From Phorcus lineatus (Eukaryota; Mollusca; Gastropoda; Trochida; Trochidae), in assembly GCA_921293015.1 (NCBI GenBank), contig OV121097.1:28865429-28929428 (forward strand): DNA of 64,000 nucleotides. Reading direction: 5' to 3'. The position numbers were made by a program, and so were the translations under genes. Below, one piece after another: positions 1 to 64,000 of the stretch; the stretch's first letter is position 1; each line of letters begins with the position of its first letter. The notes beneath the pieces are model-generated. The model ran no database searches. It had not been told where the DNA came from and saw only the letters and a list, made by a program, of their open reading frames with translations.

Positions 1-590
1 TCTGAGTATGTATCAATGTTAGAAGCATTTCGTAATTTCTTTTTACAAAGTTAGAATTTTCATGCTTTATTCATCTAACTCAAACAGTATTTGGTCCTTA
101 CTAGGGCTTAGGGCTTGTGGTTTGAAATATAGGCCATGTAAGGGGGGATACCTGAAAGTATTACAAGCCCTTTAGACTTAAAATATCTAAAAATAGACAA
201 ACCAGGTGATTCTTTCCCAATGAGCCCCAAATGAAAGTAAGCAACAATGGCTGATAGCTATTTTGACTACATCCTGCTAAATCAGCGTATATGAATCCGC
301 TCTCACTCCTTCCTAATACCCTGATCTCTTTCGGGCTAAAATCCTCCTATGGCTGGCGACTTGATATTCGTGGTTAGCTCACCTATTATTTTTTCAGCCA
401 ATAAAATGTCGTTCATTAAGTAGCTTGAACTCAAAGGATTTTTTCCTTCCCGGTTCTGCCGCTGTTGCTGAAGTGGGTCTTATCATTGGTTGATAAGATA
501 GCTAGCAATACAAGGGTTTGGGCATTAGTAAGGAACGAGAGCGGATTCATATACACTGATTTAGCAGGATGTTTTGCCTACCACACCCAC
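1..590. other. SYF1 intron 17 (partial) with MITE
   Basis: This is the intronic sequence after the last visible SYF1 exon. About half of it is a single inverted-repeat element (270-571). Nothing else recognisable was found in it. Confidence 0.7.
270..571. mobile_element. MITE family A, full-length copy with 9-bp target duplication
   Basis: The 302-bp element has ~35-bp terminal inverted repeats beginning CATCCTGCTAAATCAG, with one mismatch between the ends. The flanks TTTTGACTA (261-269) and TTTTGCCTA (572-580) are a 9-bp target duplication with one mismatch. There is no coding capacity. A diverged full-length relative is at ~52357-52691 and a short deletion derivative at 29915-29999. The right-hand duplication ends only 9 bp inside the intron from the SYF1 exon 17 donor. 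Confidence 0.85.
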
Positions 591-3500
591 CTCGTACTGT
601 TCCTCGGGCAGCACAGCGTTAGTTGCACGTTCGTACACCGCCATTGCGTGTCTGGCCAGTCCGTGCTCTTCCTCTAGCTTGGCATACAGCAGGTACAGAG
701 CTGGGCAATAGAATAAGAAGTTACAGACTCTATGCTTTTAAAATCATGAGTACAAAACAATTTCCTTTGAAATAACCTTTTATGAAATGACCGAAAGGAT
801 TGGTATCCTTTGAGTGAAAGATAATTGTTAAAAAGTATAACAGACTTATCAAACAGGAGAATAATATATATGATTGCGAATGAACTCAAACGTTTGCCTT
901 AATGGACAGTAGATCTTCATGAAGATAAGATTTTGCCTGAATGTTTGCCTGAATTCAATAAAAAAGTAGATAACCTGAATATAAAATACATGTATACATT
1001 CATAATTGTAATGACTTCAAACTAATTAAATTAAATCATTGACTCAATCTGGAGAAAATTTATAGCTTACCTTTCGCATATTTTGGTGGACAGTTTTCTA
1101 GACATTGTTCAAACAGGTCTCTTGATCTTTCCAGTTTCTTCCCACCCTGCAAGGAGAAATCAATTCAGTTTAAGTTAGATTTATTCACATAGTCTTGTCC
1201 CTAGATTATCAGATTTTAAGGAAAACCAACAAAAAAGTGAGTAAATTTTCCCATCTATGGACCACCACTGCTCACATCAGCTTAAATTCAATAATTTATT
1301 TTGGATAATCAGCACTTGGTGTTCAAGACAAAAGTTTATTCACTTCAATATGAAAATAAATCCAGCTTTTTGATAAAATATTATGATCTCTTCCGGCTGT
1401 CTGATCATAAAGTTGGATTTTCTTTATGGACTTTATGGACATTGATGAAGTTAAACGACAGATATTAATGTAATAATGAGACAATATTTAGACATTTTTA
1501 ATATATCTATGATCGCCTCACTTATTCAAAATCAACACCCTTTTTTATGATTGGGTGCACATCCTCCCATTCTTTTCAGTTCTTGACAAGACACAATCAT
1601 AATCACAAAGCATTGAATACTTACATATCTGCTGATGAACTTGGTGAGGTATGTGTTCCAGATATCGTACACGTTTGGCCACTTGAATAGGGCAATTCCT
1701 TTCTCATAGGCCTGCAGATTTAAACATTGTGAGTGAGTAATTGTTTAGCCCAGCTTGGGTAATATTTCAGCCATTAGCGATTCTCTATTGAAATAATTAC
1801 ACAAGTAACAGATGTTATGTAGGAAAAAACGTTTTCTAGTGGCCTCTATGGCTAAAGAATGACAGAAAGATAGAACATAGAAGCTATAAAGTATATGGTA
1901 TTTTTTAAATATAAAGGAATGAGTAAGTTATTGCTAAGCACAACAAAGGCTGTATTTGTCAACAAGCATTCAAGGTAAAAGAAATAAAAGAGAGTGAAAG
2001 AGGACACAATCATAGATCTTTTATCAAATATTTTCAGGTATATAAACAATAGGTCTAAGTTTTTAATCAGAAGCATGATTCAATACATTTGTATGAATTA
2101 AAATTTTAACAATTTAAGATGAGGTCACTTAAAACATGCGTCTTACCTTAAAAGCTTCTTCAAAGTAGTTGTTTTCCTCCAGGAACATCCCATAGTTCAT
2201 GATTATTTGTGGAGTTGCAATCCGTAGGTCGATGATACGGTCGTACACTGCCTTACATGACTGCAACAAAAACATGGTAAAAGTTTTTTATTAAAAATAA
2301 TTATGAAATATTTTCTCCTGATAAATTCTTTGAAAAAAACCTCAAACCTATTCAATGCATTAACTATATTTTTTTAAATAGTTTACCACCAATGGAATGA
2401 GTGAAATGTCTTGAAAGATTTTTTGTTATTACATTATTTCAATTTTTTTTTTATCATTATTAGATTTTGGCACCACTGTAATTAAAAGACAGGTGATTAT
2501 GTGAAAGAGTTACAGTTGTTTTGTACTTCCCTTGCAAATAGACGAAAGAATAAGACTTTATCTTGCAGGGCAGTTATAAGCTATGAGTTGTGAGGTATAG
2601 ATGTGGTTACTGCACGCATTTAACAAGAATTACGGCCCTTGTTGCATCAAATACAGTAAAATTGGAATATATACATTACTTTATGGATTTTTGAATTCAA
2701 GGCTTTAAAAGAAATTTTTTTATTTCATTTTAATTTAAGGCTTTGAAAGAAAAACTTAATTTTTGTAATTGTCAACCTATTGCAACTAAAAAAAGAGCAA
2801 TACCTTCAATAGTTAAATGACATATCCAAAGAATTATTTCTCGGGAGATGATGTTGCACAAAGCCTTAATTAGCCAGTGATGGAGACTGCTTGGCATTAT
2901 GTTGTTGCCTACCTTAAATGTCCCAAAGCTTTCTTCCAGATCAGCGTACAGGGACCAGACCCGTAGGGACTTGTGAACGCGGGACTGCACAGTCTCAGTC
3001 TGCCAACCAGAGATATATATCGTCATATTATTTATCTAATACACCTTATAATTAATTTGAAGTTACCATATGGAACTAAATTCACCTTGAGCCTAAACGT
3101 CTACCAATAACCAAGGCAAATTGCAAAGATATCAGGTTTCTTTAAAGTAAAGTGCAGTCTTAATGAGCTCAGTCATAGAACCCAAAAGTCTTAATTATTT
3201 CACCAGTGCAAGCCAATCTAAGGGGTATGACAAACAGTTTTTCTTTCAAATATATTTTCATGTTGAAAAACAGTAAAATGTTGATTTTGAAAATTTTTGA
3301 CGAAGATATCATCCAACATGCTACAACCAATCAAATATTGATTGCAGTTGTAAATCTGTTTCTTTGAACCTGACTTTGTTGGTCCAAAAAACAACAAAAG
3401 CAAAAATCACCCAACAAAAGAAATCATTAAAGGTTGAAAATACACGTAAGAAACCTTATATCATAAATGTTACTTTTCAAAATAAAACGGTGATTCAAAA

Positions 3501-6500
3501 CTATTAACCTCATCATGATAAGCCACCTTCCTGGGGGGAGGAACTGTGGCCTTCTGCATCAGCTTCAGTGCTGCGTCATTGTTCCTGAAATTATTTGACA
3601 TAGATTAAGAAAAGTAAATACAAGATATGAATAATTGTAAAATGACTTTGTTGTATTCTCGATTCTGATAGGTTGATTCGAAAAATTACCCTATGTTGAA
3701 TGGCAATGAATAGCCTCAATTCAGCTAATTAATTTTCCAGTTTCTTTGAAAATTCTTGCCGAACTCCAATTTGACAGTCGTCTTTAACCTTTTTTAGATT
3801 GGGTCTACCGGTGGATAATACAAATAATTTTTAATAATATGATTTATTTTTAAAGAATGGAAATATTTTCAACTGGCTAACTTAGACCAAATTTGCCGCT
3901 TTATTTCATGCGGCCACCTTCTTTCGAATGCCATTCCTATGGTATGATGTCACAATAGCCAACCGTTTTGACGTCACAATTTTCGCGACGCTAAAGCTGA
4001 TAATTTACATTACAATTACTTAAAACTAAATTTGCGGGTGTTGAATAAAAATGAATCCCGGAAATTTTACAAACGCAACTATTTATATTCTATATAACTC
4101 TTTGAGATACTGGTCATATAATCCAAGCAAATTTTTCAAATATGTCCTAGCGCTACTGGACAATTCTGGCCTTGATTCTAATTTACATATATATACAGTA
4201 GCCAAATGCAGCCAACATATATATGAATAGAGAAGCAAAGTACATAAATAAAGTACCAAAATAATCTACAATCCTGTTAACAAACACATATGATATGCAG
4301 TACGTAAATTAACACAGTAATACTTACACAAACAGTACACAAACAAAGTAAAGAATGAAATACACAAATGCAGTATACACATACAAAAACAAAGTTAACC
4401 CTCAAGTTGCTGAATATTATTTTGACCAGTTTTGCCCCCGTGGCTGAATTTTCAAGCACTCGCCTCGCTACCGTTAATGCGTAATTAGCACCAGTGGCTG
4501 AATTTTCCAGTGCCGCGAGTCGCGACCGTTTTGCCAATATATGGTTTGTTTACGTGGCGAAATACGGATGTAAATATCATTGTATACAAAGCTAGTCGGC
4601 GAATCCCGTGTTACAAATGGAAGATTCTTACCTGACACTTTGAATGAAATTTCTATTACCCCTAGCACGGTTTCTATAACCGAAGTAAACTTGTTTTCAA
4701 TTCGGGCGCCGTAACTCAATAAATTCTAAGAGCGCATGCGCGAAATGAACACGAAACTACAGACAAATAGTTCCTCTTGACATCGATATAAAAATTATTA
4801 CAAAAATTTGTCTAGCACGAATTTTACAATTATTCAAAAATTGTCTATATTTCAAACTCTATAAAATCATTTAATCACTGAGTGCACATAGACAAATTAT
4901 ATACGGAAATGAAGCTAATTTATTGCTCTACATTTTACGATAAATTTCATTACGATACGCCATCCTAAACGAAAGATATAAATAACGAAAGCAGGGTAGT
5001 GATAAACCCCGATAACGTTCTGACCCCCACAGTAATATTACTAAGCTAGTAGCCCCGGGCAAACGCACGCGCTCAGCGCGTGCAGGCGGGGTATCCCCGC
5101 TGAAAAATACACTCACACTTAACAGAAATTGTCTTTATTTCCAATTTTATAATTCAAGTTATTCGCTTTGTATACATGCAAATTATATATGGAATTGAAG
5201 GCATTTTGTTCTTCTTTACGAATAAATAAATCATAATAATCTTTTGCTGTGTATTTAGAAGTTATTACCAACGAAACGTGGGTAAAGCTAGTGAATAAAG
5301 TCTTTGATAATCGCCTTACCGCGACATTTGTCGCATAATTTCCACATGTTTTACTTTGATGCAAATATGGGCAAATTACACATGAAAATGAAGGTATTTA
5401 TTTCATCTTTACGTTGATATGAAAATGATTAATATGTACCGCTTGGTTTGGAATATATATAGTTTGCAAAGATTGTCCCCTCAGGTATTTGAGAACAGAT
5501 TTTGATAATTGCGACATCACTTACCGCTCCTTTATTGTTTCATTGTAATTTGCAAATTTTATATAGAATTGAAGACGATCCTTTTCTCTTTATTGTGATA
5601 TAAAAATGTTGATAATGCGCTCTGCCGTTAAATAGATAGGAAGTGTAAAAAGCAGTTGAAAAAATCGCTTCTCGGTTAACAATATATGAATAGAGAAATT
5701 GCCTGTTTGCGCGATGCTCGTCGGGTCTTTACTGATTTTCGTTTACATAAAAATTTTATGTGGAAATATAGATCATCCTTTTCTCTATATTTTGATATAT
5801 GAAATTTCAAAATGTCCCGAGAAGTTTATGTGATATAAAGTGCGAGAAAATGGTAAATACACAAAGAATATAGAAAAGTCGCAATTTTGCGGCACTTGCT
5901 GTATCTTTATTTTATATACTGCATATAACTTTTTTACATCAAATCGAAGACAATTATTTCTTCTTTATCACGAGGTAATCAATTTCAAAATACGCCTAGC
6001 TGTTGAGAAGATATGAACGAAATAAAGGCACATGTCAAAATCGCCGTTCAGTTTACATGATTTGAATAGAGAAATTAGCTTTTTGTGCGGCGCTTGCTGT
6101 GTCTTTATTTATTTTTGCGCATGTACAAATTTTACATGGAATGAAAGACAATCTTTCTCTCTATCTTACAATATAAAAATTGTCAAAATAAGTTGAGCAC
6201 ATCATGTGAAAATTGGTGTGACAAAATGGTGTAAAACTAAAAATATGTAAAAATCACCTCATTTACGGCACATGCTGTATATTCAGTTCAGGTAGCGCAT
6301 ATTCGTAATTTATATCGAATTAAAGACAATTTTCTCCTCTTTCAAATGATCCCACCTGTATTGAAATCCGCCCAAGGGTTTAGATCATACGGCGTGCGAA
6401 AGCAAGGTGTGCTTTTGTTTTGAGTGCGCACGCCTGAGCAAACAATAACGTGCGCGTCTCGATAAGCTCGTGCGCGAGGGGAGCAATAACTCACAGGCCT

Positions 6501-9500
6501 ATAGCAAGCCCGGCGGGTAGTGGGGGAAAATTGAGCGTTTGTAATGCATATTTTCGGTACGATAAACATGACCAATATCTATAAAACTTTCGGAAAATAT
6601 GCCCCCATTCTTTAGAACAACAACGGGGAAAAAATCGGCAGCTTAGCGAAAGCCGGAACGAATATACACGCGTTCAACCGACACGACTGCCGTGCAATTT
6701 TTTTCCGGGATCCGCTACATGGTACAATTGCGTTAATTAGTAAATGCGTCAGATTATAAGTCCGGCTTCCGGGGTTCGCTAAGGCTAACTGCGGCGTAGT
6801 TTAATTTCATCCCGGACCATTCCGTAAACCGCGGCTTGAGGGTTAAGAATACAATACACTAACACATTACACAAACATTGCACAAAAGATGTACACAAAC
6901 ACTGCAAAATCATTCACACAGACAGTACACAAAACAAGTACTCACTCATGTCTGATCTCCATCTCGGTCCACTCACAGTACACAGACGCAAGGTCATCAA
7001 CATGCTTGTACGGCACCTTCACAGCTTTCTCAAATATTACCCGAGCCTAGAATCAAAACGACAAACTTTTGTTATCAAATTATCATTTCAATAAGGTTGA
7101 AAACAAGCCAGTTTGAAAGCATAATTCTGTTTATTCAATAGCCAAAACAAATAAAACCTGTAGAACATGCCCGAGTGGAGAAGAGTTATGAAGTGTTGGG
7201 CTGGGTGCCGTATAGGCCCTATTATTACACTGCAGTAATTAGTAAACACCTTTCGGGCATTTCATACATATCACATATCATTCTAGTCTTGCATTGCAAA
7301 AAGTGGGAAATTTAAAAACATTTTTCATGTAATGTCCAACTACAGGATTATCAGTAAAATTATCCTTAGTATTCGACAATCATTAATGAATTCTTTTTTT
7401 CATGAATACTTACATCCTCAAGTTGGTTTGCATTCTCATAGAATTTAGCAAACTCCACCCAGAGAGTGTGTGGTTTGCCTGACGCTAGCCGAGGGTCGAC
7501 TGTCTGAACAGCCTCAGTGTATGTGTTGATAATCTGAAACAGATGAAGTGACGGTTTGCAACAATGGCAAAAGGTTTGCAATTATTTGGAAACACATGGT
7601 GCAAGCTCTGGTGCAACGCAACATCAATTGACTCAACTTATAACAAAAGAACAACTTTTTGAATTTTTTAGGGGGGATGAGCCCTATTCAAACTTCTGTC
7701 CTCACGTCGAGGCAAAAATCAAAAGTCCTGAGAGTCCAAGCAACTTTCTTGAGATCATAAATATATTTACGTACAGGATGATTAAGCAGCACAGCTTCCT
7801 TATCAAAACTTTGTAACTTTGCGGTATGAATAAAATGATGACTATGTCACAGCTGTTCACTATCTAAATGGCAAATATTTCTAGAACCCTCACTTAAAGC
7901 CAAGATTCAATCATACCTCTCTAGGTTTTCCTTCAAAGAGTTTGACTCTCTTGTGCCACTCATGTACATTGTGTGGGTTCTGTCTCAGCAGCACGCTGTA
8001 AGAAACCAGAGAATGTATCATTACCCATAGGGTTATATGGTTACACATAATCAGTGAAATCATATCATATTGGCACATGTGCAAATAATTTTTGACTTTC
8101 AAATTTTGACTTTTCATAAAATCTTGGTTGTGACTTTACTGAGTGTGATGAAAAAGGATATCTTTCCCCAAACTATCATCATATGATTAAAATGACATAA
8201 AATTTTGTAACAATAAAACTAAGACATGTCAAATAAGTGTATAAATGTGTCAAATAACCTTTACAAAAGACAAACTTTATAAATGATCCTTGTTCAAACA
8301 AACTTGAAATTATTTTGTAAAAGTCAACGACATACCTGCAATTTTGATTGTGTAAACATACATGAAACAACTATAAGTGCCCTCCATTACGCTTTCAAGC
8401 AACCAAGGCAATAAGCATCTCTAGGTGAGAACCAGATTGATTACTAAAATTTGAGCTCAGGAATATTGTTGAATATTGTATTTACTCAACTGGTGAACCA
8501 ATAGTTGAGGTCTTAAACACCTAAAAAACACAAATATGTCAGTTACTAAACAATTACCAAACAGATCATTTCAATGGGTCACCTGTTTAAAAGAAGAGGT
8601 CGTCGATCCATCAAACTTTCCAACCGAGCCAGTCTTAGTTCCAGATCAATATCATCTGGAAGAAAAGAGACAAAATGGGGTAAACAAACTATTATTTACC
8701 CCAAAGAAAAACTGTTCATGTTATTAATTTCCAAACTGGACCCTAGACACAAAGAAATATAAACCATGAATGAATTTCAAAGATAAATAATAAAAACATG
8801 AATATCAATTAGATGATATAAAATATTTCTTATTTCATAGGTGAGCTTCACAACATTCCTATGTAGTAAAGAGAGAGTATGAAAAACAGTTTGTCCTATG
8901 CTTACAGCAGATTTTATGAGTGCCTCACCTTAAGTTCTACCTTTCTCTTCCATGTTTGAAAAGATATGTGGCTAAGAATCATTTCAATTATTAGAGGTGC
9001 AATCAATCACCACATTCCTAACACAGCATATGATTTATCAACTATGAATTTATCAATAATGATTGACACTCAATTTTTCAAACATATGATTTTATGAGTG
9101 CTTCACCTTCGGTTCTCTTTGATATTAGAAAAGACATGTGGCTAAGAATCATTTCAATAATTAGTGGTGCAATCATTAACCACATTCCTAACACAGCATC
9201 ATGATTTATCAACTATGAATTTATCTATAATGATGAAGACTGTCAATTTTTCAAACGGATGATTTTATGAGTGCTTCACCTTCTTCAGTTGCTCCCGTTT
9301 CTTCCATGGTCTCCATCTTGGCTGCAATCATGCTCTTCTCAAACTTGGCATATTCATCAAACACCTGGGTGAAGTCTCGTACTGTAATCACAGTCTGGAT
9401 TGCCTCCTCGTAAATATCCCTCGCCTGCAATAATATCAATGGGTTAGATAAACTACTCTAAAAAAATGCTCACTGATGCTCTTGCACATTGGTGCCATTA

Positions 9501-12500
9501 AACTAACTGACCTTAGCACTAATATCTTTTATCAACATTCATACAGAATTCCAGATTGTCCAGAAGTTTGAAAAAATTTAATTATTAAAATTGATGTTTC
9601 ATCATTGAGGCAATTAAAAGCTCATGATTTATGTTTCAAAATTACAAATATCCCCAACGTTTTTTTGTCCAATAGAAATCAGTTAGAGAAACCTCAGGTA
9701 GAGAAAGCTTAAGATTGTCAACAGAATCAAAATCAACATTTTGCCAAAGGTTGTAGAATGTTTCTATTGCATTAAGTCTGATGTCTATTATGTTTGTTAT
9801 ATTCATAGCCATAGATTCTGTCCTCATATCCACTACTACTTTATCAAAAGATTTGACACTGTGCTCTTAATTTCAGGGAATTTTAATTTTCAAAACTGTC
9901 CATTCACCCTTTCAAAGTGGCGGCCCCTGATGTAGTAGTTAGCGAGAGAGTTCCACAGCACTCCAATCTGGTCTGTGTAGCGCTTGAGACCCTGGCGGAT
10001 GATTGGCTCAATCTTCAGTGATGTCACCTTGTCTGGGTTCTTGGCGATCAGCTCACAGAGCTCATTCCATAACTGCAAGGAATGAATCATGAATACATTT
10101 AAAGGGACTGTGACAACGCTCTAGTCCGCCATTTTGTTTTATTGCAAAACATAAAAAAAGGGAAGGCTGTATCTTGTAACTGCATAATAAAGTACAAGAA
10201 TCTAAAATATATACACAAATTGGCAAATAAGGATAAGTCTGATTAGGAATAATAGAAGATTGGCTTTTTTTCTCATAGCTTGTTTTTTTTGTCTGAAAAC
10301 ATGTTATTCTTTGTCTATTGTTAACTCATATAGAAACCAAATTATTACCCTTATTTACAGTTTTCAACAGTATTGCCTTAAAATCATGAAGTTATAAATT
10401 ATATTTCAAAACAGGAATGTACACTCTTCATTTGTTTCAATAATAAACACTCTGATAGAGCCGCTGATTTAAGATGATCGGATAACCAAAATACAACAAT
10501 AGTTTAAGATTACATAGCTGGTTTCATATCCAAAACACCATCTTGTATACAGTGACAAATTTTATTATGTTTAGATTTTAAAGATTTTTTTAAAAAAAGA
10601 AGGTTTTTACCTGATGTTTTGACTTCCCCTCCTTTGACACAAAAGTTTCATCATTAATTATATCAGCCAATCGCATCGCAGCTTCGTCCAGCCAGCCAAT
10701 CTTCTTAAGGTATTCAATGTACTCTTCTGTGTTATCTTTTTGAAGCTGAAAATAAACAGAATTTATTCTGAAATTGTCAATATGATAAGAATTTATAATT
10801 TTATTTTTGCAACATCTATGTTTTTGTTATTATTAACGCTTGTATATATGCAATATGGATAAAGATGTTATTAACAATTTATGTCTATTTTTATAACAAG
10901 TTAGGAAAATAAGAAATTTTAATGTTTTTCTATGAAGCTCATGCTATATTTACCTGCTTATGACTGTCATATGTGCCAGTGGCCTTTTACTGAATGTCTG
11001 TCTGTATATATGCAACCTACTTACTTATTTCAGCTATGCCTTTGCAAATTTACCTTTAAATGTCTCCTGTAAACCCGGACAGCAGTCTCTGAGAGGTCGT
11101 ACATGCGCACAAACTTGAGGTAAAGGGGCCAGATTCTGTTGTGCTGCGTGATGGGAAGAGCTCGGAGACTTCGATCCAGAGTTCGTCTCGACCTGGTTAT
11201 CTTTCCTTGATCGATGAGGAACTGACAGTAGTCAAGCCAAATCCGGGGCATCTGTGAGACAGAGAGTTCAATTGTAAAGCTACTCATGTTGGCAACTATT
11301 AGTCTAAGATATAGAATTTCTCAGTAAAGCTTAATTCATTTTGATATTACCAAACTATGGATGAAATAAGAGAGAGCTATTGAAATTTGTTATTTGCTAT
11401 TGAAAGTACAAGATATCAAATTCATCAAAGCATAAATTTCAAAAGCTTTTTTCAATGAACGGTTCCTTAGTCATTAACCTGTATCCCTATTCAAAGTTAT
11501 TTGGACCATATATTGGGAATGTACTGTAACCCAATCCGTTTGGAAAGAGGTAAAAGATTGGATTACCCAAAATGGTATTTTACAGACTTTTGATTTAACA
11601 AAATCCTTGGTTTGGTTTGGATTCAATGCAGTGAACCTATTGCTAGTTCATATCCTTTTTTCAGCTAAAAGATATATCTATATTTCAACATTGAAGAAAT
11701 TAAATCCAAACTTGAAAAATTTTATCAAAATTTTGAAAGATATTTACACTGTTGAAAAATTCATATCCAAAAGAAATGATAATTTTGCTCAATTTACAGA
11801 TAAGTGGTTCCCATAATTCCCAATATTTGATCAATAATCATTCCTGAGACCTCTCCATATATTTGTCATATCTCTTTCACATATTAACTTATCCTACTAT
11901 TTATGTAATGCACTAAGCTTATAACATATCAGCTACAATTTACACAAGCAATTTATATGAATATCCTGATATTATATAATGATGATATAATTACTAATTG
12001 TATCAAACTATGGAATCAAGTAAAAAAAAAAAAGAAAGTTATTTGGACGAACAAAAACAACAACTTAGGGCAACTTTTCAAAACAGAAAATTAAGATTTA
12101 TGTTTTTCTTCATTCTGAACTTTTCTTACATTTAAAAAAAAGAAGAAGAAGAGACGGTAGCCTGATTACTATAGAATTGTGAAAGATGACATACCTTGTG
12201 CATGAAAACAAGAGAGCGTTCAAATGCGCTGTTCGCGTCCTCATACGCAGGGTCGGTCACACAACGTCCTCTGACCTGCGAGCGACGCAGTTTTAGGTAG
12301 TTGTACCACAACTTGTAGCTGGAAAACAATAGCACTTATGTTTATTTCTTCTAAAATTATTTGCTCCGATAGATGTCTGTATCTTATAAGTGTATGGATA
12401 TTTTTATCATGCTATCAAAGTTATTTAAAAGATATTTCAAACTAGGGTATTGAGTGAAAAATTTGAATCCTAAAATGATTGCCCCTGTAGGTAGTAAAGA

Positions 12501-13551
12501 TCTTTTTGTAATTCCAATGACCAGGCAAGATGCCCAAAATACAACATATTGAAAACACTTATCATTTGGCAAGTAAAAGTAGGAAAATTGTTCAGAAAAA
12601 TTAATTTGTTCCGAAAGATACATTGTTTTTCCTAATGAAGTTTAAGGTTAATTGTTAACATCAAAACATGTTATAGGTTAACTTTGAGCCCTGATGCTAC
12701 ATATAGAATGATAGAAGTATCTGCTACCTTCCTGGCAACTCCTTCAGAGCCCGCTCATAAATCATATTGACGACCTCTTGCGACGCTTCCTTCTTGTGCT
12801 CCAGGTAACGCAGCCAGCATTTCACTGAGAATGGGTTCCTCAGGATATCCTCTTCATACGGCAGATCTTCATCCTCCTGAAATGTATATGAATCTTCAAA
12901 TAGAAGCAATCAAATCAATGATGGTGTGACTCATTCATAATCTTTTCAAATTTATTAAAAAAATTACGAGATTGAATGCAGTCAAATATCAAAATAAAGA
13001 TTAAACAATATTGTCAATTTCTTTGATAGGAATATTAGATGGTAGATGTGATTGACTGATGAACATTAAATGGCCACAGAGTATGTTGATACAAATTAAA
13101 GAATAATGCAGAAAAGCCCACTTGTTGAATGAGATACACATTTTTTTGGGGATGACCCCTATCAAACCAAGAAATCAAATGAATAAATAAAATTGTTTCC
13201 CCGAGTCTATAAAGCGATTGACTTTATTATTTTCAAAAAGGCCTATTTAGAGAGGGTAATCAACCACTTTGGCAAAATTTCAAACATGACATCCTAAGAA
13301 GATATAACTCGTTTTGGAAAGAAACATTTCCGTGATCATCAAGATGTAAATGTTAGTTCTTGAGCCTCGGTTCATAGCGTCTGTCACTTTGTGGTCACTG
13401 GGATTTAAATCGGTAACGAATTCAGACAACTGAACTGATGTTCGTCGAATCAGCTACAAAAGGAACGATGACACACATTCAATATTTTCATAAATTATTT
13501 GGATCAACTTACGAAGAATATATCGTTTGCAGGGTCTTCTGACATCGGCAT
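591..13551 (-). CDS. XAB2: Pre-mRNA-splicing factor SYF1 / XAB2 (partial, 3' end outside window)
   Basis: SYF1/XAB2 is a HAT-repeat scaffold of the NineTeen/Prp19-associated complex, needed for spliceosome activation and, in mammals, transcription-coupled repair; it acts in the nucleus. Seventeen exons join in frame (1878 nt, 626 codons): 13551-13513, 12876-12728, 12318-12195, 11251-11054, 10745-10611, 10072-9908, 9424-9280, 8655-8583, 7995-7917, 7533-7414, 7046-6946, 3584-3509, 2999-2913, 2260-2147, 1711-1625, 1146-1071, 700-591. Family hallmarks are visible throughout: NPFSVKCWLRYLEHKK near the N-terminus, MPRIWLDYCQFLIDQG, RDFTQVFDEYAKFE, SVLLRQNPHNVHEWHKRV, KPHTLWVEFAKFYE and GLARHAMAVYERA. 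The usual length is about 850 aa, so roughly 230 C-terminal residues lie beyond position 1. The first ATG (13551) gives MPMSEDP; a second in-frame ATG follows two codons later. All introns are GT/AG. Intron 11 (3585-6945) carries a large repeat insertion and intron 7 has duplicated donor copies. Identity is secure; the exact start is less so. Confidence 0.95.
4399..6842. mobile_element. piggyBac-type non-autonomous element with internal satellite array
   Basis: A 2444-bp block is bounded by TTAA on both sides (4395-4398 and 6843-6846). Its ends are short inverted repeats: CCCTCAAG on the left and CTTGAGGG on the right. TTAA duplication and CCC-starting ends are hallmarks of piggyBac-superfamily transposons. 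The same ACACAAACAGT-rich repeat lies on both flanks, which supports insertion into a pre-existing array. No transposase frame was found. The terminal inverted repeat is only 8 bp, so the family call is an inference. Confidence 0.6.
4860..6350. repeat. Degenerate ~187-bp tandem repeat (about 8 units)
   Basis: A phrase like CAAATTTTACATGGAATTGA, followed by GACAATC, a CTTTATT run and TGATATAAAAATT, recurs near 4890, 5175, 5365, 5555, 5745, 5925, 6115 and 6295. Spacing of the later units is 180-190 bp. Most units also contain a GCTGTGTCTTTATTT-like segment. Divergence between units is high, so the array is old. Confidence 0.65.
8912..9280. repeat. Tandem duplication spanning the SYF1 exon 7 donor
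   Basis: The plus-strand phrase ATGAGTGCTTCACCTT, which contains the complement of the exon 7 donor (AAG|GTGAAG), occurs at the true boundary (9271-9280) and again at about 9098 and 8920, spaced 173 and 178 bp. Each copy carries ~170 bp of matching intron, including GTGGCTAAGAATCATTTCAA and CACATTCCTAACACAGCAT. The exon-derived part of the two outer copies is decayed. Confidence 0.75.
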
Positions 13552-13589
13552 TTTGGTGAAACTTGAATCACAACATGCGTAAAACGTTC

Positions 13590-13598
13590 ACCGGAAGT
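13590..13598 (+). promoter_or_regulatory. ETS-type motif upstream of SYF1 start
   Basis: ACCGGAAGT, a full consensus ETS/GABPA site, lies 39 bp upstream of the SYF1 start codon. ETS sites close to the start are typical of TATA-less housekeeping promoters. Function is inferred from sequence and position only. Confidence 0.4.
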
Positions 13599-14159
13599 TA
13601 CCATGGATTTCCCAACTAATGGCTGGTGAGGGTGGGAGCCTTCTATTTTTGCTATTGATCTTACAATAGACTTTTGAAAACTATAGAAAAAGTTTGTGAT
13701 TATTAATAGAAAATTTAGAAAGAAAATGAATTATCAAATTGTCAAATATTAGTACAAATACTTCAATTATTGTGCGATAGAAAGAGTAACATTATTTCGT
13801 CACCCCTACGACGGAATATTCCATTGCGGCTTAATAGTACTCGTTACACCGCATACAGATATCGCTAAAATTCTACACGCTGTGAGGAGTTCTAAATGGC
13901 ACTTCATAATATCAGAATGTTATAGGGAATAATATGTACATGTTCATAAAATTTATTTGAAAAAATTGTAGTTTATTTAATTGTTTTTTAGCATCTGTTG
14001 TTAAATGATCTTTCCATTTGAATAAAACAAATAATTTTATGTTCAATGTTTTTTTGGCTTGAATTGAGAATTAAGAACATGCAATGACTATTTTTATGGG
14101 CAAACAACTTCTTTATTTTGTATGTATTGAGAAGAATAAATTCACACACACAAAAATTG

Positions 14160-15330
14160 GTTATTCTTTTGAGAAGAAAATGAAAGAGGGTTTTTAGGGT
14201 AATGCCCCTGTGATCATTTTCTGATCTTTTGAAAACTTGATTGTCCCTAAAGTCAAAGAGTCTTGATACCAGATGTCAGAGTTCACAAGTCTGTAGATCT
14301 TGTGGAGAAGTAAAAAAAGAAAACGTTAATGGATAGATGGATCGATGCAAGGAAGGACACCAAATGCCAAATTTAAATAAATTAGATCAAAAGTTATTTT
14401 TTAGTAAATTGGTGTTTAGGGTGTGCCCCTGGGATCCCCAGTCAGGATATCTTAAAATTCTTACCCTCAGCACTAAGCCACGGAGTCTGTTTACCAGATT
14501 TCAGGTCATAAGATTTATTAGTTCTTGAAAAGAAGTAAAAATAGAGCCATTAGCTCTGTAGGTCATCAGGCTCTCTAAGATTTATTTTACAAATGGCCAA
14601 AATGTCACCATTAAGGGGCCACAGAATCACAAATCAATAGATTATGAGCTCTATAACCTAAGGAGTTAATAACCAAAGTTAAAGCTTTCTTAGCATTTCG
14701 CATTTGGAGAAGAAGATGAAAACAGGCTTTAGGGCAAGGCTACTGTGACCCTTATTAGGGGTAATTAAGTCACCAAATGTATAACGTTTTAAGCTTTCTA
14801 GAACTTTTGCACCTGTCCACCAAATCTTTAAATCAGCTAAGGAGTCTGTACACAAGGTGTCAACTTTCTAGGTCTTTTGCACCTGAAGTAGAAGATGAAA
14901 ATAGCTTTTATAGGGCAAGGCTACAGTGACCTTTAAAAGTGATCACTGGGTCAACAGATCCCCCATCAGAATCCCCTTCACCTGAAGAGTCTGTACACAA
15001 AGTTTTCAGCTTTCTAGACATCTTGCTTCTGGATAAGAAGATGAAAATAGGTTTTCAGGGCTTGGTCCCAGATTTCAGATTTCCTGAGTCAATGGTTCTG
15101 TTGAAGAAAATACAAAAGCCAAGGTGGCCGGACACCATACAATGCCATAAGCTCATCAGGCCTTTCAGGCCAGATGAGATAAAATGAAAAACATTTATGG
15201 ATGGAGGGACAGACACTGCTTGCCTTGACTTGACAGAAGTTCATCACGCTTTTCAGGCCTGATAAGCTAGGTTGCAATGACCTGTACAGATTCTTGCTTT
15301 TCTTATGGCCACAAGGCCAAAGAAAACACA
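14160..15330. repeat. Tandem-core dispersed repeat, block 1
   Basis: Diverged units carry phrases such as GAGTCTGTACACAAGGTGTC, AGCTTTCTAGGTCTTTTGC, AAGAAGATGAAAATAGG and TGTGACC..TTAGGGG..TCACCAAAT. Related blocks occur at 25630-26060, 30080-30590 and 40140-40990. Nothing in them codes for protein. Confidence 0.6.
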
Positions 15331-15739
15331 AAAGGTAATCAACAGACTACAAATATTTTATTACAACAAAGTAAAGGTAAAGAAATTCTTATAACAGCAA
15401 AGTTGTAAAAATCCAGCAATATGAAGGAAAAAACAGAAATAAGGTATTTGTAACTGACATATAGACTTAGTAACAAGAAAACCAGCATTAACAAAAATGA
15501 AAATATATGTAACAGAGATGACTTAAGCCCACTGGCCATGGATAATATACGAGTTACTAACATGTAATATAATAATAATAATAAGCACCTGGATCACTAA
15601 GCTAAACAAAACTAAAATATGAAGAACTTTAGGATACCATTTTAAGGGTCTCTGAGGGGTCGGGTATAGTGAGTTTGGGTTTGGAATGTGATTTTGTTTT
15701 CTGACCCTTCTAAAAGCATGTATTATCAGTGGGGCCTGT

Positions 15740-15986
15740 CATCTTCCCATGCATGGTCTATACTTTCACTAGCCCCAATGACTTGCTAAACAGGCCTTGC
15801 CGATTTTTTAGGCTTGTCAGGCTGCTGCGACGTATCGCTATAGTCCAATGAGAAATCAAATGAGAGTTGCACCTTCTTGCCAAAGAGGTAGCTGCACCCA
15901 AAATACGCATTTTGATGGGTTGCCAGGAAGGTTTGAATAAGCCAGTGATAGGACTGGTGCAATTTAAAGCCATGCAGGGGAAGATG
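15740..15986. mobile_element. MITE family B, copy with perfect 9-bp target duplication
   Basis: The 247-bp element has inverted ends, CATCTTCCCATGCATGG on the left and GCCATGCAGGGGAAGATG on the right. GGGGCCTGT occurs directly on both sides (15731-15739 and 15987-15995), an exact 9-bp target-site duplication. Relatives are at 26859-27121 and, truncated, at 35407-35460. The overlapping minus-strand open frames are chance frames within the element. Confidence 0.85.
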
Positions 15987-18115
15987 GGGGCCTGTTGATT
16001 TTGTATGTCTCATTCCCTCGTAATAAGACTGACCAATTTGACTAAACACTGAATCTGTACACATGGTTTATGATCCACTGTGATCAAGTTTGAATAAGAG
16101 TGGTGGTGTTTATATTTCTTAATTTTCTTGAATGCTTTTTTATAAACATACAATTCAACATCTGATGAATTACATCTACATAGATGTATATATGGATAAA
16201 TAGATATTTCAAGGTTAAATTCAATTGAATATCAATTAATAATGGTTCCTCTTTAAAAAAATTTAAAACTATTTTTCATCATTAATAACTGATTAAAAAT
16301 TTGATATTAGGATGACATATATGCAAAACTTATTTGATAATCTTGATAGATAGATAAAACAAAATACAAAGAACAATGAATGCAATGCATAAAATGGGTT
16401 ACAATTTTAAGTGAAGACATTTGTGTTAATTTTTTTCATGAACAGAGACTAATACACACTTTTAAAAGGAAAATGATATCAAGACTATTCATCATCCAAA
16501 TAAGGGGATGGATTTCGAGGGGTGAAGTTAGAACCCCAATAAAAAAGTTTGATACCCCAGAGTGAAGCCCCTGCCCCTTTCAGATAGAGGAACACCCCCC
16601 TTGACACAAAAAACTTAAATAGTATCAGTATATATTGTCTCTTGTGGATACATTGTGTATCCTGAACCCTCCCAAATATATATATCCTGATATAGTGTCT
16701 AAATGTATCGATGCACTTGTATCGCAAAGTCAATGAAAACAACAATACTATCAATGAATCGTTTTATCACTAATTATTACATACCAATTATATATCGTAA
16801 AAATGAATTTCATAGATTAATTTTTTTAAAAACATAGAAATAATTCTGATGAAAGGAGATTTTTAATTCAATAGACAACTATGAGATGAAATGCTTTTGA
16901 CTAAATATCTATTGCAATGTGTTTTGAAGCTCTGCTTATCATACAACAGAAAGGTACTGATTTAGGATGTAACTGCAAAAGTATTTTGATTATCCAATTG
17001 ATTAATACAAATTAAAAAAACATTTATATGTACTTGAAAAACAATTCTTGATCAAAATCAAAATTGAAAATTTCTTTACAGGATAATAAAAAAAAAATCT
17101 CTATCTCAAGTACTAGAAGTCACATAAATGTATAAAAATGAGAATGTTCTATATGACCATGACATTCAACTTCATCTTCAGCTGATTTTCGTTGTCAAAA
17201 AAGTATAATAAACATTCAAATGTGACAAACACAACAAAAGACACATCTTAAAGATAACAAGAAAACATAAAATGACTTCAATAGAGAAGGTTGATTTCAG
17301 TACTATAATCTCTGCATCTTCCATGTCCAAGCTGACCTCCATGTTGTCTAAATAGTATTCGCAATAGCTGCCTGCCTGGTAGCCAATATTCTGGTTCATT
17401 TAAGATGGGGCTTGTTGGAGAAGAAGACAGGAAGCCTGCCTGACCTGTGTGATTTAAATTATTATGTGTTTTCTCACTGTAAGCTAGTGAATATTTTCAG
17501 GAGTCTGGTTAATTTTTCAAACCACAAGCCCTGCTTATCAGTAAGAACTAATCATTAATTCGAACACTGAGTGTTCATAGACAGTTTAGTGGGACAGAAA
17601 GGTTATATTCAGATTAGTGAGATTAATTTGGTCATATATTTTTTATTTATTCAAACAAAAGCATTTTGGCTGTTGAATTGATAGTACTAAACCATAGTAA
17701 AGTACTGGATAGTAAAACTACTGGAATCACTGAAAAGGGAATATTTAGGATTCACTACTTGCATGAAGAACAACCTACCCTTGAATCTGTGAGGACCAAC
17801 TACGACAATCTATAGAAATAACATTGTGAAATAAATGGTACTTCTTTATTGAATGGCATCCGAGTCAGAGTTAGTAAAGTAAAATTCAATCAGGGTCCTT
17901 TTTTGATTGTGGCTATATTTCTTAACTCTGTGAAAAACTACCTGGCATACTAAACAGATCAGATTTATGACATTATAAAGGTCAGCAGTGGGTTTGAAGA
18001 CGCAGTTGCAGAGGAAGTAGAAAAAAAGAGGAAGACATACTCTTCTATGACCTCAAATCTTTCTGACCTTTAAAAAATCATTTCATATAAAAACTAGACC
18101 TGTGTATCCTGGCCA

Positions 18116-18200
18116 TAGTGGCGAGACGATAGATCCCGATTCTAGTTTTATTAGGTGAGACGATATACATCGATACTATCGATGAATCGTTACACCACTA
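18116..18200. mobile_element. Short inverted-repeat element, hAT-like ends
   Basis: The 85-bp element has ends TAGTGGCGAGACGATAG and, on the opposite strand, TAGTGGTGTAACGATTC. TAGTGG/CAGTGG ends with an ACGAT core resemble hAT-derived MITEs. I could not see a clear 8-bp target duplication, so the class is tentative. Confidence 0.45.
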
Positions 18201-18439
18201 TATAAAAACAGTAGGAGAAAATAAGTAGGAGAGTGAATCTTAAATCTAATCTTAACCAGGCCCAGTCTCAATCAGTTGCTAATCCAAACCTTGCTGCAAG
18301 CTGTCCAAGTTCCAGGGTTGGTCTCAGCGTCCTCCCTGGCCATCATCTCCAGGTACTAGAGACCCATACTTCCGCCAAAATGTGAAGCTTTTTCATAAGC
18401 ACTGTCAAAATTGCAGTTCCAATGGAATGCAAATCCTTC

Positions 18440-18850
18440 AGTCCACTGATGTGGTGGCACGTGGTCCTGTGCGTAGCTCAGTTGACCGCTATCAGTGAAG
18501 TTCAGCAACATCTGGCTTGGCTCGCTGGATGGGTTGGTTACCCGATCATTGCTGTATTAACTGCGAGTTCAAGGGTTATTCCCTGCCCCACACTGAGGCA
18601 CGGGTTGAGAAGCTTGTGGTGTCTCCTTAGGCAAGAGACTTTATTCAAAATGTGCCTCTGTTCACCCAGCAGTACTAATTGGGTACTTGGTGTAGAATGT
18701 GTTGGAGGTGACCTTTAAGCGCTGTAACCGGCAGCTTGGGTTAGACCAGGGTAATAATGCAGGGAGCGCCTTGAGCATGCATTCGGTGTGGATAAGTGCG
18801 CTATTTAAATACCCCTAATTATTATTACTAAGGCGATCTCGACGTTGCTA
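18440..18850 (+). repeat. SINE-like element
   Basis: The 5' part has tRNA-like promoter sequence (GCGTAGCTCAGTTG as an A-box-like stretch and GTTCAAGGGTTATTCC as a B-box-like stretch). The body contains GCAAGAGACTTTATTC and CACCCAGCAGTACTAATTGG, blocks common to a broad class of animal SINEs. It ends with GATAAGTGCGCTATTTAAAT and an ATTATTATT tail. Boundaries are approximate. Confidence 0.65.
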
Positions 18851-19321
18851 TTGGTTCATGGATGTAGTTTTGTAAGAAGATTTCTGATTGGACTAGAAGG
18901 TCTGGGTGTAGTACACTGACAGCCTTGTACAGAAAAGTGACAAAATACAGCAAACTTTGATTAGCTGGTGACTGAGACTGGTGCAGGAATATGCATCATG
19001 TTTTTTTTTTTCATTTTGTTTCTTTGATGTTCAACACTCAGTGAATTAGATATGTATATTGGTTCTTTCTAAATATCTGAGAATTTGTTGTATTTTCTCA
19101 TATTCAGAAAGAACCAAGCTTGTGCGTCTCTCTCAATCTCATTACCATTTCATTAAACTTTGTGGTTTTTACACATTGCTTAATTTTGATAAAAATCACA
19201 GTATACCTTTTGACTAGAATTTAAGTAATTATTGACAAAATTTCACAACAAAAAAGAATAGTAACTTTTTAAAAAAGAAGTGATAGAAATTTTCATCAGC
19301 ACAATCCCGAGATTCATTTTT

Positions 19322-22300
19322 TCAGCAAAATGGTTCTGAGTCAGACGCGGATGTTTTTGAACTTTTAGCATAAGATCCACTAGCAAGACCAGAGTCCGAG
19401 TTTGGATCTACAGAAACGGTTCCCTCTTCTAGATAGTTGGTGCCCAGGAGGTGGGTAGACTCTTCGATTTCAGGTTCTTTGCCATGGTTAATTCCATCTT
19501 CCAGCTCACCCGTATCCACTGTGATACGACTAGGCTTCTGACCTTGACCTTGTGTCAGTTGCGCCCTCTGCTGTGTTTTCTCTTGGAGTCGATGATTCAG
19601 TTCTCTCACACGATCTTCCATCTGTTAAAGGATTATGACTATTGGGTTAAGTTTAGTGAATGACTCAAGTTACCATGTTTGAATGTTTACAATGTAAAAG
19701 GAAATAGCTATCCTTGAAATAAAATATTTAGCATTTACAGGAAATAATTTGTTTAGGTGTTCTTTATAGCAATAGTTACATGAAAAAAATGGTTAAATAT
19801 TTCAAATTCATATATTTACAAAGTTTATTTATCTATATATTATGAATGATTTGAATTGCTGTCAAAGTGACCAGTGCCACATTATCAATTGGCTATTTTT
19901 CCAAATCACAATATGATATTAATGGGGTAATCTGAGATAAGTCAATGACTAAAGATAAATTTTCCAAAAATATAACCTACAAATATTTAGCTAAAAAGTT
20001 AAAACAATATCCTTTTCTGTTCTGGGTAAACAGACTGGAGTCCAAAAATTCTTCTGAAGGGTTATGGACACTTTTTGTTAAATTCGAAATCTAGGTGGGA
20101 CTTCAAATCAACCTACCTCTGCGATCTGTTTCTTGAGTTGTTCATTCTCGGCCAGGAGGCGCTGATGTCTTTCTTCCTCCTCACGACTCACCAGCGAGTC
20201 CGTCAGTGACCTCACTTCCTGTCCGTTGCGCTGAGGGTTTCGCACGATCTCAATCATCTGGAAAGGTTTTTGACCAAAAATACTCACTAAATTTTTAAAT
20301 ACAAATAAGTGGAATGTATGAAATCACAAGATTTTACAGTAGATATCACTTGTGTTGGATTAGTTTTGGTATGCCAGTTTAAGTTTAAGATTAATAAACA
20401 CTCTTTTGCTGATAAACATCAAGGATGATTTTGGACGAAAAATAAGATTTCACACTCATATCAAATCAGGTTGAATATAGTTAAATTAATCAAATTATGT
20501 TGATAAATACTGAACAAAAACAGTTATGTATACAAAACATAAACATTTTAAAATTTTGAATATTTCTCCATTGACACATAATAAAATATTGATTATATTA
20601 AAATGTTCTATAATATTTTATCCAGCATATTTGACAAAAGGGGACATTTTCAAAATGGGGATGTGAATCCCTTGACCACACCCCTATGAATCTCAAATGA
20701 TTCTCTACATGTATAAATAAATAATATCACCTTTGGAGCGAAGATGAGGCCCATGGACAGAAAGCTACACATAACGATGGCGAGAGCTACAAATGCGAAG
20801 GTTGCGTCCTCTTGGTTTCCGATGATGAGAGAGATCGGGGCGGTGATCACACACAGGACCTGTGCAGAAAATAATCAAATATGATTCTAATTGAACATTA
20901 GGGACAGAGATGATCTCTCTAACATGATGATGAAAGCCTTGATTTAACTGTTTCAAAAAAGAAACAACATTTTCAACTAAATGAGACAGCAAAAACAGCT
21001 GGTTGAAAAGGGAACCCTAACAGAGGCCAAAATCAATGATTATGGATCAAAACATATTTCTTAAGTTATAATTTGTTATTGAAAACGGACAATAGCTTTG
21101 CAAATGGCTCGAAAGAAATTAAGGAAACTTATTTACAGCAGACACGATGAAAAATATGGTTTGGTAGTGTCATTTAACTAATATTAATGTAAATGGGAAG
21201 CAAATTTTCAACTTCTTTATGTCAATATAGTCTTTTCTGATAACCATTGATAACAAGAAAACATAATTATTTTGGCATTATAGAGATAAAGATAATTTTG
21301 GGAGGTGATTTGAACTTAACTCAGAACGTACGATGGCTTGGTTCATTGTTACAGCCACACAATAAAAATTAGTTAACATACTCTGTGTCACTTCAACAAC
21401 TTACCATAACCAGTCATATATTTCATTATTTGATAATATTATCAAAGTCAAAAAATTCTATTGTTATCTTTCTGAATACTTTGACGTAAAAATAGTCCAA
21501 CAGGGTTGTGGAATATTAAATACATAACTTACCACAACATTGTAGATGGCCATCCCCACAAATCTGGAATCGTTGACTTGTTTTAGTTTCACACTTCGTG
21601 TCTCATAGGCAAGGAAAATACCAAATATCAGTAGAATTCCTTTGTAGCCAAACAGGACACCTGTGACAAAAAGAAAACGGGAAATGTTTTGTATTCATAT
21701 AAACTGATTTACTGTATAGAATCATAAAATTTAATACAAGTAGTTCAGATATCTTTAATAAGTTTCATTTAGCATGAGTAATAACCCACATACTTCCTTA
21801 TTCTAGGTGTTCTAAATATGTTGATACACTAAATTAACTTACATACTACTATTTATCTTATTCAAGTCAAAACAAGCACGCTTAGAATTGTCACTTATTG
21901 AAAAAGAGTCGGTAAGTTGTCTTGATTTCTTTACAGGAGGCCAAAATTTTGATGGAAGAACCTCAACATTGCAGTGTAAGGGAGATAACTCTACTGAATG
22001 AATTATTGTTGGGCACTATCACAACCATTAAAAGACATTTCTTAGTAGTAGGGTATATATCTAAATAATCGATACAAAATAAGGGATATAACTCAAGCAA
22101 GGAAGATAATAATGGACACAGAACAACAGAGCTAAGAAAAGGAGAAAAAACAATGTAAGGGAGACAACTCTAAGTAAGGGAGATAACTCCAAAGCATACC
22201 AAGCCAGACTGTGAGATTTTCAGAATGGCAGTGTTCCAACTGAGGTTTGAGTTGAATGTCCTCCTCTGTGTCGGTGGGAGTCTCGAGACTGAAGAACTCT

Positions 22301-25300
22301 AGGTCACGTTGTAGAGGGTCGAGAACCTGCCACACGACCAGCACGCTGACGTCAAGGAGAAAGAGGATCGCTACCACGATGTACAACTCCCAGCTCTGCA
22401 CTGACTGTAATAATGGAGCCATAAAGATTCTGGGTGAAGTTTTAATTAAAAGAATTAAAGGCACTGCAGAGCGGTTTTTTTTAACCTTTCAATTGTTCCC
22501 AAAAAATGTTTATGCAAAATGTAATATCTTTGATTGGTCATGCAATTTTCTCATTACTCGACCCAATCATTCGTAGTAGAGGGATTATCACCTGTCAGGT
22601 GAAAACTCCAAGTGGCCATTTTAGTGTGAATACTTTTTAATAATTTGAGTAAGGGAAAAGTGTTTTCATAACTAAACCAAACTTGGTACTTTTATTTTTG
22701 ATTGGTAACATTTGTTTCCTTCATTGTTAGATCACTTTATTTCTCTAAGAGAAGATGCTACCATGCTTTTGAGGGCTTATTCTATTTTCCTATTCATCAA
22801 ATAAATCAAAGACAAAAGATCAAATCATTCTGGCAGTGTAATGACCATACTTTAAAACATTGCTCAACTTCCACTTCAAGGCTTATTCACGCCTTGCTGT
22901 ATTTCGTCAAATTTGTTTAACCAGCTCTTATGCGTACTGAGTCTAAACTTGATTGTGTAATCAGAAATTTTCTTGAGCTCCCTACTAAATTTGGAGAGAA
23001 TATATTCTTGCACAAGGCTCATATTAGTAAGCGATTGAGACGGGTGCAAGTTATGCCTCCTTTAGGAAATTGTTAAACTTTTGTGTTCAATTTTTATAAA
23101 ACAAATTAATGATTTAATCTGTTTTTACCATTCACCAAAATATATCAGAGACAGAAGAATAAATAGTTCTGACAGAGTGATGTTCCTACCTCAAAAGTAT
23201 GTGAAGTCAACCATTTTAACTATCTTAAAGCCTACAAGAGCAGTTTGATATTAACATTTTGTTTTATCAATTCAAAACTATAATTTCAATCCAAAAATTT
23301 TGAGTAAAAACAAAAGAAGAGTAAATATGACCTGAAATTTTCATCAATTTATTCGGTAGCTCCCACTCTCATTCTGCTTTTTTTTTTTAAAAAGTTAACA
23401 GATAATAGTTTTATTTATTTATCAAATAGCTCAATAGAACTACTCCTATTGAAAACTGATAGAGACGTACATGAATTAGGTCAAAGATTCCTTACCTTGC
23501 GATCCTTCTTGCGTGAGGTGGTGAGTTGATGTACTGTCCATATCTTAGAGAACATGCTTCCGTAACCCAAGGTGAACCCTATCGACAGTAGCCACGCCTC
23601 CACCTGATCGTGTAGAGAGAGGCGTGTCATAAATGGGTGTGTCATAAGGTGAATAAGATCAAACCTTATCTACTTATATAATCACAAAGGCTCTAAAAAC
23701 ATTCAATCAACACCCATGATTATAACCCTTTTTCGTGGTGTTCTGATATCATCAAACATACTCAGCCACCCTGACATTTTTTCCAAAAAGCGAGCATAAA
23801 ATGCCTGACAACCTAGAATACTGGGATCCGCCATTGAACGTTGTTGAGTCATCTCAACATATAAATATGCGATCTGAACATCAAAAATATAATAATATAT
23901 ATACTGATGTGTATGATAATATTAACCTTCTACCTCACTTAACTAGATAATCATCGTATTTTTCAAAAACAAAATTATCCTCTGATAATTGTAAAATTGA
24001 TAGCAAATTACTAATTATATCAGTGAAATAACTATATCACTTTACACCCCTTGGGAAGTTATTTCCTTTGTTTTATTTGAAGGTTATATGCCATAACCAC
24101 CATGTGCGCAGGTTGGTTATCTCATAACTACCATGGTCGGTTATGAGTGAGTACATGAGTTGCGGTTTAACGTGCTTTTTTAACAACATTTCAGATATTA
24201 AACACCTGTCGGTTATGAGATTTTCAATGTGTACAAACAAATTGAATTGTAAAATTTTGCAACTTCAACAAGCTAGAAATTTAAGATTTATAAAGGGCAT
24301 AAGTGGAATTCGAACCCGGAACCTCTCTATTGTCAAGCAACACCTCTACCACTTGAGCTAACGAGGATCCATGTCAGCCGAGGTACTTTTTGTTGTGTCA
24401 TGTCTACACTGATTTCCCCATGTATATATATATATAAGTAATAGGTTTTGTATATTTTTAATGTAAAGGGTCTAGTTTTTAGCTTTAAAATCTAAAGCAG
24501 GCGTGTATTGTAAATATTCTATGTGACTCGTTCGGTCAGAAAACATAAAGCCGCAAAGTTTTAAAATATAACGTTTATAAATGCGATATTTAAGAATAAC
24601 TTAGTTAAAAATTATTCTACGAATGTTCCGCGGGAGTGTAAGCCAAATAATGACCCGATTGCCTCGTGTTATGGCAATAAACTCGGCTCGGGCTACGCCC
24701 TCGCGAGTTTATTTGCCATAACCGCTCGGCACCGGGTCATTATTTACTACATAATGTGTGACCACTGTGGGCAGCTCGTCAAGTACATAAAGTTACAGTG
24801 AAATAAGTCTGTTTCAACATAAAACATAACTATTGGTATCATTTCCCTTCACAAATATCATGAATAACTCATGTTGTCAGTTGAGAAGTTTATATCTATG
24901 ATAAAATCAACTTTTCTACCTGTCTGGATATGATAAGCAAGGTATTTGCCCTATACAAATCATTATGAAACTAAAGAAGTTGCCAAACACACCTGACAGA
25001 TTCCAGGGTACGTTTCCGGAGAAACGTATTTTCCGTCCAATCCGAGCAGGAAGATGCAGAAGAGACACAGCATACAGCCAATCACAGTGAGGCTGTTGAT
25101 ACTCGGCTGGGAGAAGGCCACACACCTGTAACACACCTGGATATCACTCTTTTATCTTTCTAACTAATCAACTACGTACTTTATATACGATAATTGCCGT
25201 GTATACCATTCTAGTCCGTAAGTGGGTCAATTTTGTAAAACTTGGCTTTACCACTTAAAATTACCTCTGCCGGCATTAGGACCTTTCTTGTCATTTTGCA

Positions 25301-28300
25301 TATTGAAATCTGCATTGTACCTTCTGTGTCTGTTTGTGTAGTTGAATACAAGGCAAGCAGCTCCAACAAATATTCCGAGAGCAGCAAGACCACACATAGC
25401 AAAGTACAGCCATTTTGATATCACTCGGAGGAAATCGATCACTTCAGTTCTATCTGGTGGCGGTTTACCTCCTGTAGAAGTGTACAGTAAACTTTTTTGA
25501 AACATATATGGATTAAGTTTGCACAAAATCTTTTCTTTAATTATTGAAGTTTTAAAAGAAAAAATTAAACAGTCTTAAAAGAATATACATATTACAAACC
25601 ATATTAGATAAGAAATCTTTAAACTACATCAAGCTTTCAAGGTCTTCTCATTCTGAAGAAGATGAAATTAGTCTAAAGGATATGACCCCTGTGATCACCA
25701 TTAATGGCCCAAGGATTCAGCTCAATCTACAATCCAAAATCCTTATTTTCAAAGAAGTTCTACACATAATTTCAACTCTCTTCATCTTCTCCTTCAGCAA
25801 AAGAAGATGAAAATAGATTTAAGGTAATGCCCCTTAGGCCCTTATTAGGGAAACAGAATCACAAAATCTACAAATAATAATCTTACTGGAAAAATTAAAT
25901 GTACATAAAATGTAGACTCTCTACAATCAGTGGTTCTGGAGAAAAAATTGAAAAGGTAAAAGATTTGTGGACAGACAGAGACCAGCTGCTATGCTATGCC
26001 ATGCCACAAGCCAATCCAGACTTTAAGTATTGATAAGCTTAAAAACCTATTCAAATAATTAAAATAGCTGGAAATGAAAACTTCAAGCTCATTAAGGTAA
26101 AAATCACTGACACTAGTAAGAAAGAAGTAAAGACATGGATGTCAGACTTAGATACTTAGATTCACGACCCCTGACTGTACATGACAAGAAAAAGTAGTCA
26201 CTCACCTATCCACTTTTCTCTATCAAACCAGGTCAGGTTGTCTGCCATTGAATCATAATAGCCAAGTTTATAGTATGTTCCGTCTGAAATGTTAAAATGA
26301 ATGTAATGTTTTTAGAACGGAAGCACTGAGTCAACAATATAAACTGACAACTTCCGCTTGACAACGATAAAAGAATCTGTATCGAATCGTCGCAAACCTC
26401 CGAATAAAGAAGTTGTCATCCATAAATATTTGTACTTAATTTAAACTGAGATCATTTTGTTAAGGCATATAAACTGAAAGATGAGATTTGAAAAACATTG
26501 ATGGTCTGACAAGGGAATTGTCAAAAAGAGTGCCCAGATTGGTATTTCTGTAGATGTATTATTCTAGATATGATAAGAAAAAGGTAAATTCGAACACCAT
26601 CTCAAATTACAAATTATTTGTATATTGAGCGACCTACCCAGAAATTAAAACATCGTCACATTGTAAAATCCTTAAATCTGAATGATTGAAATTGCAAACC
26701 AAGACAGCATATCTTCGACAATCGTAAACATTTAAATATTTGTCTTGTCGATATAACATATGAGTAGAATAACTATCAATTTGGTGCAAAGTAAGGCCAT
26801 AAGTTTTATAATGGGAAAGATAACCTAAAACAAATATTAAACTTTGGCTAATTTCATTCATCTTCCCACGCATGGCCTATTCTTACACTAAATCCAATAA
26901 CTTGCTAAGATAGGCCTTGCCGCAATTTCTGTACTTTATTTGTGTTTATCGCCAAGGCTGCTTGAAGGATCACGAAAGTTCGTTGAGAAATTATATGAGA
27001 AAGCAACTTTTCGCCGAAGTGGGCGCTACACTCAAAACATGTATTTTGACTGGTTGGCAGCAAGGTTTGAATAAGCCGGTGATAGAGACTGGTGAAATTG
27101 AAAGCCATGCAGGGGAAGATGAACTTGATAATGAGGAATATCTATTGACAGCTACGTCAGAGAACTCACTTATCATCTGTTCCACCTGGGTCCAGGCTAT
27201 TCTGTCTCCTTGTGAGGAGAAGGCCACATTGCCCTGGAAAATCAGACATTACACATTGCAAGAGAGTAATAAATCATTCTATTTATCATCAATGATTACT
27301 GGCCATTATGAACAGGGTTTTTTGCTTAAAAAATTGCGCAACCGAAAAGAAAGTATCCGGGAGAAAATTAGTACATTTTCATTACCATATGGAATTCTCA
27401 CAACATGACACCAACAGTTTCAGTTCAGTTTCAAAATAAACTTATAAACTAAAAAACCTATTAATTTTAAGACTTTAAAAAGATTTTTTAAGCTCTCCTA
27501 GCACCAAGATAGCCATTGATAAATATTTTAGAAAAAAAACATGCCTTTGACAATCATAGCAAAGTAACCTCCAATATCATGGGCCTGTATTTAAGAAAAG
27601 AATTATGAAAAGCGACTGACATACTTACAGATACTCCTAGGAACTTAGTTGTGTTCATGGCCGAGTAAATTTGGTTGGTGATCTTCTTGTTGTAATAGTC
27701 AAAATCTTCCAGCTTCATTCCTTTGTCAGCAAGTCTGAAATAAGTGAGGGGGGAAACGCTTTATTTTGAGTGAAATTAAGCATCATTGCATAATTATGCA
27801 TAATGTATGAAAGGTTTAATGTAAATAAATGGAAGAATATTACTGCAGTCAAATATATTGTTATAAAGTGTTTTAGAAAAAGTGCTTGAAAATGGTAAAC
27901 CTTGGCAATTAATTCTGATTTAGGCTTCAAGCAGTATTGGATGAAAATCCTAAATGAGTATAAATATACGACTTAAATCAAAGATAACATTATTCGAAAA
28001 TATTGCATTGCATTAATGTACATAGATGTAAGAACTTAACATTAAAGAAATTGATGGTTATTATGTCTTGTAGAATAACTATGGGAAAATGGTAATAGTA
28101 TTTAAATGTATGCACTTTGCTTCAATTAGTTCTCTGATCATTTAGGGAGGTAGATATACTTCAGAGAAAGGTCAATGTTGAAGGAACCTACTTTGCTGCA
28201 GTGATGTTGAGAGCAAAGGCAAGAGCCCAAATGGCATCGTACGCCAGCGGCGCTTCGGGGTATCCTGCAACTTGACTTGTATCCGTGACGTTCAACTTCT

Positions 28301-31300
28301 CGTTCAGTCGCTCTGTGAACTTCTTAGCAGTCTGTTCAGAGATATGATTCAATATTCATAATACATTCTAAATACCTTTAACTTTCATTAAATGATAAAA
28401 AGATTTTATTGACGATAAGATGTACAAAGTGCGTGTAATAAGAGATCTTATGATGATTCTCATTTTAATAAAAATAATATCATATTTTAAGTAAAATTAA
28501 AGTATCAGTATGATTTTGGGCAAATGGATCATTCTCAAACCCTAGTCAGAAATCATTGCTCGGATTCGAGACATAAGACATTTAAAAAGTGACCTCATAT
28601 TTTCATAAATATTATGGAAATGAAAAATACTTTAAGTTGAATTGAAATATCAGTTTGATTTTGGGCTAATGGATCATAAATAGAACCCTAGTCAGATATC
28701 ATTGCTCGAATTTGAGATATCAGCTGCATATGAAGCAAGGTTTTCGTTGAGAATTTTGACAAAATGACAACTGTCACTCCTTCAAACTGTCATCATTGAA
28801 AACAGATATTTATTTTATGAACATTGCATATACTTCTAAATATTGATTATTTCAAATGAAATACATGCACATGATCACATTGTCTTTTGATTTTAACAAA
28901 CCATTTGGACCAGTCATTAAATTTTCCTTACCAACATCTTTTCCTTTAGATACCATCATAGGAATAGTGATTATTTCTAACCCTGAGCTTACATAGCTAA
29001 AAGAACAATGCAAAAACTCACCATCCCTACATCCGTGACAGTCGGCTCCTGATGCAGGATGACGGCCTCCGTAGTAAAGTGCCCCTCTAAAGCCTCCTCC
29101 AACTGCTCCGCTGTGCAGTTGATGCTGGAGTCGGGTTGTTTGTACCAGTTGTCAGGGTACCAGCCAATGATGAACCACACATACTTCTTCCCATACAGAC
29201 CCTCCTTGTAAGCCTATAGATACATGTAATACAGTTACATTTATGGAGAGGTATTCAGAAAGTATATCGGGTCAAATTAACCTAATATAAGCACTATTTA
29301 TTTAGGCTGGTACAATTTTAAGAAAAATTGTCTAAACTTAATCAAGCTTGCCAAGTTTATTCACATGAAAAAAATGTCTTTAAAGTTTTATACATGCATA
29401 TAGCTTGGACTGGTAGTATGTACATTTCAACTAGCCATCGAGCTCTTTTACTAGCCGGGGGCTAGTGGCCTAGTCCTAATTAAGAATCCTGATAGAAATT
29501 AAAATTTCAGGTAAAAATAGTTTTGATACAAACAAGATTCTCTGAATCTTTAAGTTGCATTCTAGAAGAAGATAAAAAGTTAACAATATTTACTCTGTTG
29601 TTATAAATTAGCAGGTGACTTGGTCATTCCATTCATAAAAACAATGCTGAAAAGCAATTCGTAACATTCTTACCTGACAAAATACTCTTCTTGCCATGTC
29701 CTCATAAAACACGCCAACAATGATTCTAGCATCCCCTCTCTTAAACAAAAATATAAACATTATCTATCCTTTAATTTTTAGTAATGAAATGAGCTGAACG
29801 GTCTTCAACATATATCAATAAACAACTGATAACGAAAGAGCCATTTGCTGCATAGCTAATCAGATTTTATATAATTAATTACATAAGGTTGAAACTTTTA
29901 TTTTCCAGAAACAGCATCCTGCTACCTCAGCGTATTTATATCTGCGTAGCTCATTCAAATAGGAGCTATACAATATAAATACACTGATGTAGCAGGATGT
30001 AAAAAAAACAGGTGTTCATTGGTTGATAAATCTTGGATTTACAATACACATTGATATAAATAGGTTTGTGTGGAGTGATCCCTGTAACCCTTAAGATGAG
30101 CCCCAAATTCAGTTAACCCACGATTCAAATCTATTTGGTCTAGATATCTTTACACAAGATCTGAGTTGCTAAAGCTTTCAGTTTTATGGAAGTGAAAGAA
30201 AATAGGTTTTAAATGCTAGGCCACGGAGTGCAAGTTATAATCTCTATTGCTGAAGGATCTCTACACATTCTCCTGTTATTCGCTCAGTCCTTTAAAAAGA
30301 TGAAATAATAAAGTTTTAGTAAAGCCTCTGTTGACCAAAGGAGCCAAGGTGTCACTTAAACCTACAATTCATCATTCCCAATGGCCTAGGTATTTGTACA
30401 CAAGACATGTTCAAGAGCCCTAGATACAATGTATCAGGTTAAATATGCACAACGCAAAAGACATCATGCCATTTGCCAATCAGGCCTGATAAGCTTAATA
30501 TTTTATTAAGGGGCCACTAAGTCACCGATTCTTCAATTTTTAATCTCAACTAGCCACGGTATTTGTATACAAAATATCAGTACATACACAAGATATGATT
30601 ATCAGTTTTACACAAGATATCAGTTTTACACAAGATATCAGTTTTACACAAGATATGAGTTTTACACAAGATATCAGTTTTCAAGATCCAGTGGCTCTTG
30701 AGATGTAGTAATAAATCAAATGTCTCATGTCATAAACTAAACAATCGTATTTGACAACATACCTTCAGAGTCCTAACAGCATTTGTTGGGTCTGTCAGGA
30801 AGCTCTGCCTCACGACAATGTCAATCCCAGCAGCCTTCACTTGCGCTTCCAAATCTTCAATCGTCTGCAAGGTGAGATAATTTGATTGCATTCCAGTTAA
30901 ATGATAAAACAGTTCCAATCATTAATAATTGGGATCTTATATTCTTACAATAATCATCAATCAAAAAGAAATTTATAAATTTACAAATCTATTCATTACA
31001 ATTCTAGAGTAAATATGTTTTTATTTTTACTGATCTCATAATATTCTGTACTAGGATCAAAATACAACTTATTTGTTGAAGACATAAATTTCAGGAGCAA
31101 AATATTTCGATGAATTTACAGATGAAAAGACTTCTTCTGTTTGTTGAATTGTGGCAATTCGTTTCCATCCAAATTTCTGGAAGACTTTGACCCGGGTTGG
31201 ATTGTGAAGTGTCGCTGAAGGATGGGTTCGGAAGAATGTTGGGAATCTCTCTCTGTTTGACAGGGCAGGCGAACTTGAACCGTAACCAAGCTGGAAAAAG

Positions 31301-32582
31301 AGATGCATAGAAATCATGAATCATTTTAAAATTACTTTCTGTAATCTTTATTATTTTCAACAGCTAATTTGAACCTACTGGGGTACATATGTCCTTTTTT
31401 TAGGTTATGTTTAAATGAATTGATATTTGAACATTTGTTTATAAGAAAAATATATTTGGGAAATAACCCTTCATGTTACATACTTATCATATTTGTAATT
31501 CGTTGAAAGTGTTTGGACCTGTTTGGTGAAGCATCATTTACATATTCAAACCTTACAAGCCACATAGTCAATTGAGGTAATTGATTTCAAATTTGAATAT
31601 CATAAAACCAACAAGGAGACGGAAATCAAAGATGAAAGGTAATTGAGAATATATTTATAAGATATGTTCATAATTTGAAATGTGTAAGTCACATTAAAAG
31701 CAAAACTTACTATTTAGTCAAATATTGGTAAGGCAGGATTTGTAAATTTCATATGAAGGTATAACACAAGATCTCTGTGAAAATTCAAAACTTTACCCAT
31801 GAGAAAGTAAATGAAAATGATTATAAATTAAGAATATTTTGAGAACCACTGACATATGCATTCAGATTATTAAATCTTAAAATTTACGAATTTAAGGCAT
31901 CAGGAGATAATGAGAAATAATCTTTTTAAAAATCTTTGGCATTTAAATTGGCAATGAAAAAAAGATTACTTACAACAACTAGGTTCCACATCTTAGCAGC
32001 TTGAGCTACAAATGTAGACACAATACTGCATCCTGTGAGAACCAGAATTTTGGTCGGCTGTTCATACAACAACTGATATAATACTTTTGTACCAAGTCCT
32101 CCCATACACTGAAAAATAATTCATCATTGTCAGGGTCCATGATGGTCCATATACTCAATACAAGAGCTTTATTACCTAGATTGAAAACCTGTAAATGATT
32201 TGTCATTATTCAGCATGATTTATTTTACTTAGTTAATAAAAATAACATGAAGAAGTTGATCAACATTTTAAAATGTGTAGATTAGCGATTTTACTATCAT
32301 GATGAAATTTTACTATAAATAATAATGATCATATATTCACAACTAAATGTAATTTACCTTGCTGTCGTTATGTTTCATTTCAAGTCTGTAGTCTGGCAGG
32401 ATATCTTCTCTGTTATTAACATCCTCCAATGCCATCTCCACTGCTGGGAGACACCCCTGTCCACCAGCCCAACTCCCAGTCATTGGAAAAATAGCTCCAA
32501 TTGTGATAGTTTTATTTTTCAACCCAAAGCATGTTTGAAAACTTACTAAAATCATTAACAGAGTTATTCCGTTAGAACACAT
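19322..32582 (-). CDS. GABBR1: GABA-B receptor subunit 1 (metabotropic GABA receptor), complete
   Basis: Class C GPCR subunit that binds GABA at the plasma membrane and heterodimerises with subunit 2. Eighteen exons join in phase (2574 nt, 857 aa): 32582-32358, 32108-31974, 31290-31120, 30864-30763, 29739-29674, 29213-29022, 28331-28192, 27734-27629, 27233-27170, 26283-26206, 25471-25321, 25125-24993, 23603-23496, 22404-22200, 21660-21533, 20859-20731, 20257-20117, 19621-19322. Residues 1-20 form a signal peptide, followed by a Venus-flytrap domain (~25-410), seven membrane helices (~435-711) and a coiled coil (~736-775; [14 protein letters not shown]). The GABA-contact positions known from vertebrate GABA-B1 are all present: W38 (MTGSW), S103 (TGCS), serines in GYGSSSP (124-128), H143 (RTHPS), Y252 (GWYPDNW) and E323 (PEAPLAYD). 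This set marks subunit 1 rather than 2. No sushi domains precede the flytrap, as in the mammalian 1b form. No RXR(R) retention motif is visible beside the coiled coil. An upstream in-frame ATG at 32630 would spoil the signal peptide. The exon 11 donor (25321) was chosen over an alternative at 25265 because it alone keeps phase and family alignment. Confidence 0.96.
21060..21370. repeat. Dispersed repeat in GABA-B receptor intron 15/16 region
   Basis: Phrases such as AACTTATTTACAGCAGACAC, GGTTTGGTAGTG and GATTTGAACTTAACTCAG recur in diverged form and the same order at 36220-36510 in the ZNHIT6 gene. No open frame or terminal repeat was recognised, so the class is unknown. Confidence 0.5.
24295..24375 (-). 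repeat. tRNA-like pseudogene or SINE head
   Basis: On the minus strand TTAGCTCAAGTGGTAGAGG matches the A box and D arm, and GGTTCCGGGTTCGAATTCC matches the B box and T arm. The acceptor ends do not pair and no clean 5-bp anticodon stem is formed. It therefore reads as a degenerate tRNA or tRNA-derived SINE head rather than a working tRNA. It lies in a GABA-B receptor intron. Confidence 0.55.
24646..24745. mobile_element. Foldback inverted-repeat element (~100 bp)
   Basis: Two ~40-bp arms starting AAATAATGACCCG are near-perfect inverted copies, including TTATGGCAATAAACTCG and CGAGTTTATTTGCCATAA, around a GC-rich centre (GCTCGGGCTACGCCCT). This is typical of a small palindromic MITE. It lies in intron 12 of the GABA-B receptor gene. 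Confidence 0.65.
25630..26060. repeat. Tandem-core dispersed repeat, block 2
   Basis: This block in a GABA-B receptor intron shares the phrases AAGAAGATGAAA, TAAGGTAATGCCCCTTAGG and GCTATGCCATGCCACAAGCC with the block at 14160-15330. It has no coding content. Confidence 0.5.
26859..27121. mobile_element. MITE family B, second copy
   Basis: The 263-bp element has ends CATCTTCCCACGCATGGC and GCCATGCAGGGGAAGATG. The interior matches the 15740-15986 copy, for example GGTTTGAATAAGCC and TTGCTAAGATAGGCCTTGCC. The flanks do not show a clean duplication. It lies 49 bp from the GABA-B receptor exon ending at 27170. A 163-codon plus-strand open frame runs through it and antisense to that exon; I regard that frame as chance. 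Confidence 0.75.
28500..28725. repeat. Two-copy tandem duplication (~150 bp) in GABA-B receptor intron 6
   Basis: The segment with GATTTTGGGCAAATGGATCAT and AACCCTAGTCAGAAATCATT, followed by GCTCGGATTCGAGA, recurs ~150 bp later with about 10% change. It lies in a large intron and has no other recognisable feature. Confidence 0.6.
29915..29999. mobile_element. MITE family A, 85-bp deletion derivative
   Basis: The ends CATCCTGCTACCTCAGCG and CACTGATGTAGCAGGATG match those of the 270-571 element. The arms are ~38 bp with a ~9-bp loop, so almost all internal sequence is missing. It lies in a GABA-B receptor intron. Confidence 0.7.
30080..30590. repeat. Tandem-core dispersed repeat, block 3
   Basis: This degenerate block has phrases related to the other tandem-core blocks, such as ACACAAGATCTGAGTTGC, AAGTGAAAGAAAATAGGTTT and GCCAATCAGGCCTGATAAGC. 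It is intronic and non-coding. Confidence 0.45.
30588..30685. repeat. 20-bp minisatellite, about 5 copies
   Basis: A unit close to TTTTACACAAGATATCAG is repeated about five times with single-base changes. The unit itself resembles the ACACAAGAT phrase of the surrounding tandem-core repeat, so it probably expanded from it. Confidence 0.7.
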
Positions 32583-33241
32583 GGTGATCACTTGAGCAAA
32601 ATTATCTATGCTCGCCGAGTATGTAAACAAACCCTATCAAACAGTTATATTTACGGTTTGCATTGATGTTATCACTTGGTTGTTAGTGTGAATGTCACTT
32701 CACTTGCTGAGGATGGCGTGAAAATGGGCCATGAAACAGATGTTTATTAGGTCTCATTTTCCATGACACCATCCACTTTGACAACCGTCGCTCGCGGGTC
32801 GATGCAGGTTCGCTGCTCATGCTACTGAGCAACCCAAATGCATCCATTATGCTAAATCAGAAGCGATATATCGATTTATGTTGATGATCTCTCGCTACCT
32901 TTAAAACTTCCGGTGTGAAAAACGTCATCACTTTCGTGGTTAATTTACTAAAAGTTGAACTGGCAGGTTTTTCTGTTGCGGAAAGAAAGTTGTTTTCAAT
33001 ATTATATTTAAGAGTTAAAACTCACGACCATTCATTGATTATTAGCATATGAATATGTACAATTAATGTTAGAATTGACCATTTCTATTATGGTCTGTAC
33101 AATTCCAAACTTTAAATTTGTAAACATAATCCTCAGTTCCATCAAATTTCCTGTTTTACATATTTCACACACGTGGTAAAGAAAAACATAAACAGAGAAC
33201 GACTGCCCAGTTGCAAACGAACGCTCTTGAAGTAAAACAGA
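32583..33241. promoter_or_regulatory. Head-to-head intergenic promoter region, GABBR1/ZNHIT6
   Basis: The start codons of the GABA-B receptor gene (minus) and ZNHIT6 (plus) are 659 bp apart and diverge, so both promoters must lie here or in unseen 5' exons. A consensus ETS motif (ACTTCCGGT, 32906-32914) sits near the middle, next to AACGTCATCA. There is no obvious TATA box or CpG-dense stretch. Shared regulation is an inference. Confidence 0.5.
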
Positions 33242-36200
33242 ATGACTGAAGAGGATTTAATTAATCCAGATAAGAAAGAAGGGTCGGTGTTTTTGTTAGA
33301 TTATATTTCATTTATCCTTTTCATTTGGCACAAATGCTTGCTTGTTCACGCACGTGTCGGTGAGAGTGAGATGAAAATTTATTTATTTACAGAAATCATG
33401 ACTGATACCCTCTCGCTAATATTCTTAATGTTTTATCAATCATGAAATCAGTTTTAAAAAAAAAAATTACTAAACAGGGATACATGCCTAATTAAGAAGC
33501 CTGTGGCTGCCAGGTTTTCACTTGATTTTGTTCAATCCCCTTTGCCCGATATGCTATGTTTCCAACTCAATCTCAAATTACAATTAGTGTCAGACAAATA
33601 ATAGATGTCTTTTCAAGAATGTTGAGGTAAAACATTTAATCATTAATTAGAAGGAAAGCATAAGTGGCATACAAATTGTTGAAATGATTAAAGGAATATT
33701 TCATGTAGATAGACTTGATTTTGTTAACAAGTTAAAATCTCTTCAACTGACCACAATCCATCATGCTTAAGATTCTAATGATTTTATTAAGATCGAGTCA
33801 TTTTACTTATCCCACCACAATGAATGTTTATCAAAGCAAGATTTCATTAATGCACAACAAAAAGAAATATCAGAATTTGGTGTTTCTCTTGAATACAAAT
33901 GTGGAATACTCCTGAAACAGGCTGTGTATTTATTACAGGAAAGTGTGTACAGTATGCAAAGAAGCTGCAGCCAAATACTGCTGTCCGGGATGTTCCATTC
34001 GGACGTGTTCTCTCCCCTGTGTGAAGCAACATAAGGCAGACAGCGGCTGTACTGGTCAGCGAGATAAAACTGCCTACGTAGGAATGAAAAGCTTCACAGA
34101 TTCAAATCTGCTCAGTGGTAAGGTAACAATAGTACAGTCAGGGATTGGAAAAGACACCTTTGACAATGGGCCATTTTTGGGTGTTCAGCCTTTTTCAGGA
34201 ATTTGAATGGGCCATTCTTCTTTGAAGCGTTATAGTAACATTTTTAATTCTTACAGGCCATTTTTTCATCAAATGTACAAAATGGCCAATGGCCGTTCCT
34301 TTCCAAATCCCTGACAATACAGTTTTAAAAGATTTTTATTATATAATTAAAAAATGCAAATCTCAAAAACATATTTACATTACTGTCTTACTTTATTGTA
34401 AAGGAACATTGTCAGTGTAATGAAACCCTTGGCCTCTTCTGCCAAGCATCTTATGGTGATTTGCCATGTTTTTTTCTGAAGAACAAGTAACAAGGTGTTC
34501 TTATAGAGTGCATGTAACTGTAACATGTAACAAGCCCAGGCTCACCCAACCAAGATGGGCAGTGCCGCATGCCAGACAATCGGCTACCGGCCACAGTGGC
34601 GCTGTTCCAGCACAAATGGTGTAAAGATCTTTGAATAAAACAAAATTCGAAGTTGCCACACAAAAAAAAGCCTTGCCCGCAAGACCAAACAAAACTCTGC
34701 TCCATCCCACAACAGTCAGCCTATCAACTTCACCTGTGACATTTGTAACAGGGCATTCCTCGCCAGAATCAGTCTGATCAGCCATCTCCACATCTACAAA
34801 CTACCTTGAAGTTATGGTCATCTTCAGATATGAAGGACGAACGATATGTAACTGTGTAATTGGATCTGTCAACTATCAACTATTGTTATTTGTCAATGAT
34901 ATTCTATTATTCAGATTACAGATTTCTGGAGGATGGGGGAAGAAAAACACAAAGTTGTCGAAGAGACTTTCTGAAAATAAAACATGATAGACCTAAAGCA
35001 GTAAGTAAATTTGAAATTTATTGTTTAATCTATACAACAAAAATAATTATTATATAATGATTATTATTATTTTAATCACTCTCAATGGCAGATTCGGATT
35101 TCTTAAAATCCTTGGTTTTCATATTTTTTTAAAGTACTCACATTGATTCCTTCTATTTTAGATACAGAAAAAAAGGTGATATTTTCCCTGTTACTCATGT
35201 TGATGATTTTTGCAAGTCTGTGTTTGTTTCCACTCTGTCCAGTTGTTGAAACTTCTTAGACATGCGGAGTCTCAGGGTATAGAACTGCAGACCATGCCGT
35301 ACCCGATGTCAAAGCGGAAGAACAACAGCACATACCTCCTGTACAGGTAAGTCTTTCCAAAAATGAGATTGGACCAGGCCCTGTTAAAGCGACTCAGAGC
35401 CTCAATCATCTTCCCATGCATGGCCTATTCTTTCGTCTGCCCCAATGACTTGCTAAGATAGGAAAAGTTGTGTTTGTTACTGTAAATTAGCATCTTTGTG
35501 CTTATCAGAACAGTATCATGATAATAAACAGGCTAAAGTTTACATAACCAAAAACACATGTCACTTTTTTCTTTGGAATATGTCTGATTACAATATTGTA
35601 TTGTGCGTCAAAGGTTGCTTCTCAAATATGTTCAGTGTGGTAATGAAAGCCGTTCTTGAATGCCACTCTTAATGGGCTGCTTAGATTTATCTGGCCACAA
35701 ACCAGTGAATGCACTGGTCACACGCCCTTTTTGTGACATCATAAACAGAATCATTGCCTCGTCATCTATACATCTGTCATAACAATATCACAGAAGAAAC
35801 CCAATAATAAAAGATTTTCAGAGAATGTTTTCAACTCAAGTAGATAAATCATTTGACGAAGTATCACTGTTAAGCGTTTGGTGTAAAAAAGATATCCACA
35901 TCAATGGTAATTAAACAATTATTTAAGGCGATATTTCAGTTGAAATAATGATGCGCCACTCTGTACAGTCTGTTTATTACGTCACATCTGCGTAAATTTT
36001 ATGGCCCCTAGCCCAGGTGGGTTTTTCACAGCCGATAATTACGCTGTCTTAATGAAAGGCTAACTAAAGGTGTTTATTGGACAAATTTACAAAAATCAAG
36101 CCCAGTTCTTATTTTGTTGAAAAATCTTTGAACAAAATCAGGATGTGATAAAGTTGAGGTTAGCGGTTGTTTTAAGTTGAGATTTGTTATCTTAAAAACA

Positions 36201-38487
36201 AACAATGGTGCGTGGCAATGACTCAAACGTAATTTGAGGAACTTATTTACAGCAAACACAAAGACAAAAATAGGTTGGTAGTTTTAAGTGGGTAATTTTT
36301 TATAAAATGCATGGAAATTGTACGCAGATATTTGACTTCTTTACATTAATATCCATAGCCATTTTGATAGTTTTTAATTGAAAACCAGAAAATTTAATAA
36401 TTTTGTCATTTTAGACACAAAGATGTAACTTGAGAAAGCCGATTTGGACTTAATTTAGGACATGTTGTATTTTGGCTCTTATCTAAACCACGTTACATAT
36501 TTATGGTTCATTCTGAAAGGCACTATAAAGTAGCCTAAACACTTTGAATTAGTGTTCCAGAAATCCATTTGAAGGATAAACAAATAGTTGTTTCTTGAAA
36601 TTGAAAATAAAAATGAAAATTAATAGTTATTATGTTTTAATGTGTTTTCAGATCCAAAGAAATTTTGTGGCATATTGAGTGGGTGTTTCCTCTAGCAGAG
36701 GTCAAGTATTTCAATAAGAAGTAAGTAAGACTTCCTTTGTTGAAAGAATCATTGAAATAACTATAAACAGTTGTGATGATGAATGATAAACTTTTTAAAT
36801 GAGGAAAATTAAGAAAAAATAAATGATTTGTTGCAAATTATGACATAAGGTATAACTTCAGGCATGTTTTTGAAGAGATCTGATGAAATGTTTATTTGAT
36901 ATTTTAGATATCTAAGAAAATAAGAATGATTTGTCGCAAATAACGACAGATGGTGAAACTTGAGGCATCTTTTTGAATGTGTATTATCATTTTTAGACAG
37001 AACCAGAACCTAACATTGGAGTCAATCCTGAAAAAATACCTGAGTAGAGAGGAGGCCGATCCGCTGGTGAGACACAAACTGCGGCAGTACGAGGAGGCCG
37101 GCATTGATGGTTGTCGACTGCTCATGAAGAGCGAGGGGCGATCAGCTAAAGATGTCAGGTAAGTTGTTTCTTGCCTAATGGTACCTGAGACGATGAGATA
37201 AAGCCGTCCCCCATCTGTCTCATACTGTTTTACTGTGTGACACATGTTCTCATGGTCATTTTAGTTTTTTGTTGTTGAGAAAAGTGTTCTCATCACTGCA
37301 GTTAGATGTCATTTTCTCATCAGTGAAAATACGAGTGAAAATGCATCCCTTGTATCACAGAGGGGAAGACATCAGGAATTGAATGGTATGGCCTCACTTG
37401 TACAATCGCTTGTACTAATCGCTGTTGCTAAGTGATGATGTTACAATGGTTTGATATTGCAAAAAAACCCTTAACAACTACTTTTAAAGTAGATTACCTC
37501 TTTTTCAGCCACAGAAACATATAATGAATAGCAAATCAATAATATCCTATATCTACTCGTATCATTACAGATACCATGAGCTTGACGCCAGCAGGTCTAT
37601 CCTGGAGAACCTTCAAGGGAAGTGTCTTGTCGAGTATCCCAGCATCCTCGTGGTGCTACGAGACCAGAGTGACAGCTATGTAGTTCTCTCTAAAGGTGAG
37701 TATCCCAGGTAATCTGTTCTTGTAATTTTGGCTTCTGTACAGTAATAAGGATCTTGTTAGCTTTTCATTGAAAACTAATAGTTATCTTGGCATTTGTTGA
37801 TAAATATGTGAGATTTTTTCAATGAATATCATCATGATTGGTGTTTTGACAGGCATGATAAATACCATGGAAATCTCTAAGTTTCTGTTTTAAAGAAGAG
37901 TAGCGTGTTTTCAAGATAAAGTGATCACATGAAAATTAAAATTGCAAAAACTGCATTTTTATCAAAAGAAGTAGTCTTTAAATCAACATACCATGATCGA
38001 TTAAGCTATGAACATTCATTTCCCCACTTCAAATGAAAAGTGTTCACACAAACATGGCAGCCAGTGGTTTTTGCTTGATACGTGATTATTTCCTCTAAGA
38101 CTTGATGATTGTGTTGAGAAAAAATGTTTTGACTCTTTGAAGATTATACATTTGTCATAAAGTCATGTTTATTTGGGAAATGTTATAGAAATGAATCTTT
38201 AAAAAATCTGCTACTGCCGCTTTAAGCATGAAAAGATGACCAACATTTATTTTCCTGTCCAATCCCCAGAGGAAGAAGACAAGATGTACCAGGATAGGAG
38301 GAAGGAGAGATTTGCCAGACAGAGAAACCGCCCTTACCAGCACAGGAGTTCCGACAAGGGAGACAACTCTCACATCCAGTCTTCTTCAAACAGCTTCAGT
38401 GAGGGCTTGAACACAGACAGAGTTGATAAGATTATGGAGTCTTGTGAAACAACTTTATCTCCCTGTGACATTTCTGTGAAGGAGTAA
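33242..38487 (+). CDS. ZNHIT6: Box C/D snoRNA protein 1 (zinc finger HIT domain protein 6), complete
   Basis: BCD1/ZNHIT6 is a nuclear assembly factor that stabilises box C/D snoRNAs by helping NOP58 and SNU13 load with the R2TP machinery. Eight exons join in phase (984 nt, 327 aa): 33242-33282, 33939-34117, 34915-35000, 35243-35346, 36652-36720, 36997-37158, 37571-37695, 38270-38487. The HIT finger is at residues 17-51, with ligands C17, C20, C29, C32, C37, C41, H45 and C51 (CTVCKEAAAKYCCPGC, then CSLPCVKQHK). It is followed by the family motif RDKTAYVGMKSFT and DYRFLED, then the BCD1 body (HAESQGIELQ, WHIEWVFP, RYHELDASRSILENLQGKCL, VEYPSILVVL). The C-terminus after exon 7 is charged and serine-rich. 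The protein is shorter than the ~470-aa human form because only about 14 residues precede the finger. The exon 1 donor (GG|GTCGGT) is weak, so the first 14 residues are the least certain part. The gene is head-to-head with the GABA-B receptor gene. Confidence 0.92.
34660..34809 (+). repeat. Possible remnant of a LINE ORF2 C-terminal zinc finger
   Basis: Frame starting at 34735 reads CDICNRAFLARISLISHLH and stops at 34807-34809. A C-x2-C-x12-H finger with an R-I-x-L-x-S-H core at the end of the frame resembles the tail of reverse transcriptases in several animal LINE clades. No reverse-transcriptase core is nearby, so this would be a short 5'-truncated copy. It lies in ZNHIT6 intron 2. Confidence 0.35.
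35407..35460. mobile_element. MITE family B, truncated end
   Basis: CATCTTCCCATGCATGGC followed by CCCCAATGACTTGCTAAG matches the left ~55 bp of the 15740-15986 element; the similarity then stops. It lies in ZNHIT6 intron 4. Confidence 0.65.
36220..36510. repeat. Dispersed repeat, second copy, in ZNHIT6 intron 4
   Basis: This is a diverged relative of the 21060-21370 segment. It shares GAACTTATTTACAGCAAACAC, TAGGTTGGTAGTTTT and GATTTGGACTTAATTTAGGA in the same order and orientation on the plus strand. Confidence 0.5.
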
Positions 38488-41400
38488 TTTCACAGACTTT
38501 CAGATTGAACTGATAGAGTGGATAGTTTGTGACGCAATGTAACAACAGTGTTAAACTTACAAAGATACATGATGATGTTTCTTTATATAAGGGCATTATG
38601 CAACAACCACTGTCTTGTTGATCCAGAAATTTTAAAAGGTTTGGAGTAGGATGGAGAGGTACAGGGTTAACCTTTTCAGTTCTAACTCCTCTGACCGCAT
38701 GCCTGCCTCCCCAGGAACTGGAACTGATCGAAAAAGTTAATTTCTGTGACAGACATTGTATCAAGGGTTACTATAGATAATCAGAATTAATTAATGAATG
38801 TGAATTATCATTACTTGCATACAAAAAGACAAAGATTCAATTCACTTTATTTGACAGATATCTTCATGACTTACAATATATTTGTTTAAATGATATGAAA
38901 CGTTGTTGTGTTTCTTAATGTTTCTTTTCCTTTGAACATCAACAGACTATGAAAAATTAAAGGAACACCAGAACTTTAAAGTTTGGCTCATCGGACCTTA
39001 AAGGGCATAGTATGTCCATTGGGTGTTGGCTGCCTGGTGTCTGGCGGCATCTGTAAACTTTTCATGTTCAACTTTTCTTACAAAAACACTACACCCCAAA
39101 AGCTGAACTTTGTGGGGATGTACCGTGCATTATGGTTGATATGAATTTGTAACTGGCAGTATGTCAACCTTAAATTCTTCAGTTAGCTTTTGTCCTGAGA
39201 GCTATATGTTTAGTCTTGAAAATCAAAAGATACAAAGGCTGATGAGCAACAGTGCCAATGGCTCTATTTTTAAATAATGTTATACACAAATTATGTCAAC
39301 CATCATGCAAAGTCACAGGAAAGGGAGATAACTCATAGCAAACGGAGGCCCCTTAACTCGTGCAGATGTGGAAGGTATATGCTTGGTGTTAACATATTTA
39401 TCCCATGACCCCATTCTTTCAAGCAGCTTTTTGTGCAAATTTATCACCAATTGGAAAACTTATTTTGTTTGCATCCAATCAGACCTATTCATTTCAAGCC
39501 ATGAAAGTGCTGTCATAAAAACAGTGGTTAGCTTAGGGAGACATGTCAATGATATGAAGATATATTTTTGGGAGCAGATTTGACTCAAGCATGTCATCAT
39601 TACAACTTTACAAAATTCAACCATAACAATACACAGGAAATTGATAAGGAGGCAACTTCATTATCTTGTACTAACTTTGTACATGTTAGATGTTTTGATT
39701 TTAAATTGTATATAGACCAAGATTTTTTGTTGAAAAATTTCAATTTCAAAGCCAATGAGAACATCGCACGCATGAATGGCATATTCATTTTAATTGAGAC
39801 CTTTGCAAAGATGCAGTTACTAAATAAGGCGACAGTGCAAATTCTAATAAAGTTAGAATAAAGTAGCTCTCCCAAAGCATACAGAAAAAACAGGCCTTTT
39901 GAATGTTAACGTTTGAATTGCACCGCTAACTTTGATTGCATCAAATCAGACATCTACATTTCTAGACCAAGAAACACTCTTGTCAAGACAGAGATTATTA
40001 AAAGAATCGAATGCAAGAGGAACTACTCGAAATTCATACAACCATGGTTTCCCTGAAAAAAAACACACTTTCTCATTGAATGTTACAAAAACTTTCAAAT
40101 GATAAGAATTCTAGATGATTTTATTACTGTAAGTTGGATCTTGACATGGAATTGGTGTATCTGAATGGCGACAGAAGCATCAGGGACAACTTTGGCCCCT
40201 TCCTTGTACAGAAGATTTTAGCTTTCTTGGACTCTTTTTTTTTGGAAAGAGACAAAAAAAACGTGATGATTTTGCCTCTATGACAGTAAGTTATTAGGGG
40301 TCACAGGGTCACCAAATTTAAAATCCTCCCCACCAGCTAAGGATTCTGAAAACAAGGTTTCCAATTTCTGCTAATTTTCTTGTAGAGTACAAGATGACAT
40401 TCATTTTGGGTACAACCTGTTGCCCTTATAAGGGGTTAAAGGGTCACCAAATCTATAGTTACTTACCTCCATCGGCTAATGAGTCTGTTCACAAGATGAG
40501 ATCAAGATAAAAATATGTTTTAGGGAGTAGCCCCGATGGCCCCAATTACGTGTCACAGGGTCACCAAATTTAAAATCATCCCCACCAGCTAAGGAGTCTG
40601 AAAACAGGGTTTCACATTCTGTTAATTTTGTTGTAGAGTACAAGATGTCATTCATTTTGGGCACAAGATTTCAGCTTTCTAAGCCTTTTGCCTCTGGAGA
40701 ACAAGATAAAAATTCGTTTTAGGGAGTAGCCCCGATGGCCCCAATTACGCGTCACAGGGTCACTGCATTTATAAGTTATAATCCCAATCAGCTAAGTACA
40801 CAAGAATTCAGCATTCCAGACCTCTTGCTTCTGGAAAAGATGAAAAGAGATTTTCTGCCGTGGCCCTTGTGACACTTGTTAGGGTTCACAGGGTCACCAA
40901 ATCTATGAATTAAAAAGTTAGTTAAGGGGTGTGTACACAACATTTCTTGAGTGAATGCTTCTTGAAATGGCGTCCGTTCGTCCGTTAACATTTCACTATG
41001 CCATGCTACGTTAATTTATAAGCAGATGGTTTTACAATAATGTCACGTATGCACTATTATGAAGATGGATCACAAAATATTACACCAATAATGGAATATC
41101 TGATCATTCATTGATGTGAAGATTTACACACAGGACGTAGTAAAGCAATGCATTTTGTAATGAATTAATAATGAAAAAAACCCACGATGTCTAATAGTTG
41201 ATTAGCGCTTATTTCTGTCTGGCAAATTAGAGAATATAGATTAACGACTACACAAAACAAATCAAAGGAAGAATTTTCCGTGTTTGCTCGGTTGCTGTAA
41301 CTTCATGTCCTTCACTAGACAGAAATTCCAAACGTGATTATCTCCTTCTCTGACTATCTGATTATTCATGTGCAGGAAGACACGTGACGAGGCATGATTC

Positions 41401-42100
41401 AGGTTGAACCTTTATTTTTACAGGAATCGCCAGCTCTGTATTGGTGTATTAGAAAGGTATTTTATCGACTAATTATTCATGTTTATATAAGCACATCTTT
41501 TATTTTTGAGATTGTAGATAACCCTTTGAATGGACGCATTTCGTCCAGATCAAAGTCTTACCTGCAAATTATTAATATGTGTTTTATGTTTGTTCCATCC
41601 AAAGGAATCAGCATGATAGGACATAAACATGCTATCCATTATTGTTGAGGTTAATGTTAATGAAAGGTACGTGTTCTTATTTCGGGACCAAATATTGTAT
41701 AGCATATATTATTAATATTTAGATGATTTTTCATAACTAAAATTGTTTTTCTCATATTATCTACCACTGTCCAGGCAGTTTCACTTTAAAGGTAAAACAT
41801 CCTTAAAAGCATCTTTTGATAATTTATTGACCATTTATTTATATTGATAATTATGTTAACCATTACAGAGCTTCTGTAAGAATGACAATCAAACTTTCTT
41901 ACCTTATTGAAATCAATCGTGATGATAAAGGATTTCAATGAAGTCCATGCAATTAAAGATAAGAGTTGCAAAATATCTGCAGTTGTATAGGTACACAGAT
42001 ATCTGACGAAATACTTGCTCATAACATAGAGCACTAACTTCAACATTGTTCAAATCTTGAATCATCCTCTGAACCCCAAAGGGATTAAGACGTAGATAAA
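38488..42100. other. Intergenic region between ZNHIT6 and the MCT-like gene
   Basis: 38488-38980 is the ZNHIT6 3' UTR side. 38985-39260 resembles a degenerate repeat (GGTGTCTGGCGGCATCTGTA and GTAAACTTTTCATGTTCAAC). 40140-40990 is a tandem-core block. 39360-40130 and 41000-42100 show no gene; the open frames there (such as 39568-39861) lack family resemblance. The MCT-like promoter should be in or near 41800-42100. Confidence 0.65.
40140..40990. repeat. Tandem-core dispersed repeat, block 4
   Basis: Clear internal duplication is seen here: GTAGCCCCGATGGCCCCAAT followed by GTGTCACAGGGTCAC occurs at about 40529 and 40724 (195 bp apart), and CCCCACCAGCTAAGGATTCT near 40328 and 40581. The same phrases, more diverged, build the other three blocks. 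Confidence 0.65.
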
Positions 42101-45100
42101 ATGGAAGGTCGAAGTCAGAAAAGCAGTAACGAAGAAAGCACTGCTGGTGAAACTGTCAATACAAAGGACCTTTACCAGACGTATTCTGATGTCAAAGTAT
42201 TCACAAATGACAAAAAGAGGATAGGCATACGTGACAGAATAGAAGTAACAGCAGAAAACTACATAAACAGTGCTGATGCCACAGTATCCACAGGTACATC
42301 ACAACATAATTCTGACATAATAGACGATTACAAAGACGTTAAGCACCAACATAATTCTGAAGTCATCGAATCTGTTGAGTACGAGACAACTCTGAATAAT
42401 TCAACACCCATGGAGGACAGTGTTATTCCTGCAAATTCTGATGCGACACTTGCCACAAAAGACAAGGACAATTCGGATGGTAACGTCACCGCTAGTGATA
42501 TACAGTACCTGCCGGAAGCAAGTAGCAGGGACTCAAAGGAGGCGAAAGGATCGTCGTCTTGCAACACAAGTTCAAACAACAAAACACCTCCCAAGACTGA
42601 GTTACACCGATGGTTGGTGGTTCTCGGCTGTTTTATGTGCAATTTGATCACTGGTAGGTTCATTATACCCGTTACCAATGAGGGAAACCTATCTCTCATC
42701 ACCAGAACAATAAGTAAATAATCAAAGTAGATAACTCACAGGCCAGCTTATTTGCTAATTATATCATTCACAGTAGCAGCAAGGAAAATATGTAAACTTT
42801 GAAGGAATACATAAGATAATTGGACACGCGGATAAAATTACAACTATCAATAATCAAAATGATAATATCCCATTTTTTAACAGTATAAGATTTTATAAGG
42901 CTTTTCTTCTGCCTACGAAGTCTTAGTTTTTTCTTTTAAAGGATGAAAGACATAAAGAAAATTGTGAATGTGAAGAAAAGTATTTTTTTAATGGAATGGG
43001 TATGTCAGACTTAAGAGCTGTGTACTCCTATTTACTTCTATTCAAGGCGGAATAGACCGATCTGATGGAATCTTTTACCTCAAGTTTCTGGACAGGTACA
43101 AAGGGAGTGCACTGGCGTCTTCCTGGGCCGTTTCATTACCGGGAGCTCTCAGACTTGTCATAGGTGAAGTTGAATTTTAACTCGTCAGACTGATTTGTCA
43201 ATTTTAAATCTGACAATTATTTGTAAAGGAAACAAAGCTCTTTCTGTGTCAATGGCAGTTTGAAAGTTGGCCACAAATGTATTTTCAATTTTAAAAAATG
43301 TGAATCATTATATTAATCATCCTCTCCCAGCTCCGTCAGAAATTCCTATACAACCTCGTTGTATAGGAATTTATGACGGACCTATCTCTGTTGGAAGAGA
43401 ATGTATATCAATATTAAATATATAAATATTGAAATAATTTGAGATAAAATCCTGATATGAAAGAGGGAAGAAAAGTATGGGGTTTTTTAATTGAACACAT
43501 CTTGACATGACTAAAAAAACTCTAAAGCCATAGAGACATTTACCGTTTCACATATAACCTTTTGAAAACAAGCTTGCGTGGGAAAATTGTGTTCGAACTT
43601 CTACGTAACAAAATTTCTCCTTCTTACTGGTTATAATAGATTTTGATATGACAGTTTGTTATTGACAAACTTGATTAAATTTTACAGTTCGTTATAGTAT
43701 AAGATGATATTTCTAACCTATTTTCACCCCACCTAGACATTATTTATACTCCTGTTCAATTTCATTCTTGAATTACATCTGAGCTGTCATCAATCGAAAT
43801 GATTTATTTGTGACATCAGCTTGTAAGGGTAAACCAACAGGATAAGCAAGCGATCCTCATTGTACATTAAGATGTGCCAAGGATATTTTCTGAATGTGAA
43901 GGATTCATTGTTCAGATAACACCAATAAATCGAATCTTCGTCATGAGGAGTATATCCATTCTTGATTTGTGCACTTGTGGGTGGTTAATCATATGCATTT
44001 GCTACGTACATTTTTCATTTCAATTATACTTCCCGCGCAAGTCACGGCTCGCGGCAGCTTCAATCGATGGCTACTTCATGACTTGCTGCATTCTGTCTAT
44101 TTTCTATGCAAAGCTTTATCGTGTAGTGCAGTGATTCTGATAGTACGAGCAGAAATCTTCCGGAGTTTGCTCCGCACTGCAGATTATGGAATTTCACTTT
44201 AACAAAAAGTTATGCAAAGCAATGCCGCAAAACGTTTACATATGACACTAGTTGTACCTTTGGATGGAAGCTATACTTGAAAAAGCTCGTTATCAATACG
44301 AAGTAGAAAGTAATCAGTAAAGTATTATTTCCCCTTAGGACCTGTGTCCAGCGCCCTAAGTGAGAAGTTCAGCGCCAGATCAGTGGTCATCCTGGGCGGC
44401 TTCCTGTTGTTCCTCAGCTTCCTCGCTACTGGCTTCTCTCCCTCCCTCCTCTACATATACATCGCTTTTGGGCTCGTAGGGGGTTTGTATCGGTGCTGAT
44501 TTTCGAAAATGATGAAGAAAAGGATATTTCATTTGTGAACTTTGTGAAATTTCAAAGTGACATCCTCTTCCTTTTAAATATTTGCTGAAATAAGACTGAT
44601 TGTCATTGACATAAAAAAGCAAGATGTACTAAAAGTTAAACAGTTTTATCACCCACTTTATTTTTGTCGAACAATACTGATACTAATAATTTTATAATTC
44701 AAGCTAAATGTTTTGTTATCCTGCATAGTTTTTTTATGTTTAACCTTTGTGTACCTTAATGATATATTAATCAACAGATTGGCAGTTATACAATTTGGTA
44801 GTTGCAGATTGGTAGTTATACAATCAGAATATACAGTTTGGGCTCAACTTGTTGATATCCAACTCCCCCGCAATGCAAAATTCGCACCAGCCCTAATCAT
44901 GGATAATACCAGTCTGGAAGCATTTCCCTTGTCTGTGCTAATAGTGATGATATATTGAGGATTTTCATGAAGGTTGCAAGTTATCTCCAATGTATAACTG
45001 TATCGTCCCAACTTGGAATCGCGTCCCATCTTAAGATGGGACGCGTCCCAACTTGGAATTCCAAGTTGGGACGTCCGATCTTGAGATGGGACGGCAGATA

Positions 45101-48100
45101 CTTTAACATGTTCATAATAACTTTATTCTGATGTTGAATTTAGTAATAACATGATAACATATATCAATTAGATAAGCGCTTTAAGGACATCGAAAGATAT
45201 TTTGATTTTATGTTGATTTTCATGACTTATTGGCTATATAATTCTTTCATCGCATACGAGCCTTTCATCATAGCCCAATACGATTTCGAAAGTAATTCTT
45301 ATACAAAATCTTATAAATTATTTCATTATATTCTTAAATATTTTTAATTATGACAGCATGATAAGCAAATAGAAAAATAAATTATATTCAATTATACACT
45401 CAAAACCTACTCTTAGTGAATACCAAGAATGCCTTGTAATCAGTTCAATTTCTTCCACATAAACCGTTCCAATGTACTTATCGTGTTTGATAGTCGAATC
45501 TAAAAGTTTATGTTTTTAAAACATATTTCACAAGCACTAACCTATAAGTGGTGTTCCGTCAATGCTTTTAAGATGTCCAGTAAATAAATCCAGTTATGCC
45601 TCCTCATATTTCCGATCGAACCTGATCTGATCAGTGTCGTGATGCAAATGGCAAACATACCTGCTTGGTAGTTCAGAGATGGGTGTGGGGTGGGTAGAGG
45701 GGAGGGGGGGATGTCCGAAAGAAGGGATTTTGGTAAACATCCGGTTCGGTTATGACACTAATACCTATGTGTCATCTTCCAATTAGTGACAAGAATGGGT
45801 ACCAATTATACATGAGCATGCTTGTAACACTACAAAGGTACACGACGAGCGTTTGTTGTTTTAGTCAATGGTCATCATTCATATTTATCAAGGCATTTGC
45901 CCCTATCGGCAATATCTCTGATATAGGTGGAAGCAGACGTGATCAAACCCTAACAAAAAACAACAAATGTTTATGTTTATTGTTATTGTATTGTTATTCG
46001 ATGAAAGTTGTTTTGCTACACTAAATATATTCAAAATATTTTTTTCATAAACAGAACGATTATCGTGTCAAGTAACCAAAATGAAATCTAACATCATTCA
46101 TTGATTAATGGGGAAATAGCAGGCTTTTCAATAGATTTTTGAAAAATTGAGTTTCTTAGTTTCAAAGAGTTGCAAAAGAAGATTATGGTTTAAACATATT
46201 TTTTTCATTTTCATAAAAAGAAATTTGATTGGGAGGTAAGCTGGAAGCTTATATTAATGCCGCTCCAATAAAAATAATATTTTGAAACCATCAAACATAC
46301 AACACGAAGTCAAACACATACGATGTACAGTTGCAGCACAATACGTTAAGATATTCAATATTGCAAAGGCAATATTTCAACTCATTTCTTATCAATACTA
46401 CAAGAAGATTTAAAGGAGTTTGTTGACATTGAGTTCACTAAAAAAATTGTTTACCTTCACTAGATTTTTGGACACAAACCAGGGTACAGAGTTGAGAAAA
46501 AATATTCTACTATTTTTCTTCATAGCGAGAGGTAACATATGATTTAGATCAGTATTAAGTGGTTGTACAAGCGTAATGTACAAGCGTCTATCTAGGCTTG
46601 TTAGAAGCGATGAAATGAGAGAATTGTTGTGTTTCTTACTACTAATACGTTAATCAACTGATCCGTACATAGGTGAGAGGGGAGAATTACATTTCAGTGT
46701 AATATTGTTATTTTACATCTGAAAGTTTACTTAACTAATCGTTTTGTTATCTTTAAATATGCTACTTAACATGTCCCCCCGAAAAAAAGGCATTAGGTTT
46801 GTAAATACACATCAATGAAGTTTTATTGATATACTAAGTCTTATCGAGTTATTTTGTGCTGACATACATGTACTAATGTAATATCCTCAGAGGACTAAAT
46901 GATTCATATTGTTATTGCTTATACAAATTTGATATAGAAACTGTCATTTCTTATACAAATTTGATATTGAAACTGTCATTGCTTATTGTAAAATATTCGA
47001 TATTTCATTGTATGAAAATATGCCGTATGTGTAATCATATAATGGTCAGTAAGTATATTTCTATGATTTAAACGATATTTTATTTCAATAAAACATGTGT
47101 TACACAAAATTCAGAATATATAAACAAAAAGAAAAAAGGATTAGCAAACAGGCAGCACATGCTTATATAGATTCTTTTCCTGAAACAAACATAAAACGAT
47201 TTAGATATCAAGTACATTGGTGGAAATATACATTTGCAATTATTCTTACTAAACTCAAATTTATATTTAGCTTTGTCTACCTTACATTTTTTGTACAAAT
47301 TTTAGGAAAGAGCTTTAAAAATCGATTGGTATCGTTTATGAAATGATAAATATATATTATAAGGAATTCGTTAACACTCTGTGACAAAGATTTGTCGCCG
47401 TTAAGATAGATTTTAGTATATTGATATGAGTTACGAGGGAATATTCAAACCCTAAGGTTGGCACTATTTGAAAATATCTAAAATGTGGGGGAACCAGACG
47501 TCGATAATAGGAACTTTTAATTTCGTATACATTTGATACAATCAACCAAGTCGCCAAGAAGATAAACAAGATAATACTTTGTTAAAACAACATGGGGTTT
47601 TGGTGTCTCCATATGTTGTTTTAGCCTTACAGTTCCTACGGTGGGCAAATTGGTGTCCAAACATCCGTTCTCTGTCACGCCAAGCTGACACATTAACATA
47701 TTCAGTCTATTCAGTGCTGCATTGTAACGATGGACAGTACCTTAATTTCTGTTTATAGGAGGTTTTTGGATGGATTATTCATTTCTCTGTATCAGGTACG
47801 TTTTTTAAATATATATTTTTGAAAAAGCCATTTATCACTAGTATTTTAAAACTTGGATCTGTATTAGAATAACTTCATATCTTTGATTGTTTATAGTTTA
47901 TACCACCTTTTTGTAAAGAAATTTATATACAAAGGTGTCTCTGTGATGTCGACTTTTCGATCTACGCATGTATTGGTCGTTTGAAAAATGCTGAAAACTA
48001 TTATCTTAATATAAATGTATACATTGATCTGATTTTGTTATGTCAATCAGTAATCAAATGTGACTTTAAATACATGTTTGAGTAGTGTTGAATCGTTCGT

Positions 48101-50597
48101 ACTCGATAACATATGAAACCGAGTGAAAAAGTGAAGAAAATGAACATCAAATCATTTTCGTCGTAGGTGTGAGAAGAATATAACAAAACTATCTAAAAAC
48201 ATGTTTTAGTGACACAAATCATTATGAAATATGAATATTATTAACATGTTTTAGTATCCCCCGTCCCATCTCGAGATGGGACGTCCCAACTTGGAATCCC
48301 AAGTTGGGACGCGTCCCATCTTAAGATGGGGCGGATCCGCAGTTGGGATGATACATAACCACACTATTTGTCTCTTCGCTGCAACTTCTTAATTAGCCAG
48401 TGATGGAGGATATTTTGTCTTGTCCGGAAAGTTGATTGATTCTTCATGGGATATGAAATGCATTGACACATGTGTGCTTTGATATTAGGAGTGGGACGGA
48501 GTTTCCTCTACACCCCAGGGCTGGTGGTTGTTGGCCAGTATTTTGCCGAGAAGCCTGGTCTTGCTGTTGGAGTGGCGACGTCAGGGGTGGGTGCTGGCAC
48601 CTTTGCTCTTCCTCCGCTCGTTAACTTCCTGTTTGAAGAGTACGTGTTCTGGGAAGTTTTCACCTTTGTCGGACTCATCTGCCTGAATGCTATTGCCTTT
48701 GGAGCTCTCTTACGACCGAAGGGTAGAAGTGGAGGGCAATGTTGCAGGTATATTTTCTTATCACCAATGACATGAACAATGCGTTGTCTTTATTTCTCGT
48801 CGGTTTCCCGCCGGTTCCATCTTGGCAATGCAATACGAAATGTTTTCGGACATTGAGAATAATTGAAAATAAAATATTAGGCACATGCATTGTCAAATCA
48901 CACAGAGTTATAAAACACAGGTTATTATTGGTTAAAAGATGAATATATCTTTGGATATCCTTAAAAAAAGTAGCCATTATATCTATATGCCCCTTACCGA
49001 CTGAAACCTATACACATTCTTAGACGGTTTTAAACATTGCCATCATTAAAATAGTATTCTTAAAAAGTCCTTTCAGTTAAACCATATATGGTAACAGAAC
49101 ATATGAGTTTATTATTTTCAGGGAAGAGCCAAGTTTAAACAATTTGAAATCAAGGAAATAGAAATCAGTTTCTCTTTGAAAATCAACAAGATATCAATGA
49201 GAAAAAGATGACCGTTCTGTGAGCTATCAAATAAAATCATACATGGATTTGTCAATGTACTTTGAATGTGACGATGTCATATTTTCTTGGTAGGAAACAT
49301 GGACGAAAGGACAAAGGTATAAAGATAAAGTACAGTAAAGAAGATCCTGTTCAACTTGTGTACATCAACCATGGATTCAACTCTGAAGACACGCCAAAAA
49401 TCGGTGGTGCCATGGGTAAAAACAGCGGCACAGATTACAGGAATGAACTTGATGGCATTTGTCAACCAGAGGATACAGATATTGACAAGGATTCGCCGAA
49501 CACACAAAATATACCCCCAAAAAAATCTGAAAAAAGAACTGGATCAAGAGAATCACGTGACGACAAGAAGGCACCTTCTTCAACAGCAAAATTATTCGAT
49601 TTATCGTTACTTAGCAACCCCTGCTTTGTGATGTTCTGTGTGAGTATTCTGCTCTTTACCAGTGCATTTAGAGCGGCCTTCACCTTTCTACCAGCTCTCG
49701 CAGAATCTCGTGGATGTACCAATACGGAGGCGGCTTTGCTAATGTCGGTCGCTGGAATCCTTGACGCGACTGGTAGAATTTTCTGCGGATATGTCCTTGA
49801 CCTTAAATCAATCCGCAACCTTCGACCTTTTGCCTACTCCGTGATTCTGCTGTTGATATCTTGCGCTTCCTTTACATGCCCTTTGATGTTTGGCTTCTTA
49901 CAGTTCGCACTCATGTTTGGATTTTATGGTTTCATGACTGGTGCGTATGTATCTCAGAAGTCAGTCATCCTTGTGGATATCCTGGGAGTGGAGAAACTTT
50001 CAAGTTCTTTCGGTCTTCTTCTTTTGTCCCAAGGACTTGGCAGTCTTATGGGGCCCCCATTATCAGGTAAGCAAACAGCAATCTCTATAAGGGGCGTCAC
50101 CCAAATTTTGCATTGTCGATGTTCTCTGGACTCGCTTGTCCAACTTAATTACAATAATAAATAATAAAAAATGCAACAACAAAAACAGCATGTGTCGAAA
50201 CACGTAGTAGAATTAATCCTCATTTTCTTCCTTCCGTGGTTTCTGAGGTCTTTTAAGCTTCAGTAAATAAAGTCAAGGAGAACGAATAATAGTAAGAGCA
50301 TTTTCTATTCATACATTATATATATATGCCATACATACATTTATATTACGTTATATACTCTTCAAAAAGATTCTGACGTTGAATTCTATTGTTGCAGGGT
50401 TCTTGATGGATACGTTGGGCAACTATGGAAATGTTTTCTATCTTGGAGGGGGAATGATGGCGGGAGCGTCTGTTGTCATGGTGATATCAAATATTTTATT
50501 GGCCTCTCAAAGAAAACGGGTTAAGGAGAGTTTATCTGAAGACGTCATAGCACCAACCGCAGTAGGAAAACGGGAACCTCAGTTTCAAGTGAAATGA
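42101..50597 (+). CDS. Monocarboxylate-transporter-like protein (SLC16/MCT, major facilitator superfamily), complete
   Basis: Twelve-helix MFS carrier of the SLC16 type; members move monocarboxylates, thyroid hormones or aromatic amino acids across the plasma membrane. Six exons join in phase (2046 nt, 681 aa): 42101-42653, 43047-43163, 44339-44482, 48489-48747, 49294-50066, 50398-50597. Residues 1-165 are hydrophilic, acidic and Ser/Thr-rich, far longer than the usual N-terminus. TM1 starts at HRWLVVLGCFMC. The second family motif is recognisable (VGQYFAEKPGLAVGVA). A ~90-aa charged cytosolic loop (residues ~358-455) separates the two six-helix halves, and the C-terminal half ends with GPPLSGFLMDTLGNYGNVFY. 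The conserved MCT signature at TM1 (Asp-Gly-Gly-Trp-Gly-Trp) is replaced by TELHRW, so the substrate cannot be inferred. The exon 3 donor (GTAGGGG|GTTTGT) is non-ideal but is the only phase-compatible GT nearby. Intron 3 is 4 kb and repeat-laden. Confidence 0.88.
43332..43380. repeat. 49-bp hairpin in MCT-like gene intron 2
   Basis: Arms of 23 bp (TCCGTCAGAAATTCCTATAC on the left) are inverted copies with one mismatch around a 3-bp loop. It may be the end of a foldback element or an intronic RNA stem. Confidence 0.6.
45000..45101. mobile_element. ~100-bp multi-palindrome module, copy 1
   Basis: The module is built from alternating self-complementary blocks, GTCCCATCTTAAGATGGGAC and CCAACTTGGAATTCCAAGTT. 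It is bounded by GTATC on the left and GATAC on the right. Its reverse complement aligns over nearly its whole length with the 48254-48354 copy. Confidence 0.7.
48254..48354. mobile_element. ~100-bp multi-palindrome module, copy 2 (opposite orientation)
   Basis: It has the same block order as the reverse complement of 45000-45101: GTATC, GTCCCATCTCGAGATGGGAC, CCAACTTGGAATCCCAAGTT, GTCCCATCTTAAGATGGGG, then GATAC. It ends 134 bp before exon 4 of the MCT-like gene. Confidence 0.7.
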
Positions 50598-51337
50598 TTA
50601 TTGCCAGTGAATAGTTATTCGGGCAGAACTTGCCATAATGATATCAATGGTATAAGTATATGGAACGTTTACTTTTGGTTGTCAAGGATTATCATTGCTT
50701 TGACCATGTTACTTTAGAAAAGTATGTTTTCTTGCAAAGAGAAAGTTGGATGTTGTTTTTCACAGATTAAGTGATATCACGGAAACGAAAAATTATGTTT
50801 ACAAATGCATGACAAAGTTTTTGGATAAAAAAAAGAATGCACCATGATCTGTTAAGCCATGCGAACCTACCTACTTGCCTACCACATAAAATAATGTTTA
50901 TTGGGGAACATTTTAAGAAATAAATCTATCAAAAAAACGTGTTACCGCCCCTGTAAGTTTCAAAATATAGGAGACGCAAAGGCAGTATTGAAAGACATTA
51001 CATTCACAAAAGAAAACTCTACATGGAGTATTTATTGTTATATCAATTCATCGAAAAACGAACATCAAACGTACTTGACTCGAGTAAAAAATAAAATATT
51101 TTGGCGCCAAACTAACTAAAATTCGATGCCACAACTAAGAGAGAAACAGAGGGTACAGGCAAGGGTTCATTTGTTTACAAGCAATGCTTTTTGGAAGACA
51201 CCCACCTGAGAAGAATATGTCAAATGCTCGATGCAATAGTTTCTTTGGTCTCTTAGATAACTTCACGATATAGACTTGATTTACCTTATTGAATCCACTC
51301 CAATCTCCCCCACTCAGCGAAGGAAACAGTTTAGCTT

Positions 51338-51668
51338 TAGAGAAGTGAGGTGAGGTGAATTGGTGTTTAACGCCGCTTTCAAGATTATTTCACTTATATC
51401 GCGGCTGCTAGTATAATTGCAGGGAGAAAGCCCGCAACACCATTGTGGCTAAGCATTGCGGTGAAACCTGCAAGCATCGGCTGGAACTAGCGAACTATGG
51501 GTGGTACTGCGCTGAAAATCAGTGTAGCATTGCACCCAAACCTGACTGACTGCGTATAGAACAGTTCTCTACTGCAGACACAGTTGCCAAGCCCCTGGCG
51601 GTATTCGAACCACGGACTTCTTGAACCGAAGCCGAACGCGCTAACCACTGCACTATCCCCCCACCCCA
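51338..51668 (-). repeat. tRNA-derived SINE with mollusc-type body
   Basis: Read on the minus strand, a tRNA-like head (GGGGGATAGTGCAGTGGTTA, then GCGCG, and B box GGTTCGAATACC) is followed by a body ending GAAAGCGGCGTTAAACACC and a CACCTCACCTCAC tail. The GGCGTTAAACACC block is widespread in mollusc SINEs. The element is nearly full length; the ends are approximate. Confidence 0.8.
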
Positions 51669-52356
51669 ATTCAACGGAATTATTATTGAAGATTTTGTCA
51701 TTTTTAATATACTAGTACATGTAGTCAGAAGCTCATAGAAACATTCTTTATTTGTCAATTTTGGTTATTGCATTTTCAACTTTATTACGGAAAACAACAC
51801 ACAGAAATACAAAAAGTTTGCCTTGACTAAGAGTTACAAACTAAATAAATGCTTTCACTTCACGTAACAACAATATTTGTTAGGATATGTAAATCGTCTT
51901 AATAGTGGTTCGAATCTTTGTTACGAGATGTTTTTAACAAAACGTTGAAAGGGAGCCGGGGTCGTTGCACAAAGCAACATAACACTATGGTACAGGATAT
52001 AATGAGTAATAAGGAGACTTATTAACCTTATTCCAGAGACAATCCGCCACTTTCATGGTAAACTATTTGGCTTTGACACGTTACTTAATGTCATATATGA
52101 TGATATTAATTCAAAAAATTACTTTACGATGTTAAATAAAAAAAACATCATGTTAATACAACTTACGCGTGCACAACTCGAAATCGCACGTTTATTTTAC
52201 ACGATTATTAGTAACCACGTTAGTTGTATAACCTATCAAACAATCTATTTTTCTGAACTGTTCTTACGAGCGTACTAAACAGATTAGCATTAATATGTAA
52301 TGCTTAAGCAATAGTCGTTACTGCTTTGATTAAGTTTGGCACATGTGCCTCCAACA

Positions 52357-52691
52357 ACCAACCTGCTAAATCAGCGTATATGAATCCGCTCCGCTCCTTC
52401 CAATACCCTGATCTCTTTCGGGCCTAATGTCTCGTCCGGCTGGATCCGCTTGATATTCTTGGCTCAGTTCACCTGTTATTTTTTCAGCCAACACAATGTC
52501 GTTGTTCAAGGAGCTTGAGGGTACGATCTTCAATTCAACGGATTTGTCCATCCGGGTTGTGCCGTTCTTACTGGATGCGTGTCGTCTCATTGGCTGGTTA
52601 GATAACTAGTGATACGAGACTTTTGGCTTGAAGGATATCAGGGTATAAGGATGGACTTGACCGGAGTCATATACGCTGATTTTATAGGACT
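52357..52691. mobile_element. MITE family A, diverged full-length relative
   Basis: It shares TGCTAAATCAGCGTATATGA and ATCCGCT at the left end with the 270-571 element. Interior blocks also match, such as ATACCCTGATCTCTTTCGGG, CTTGATATTC and TATTTTTTCAGCCAA. The right end is eroded (CATATACGCTGATTTTATAG) and no target duplication is evident. Confidence 0.75.
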
Positions 52692-53091
52692 CGACTCACG
52701 AAGTGTTTCTTCATGGGAACAAACCTACAAATAATTTTTACATGATCAAGATTGTACGAAGTTAATGTAATATAATTCACATATCAGTTTATAAAAGTAG
52801 ATATTATTAAGTTATTTTTATGAGATATTATTAGTTCATGTATTTCAACATTTAAAACAATCAATTAAACCATGAACAAGATCCCTATCCAATTTATTCC
52901 TCCTTAATATATATCTGTGATGTCATCAATGACAGTAGAAACTAAAACAAGTAGCAACCATCAACATCAAGTACTTGCTCAGGTCTCGTCAAATCTCGTT
53001 TGGTTCTGAATAGGAATAGTGTCAACCTTTGTTCTCAATAGCACAACAAAAAGTTTTAAGTAATGTTATTGAGATTCAAATATACACTAAG

Positions 53092-53618
53092 TATGGAAGC
53101 GCATTACTGCCAGAAGTGAAAGACTTATACATAACTTCTAATTAAATGATAGTTTCATCTAATTAGACAAAGTTTCAATTTATTATTTGATAGTTACAGC
53201 TAATTACATGATAGTTTAATCTAATTATATGATAGCTATATCAAATAAGACATTAGTTTTATCTAATAGTACAACGTTTTTATCAAAAAGGATTTGTATT
53301 CAACATCTAATTCTATGATTCTTATATCTAATTAGATGATATTTTCATCTAATTAGATGTGAAATGTAATTATCTATTAGATAAAAATATTATGTAATTA
53401 GATGAAACTATCATATAATAAGATGGAAGTTTCTTATCATTGAATAAAACTTTCATATATTTGGAGGAAACATTTATCTAATTAGATGAAACTATCATCA
53501 AATTAGATTAAACTATCATTTAATTACACGAAACTATCATATAATTAGATGCAACTATAGTTGCATCTAATTAGAACTTCTGTAATTTTTTTCACTGCTG
53601 GCAGCAATGCGCTTCCAT
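53092..53618. mobile_element. Foldback transposon with arrayed arms (~527 bp)
   Basis: The terminal arms are inverted: TATGGAAGCGCATTACTGCC on the left and, on the opposite strand, TATGGAAGCGCATTGCTGCC on the right. Inside, a ~20-bp motif (TGATAGTTTCATCTAATTA) is repeated in the left half and appears as its complement (TAATTAGATGAAACTATCA) in the right half. The whole element therefore folds on itself. A TA dinucleotide at both outer ends could be the target duplication. It has no coding capacity. Confidence 0.75.
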
Positions 53619-54317
53619 AATTATGCCACACTGTAATACAAACATATAAGCAAAGGCCGACTTTCAGGTCGTATAATAAGCACACAATGTGAGAACAGTG
53701 TAAAGCAAATATCAACATGATAAAGGAGGTGAACAACATTCTTCATCAGTCACGAAAGAATACCTTCAGGATACACAAGCGTATACGGATCCACAGATCT
53801 CCTACAATACCCTGGTACATATCACGCTAAGTGTCTCGTTACGCTGACGGCTTGCTTATTAATGACCATATTTAGCATGTATTTTTCAGTGAATTTCGTT
53901 ATGCCATGATCATTTTATCTAAATATGTAATGTTAATTTTTCATCGTTTATGTATAAAATATTCTTAAAAATAAAATACTGAAGATGGGCCATTGGTAAC
54001 GCGTCATGCGTGGCAACAACATGTATAATATTCTGGTGATCACATTGCTGTGAAACCGGTTGGATTGAAACCGATATGCAAAGATTCATCTTCAGACTTT
54101 TATTTTTCAGAATATATATTGAAAAATATGAAATTATCCGTTGCATGTATGGCCTGAAAAGGCTGGTTGAGCTGAAAGCGCTAGCCATTAAAATGGCATG
54201 TTTTTTACTTCTAACTTCATATTTTTCAATATCTAATACCTGTGAGCTGAACATTAATCTCCAGATTGTGAACTTTATTCATATATATATATATTGTTTT
54301 TTATCAACGCTTTAAAT

Positions 54318-54374
54318 TATATATATACATACATACATACATACATGCATATATATACATACATACATACATAC

Positions 54375-54433
<59 letters not shown>

Positions 54434-54480
54434 ACATACATGCAAATATGCATACATACATACATACATACATAAAATAT
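54318..54480. repeat. ATAC/TA compound microsatellite
   Basis: ATAC tetranucleotide runs flank a central TA run of about 50 bp. Open frames of Tyr/Ile/Met runs here are artefacts of the repeat. Confidence 0.95.
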
Positions 54481-56342
54481 ATGTGTGATACAAGATATTT
54501 GGCCACATAGATAACAGGAGTATTGTAAAATCTCAATGGACACAATTATGCTTGTGTAGTTAGATGAAAGACATAAAAATTCAATTAATGTCACAACTTA
54601 TATCATAATAAAACGTGTCTATACCTTTCTACATATTACACCGTAATTACAATATGTCCAACTTGGACAGTTCGAGACTGGAATAGTTAAGCTTTGCGTA
54701 GGAAGATGTACACCGTAGTAGAAAACATGGAATGCCATGATAAAGCTTTGTCATGAATGTTTCATGCAGAAAAAAGTATACTGAACACTTAAAGAAACGA
54801 AAAATCTTAATTACTACATGAAATGGTTTTTAAAATGGATGGCTGCTCACGTTGTTGTACATGGCTTTAGTTGTTCAAAAAGTACGGAACAAGAATAGCA
54901 GACTACTGATGTTTGAAAAAACCCACAGCATGTGTCTTATTCCTTCTTGATTCGCGTTTCTTTTGGTGTTCAGTATACAGATATATATATGAAAATACTT
55001 TTAACCGACCAGATAGACATAATAATAATTCACGATATTAAAGAGATAGTAGCACGGAAAATTTTAATTTCTTAAATGTTCCCCATTATACATTAAACTA
55101 TGCAAATAATATTTTTTATATAGAGTCGAAATAACTCATTTCTCAACCGGATCCTCCGTAATTGAGGCAATAATAAATTAATAATCAATTAATAATCAAT
55201 GAATAATCAGCTAATAATCAATTTGGGTGGCTATTTTTCTCTGAACAAATGCTTTTATTATTTGAGGTAGAGAAATCGAATTGCACATCTTGATCGATCA
55301 TTGGACGTTCGTTTCAAATTTTCTCCTTTTGATATAAAAATTGTCAAGCAAACATTTATTTTCTTATGCGTGAGCTCAATTTAATTATCTTAAAAACATC
55401 CGTGGTACTGCCCCTTTAAAAGACTAGTCATAGCATAGTGCCAATATCATCATCTAACACATCACCGGAAACAAGTTGATAATAACGTATCATGTGGAGA
55501 TTCTAATTTTTTTACCAATCTCATTAAAATAAAATCTAATATTACTGTACTAAGTTATGCAGATGATTATGCGTAACGTATTTCAACATTTAAGATTTAA
55601 TTTTAATGAGATTGATTATTTACATTATTCACAAATACAACATATATGTCTATAGAACAATCATGCTAACTCAAAAGTTCCCATGTTATCAACATGAAAT
55701 GAAAACATTTACAATGATTTATACATCTGGACAAAAGAATTGTCTAACCTGATTTTTCCAATTCTGTCGTGAATTAAAATAGTATTTCGATTTAAAGGAC
55801 CATTTATATCAACTGGTTTGTCTAAGGATAAGGTCCGAAGATATGAAAATCATCAACATCTTTAGTAATCATATTTTTTTTAAAAACAGTTATAATTAAT
55901 TCTAGTAAAACAGCAAAATTTCGAGATCATAGTTCATATTTCTACTATATCAGGATTGTCCGTTGATTGGACGGATGTAGACAGCGAATAACCTATAAAC
56001 CTTATGTGTTTTCTTATTATTTAACATTCTTACTTGCACTAATTTACAATTTTTAAATACATTTTTAAACTCAGCGTTTCCAAGAATTTTGTTTTTTTTC
56101 CGTATCAAACCGCCTTATAAGGTTATCGTTTAAAAACAAGAAACAAGGGCAGGTAATTTAAGTACAAATTTTCCTTAAGACGATAAAAATGAGGACCAAA
56201 CCCATCTCAATTAGCTGTAATGTCAACTGAAGCATATAAAGCAGGTGTTTTTGCCTCTTGCCTAAGACAATACATGTAAGCATGAGTTTAATCAACCGTG
56301 ACATTAATTTCATGTGCGAGTGGAAAGCTACTCCACATCATC

Positions 56343-59300
56343 CTATTTTGGTACATCAGTTTTGGAAATAGAACAAGTACAATTTGGCTGCTTGCAACAA
56401 ACGTCATTGCCAAGCAACCGATCATCATGCTCCACTGGTTTGGCCGCGGCACCGGATATGGCCGGGGAGGATGAGTGCTCACTGCTCTCCGATAGACGCT
56501 TCTGCGCATGACTATTCGTAGAACTGCCATATCCACTGCTAGATGTTTGGTCAGTCCCATGGCTGTTCACGCCCGCCAATCTGCTCTTGGTGTCTTGCAA
56601 AATGGACACATGGGTTGCAAGTTTTGCACGAAAGTTTAGAGAAGTGTTAACTAGTCTCTCCAGCACTTGCTCTGGTCGTTGTGAACTTTCTGTTGTGGCA
56701 GGGTTGTCGTGTTGCATCTCCTCCAATGTCGGGAATCTGTGACTTGGAGGGTATTTCAAATTCGGATCAAATGGGCAACGTTCCTGTTGTACTGGTTGAC
56801 TGTCGACTGTCCAGGCGTCCTCCACAGTTTTCTGTTTACGCATGTAGGTTTGACTTTCACTTCGCAAGTCCGGCCTTCCGTTCAGCAAGTCAACATTTAT
56901 GCCTAATGAATTCTGAGTGCTCATTGGTATATTCTGTTCCTTGTCATTGGAATTGCTTCCTGTTGTGAGTTGACCACTGATTGGAGGGGTCGTATTGTTT
57001 TGTATTTGATCACATGGAATATCAGGAGTAAAAGCAGTAGGATTCAACATTTGAGGTATTTCTACAGGATGAATTCTTTGGTAGTTGGACTGTGTGGCGG
57101 TAATATTAGCTGGTCCAACCTGATGCGGCGCAGCTGGAATATTAACTACCGTCTTCAAATGTGTCTGGAATCCAGCCAATGGTTTAACATTGCGTTCTCC
57201 ATTGATATAGTTTCCTCTTGGAATTTCTTGGAAAATGTTATTCCGGGGAACATCCTGGGAGCAACAATTTCGAGAAATTTCTGTGAAACGGTGTTCACCA
57301 TGGGTTCCTGGAATGCAAAATGTTTCGTTTGTTGCTTGGAAACTAGCATTTTGGGGTAATTGCTGAATATAGCACTCTCGAGGAATTTCATGCACGCCAT
57401 ACGTAGGACTCTCAATTGAGTATGCTGCTATTGGCTGATTGTCAACGTAATAAGAAGGTGGATCTGATGTCTCCTGTGTTGGAGAGAGTGGTGGACTATT
57501 GGAAGCTCTTGAAGCTTCTCGCAAAATTTGTGTAGCAGTTGAAAGAGCGTCAGAGTGGAGAAGAGTCTCCGCACTTGCCAAGTCCGAACAGACTGAGGTC
57601 GTCATCGAATGGAAGACTTCAACCATGTCCTCTCCATTGGCTTTTAAATCATTGCATATGTAGCAGAAACCACACAATTTATCCAAGACATCTTTCAACA
57701 GCTCCCCAGACACAACCGTCTCATCCAGTTCCGATCTCACTCTATACAGAGCCTGCTTATGCCGCCAGTACCAGGCATTCTTCTCATGAGAACTTGACGG
57801 TCTGTGGATTTCAAGAAGCCTCGACACCTCAGCAACAGCTCTGTCAAGATAAGGAGAACACATTTTCTTCCAGGAGAGAAAGGTCATGAGGAGGTGCTGC
57901 AAGATGAGCAAAATGTGATTGCCAGTTGGGAAAAGTTCCAGGTACTTCTTCTCGAATTTCAGGGCTTCCAAGAGAAATCTTTCGGCCTCATCGTATTGCT
58001 TCAAGCCCGATGCAAAATGGGCAGCCATGAGGTGAACCTCCACGATGATGAAATGTGAGGAGGTGCACCTCTTGAAGATATCCAGTGCATAGGTCATCTC
58101 AGAGAGGGCACTCTTATGATCACGTCTGAAATAGGAAGGTTCGCTTCATAAGTAAAGGGATTAGCAGGTATCGACCTATACTGATAAAAAAAATTGAAAG
58201 ATATATCTTTGAACTCCCAATGTCGATCACAAGTATTGCAGAAACAGGCCAGTAGGAGTAATTCCCACTTGGTTACAAAAGTTACAAAAGAAGATAATCA
58301 TTTGAGAGAATGTGTCAAAGTCAAGAATGCAGCTTTGTCTTAATACATTGTGCATTTATAAAATGATGAAAAAACGAAAAACTTAATTGTTTTAAAAGTT
58401 CTTATGTTCTGAAGGTCATATGTGTAAATAGTAAAGATTTTAAGGTCAACTTAATACTAACTTTCTGCCATACACTTGTCCCATGTTCCAGTAGGTAAGA
58501 GCAGTGTGATAGTTGATTCTCTCTATCTTCATCCTAATCTCTTTTGCCTCGGACAGAAGCTGAAGGGCGTAGTCTGATAGAAGTTGAAGAAGGATATAAT
58601 AGTGGTTTCAATATTGGATCGTTATCGATGTCTCTGGTGTTTTGACCGTGTATTACCGTCTTCGGCAAACTTATCTTTGACATTGGCTAATTTAGAACGG
58701 TCATTTACTAAAGGGGAGGAGGGGGCGAGGTTTCAGAAAAAAATATACAGCCACCAGGGTAGGGTCATGGAAAAAAATACGAAAGGTTGGGGAGCTTCAT
58801 TTAACAATAGACAGTTATAAAACTATCTTTCTTTAGAACGTGAAAGAACGGCTGAAACATAAAGCTTTTTAAATTAATAAAAGGTTCGTAATTTGAGTTA
58901 AACTGGTTTATAATCTTAAAAAACTGTTGCTCATATGAAAAATTACCATACCTCATTCATTGTTAATTATAGAACTGAAAGTAAAAAAAATCTGCTGGAC
59001 TGACAGTTCATACAAGAAGTTAATATTTGAAAGGCGTTATATATATTTATTCAACATAGATATATTTTTGCCACTAAGAGACTAATACTGTTAACATAAG
59101 GTGAAAAAATTCTCTAGAGTGTCAATGAATTTTTTAAAATGTAAAACCGAACATCAATCTTCAAAAGATCAATTTCAAGAAGTTCCGAAGATTTATTTTA
59201 GTGGAGGCTCAAGAAAAAAATACACTTCAATGGTAATAGCCGTGAACAAAATTACGTGTAGTTGGGGAGGGCTAAATTTTTAATATACAAACCGAAGAGG

Positions 59301-62300
59301 AAAAAAACCCGACCCCCACTCTCGTGAAATAGATGACAAGTCCCTTATATTACTATGCTTTGATCGATCACATTAAAAGTAACACACAGAAATTATTAAG
59401 ATTTAAACTACGGATTTGAAAAAGAATTTAAGATTTGTGGTCTTAAGAGAAAGACAAGAAAAAAAACCAAAGCCGCCATAATTACATTCAATGATTCAGG
59501 CTTTGAAAGTAGTCACACAATGACTGAAGCCAACTTACCGTGGTTACCACGTTTAGAGTGTTGCATAGCAACGTTGTTGAGGACTACCACCAGGTCTCCT
59601 GGAGCAACATCAGCGTACTTCCGGCGCTCTGTCAGAGAGTTGGTGTAGTAGCGGAGTGCCTCGTCATCACTTTTTCCACCTGTTAGAGACAAAGTCAATA
59701 ACTGATGATGCAAAACATTATGATGGTTTGATTGTTGCAATACCTAAATATCCATATGGGAGACAATTTGAATGACAATTTGAATGACCTCGCTCGAACA
59801 CGAGTCCGAGACTGTTGATTGTGTTGATCATGATGGGTATGGCGGGGTGGTAGTGATATATTGAATGATATATACTGACCTCTCTCGTATATTAGTCCGA
59901 GGCTGTTGATCATGATGGGTATGTCGAAGTGGAAGGGATATATTGAATGATATATGCTGACCTCTCTCGTATATGAGTCCGAGACTGTTGATCATGATGG
60001 GTATGGCGGGGTGGTAGGGATATATTGAATGATGTATACTGACCTCGCTCGTATAAGAGTCCGAGGCTGTTGATCATGATGGGTATGACAGGGTTGTAGG
60101 GATATATTGAATGGTATATACTGACCTCGCTCGTATATGAGTCCGAGGCTGTTGATCATGATGGGTATGGCGGGATGGTAGGTATATATTGAATGATATA
60201 TACTGACCTCGCTCGAATATGAGTCCGAGGCTGTTGATCATGATGGGTATGGCGGGATGGTAGTGATATATTGAATGATATATACTGACCTCTCTCGTAT
60301 ATTAGTCCGAGGCTGTTGATCATGATTGGTATGCCAGGGTTGTAGGGATATATTGAATGATATATACTGACCTCGCTCGTATATGAGTCCGAGGCTGTTG
60401 ATCATGATGGGTATGGCGGGGTGGTAGGGATATATTGAATGATATATACTGACCTCGCTCGTATATGAGTCCGAGGCTGTTGATCATGATGGGTATGCCA
60501 GGGTTGTAGGGATGTATTGAATGATATATACTGACCTCTCTCGTATATGAGTCCGAGGCTGTTGATCATGATGGGTATGGCGGGGTGGTAGTGATATATT
60601 GAATGATATATACTGACCTCGCTCGTAAATGAGTCCGAGACTGTTGATCATGATGGGTATGGCGGGATGGTAGTGATATATTGAATGATATATACTGACC
60701 TCGCTCGTATATGAGTCCGAGACTGTTGATCATGATGGGTATGCCAGGGTTGTAGGGATATATTGAATGATATATACTGACCTCTCTCGTATATGAGTCC
60801 GAGGCTGTTGATCATGATGGGTATGGCGGGGTGGTAGGGCGCCACCTTCCTCGTCTCCTCCAGTGTCTCCTTCAACAGATCCTCGGCCTGGTCGAAATAC
60901 TCTGCAGTGATAGCATTACCTTTTTTAGGTCATACAAACATGAAATAACAAAAGAGTGAACCATATTCCATGTCATATATTTCACATGAGCCCATGTTGG
61001 GTATCAATATTGCTAGCAACCTTTGTGCAAAATCTTCAGCCTGGTAGAAGTAAGCTGCAGTGACAATATATATCGATAAGATCATTCAAACAGTGGTTAC
61101 CCGTAATGTGAATCATAAACCGTGTAACATCTTCATATGAGCAAATGTTGCAAACAGGTTTCCTGGGAACCTTTGTGTCAGATCCATGGCCTGGTAGAAT
61201 AATTCTGCAGTGACAACATAACCTTATTAAGGTTATTGTGACGGAAGGCACATTTGAACCATCAGAATCACATACCATCGCCAATTACAAACATCACTGG
61301 CAGTTAATAACAAATGTATCTTAGTTGTTCTTGGTAAGTTGGCGTTTCTTAATAAAAGACTGATGGTGGATGGAATAGATGGTAACAGTATGGAAATTAG
61401 TGGCATGCATATGACAAAATTATATTGATTATGATGCATGTGTCGTTTCGGCGGTAGCATAGAAGTTAGTGGCATGCATATGACAAAGTCATTGTGAATA
61501 TAAAATAGTCGTGGATGGATCAAGAGTATTTGTTCACCGCAACGTATTCCCCTAGTATAAAGGATGACATAACATGGTAGCCAGACACCTACCGAGGAAT
61601 ATCATAGGAATGGCCAGGTAACACCGGATGTTGATGACCCTGTTGGTGAGCTTCCTGCCGTCGGTACACCGCCCCGACTCCTCTAGGGCTTCCTGAAAGA
61701 ACCTGGCAACAAACAAGGGTGAACAACGGTGGGGACCTGGAGATGGTTGCCATATTACCATAACACAAATCAGGCGTTACTTCCTAGTATTTCCTTACAT
61801 ACTAGGAAACAGCATGTTTGTCATTTTACAAATATTGTTTTACGGGAACTAGAATTGTGGTTTGTAAATTCTTAGGGAATGTATTAATTAGAAGGGTATA
61901 CTATGTTCTGCTATGTAAAAGGGATACATTTAAAGACAATGATAAATAGAATGGCACTTTCCGTAAGTATTCTTTAGTACAGGTCTCTGGATTGAAAACC
62001 ATTTTCAAACAAACGTTGGTCTACTGCTAACAAAATACGTTTTCTCATCATTGATATCAAGAACACCTTCCTTGTTTGTTATTAACCCGTCCATGCCTTA
62101 AATCTGGCTAAAAACGTATTTGTTACTAGTTTCTTTGGGGTGAAATGGTTGATAGTCATTCCATACCAAAACAATAATGCATACCTTCTAGATTTGGCGT
62201 TCTTCCCCTGTCTGTTGTAGTTGAGGCCCATATCAGCGAGAAGAGAAACCAACATCTCTCGATTCTCGGTTTCTTTCAGGACCGGAAGTGCGTCACGGAA

Positions 62301-62836
62301 GAGTCCCATTGCTTCCTTTAGGTCTTGTCCTAGTGGAAATATACATAGATTACATTATGATATGGAATTATTAACATTGAATATATTGAAGTTATAACGT
62401 AGGATATTTTACGTCTATAAAAGCAAAATATAGAATTATGGAAAATATAAAAGAATAATATAGAATTATTAAACAATTATGACATGAATGCAAATCAGTT
62501 TCTAATCACGCTTTATTTTCACTTAATAACACAGGAGAAGTGCCCCAAAACGTTTGGGACAAAGAAAAAAGTTGATATTCTAGAAATAAGTATTATGCAT
62601 TATTATTAGTATTATTATTGACTAAAATTTAGTACTATGAACAGGTAAGTGGGTTTAGATCGTCATCAAAACTCGTTACCTTTCCCGATGGTTTTGGCCA
62701 TGCCCAGGAGCCACTTCTGTATGGCACATTCCTCTCGTGTACCAAATTTTGTAGACGCCATCATCATGGCCTCGTAGAACTTGACGGCCTCGCCAGGGAA
62801 ACATTTCACAAGCAGGTTCTCGGCTGACACTGACAC
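56343..62836 (-). CDS. Tetratricopeptide-repeat protein, KLC/nephrocystin-3-like TPRs with disordered C-terminus (5' end outside window)
   Basis: Seven terminal exons join in phase (2568 nt, 855 aa plus stop): 62836-62680, 62329-62185, 61702-61593, 60901-60782, 59679-59539, 58573-58462, 58125-56343. The first ~370 visible residues are helical TPR units of the ~42-residue kind seen in kinesin light chains, nephrocystin-3 and NB-ARC/TPR proteins; examples are AIPIMINSLGLIYERGG, VVVLNNVAMQHSKRGNH, ALTYWNMGQVYGRK and FASGLKQYDEAERFLLEAL. TPRs normally bind other proteins. From residue ~470 to the end the chain is Ser/Pro/Asn/Gln-rich and looks disordered, with three degenerate ~19-residue repeats. 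The final stretch is cysteine-rich (DVCCKQPNCTC). The large last exon (1783 bp) encodes the last TPRs and the whole tail. No exon could be supported between 62837 and 64000, so any N-terminal domain (for instance a nucleotide-binding module) is outside the window. I cannot assign a specific function. The 60901-60782 exon is flanked by tandem copies of its own splice sites. Confidence 0.85.
59786..60860 (-). repeat. 82-bp tandem array made of an exon end plus its 5' splice site (13 copies)
   Basis: The unit on the minus strand is the 3' part of the TPR exon ending at 60782 (CCCATCATGATCAACAGCCT, then CGGACTC, ending GAGAG), the donor GTCAGT, and ~20 bp of intron (ATATATCATTCAATATAT). GACCT start points lie at 59877, 59959, 60041, 60123, 60205, 60287, 60369, 60451, 60533, 60615, 60697 and 60779, exactly 82 bp apart. 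A further, 91-bp copy starts at 59786. Only the copy at 60779 is continuous with the real exon. Almost every copy keeps AG|GTCAGT. Confidence 0.93.
60902..61260 (-). repeat. Decayed upstream duplicates of the TPR exon acceptor
   Basis: The acceptor CACTGCAG of the exon starting at 60901 recurs near 61055-61060 and 61205-61210, about 153 and 150 bp apart. In each case it is followed by exon-like sequence, TTCTACCAGGC plus GA/CATGGATCTG. Neither copy has a matching downstream donor and both run into stop codons, so they look like pseudo-exons. Confidence 0.7.
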
Positions 62837-64000
62837 CTGGTGGTGGGACAGAGAACTTATTGAAATGAGAGCATTGCATTTAGACCAATAGTGTTAAAGC
62901 AAACAGTGTTATAGCGCCTTTAAGATTACGGTCAAAGAGAATATGTGCAAAGCTTACTTAATCTGAGATTTTACAAGCGTATCGATCGGCGGTGTTGAGC
63001 TGCCTTGAGATAGATGAATAAAAATGAATAAAATATATTCAGTTCGATGTCTTTATACTGAAGGATAACGTTAATACATCTTTTCTTGATACACATGATT
63101 AGTGCAGCGTTTGACGAGACATTTTGTGAGTTGTTGGAGTCAAATATGCCAGACTTTATAAATGGTGGCATTTTATCTCGAAATACTGTTTGATGCTAGG
63201 AAAGAATAATCCTAATGCGAATTGTTTTAGTGGAGTGATAACACACATATATTTTCAATCGAGACTATGATCTATCCTGGACAATGACACACGTCAAACT
63301 AATTTTGCGAACTTATCTAGATCGGGTAGAAGGTAAGTGAGGTGAGGATATTTGAAAGGTTTTATCACTTGTATTGATGCAAATGGTACTTGTAATTCAG
63401 CTTCAGCACTCACATTAGAGTTAATATTTAAGAGTGTCTAACCATAGTTATATATTTTTATTTTTGGATGGGTACTTGAGATATTTTGATTGAATTACAA
63501 CATACTTGATCTTTTGACACGTATGAAAACGTAATGAAATTACGGAGTGTCCCTTAAGGGAGATCTTGTTTCATTTGAGAATATCATTGACAATTATTTC
63601 CCACCAAGAATTGAAGCATTCTTAAAATGCACAACATAGCCCTTCCTCAAGTTACGACGAGCAGCGATACTACAGAACATGCTTGGTGAAGTAGATTTCC
63701 AAAATACGACTCATGGGTCAACGTCAGAAATGTTTGAAAACATAAGACTATGTTTCGGAAGCTTTTTTGGTGTGTCACTTTGTGTGAATTAGCCTACAAT
63801 GTGGTGTAGGTATTTTAAGACTTACATTGGTAACGGTTGTAAAGGTGTGTTCCCACCTACCTTAAGAAAGGTGGTGTGGGTTTGTTCTGTTGGGTGGAGT
63901 GGCCAACTTTCAGTACTTTGTGAAAGGTTTTACGGTTGTGTACCTTTGTGTGGATTTATTTATTTGAGCAAGCTTTTGTAGATGTTTTAAGACTTTTAAG
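62837..64000. other. Upstream intron of the TPR gene, or its 5' flank
   Basis: No minus-strand exon could be supported here. 63740-64000 shows weak ~150-bp internal repetition (TTTTAAGACTTAC and AAGCTTTTG-type phrases recurring). The acceptor at 62837-62839 implies at least one more exon beyond 64000. Confidence 0.5.

What the first reader, a model, noticed from the sequence alone, without database searches (positions are those of the whole stretch)
59786..60860. Tandem array of 12 decoy 5' splice sites copied from the adjacent exon
An 82-bp unit that straddles an exon-intron junction of the TPR gene has been amplified to 13 copies, almost all keeping AG|GTCAGT. The intron after the exon ending at 60782 thus carries 12 competing donors, each with exon-like sequence upstream. 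Because 82 is not a multiple of 3, using the next copy would shift frame, and reading on from the exon ends at a stop at 60648. Either donor choice is strictly first-come, or the array produces length-variable, mostly non-productive transcripts. Copy number should vary between individuals.
Basis: partly seen in the sequence, partly recalled or inferred. Interest (0 to 1): 0.75.

Follow-up and report, generated by a model that had tools for sequence, protein, structure and literature searches.

The report
Repeated splice donors after an exon
In one animal gene a short piece spanning the end of an exon and the start of the next intron has been copied head to tail about twelve times, giving the splicing machinery a row of look-alike cut sites; it looks more like a neutral DNA stutter than a designed switch, but it is a neat natural test of how cells pick the right one.

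Summary
On the minus strand an 82-bp unit (58 nt of exon end plus 24 nt of intron start) forms 12 in-register copies plus a decayed thirteenth (59783-60839); 11 of 13 carry exactly GAG|GTCAGT. The gene encodes a TPR protein. Among the 13 donors only the first (exon end 60782) keeps the frame; the 12 others give stops 240-1112 nt before the last junction. No RNA could be examined, so donor choice is unknown. Donor columns are not more conserved than the rest of the unit (P=0.30). An inverted paralogue 292 kb away has two copies and a fragment, its one decoy donor altered; two distant paralogues have the intron but no array. Four stretches outside the converted exons show dN/dS 0.10-0.25. Best reading: a young, neutral minisatellite at an exon-intron junction, homogenised by exchange between copies; donor 1 must work often enough to make protein, with some unproductive leakage. 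Precedent: human IFI6, whose repeat units serve as splice donors.

The parts
60782..60901 (-). Exon 5 of the TPR gene (120 nt, phase 1-1); its last 58 nt (60839-60782) are copy 1 of the array
   Evidence: Boundaries read from sequence; joining six exons gives a frame open for 802 codons; TPR_12 hit on the joined protein
59822..60839 (-). 82-bp tandem array: 12 in-register copies (60839-59856), each 58 nt exon-like + 24 nt intron-like, then part of copy 13
   Evidence: Tandem Repeats Finder; alignment of units; the 58/24 split is read
60780..60781 (-). Donor 1 (GAG|GTCAGT), the only one of the 13 that keeps the reading frame
59878..60699 (-). Decoy donors 2-12 at 60699, 60617, 60535, 60453, 60371, 60289, 60207, 60125, 60043, 59961 (GTCAGC), 59879
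59783..59855 (-). Degenerate 13th copy, 9 nt longer in its exon-like part, donor GAG|GTCATT at 59788
59680..60781 (-). Intron 5 if donor 1 is used (1102 nt); holds the array; its acceptor lies outside the array
60648..60650 (-). TGA met when exon 5 is read on into the array; truncates products of donors 3-13 (donor 2 gives a stop in exon 6)
59539..59679 (-). Exon 6 (141 nt); the local alignment with the paralogue covers 137 nt, all identical
61029..61062 (-). Decayed copy of the acceptor half of exon 5, 8 of 34 mismatches
61179..61212 (-). Second decayed copy of the acceptor half, 6 of 34 mismatches
61593..61702 (-). Exon 5a, TPR coding
62185..62329 (-). Exon 4, TPR coding
58462..58573 (-). 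Exon 7, TPR coding
56343..58125 (-). Exon 8, taken as the last coding exon

Best explanation
A minisatellite born from the 3' end of a TPR exon and the first 24 nt of its intron, enlarged and homogenised by slippage, unequal exchange or conversion between copies, and essentially neutral. Shown: the array, the equal donor sequences, the premature stops behind every decoy, low dN/dS in the gene pair, and absence of the array at the same junction of two distant paralogues. Inferred: donor 1 is used in enough transcripts to make the protein (helped by exon definition, 120-nt exon), some transcripts leak to the next one or few donors, and these are removed by nonsense-mediated decay. Also inferred: copy number changes easily.
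For: Only donor 1 of 13 keeps the frame; 12 of 12 others give stops 240-1112 nt upstream of the last junction. dN/dS 0.10 (exon 4), 0.15 (exon 7), 0.25 (first 720 nt of exon 8), 0.18 (NTPase exon). Donor 9-mer: 1 variable column of 9 against 20 of 82 in the unit, P=0.30; 38 of 82 nine-column windows have at most one variable column. 16 of 28 pairs of informative columns show all four combinations, as exchange between copies would give. Two distant paralogues have the intron position and a donor (GAG|GTAATC) but no array there.
Against: No RNA evidence that donor 1 is used. Decoys 2-10 and 12 have the same 9-mer and the same computed U1 pairing as donor 1 (-6.3 kcal/mol); from recall, equal competing donors in test systems often favour the one nearest the acceptor, the opposite of what the protein needs. 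In IFI6 two downstream repeat units are used (one sentence in PMC4526556). dN/dS pools both branches and is 0.45 in exon 5a (3 replacement, 2 silent changes). The neutrality test has little power with 20 variable columns.
Confidence: 0.68

Rival explanations
1. The array acts as a dose-setting attenuator: decoy donors divert a share of transcripts into decay, so array length tunes the protein level.
For: All 12 decoys are unproductive and 10 of 12 equal the true donor in sequence. By a recalled weight matrix, minus-strand sites at least this good number 57 in the window, 11 of them in about 1 kb of array.
Against: No extra constraint on donor columns (P=0.30); no array at this junction in two distant paralogues; the close paralogue's decoy donor has lost the -1 G. 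By U1 pairing energy alone such sites are common: 140 on the minus and 126 on the plus strand of the window.
Confidence: 0.12
2. The decoys win: most transcripts are mis-spliced and this gene copy is being silenced, with the paralogue carrying on the function.
For: Equal donors, the downstream ones nearer the acceptor; a paralogue with one altered decoy exists.
Against: The window gene's frame is open over the six joined exons, 802 codons, and dN/dS is 0.10-0.25 in four stretches; but that pools both branches and would not show a recent loss.
Confidence: 0.12
3. Each AG|GT works as both acceptor and donor, so the intron is removed in 82-nt steps (ratchet splicing), or internal acceptors (CAACAG) make 23-nt microexons.
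For: AG|GT recurs every 82 nt, and a CAACAG lies in the exon-like part of the in-register units.
Against: The bases before the AG are no pyrimidine tract and GAG is a poor acceptor (recalled); 23-nt pieces would shift frame. Acceptor strength was not computed.
Confidence: 0.03
4. Assembly artefact: copy number inflated or copies misplaced.
For: Arrays are hard to assemble; raw reads are not available here.
Against: All 12 in-register copies differ from one another, no period among them is significant in the two offsets tested (offset 3 P=0.07, offset 1 P=0.85), and the paralogue holds two copies and a fragment.
Confidence: 0.05

Closest known systems
Human IFI6 (G1P3, 6-16) minisatellite with multiple splice donors (Turri, Cuin and Porter 1995, NAR 23:1854)
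   Same: Repeat units supply successive splice donors; PMC4526556 says two downstream repeat units are used as donors, enabling three mRNA species (one sentence seen). The 1995 paper is not held; only its title in reference lists was seen.
   Different: From recall, the IFI6 unit is 12 bp, so donor shifts keep frame. Here the unit is 82 bp, out of frame, 12 of 12 alternatives hit stops, and each unit brings 58 nt of exon along.
Internal tandem repeats in human segmental duplications (PMC2812944)
   Same: Variable tandem repeats, some at exon-intron boundaries, in recently duplicated paralogues (passages seen).
   Different: There, boundary repeats can form novel introns; here the repeat lies inside an older intron and adds no productive exon in the model.
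Intron gain by tandem genomic duplication at AGGT (PMC4974935, PMC3443670; listing and starts of abstracts only)
   Same: Tandem duplication of a segment holding AG|GT (the AGGT model itself is recalled).
   Different: This intron predates the array (same donor position in two distant paralogues) and its acceptor lies outside the array.

Membership tests
Minisatellite supplying multiple splice donors (IFI6 type) | Tandem repeat straddles a coding exon-intron boundary | tested here: met
Minisatellite supplying multiple splice donors (IFI6 type) | Units each carry a donor-like site | tested here: met
   13 of 13 read GAG|GTCA; 11 of 13 exactly GAG|GTCAGT
Minisatellite supplying multiple splice donors (IFI6 type) | Downstream units used as donors in mRNA | not testable with these tools
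   No RNA data
Minisatellite supplying multiple splice donors (IFI6 type) | Copy number variable | tested here: inconclusive
   13 copies versus 2 plus a fragment between paralogues, where the paralogue's array may have been cut short; no second individual
Conserved poison (decay-coupled) splicing element | Alternative use gives a premature stop upstream of the last junction | tested here: met
   12 of 12 decoys
Conserved poison (decay-coupled) splicing element | Element conserved beyond neutral expectation | tested here: not met
   Donor columns P=0.30, low power; no array at the junction in two distant paralogues
Intron gained by tandem duplication of AGGT | Intron absent before the duplication | tested here: not met
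   Donor at the same place and phase in two distant paralogues without array; the exon-6 homologues further on were recognised by eye in the translations

The most novel reading that the evidence does not exclude
Array length is a genetic dial: the number of equal, frame-killing donors sets what fraction of transcripts is productive and differs between individuals; together with the older acceptor-half copies upstream, this makes the exon a two-sided decoy site in a TPR protein gene.
Probability: 0.08. Interest if true: 0.75.

Novelty: new member of a known kind. Interest (0 to 1): 0.33.

Why it matters
Thirteen evenly spaced donors, 11 of them the same 9-mer and each preceded by a near-copy of the same 58 nt of exon, are a natural version of the duplicated-donor constructs used to ask how the spliceosome chooses among equal 5' splice sites. 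If donor 1 is nearly always used, local sequence can hardly be the reason, so exon definition or position must be; if not, array length would be a heritable dial on protein output. As evidence of function the array itself is weak.

Tried and rejected
Selection on decoy donors: not found, P=0.30. Higher-order periodicity: offset-3 copies are a little closer, permutation P=0.07; offset 5 has a lower mean still but was not tested; nothing claimed. Codon-like constraint in the copies: the 14 variable columns of the 54 exonic ones examined fall 4, 4 and 6 on codon positions 1, 2 and 3; nothing to claim. RNA folding of the first copies: z=-1.95, 10 of 200 shuffles as good, not followed. Intron gain by AGGT duplication: rejected. 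Antisense or read-through ORF: no stop-to-stop frame of 120 aa or more overlaps the array. Genome-wide pattern count of the unit: not completed; only the DNA search stands, whose 6 matches are 5 in the array and 1 in the paralogue (its first look is not exhaustive). Species: not identified.

The donor weight matrix was recalled, human-like, and serves only for a rough density; the exon-3 row of that table was placed one base off and is not used. The second protein given to joined two exons at a guessed junction and left out one stop near its start; its AAA_16 hit is weak (E 0.003, under the curated cut-off), so 'NTPase-like' rests on little. One search found no hits because the file name was wrong and was redone; one search had misplaced exon ends and was redone.

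Full report
What is there. On the minus strand the end of a TPR-coding exon and the start of its intron are repeated head to tail. Tandem Repeats Finder gives 59822-60839, period 82, 12.4 copies, 92% matches, no indels. Donor positions are 60781 minus multiples of 82 down to 59879, then a decayed copy with a donor at 59788. Each unit is 58 nt of exon and 24 nt of intron, read from the sequence. All 12 in-register copies are distinct, mean difference 5.74 of 82, with 20 of 82 columns variable.

The gene. Joining 62329-62185, 61702-61593, 60901-60782, 59679-59539, 58573-58462 and 58125-56343 gives a frame open for 802 codons; a 318-residue part hits TPR_12 at 2.2e-21. These are predicted exons; exons further upstream were not modelled. 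A part upstream matches AAA_16 weakly (E 0.003, below the curated cut-off, on a sequence with a guessed junction). Exon 5 is 120 nt, phase 1-1; leaving it out also keeps the frame open, 762 codons.

What the decoys would do. Donor 2 shifts frame and meets a stop in exon 6; donors 3-13 meet the TGA at 60650-60648. The stops lie 240 to 1112 nt before the last exon junction of the model, so by the usual rule (recalled) they are decay targets. Donors 1-10 and 12 share one 9-mer and one computed U1 pairing energy, -6.3 kcal/mol; copies 11 and 13 are weaker, -5.5 and -4.2. Other donors of the gene give -5.7 (exon 4), -8.7 (5a), -9.0 (6) and -1.6 (7). By a recalled weight matrix, sites at least as good as the array donor number 57 on the minus strand of the window, 11 of them in the array, and 37 on the plus strand; by U1 energy alone 140 and 126, so by that measure such sites are common. 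U1 genes of this genome begin with the expected 5' end in 3 of 3 loci read, out of 42 matches.

Is there selection on the decoys? Of the 9 donor columns 1 varies, against 20 of 82 overall: hypergeometric P=0.30. In 38 of 82 circular nine-column windows at most one column varies, and 23 of 82 nine-mers are kept in 11 or more of 12 copies. Donor conservation is thus what the low divergence of the copies would give; with few variable columns the test is weak. Of 28 pairs among 8 informative columns, 16 show all four combinations, consistent with exchange between copies or recurrent change.

The close paralogue. A DNA search of G000 (958 Mb, 74 contigs) gave 6 matches: 5 in the array and one at C39:28633522-28633734, opposite orientation, 292 kb away. 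Matches run in order through the two genes, window 66886 to 56357. In the paralogue the same exon is followed by one further copy, whose donor reads GAT|GTCAGT, and a third fragment that breaks off at CATCATGA. Exons 5a, 5 and 6 of the pair are 95.5, 96.7 and 100% identical (exon 6: 137 aligned of 141 nt), exons 4 and 7 82.6 and 89.3%. Introns, in matching columns of aligned columns: 192 of 325 upstream of exon 5, 35 of 112 upstream of exon 6, 68 of 109 after exon 6, 83 of 107 after exon 5a, 5 of 192 before 5a, the last and the exon-6 upstream stretch being essentially unalignable. dS is 0.08, 0.18 and 0.03 for exons 5a, 5 and 6, against 0.87, 0.40, 0.40 and 0.23 for exon 4, exon 7, the first 720 nt of exon 8 and the NTPase exon. 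This patchiness suggests gene conversion across exons 5a-6, so the array cannot be dated simply. Since the paralogue's array is followed by unrelated intron sequence, its ancestral copy number is open.

Distant paralogues. At C39:41.314 and 41.356 Mb (38 and 40% identity) the same exon ends in GAG|GTAATC. Tandem Repeats Finder shows no array at that junction in either (L015 has an unrelated 72-bp array further on; L030 gave no row), and there is no second copy of the donor half at up to 11 of 34 mismatches in the stretches held. The exon-6 homologues beyond were recognised by eye. The intron is therefore older than the array.

A second, older set. Upstream of exon 5 lie two decayed copies of its acceptor half, at 61212 and 61062 (6 and 8 of 34 mismatches). 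The paralogue has two as well (9 and 6). At up to 11 substitutions the minus strand of the 64-kb window holds only these and the exon itself. So both edges of this exon have been tandemly duplicated, apparently at different times. Whether these acceptors are used is unknown.

How it most likely works. The array is a neutral minisatellite and the protein is made from donor 1. dN/dS of 0.10-0.25 in four stretches outside the converted exons means the productive form has mattered over the pair's history, though exon 5a gives 0.45 on 5 changes. Leakage to the next donors is plausible; in IFI6 downstream repeat units are used (PMC4526556, one sentence seen). From recall, competition between equal donors often favours the acceptor-near one, so donor 1 would need help from exon definition; the papers on this were not held and only their titles were seen in a reference list. 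Nothing here measures donor use.

Known or new. Searches of the held papers (listings, of which 35, 39 and 54 were empty) led to the IFI6 minisatellite through citations and to human repeats at exon-intron boundaries (PMC2812944, passages); I saw no array like this one in those listings. The library lacks most subscription papers, so this is no proof of absence. I rate it a new member of a known kind, with a longer, out-of-frame unit.

Noticed in passing
window 61029-61062 and 61179-61212 (minus); L007 3190-3360: Two decayed copies of the acceptor half of exon 5 upstream of it, in both paralogues.
   Followed up: partly
window 59539-59679 and C39:28635946-28636086: Exon 6 identical over 137 aligned nt between paralogues whose other exons and introns are more diverged; looks like gene conversion.
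   Followed up: partly
G000 C25:1428091-1644881: 38 of 42 U1 snRNA matches lie on C25, many in runs at 725-bp spacing: a tandem U1 gene array (the match list is a lower bound).
   Followed up: no
window 53091-53622 and C39:28620559-28621244: 21-bp tandem repeats (TAATTAGATGAAACTATCATA-like) shared with a place near the paralogue.
   Followed up: no
L007 4825-5672: Overlapping tandem rows with units of 117 to 265 bp inside the paralogue's intron; a C-rich stretch just before and a G-rich one just after suggest a mobile element (by eye).
   Followed up: no
L015 2622-2983: 72-bp unit, five copies, near a distant TPR paralogue's exons, unrelated to the 82-bp array.
   Followed up: no
window 8943-9283: 170-bp unit in two tandem copies, 89% matches.
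   Followed up: no
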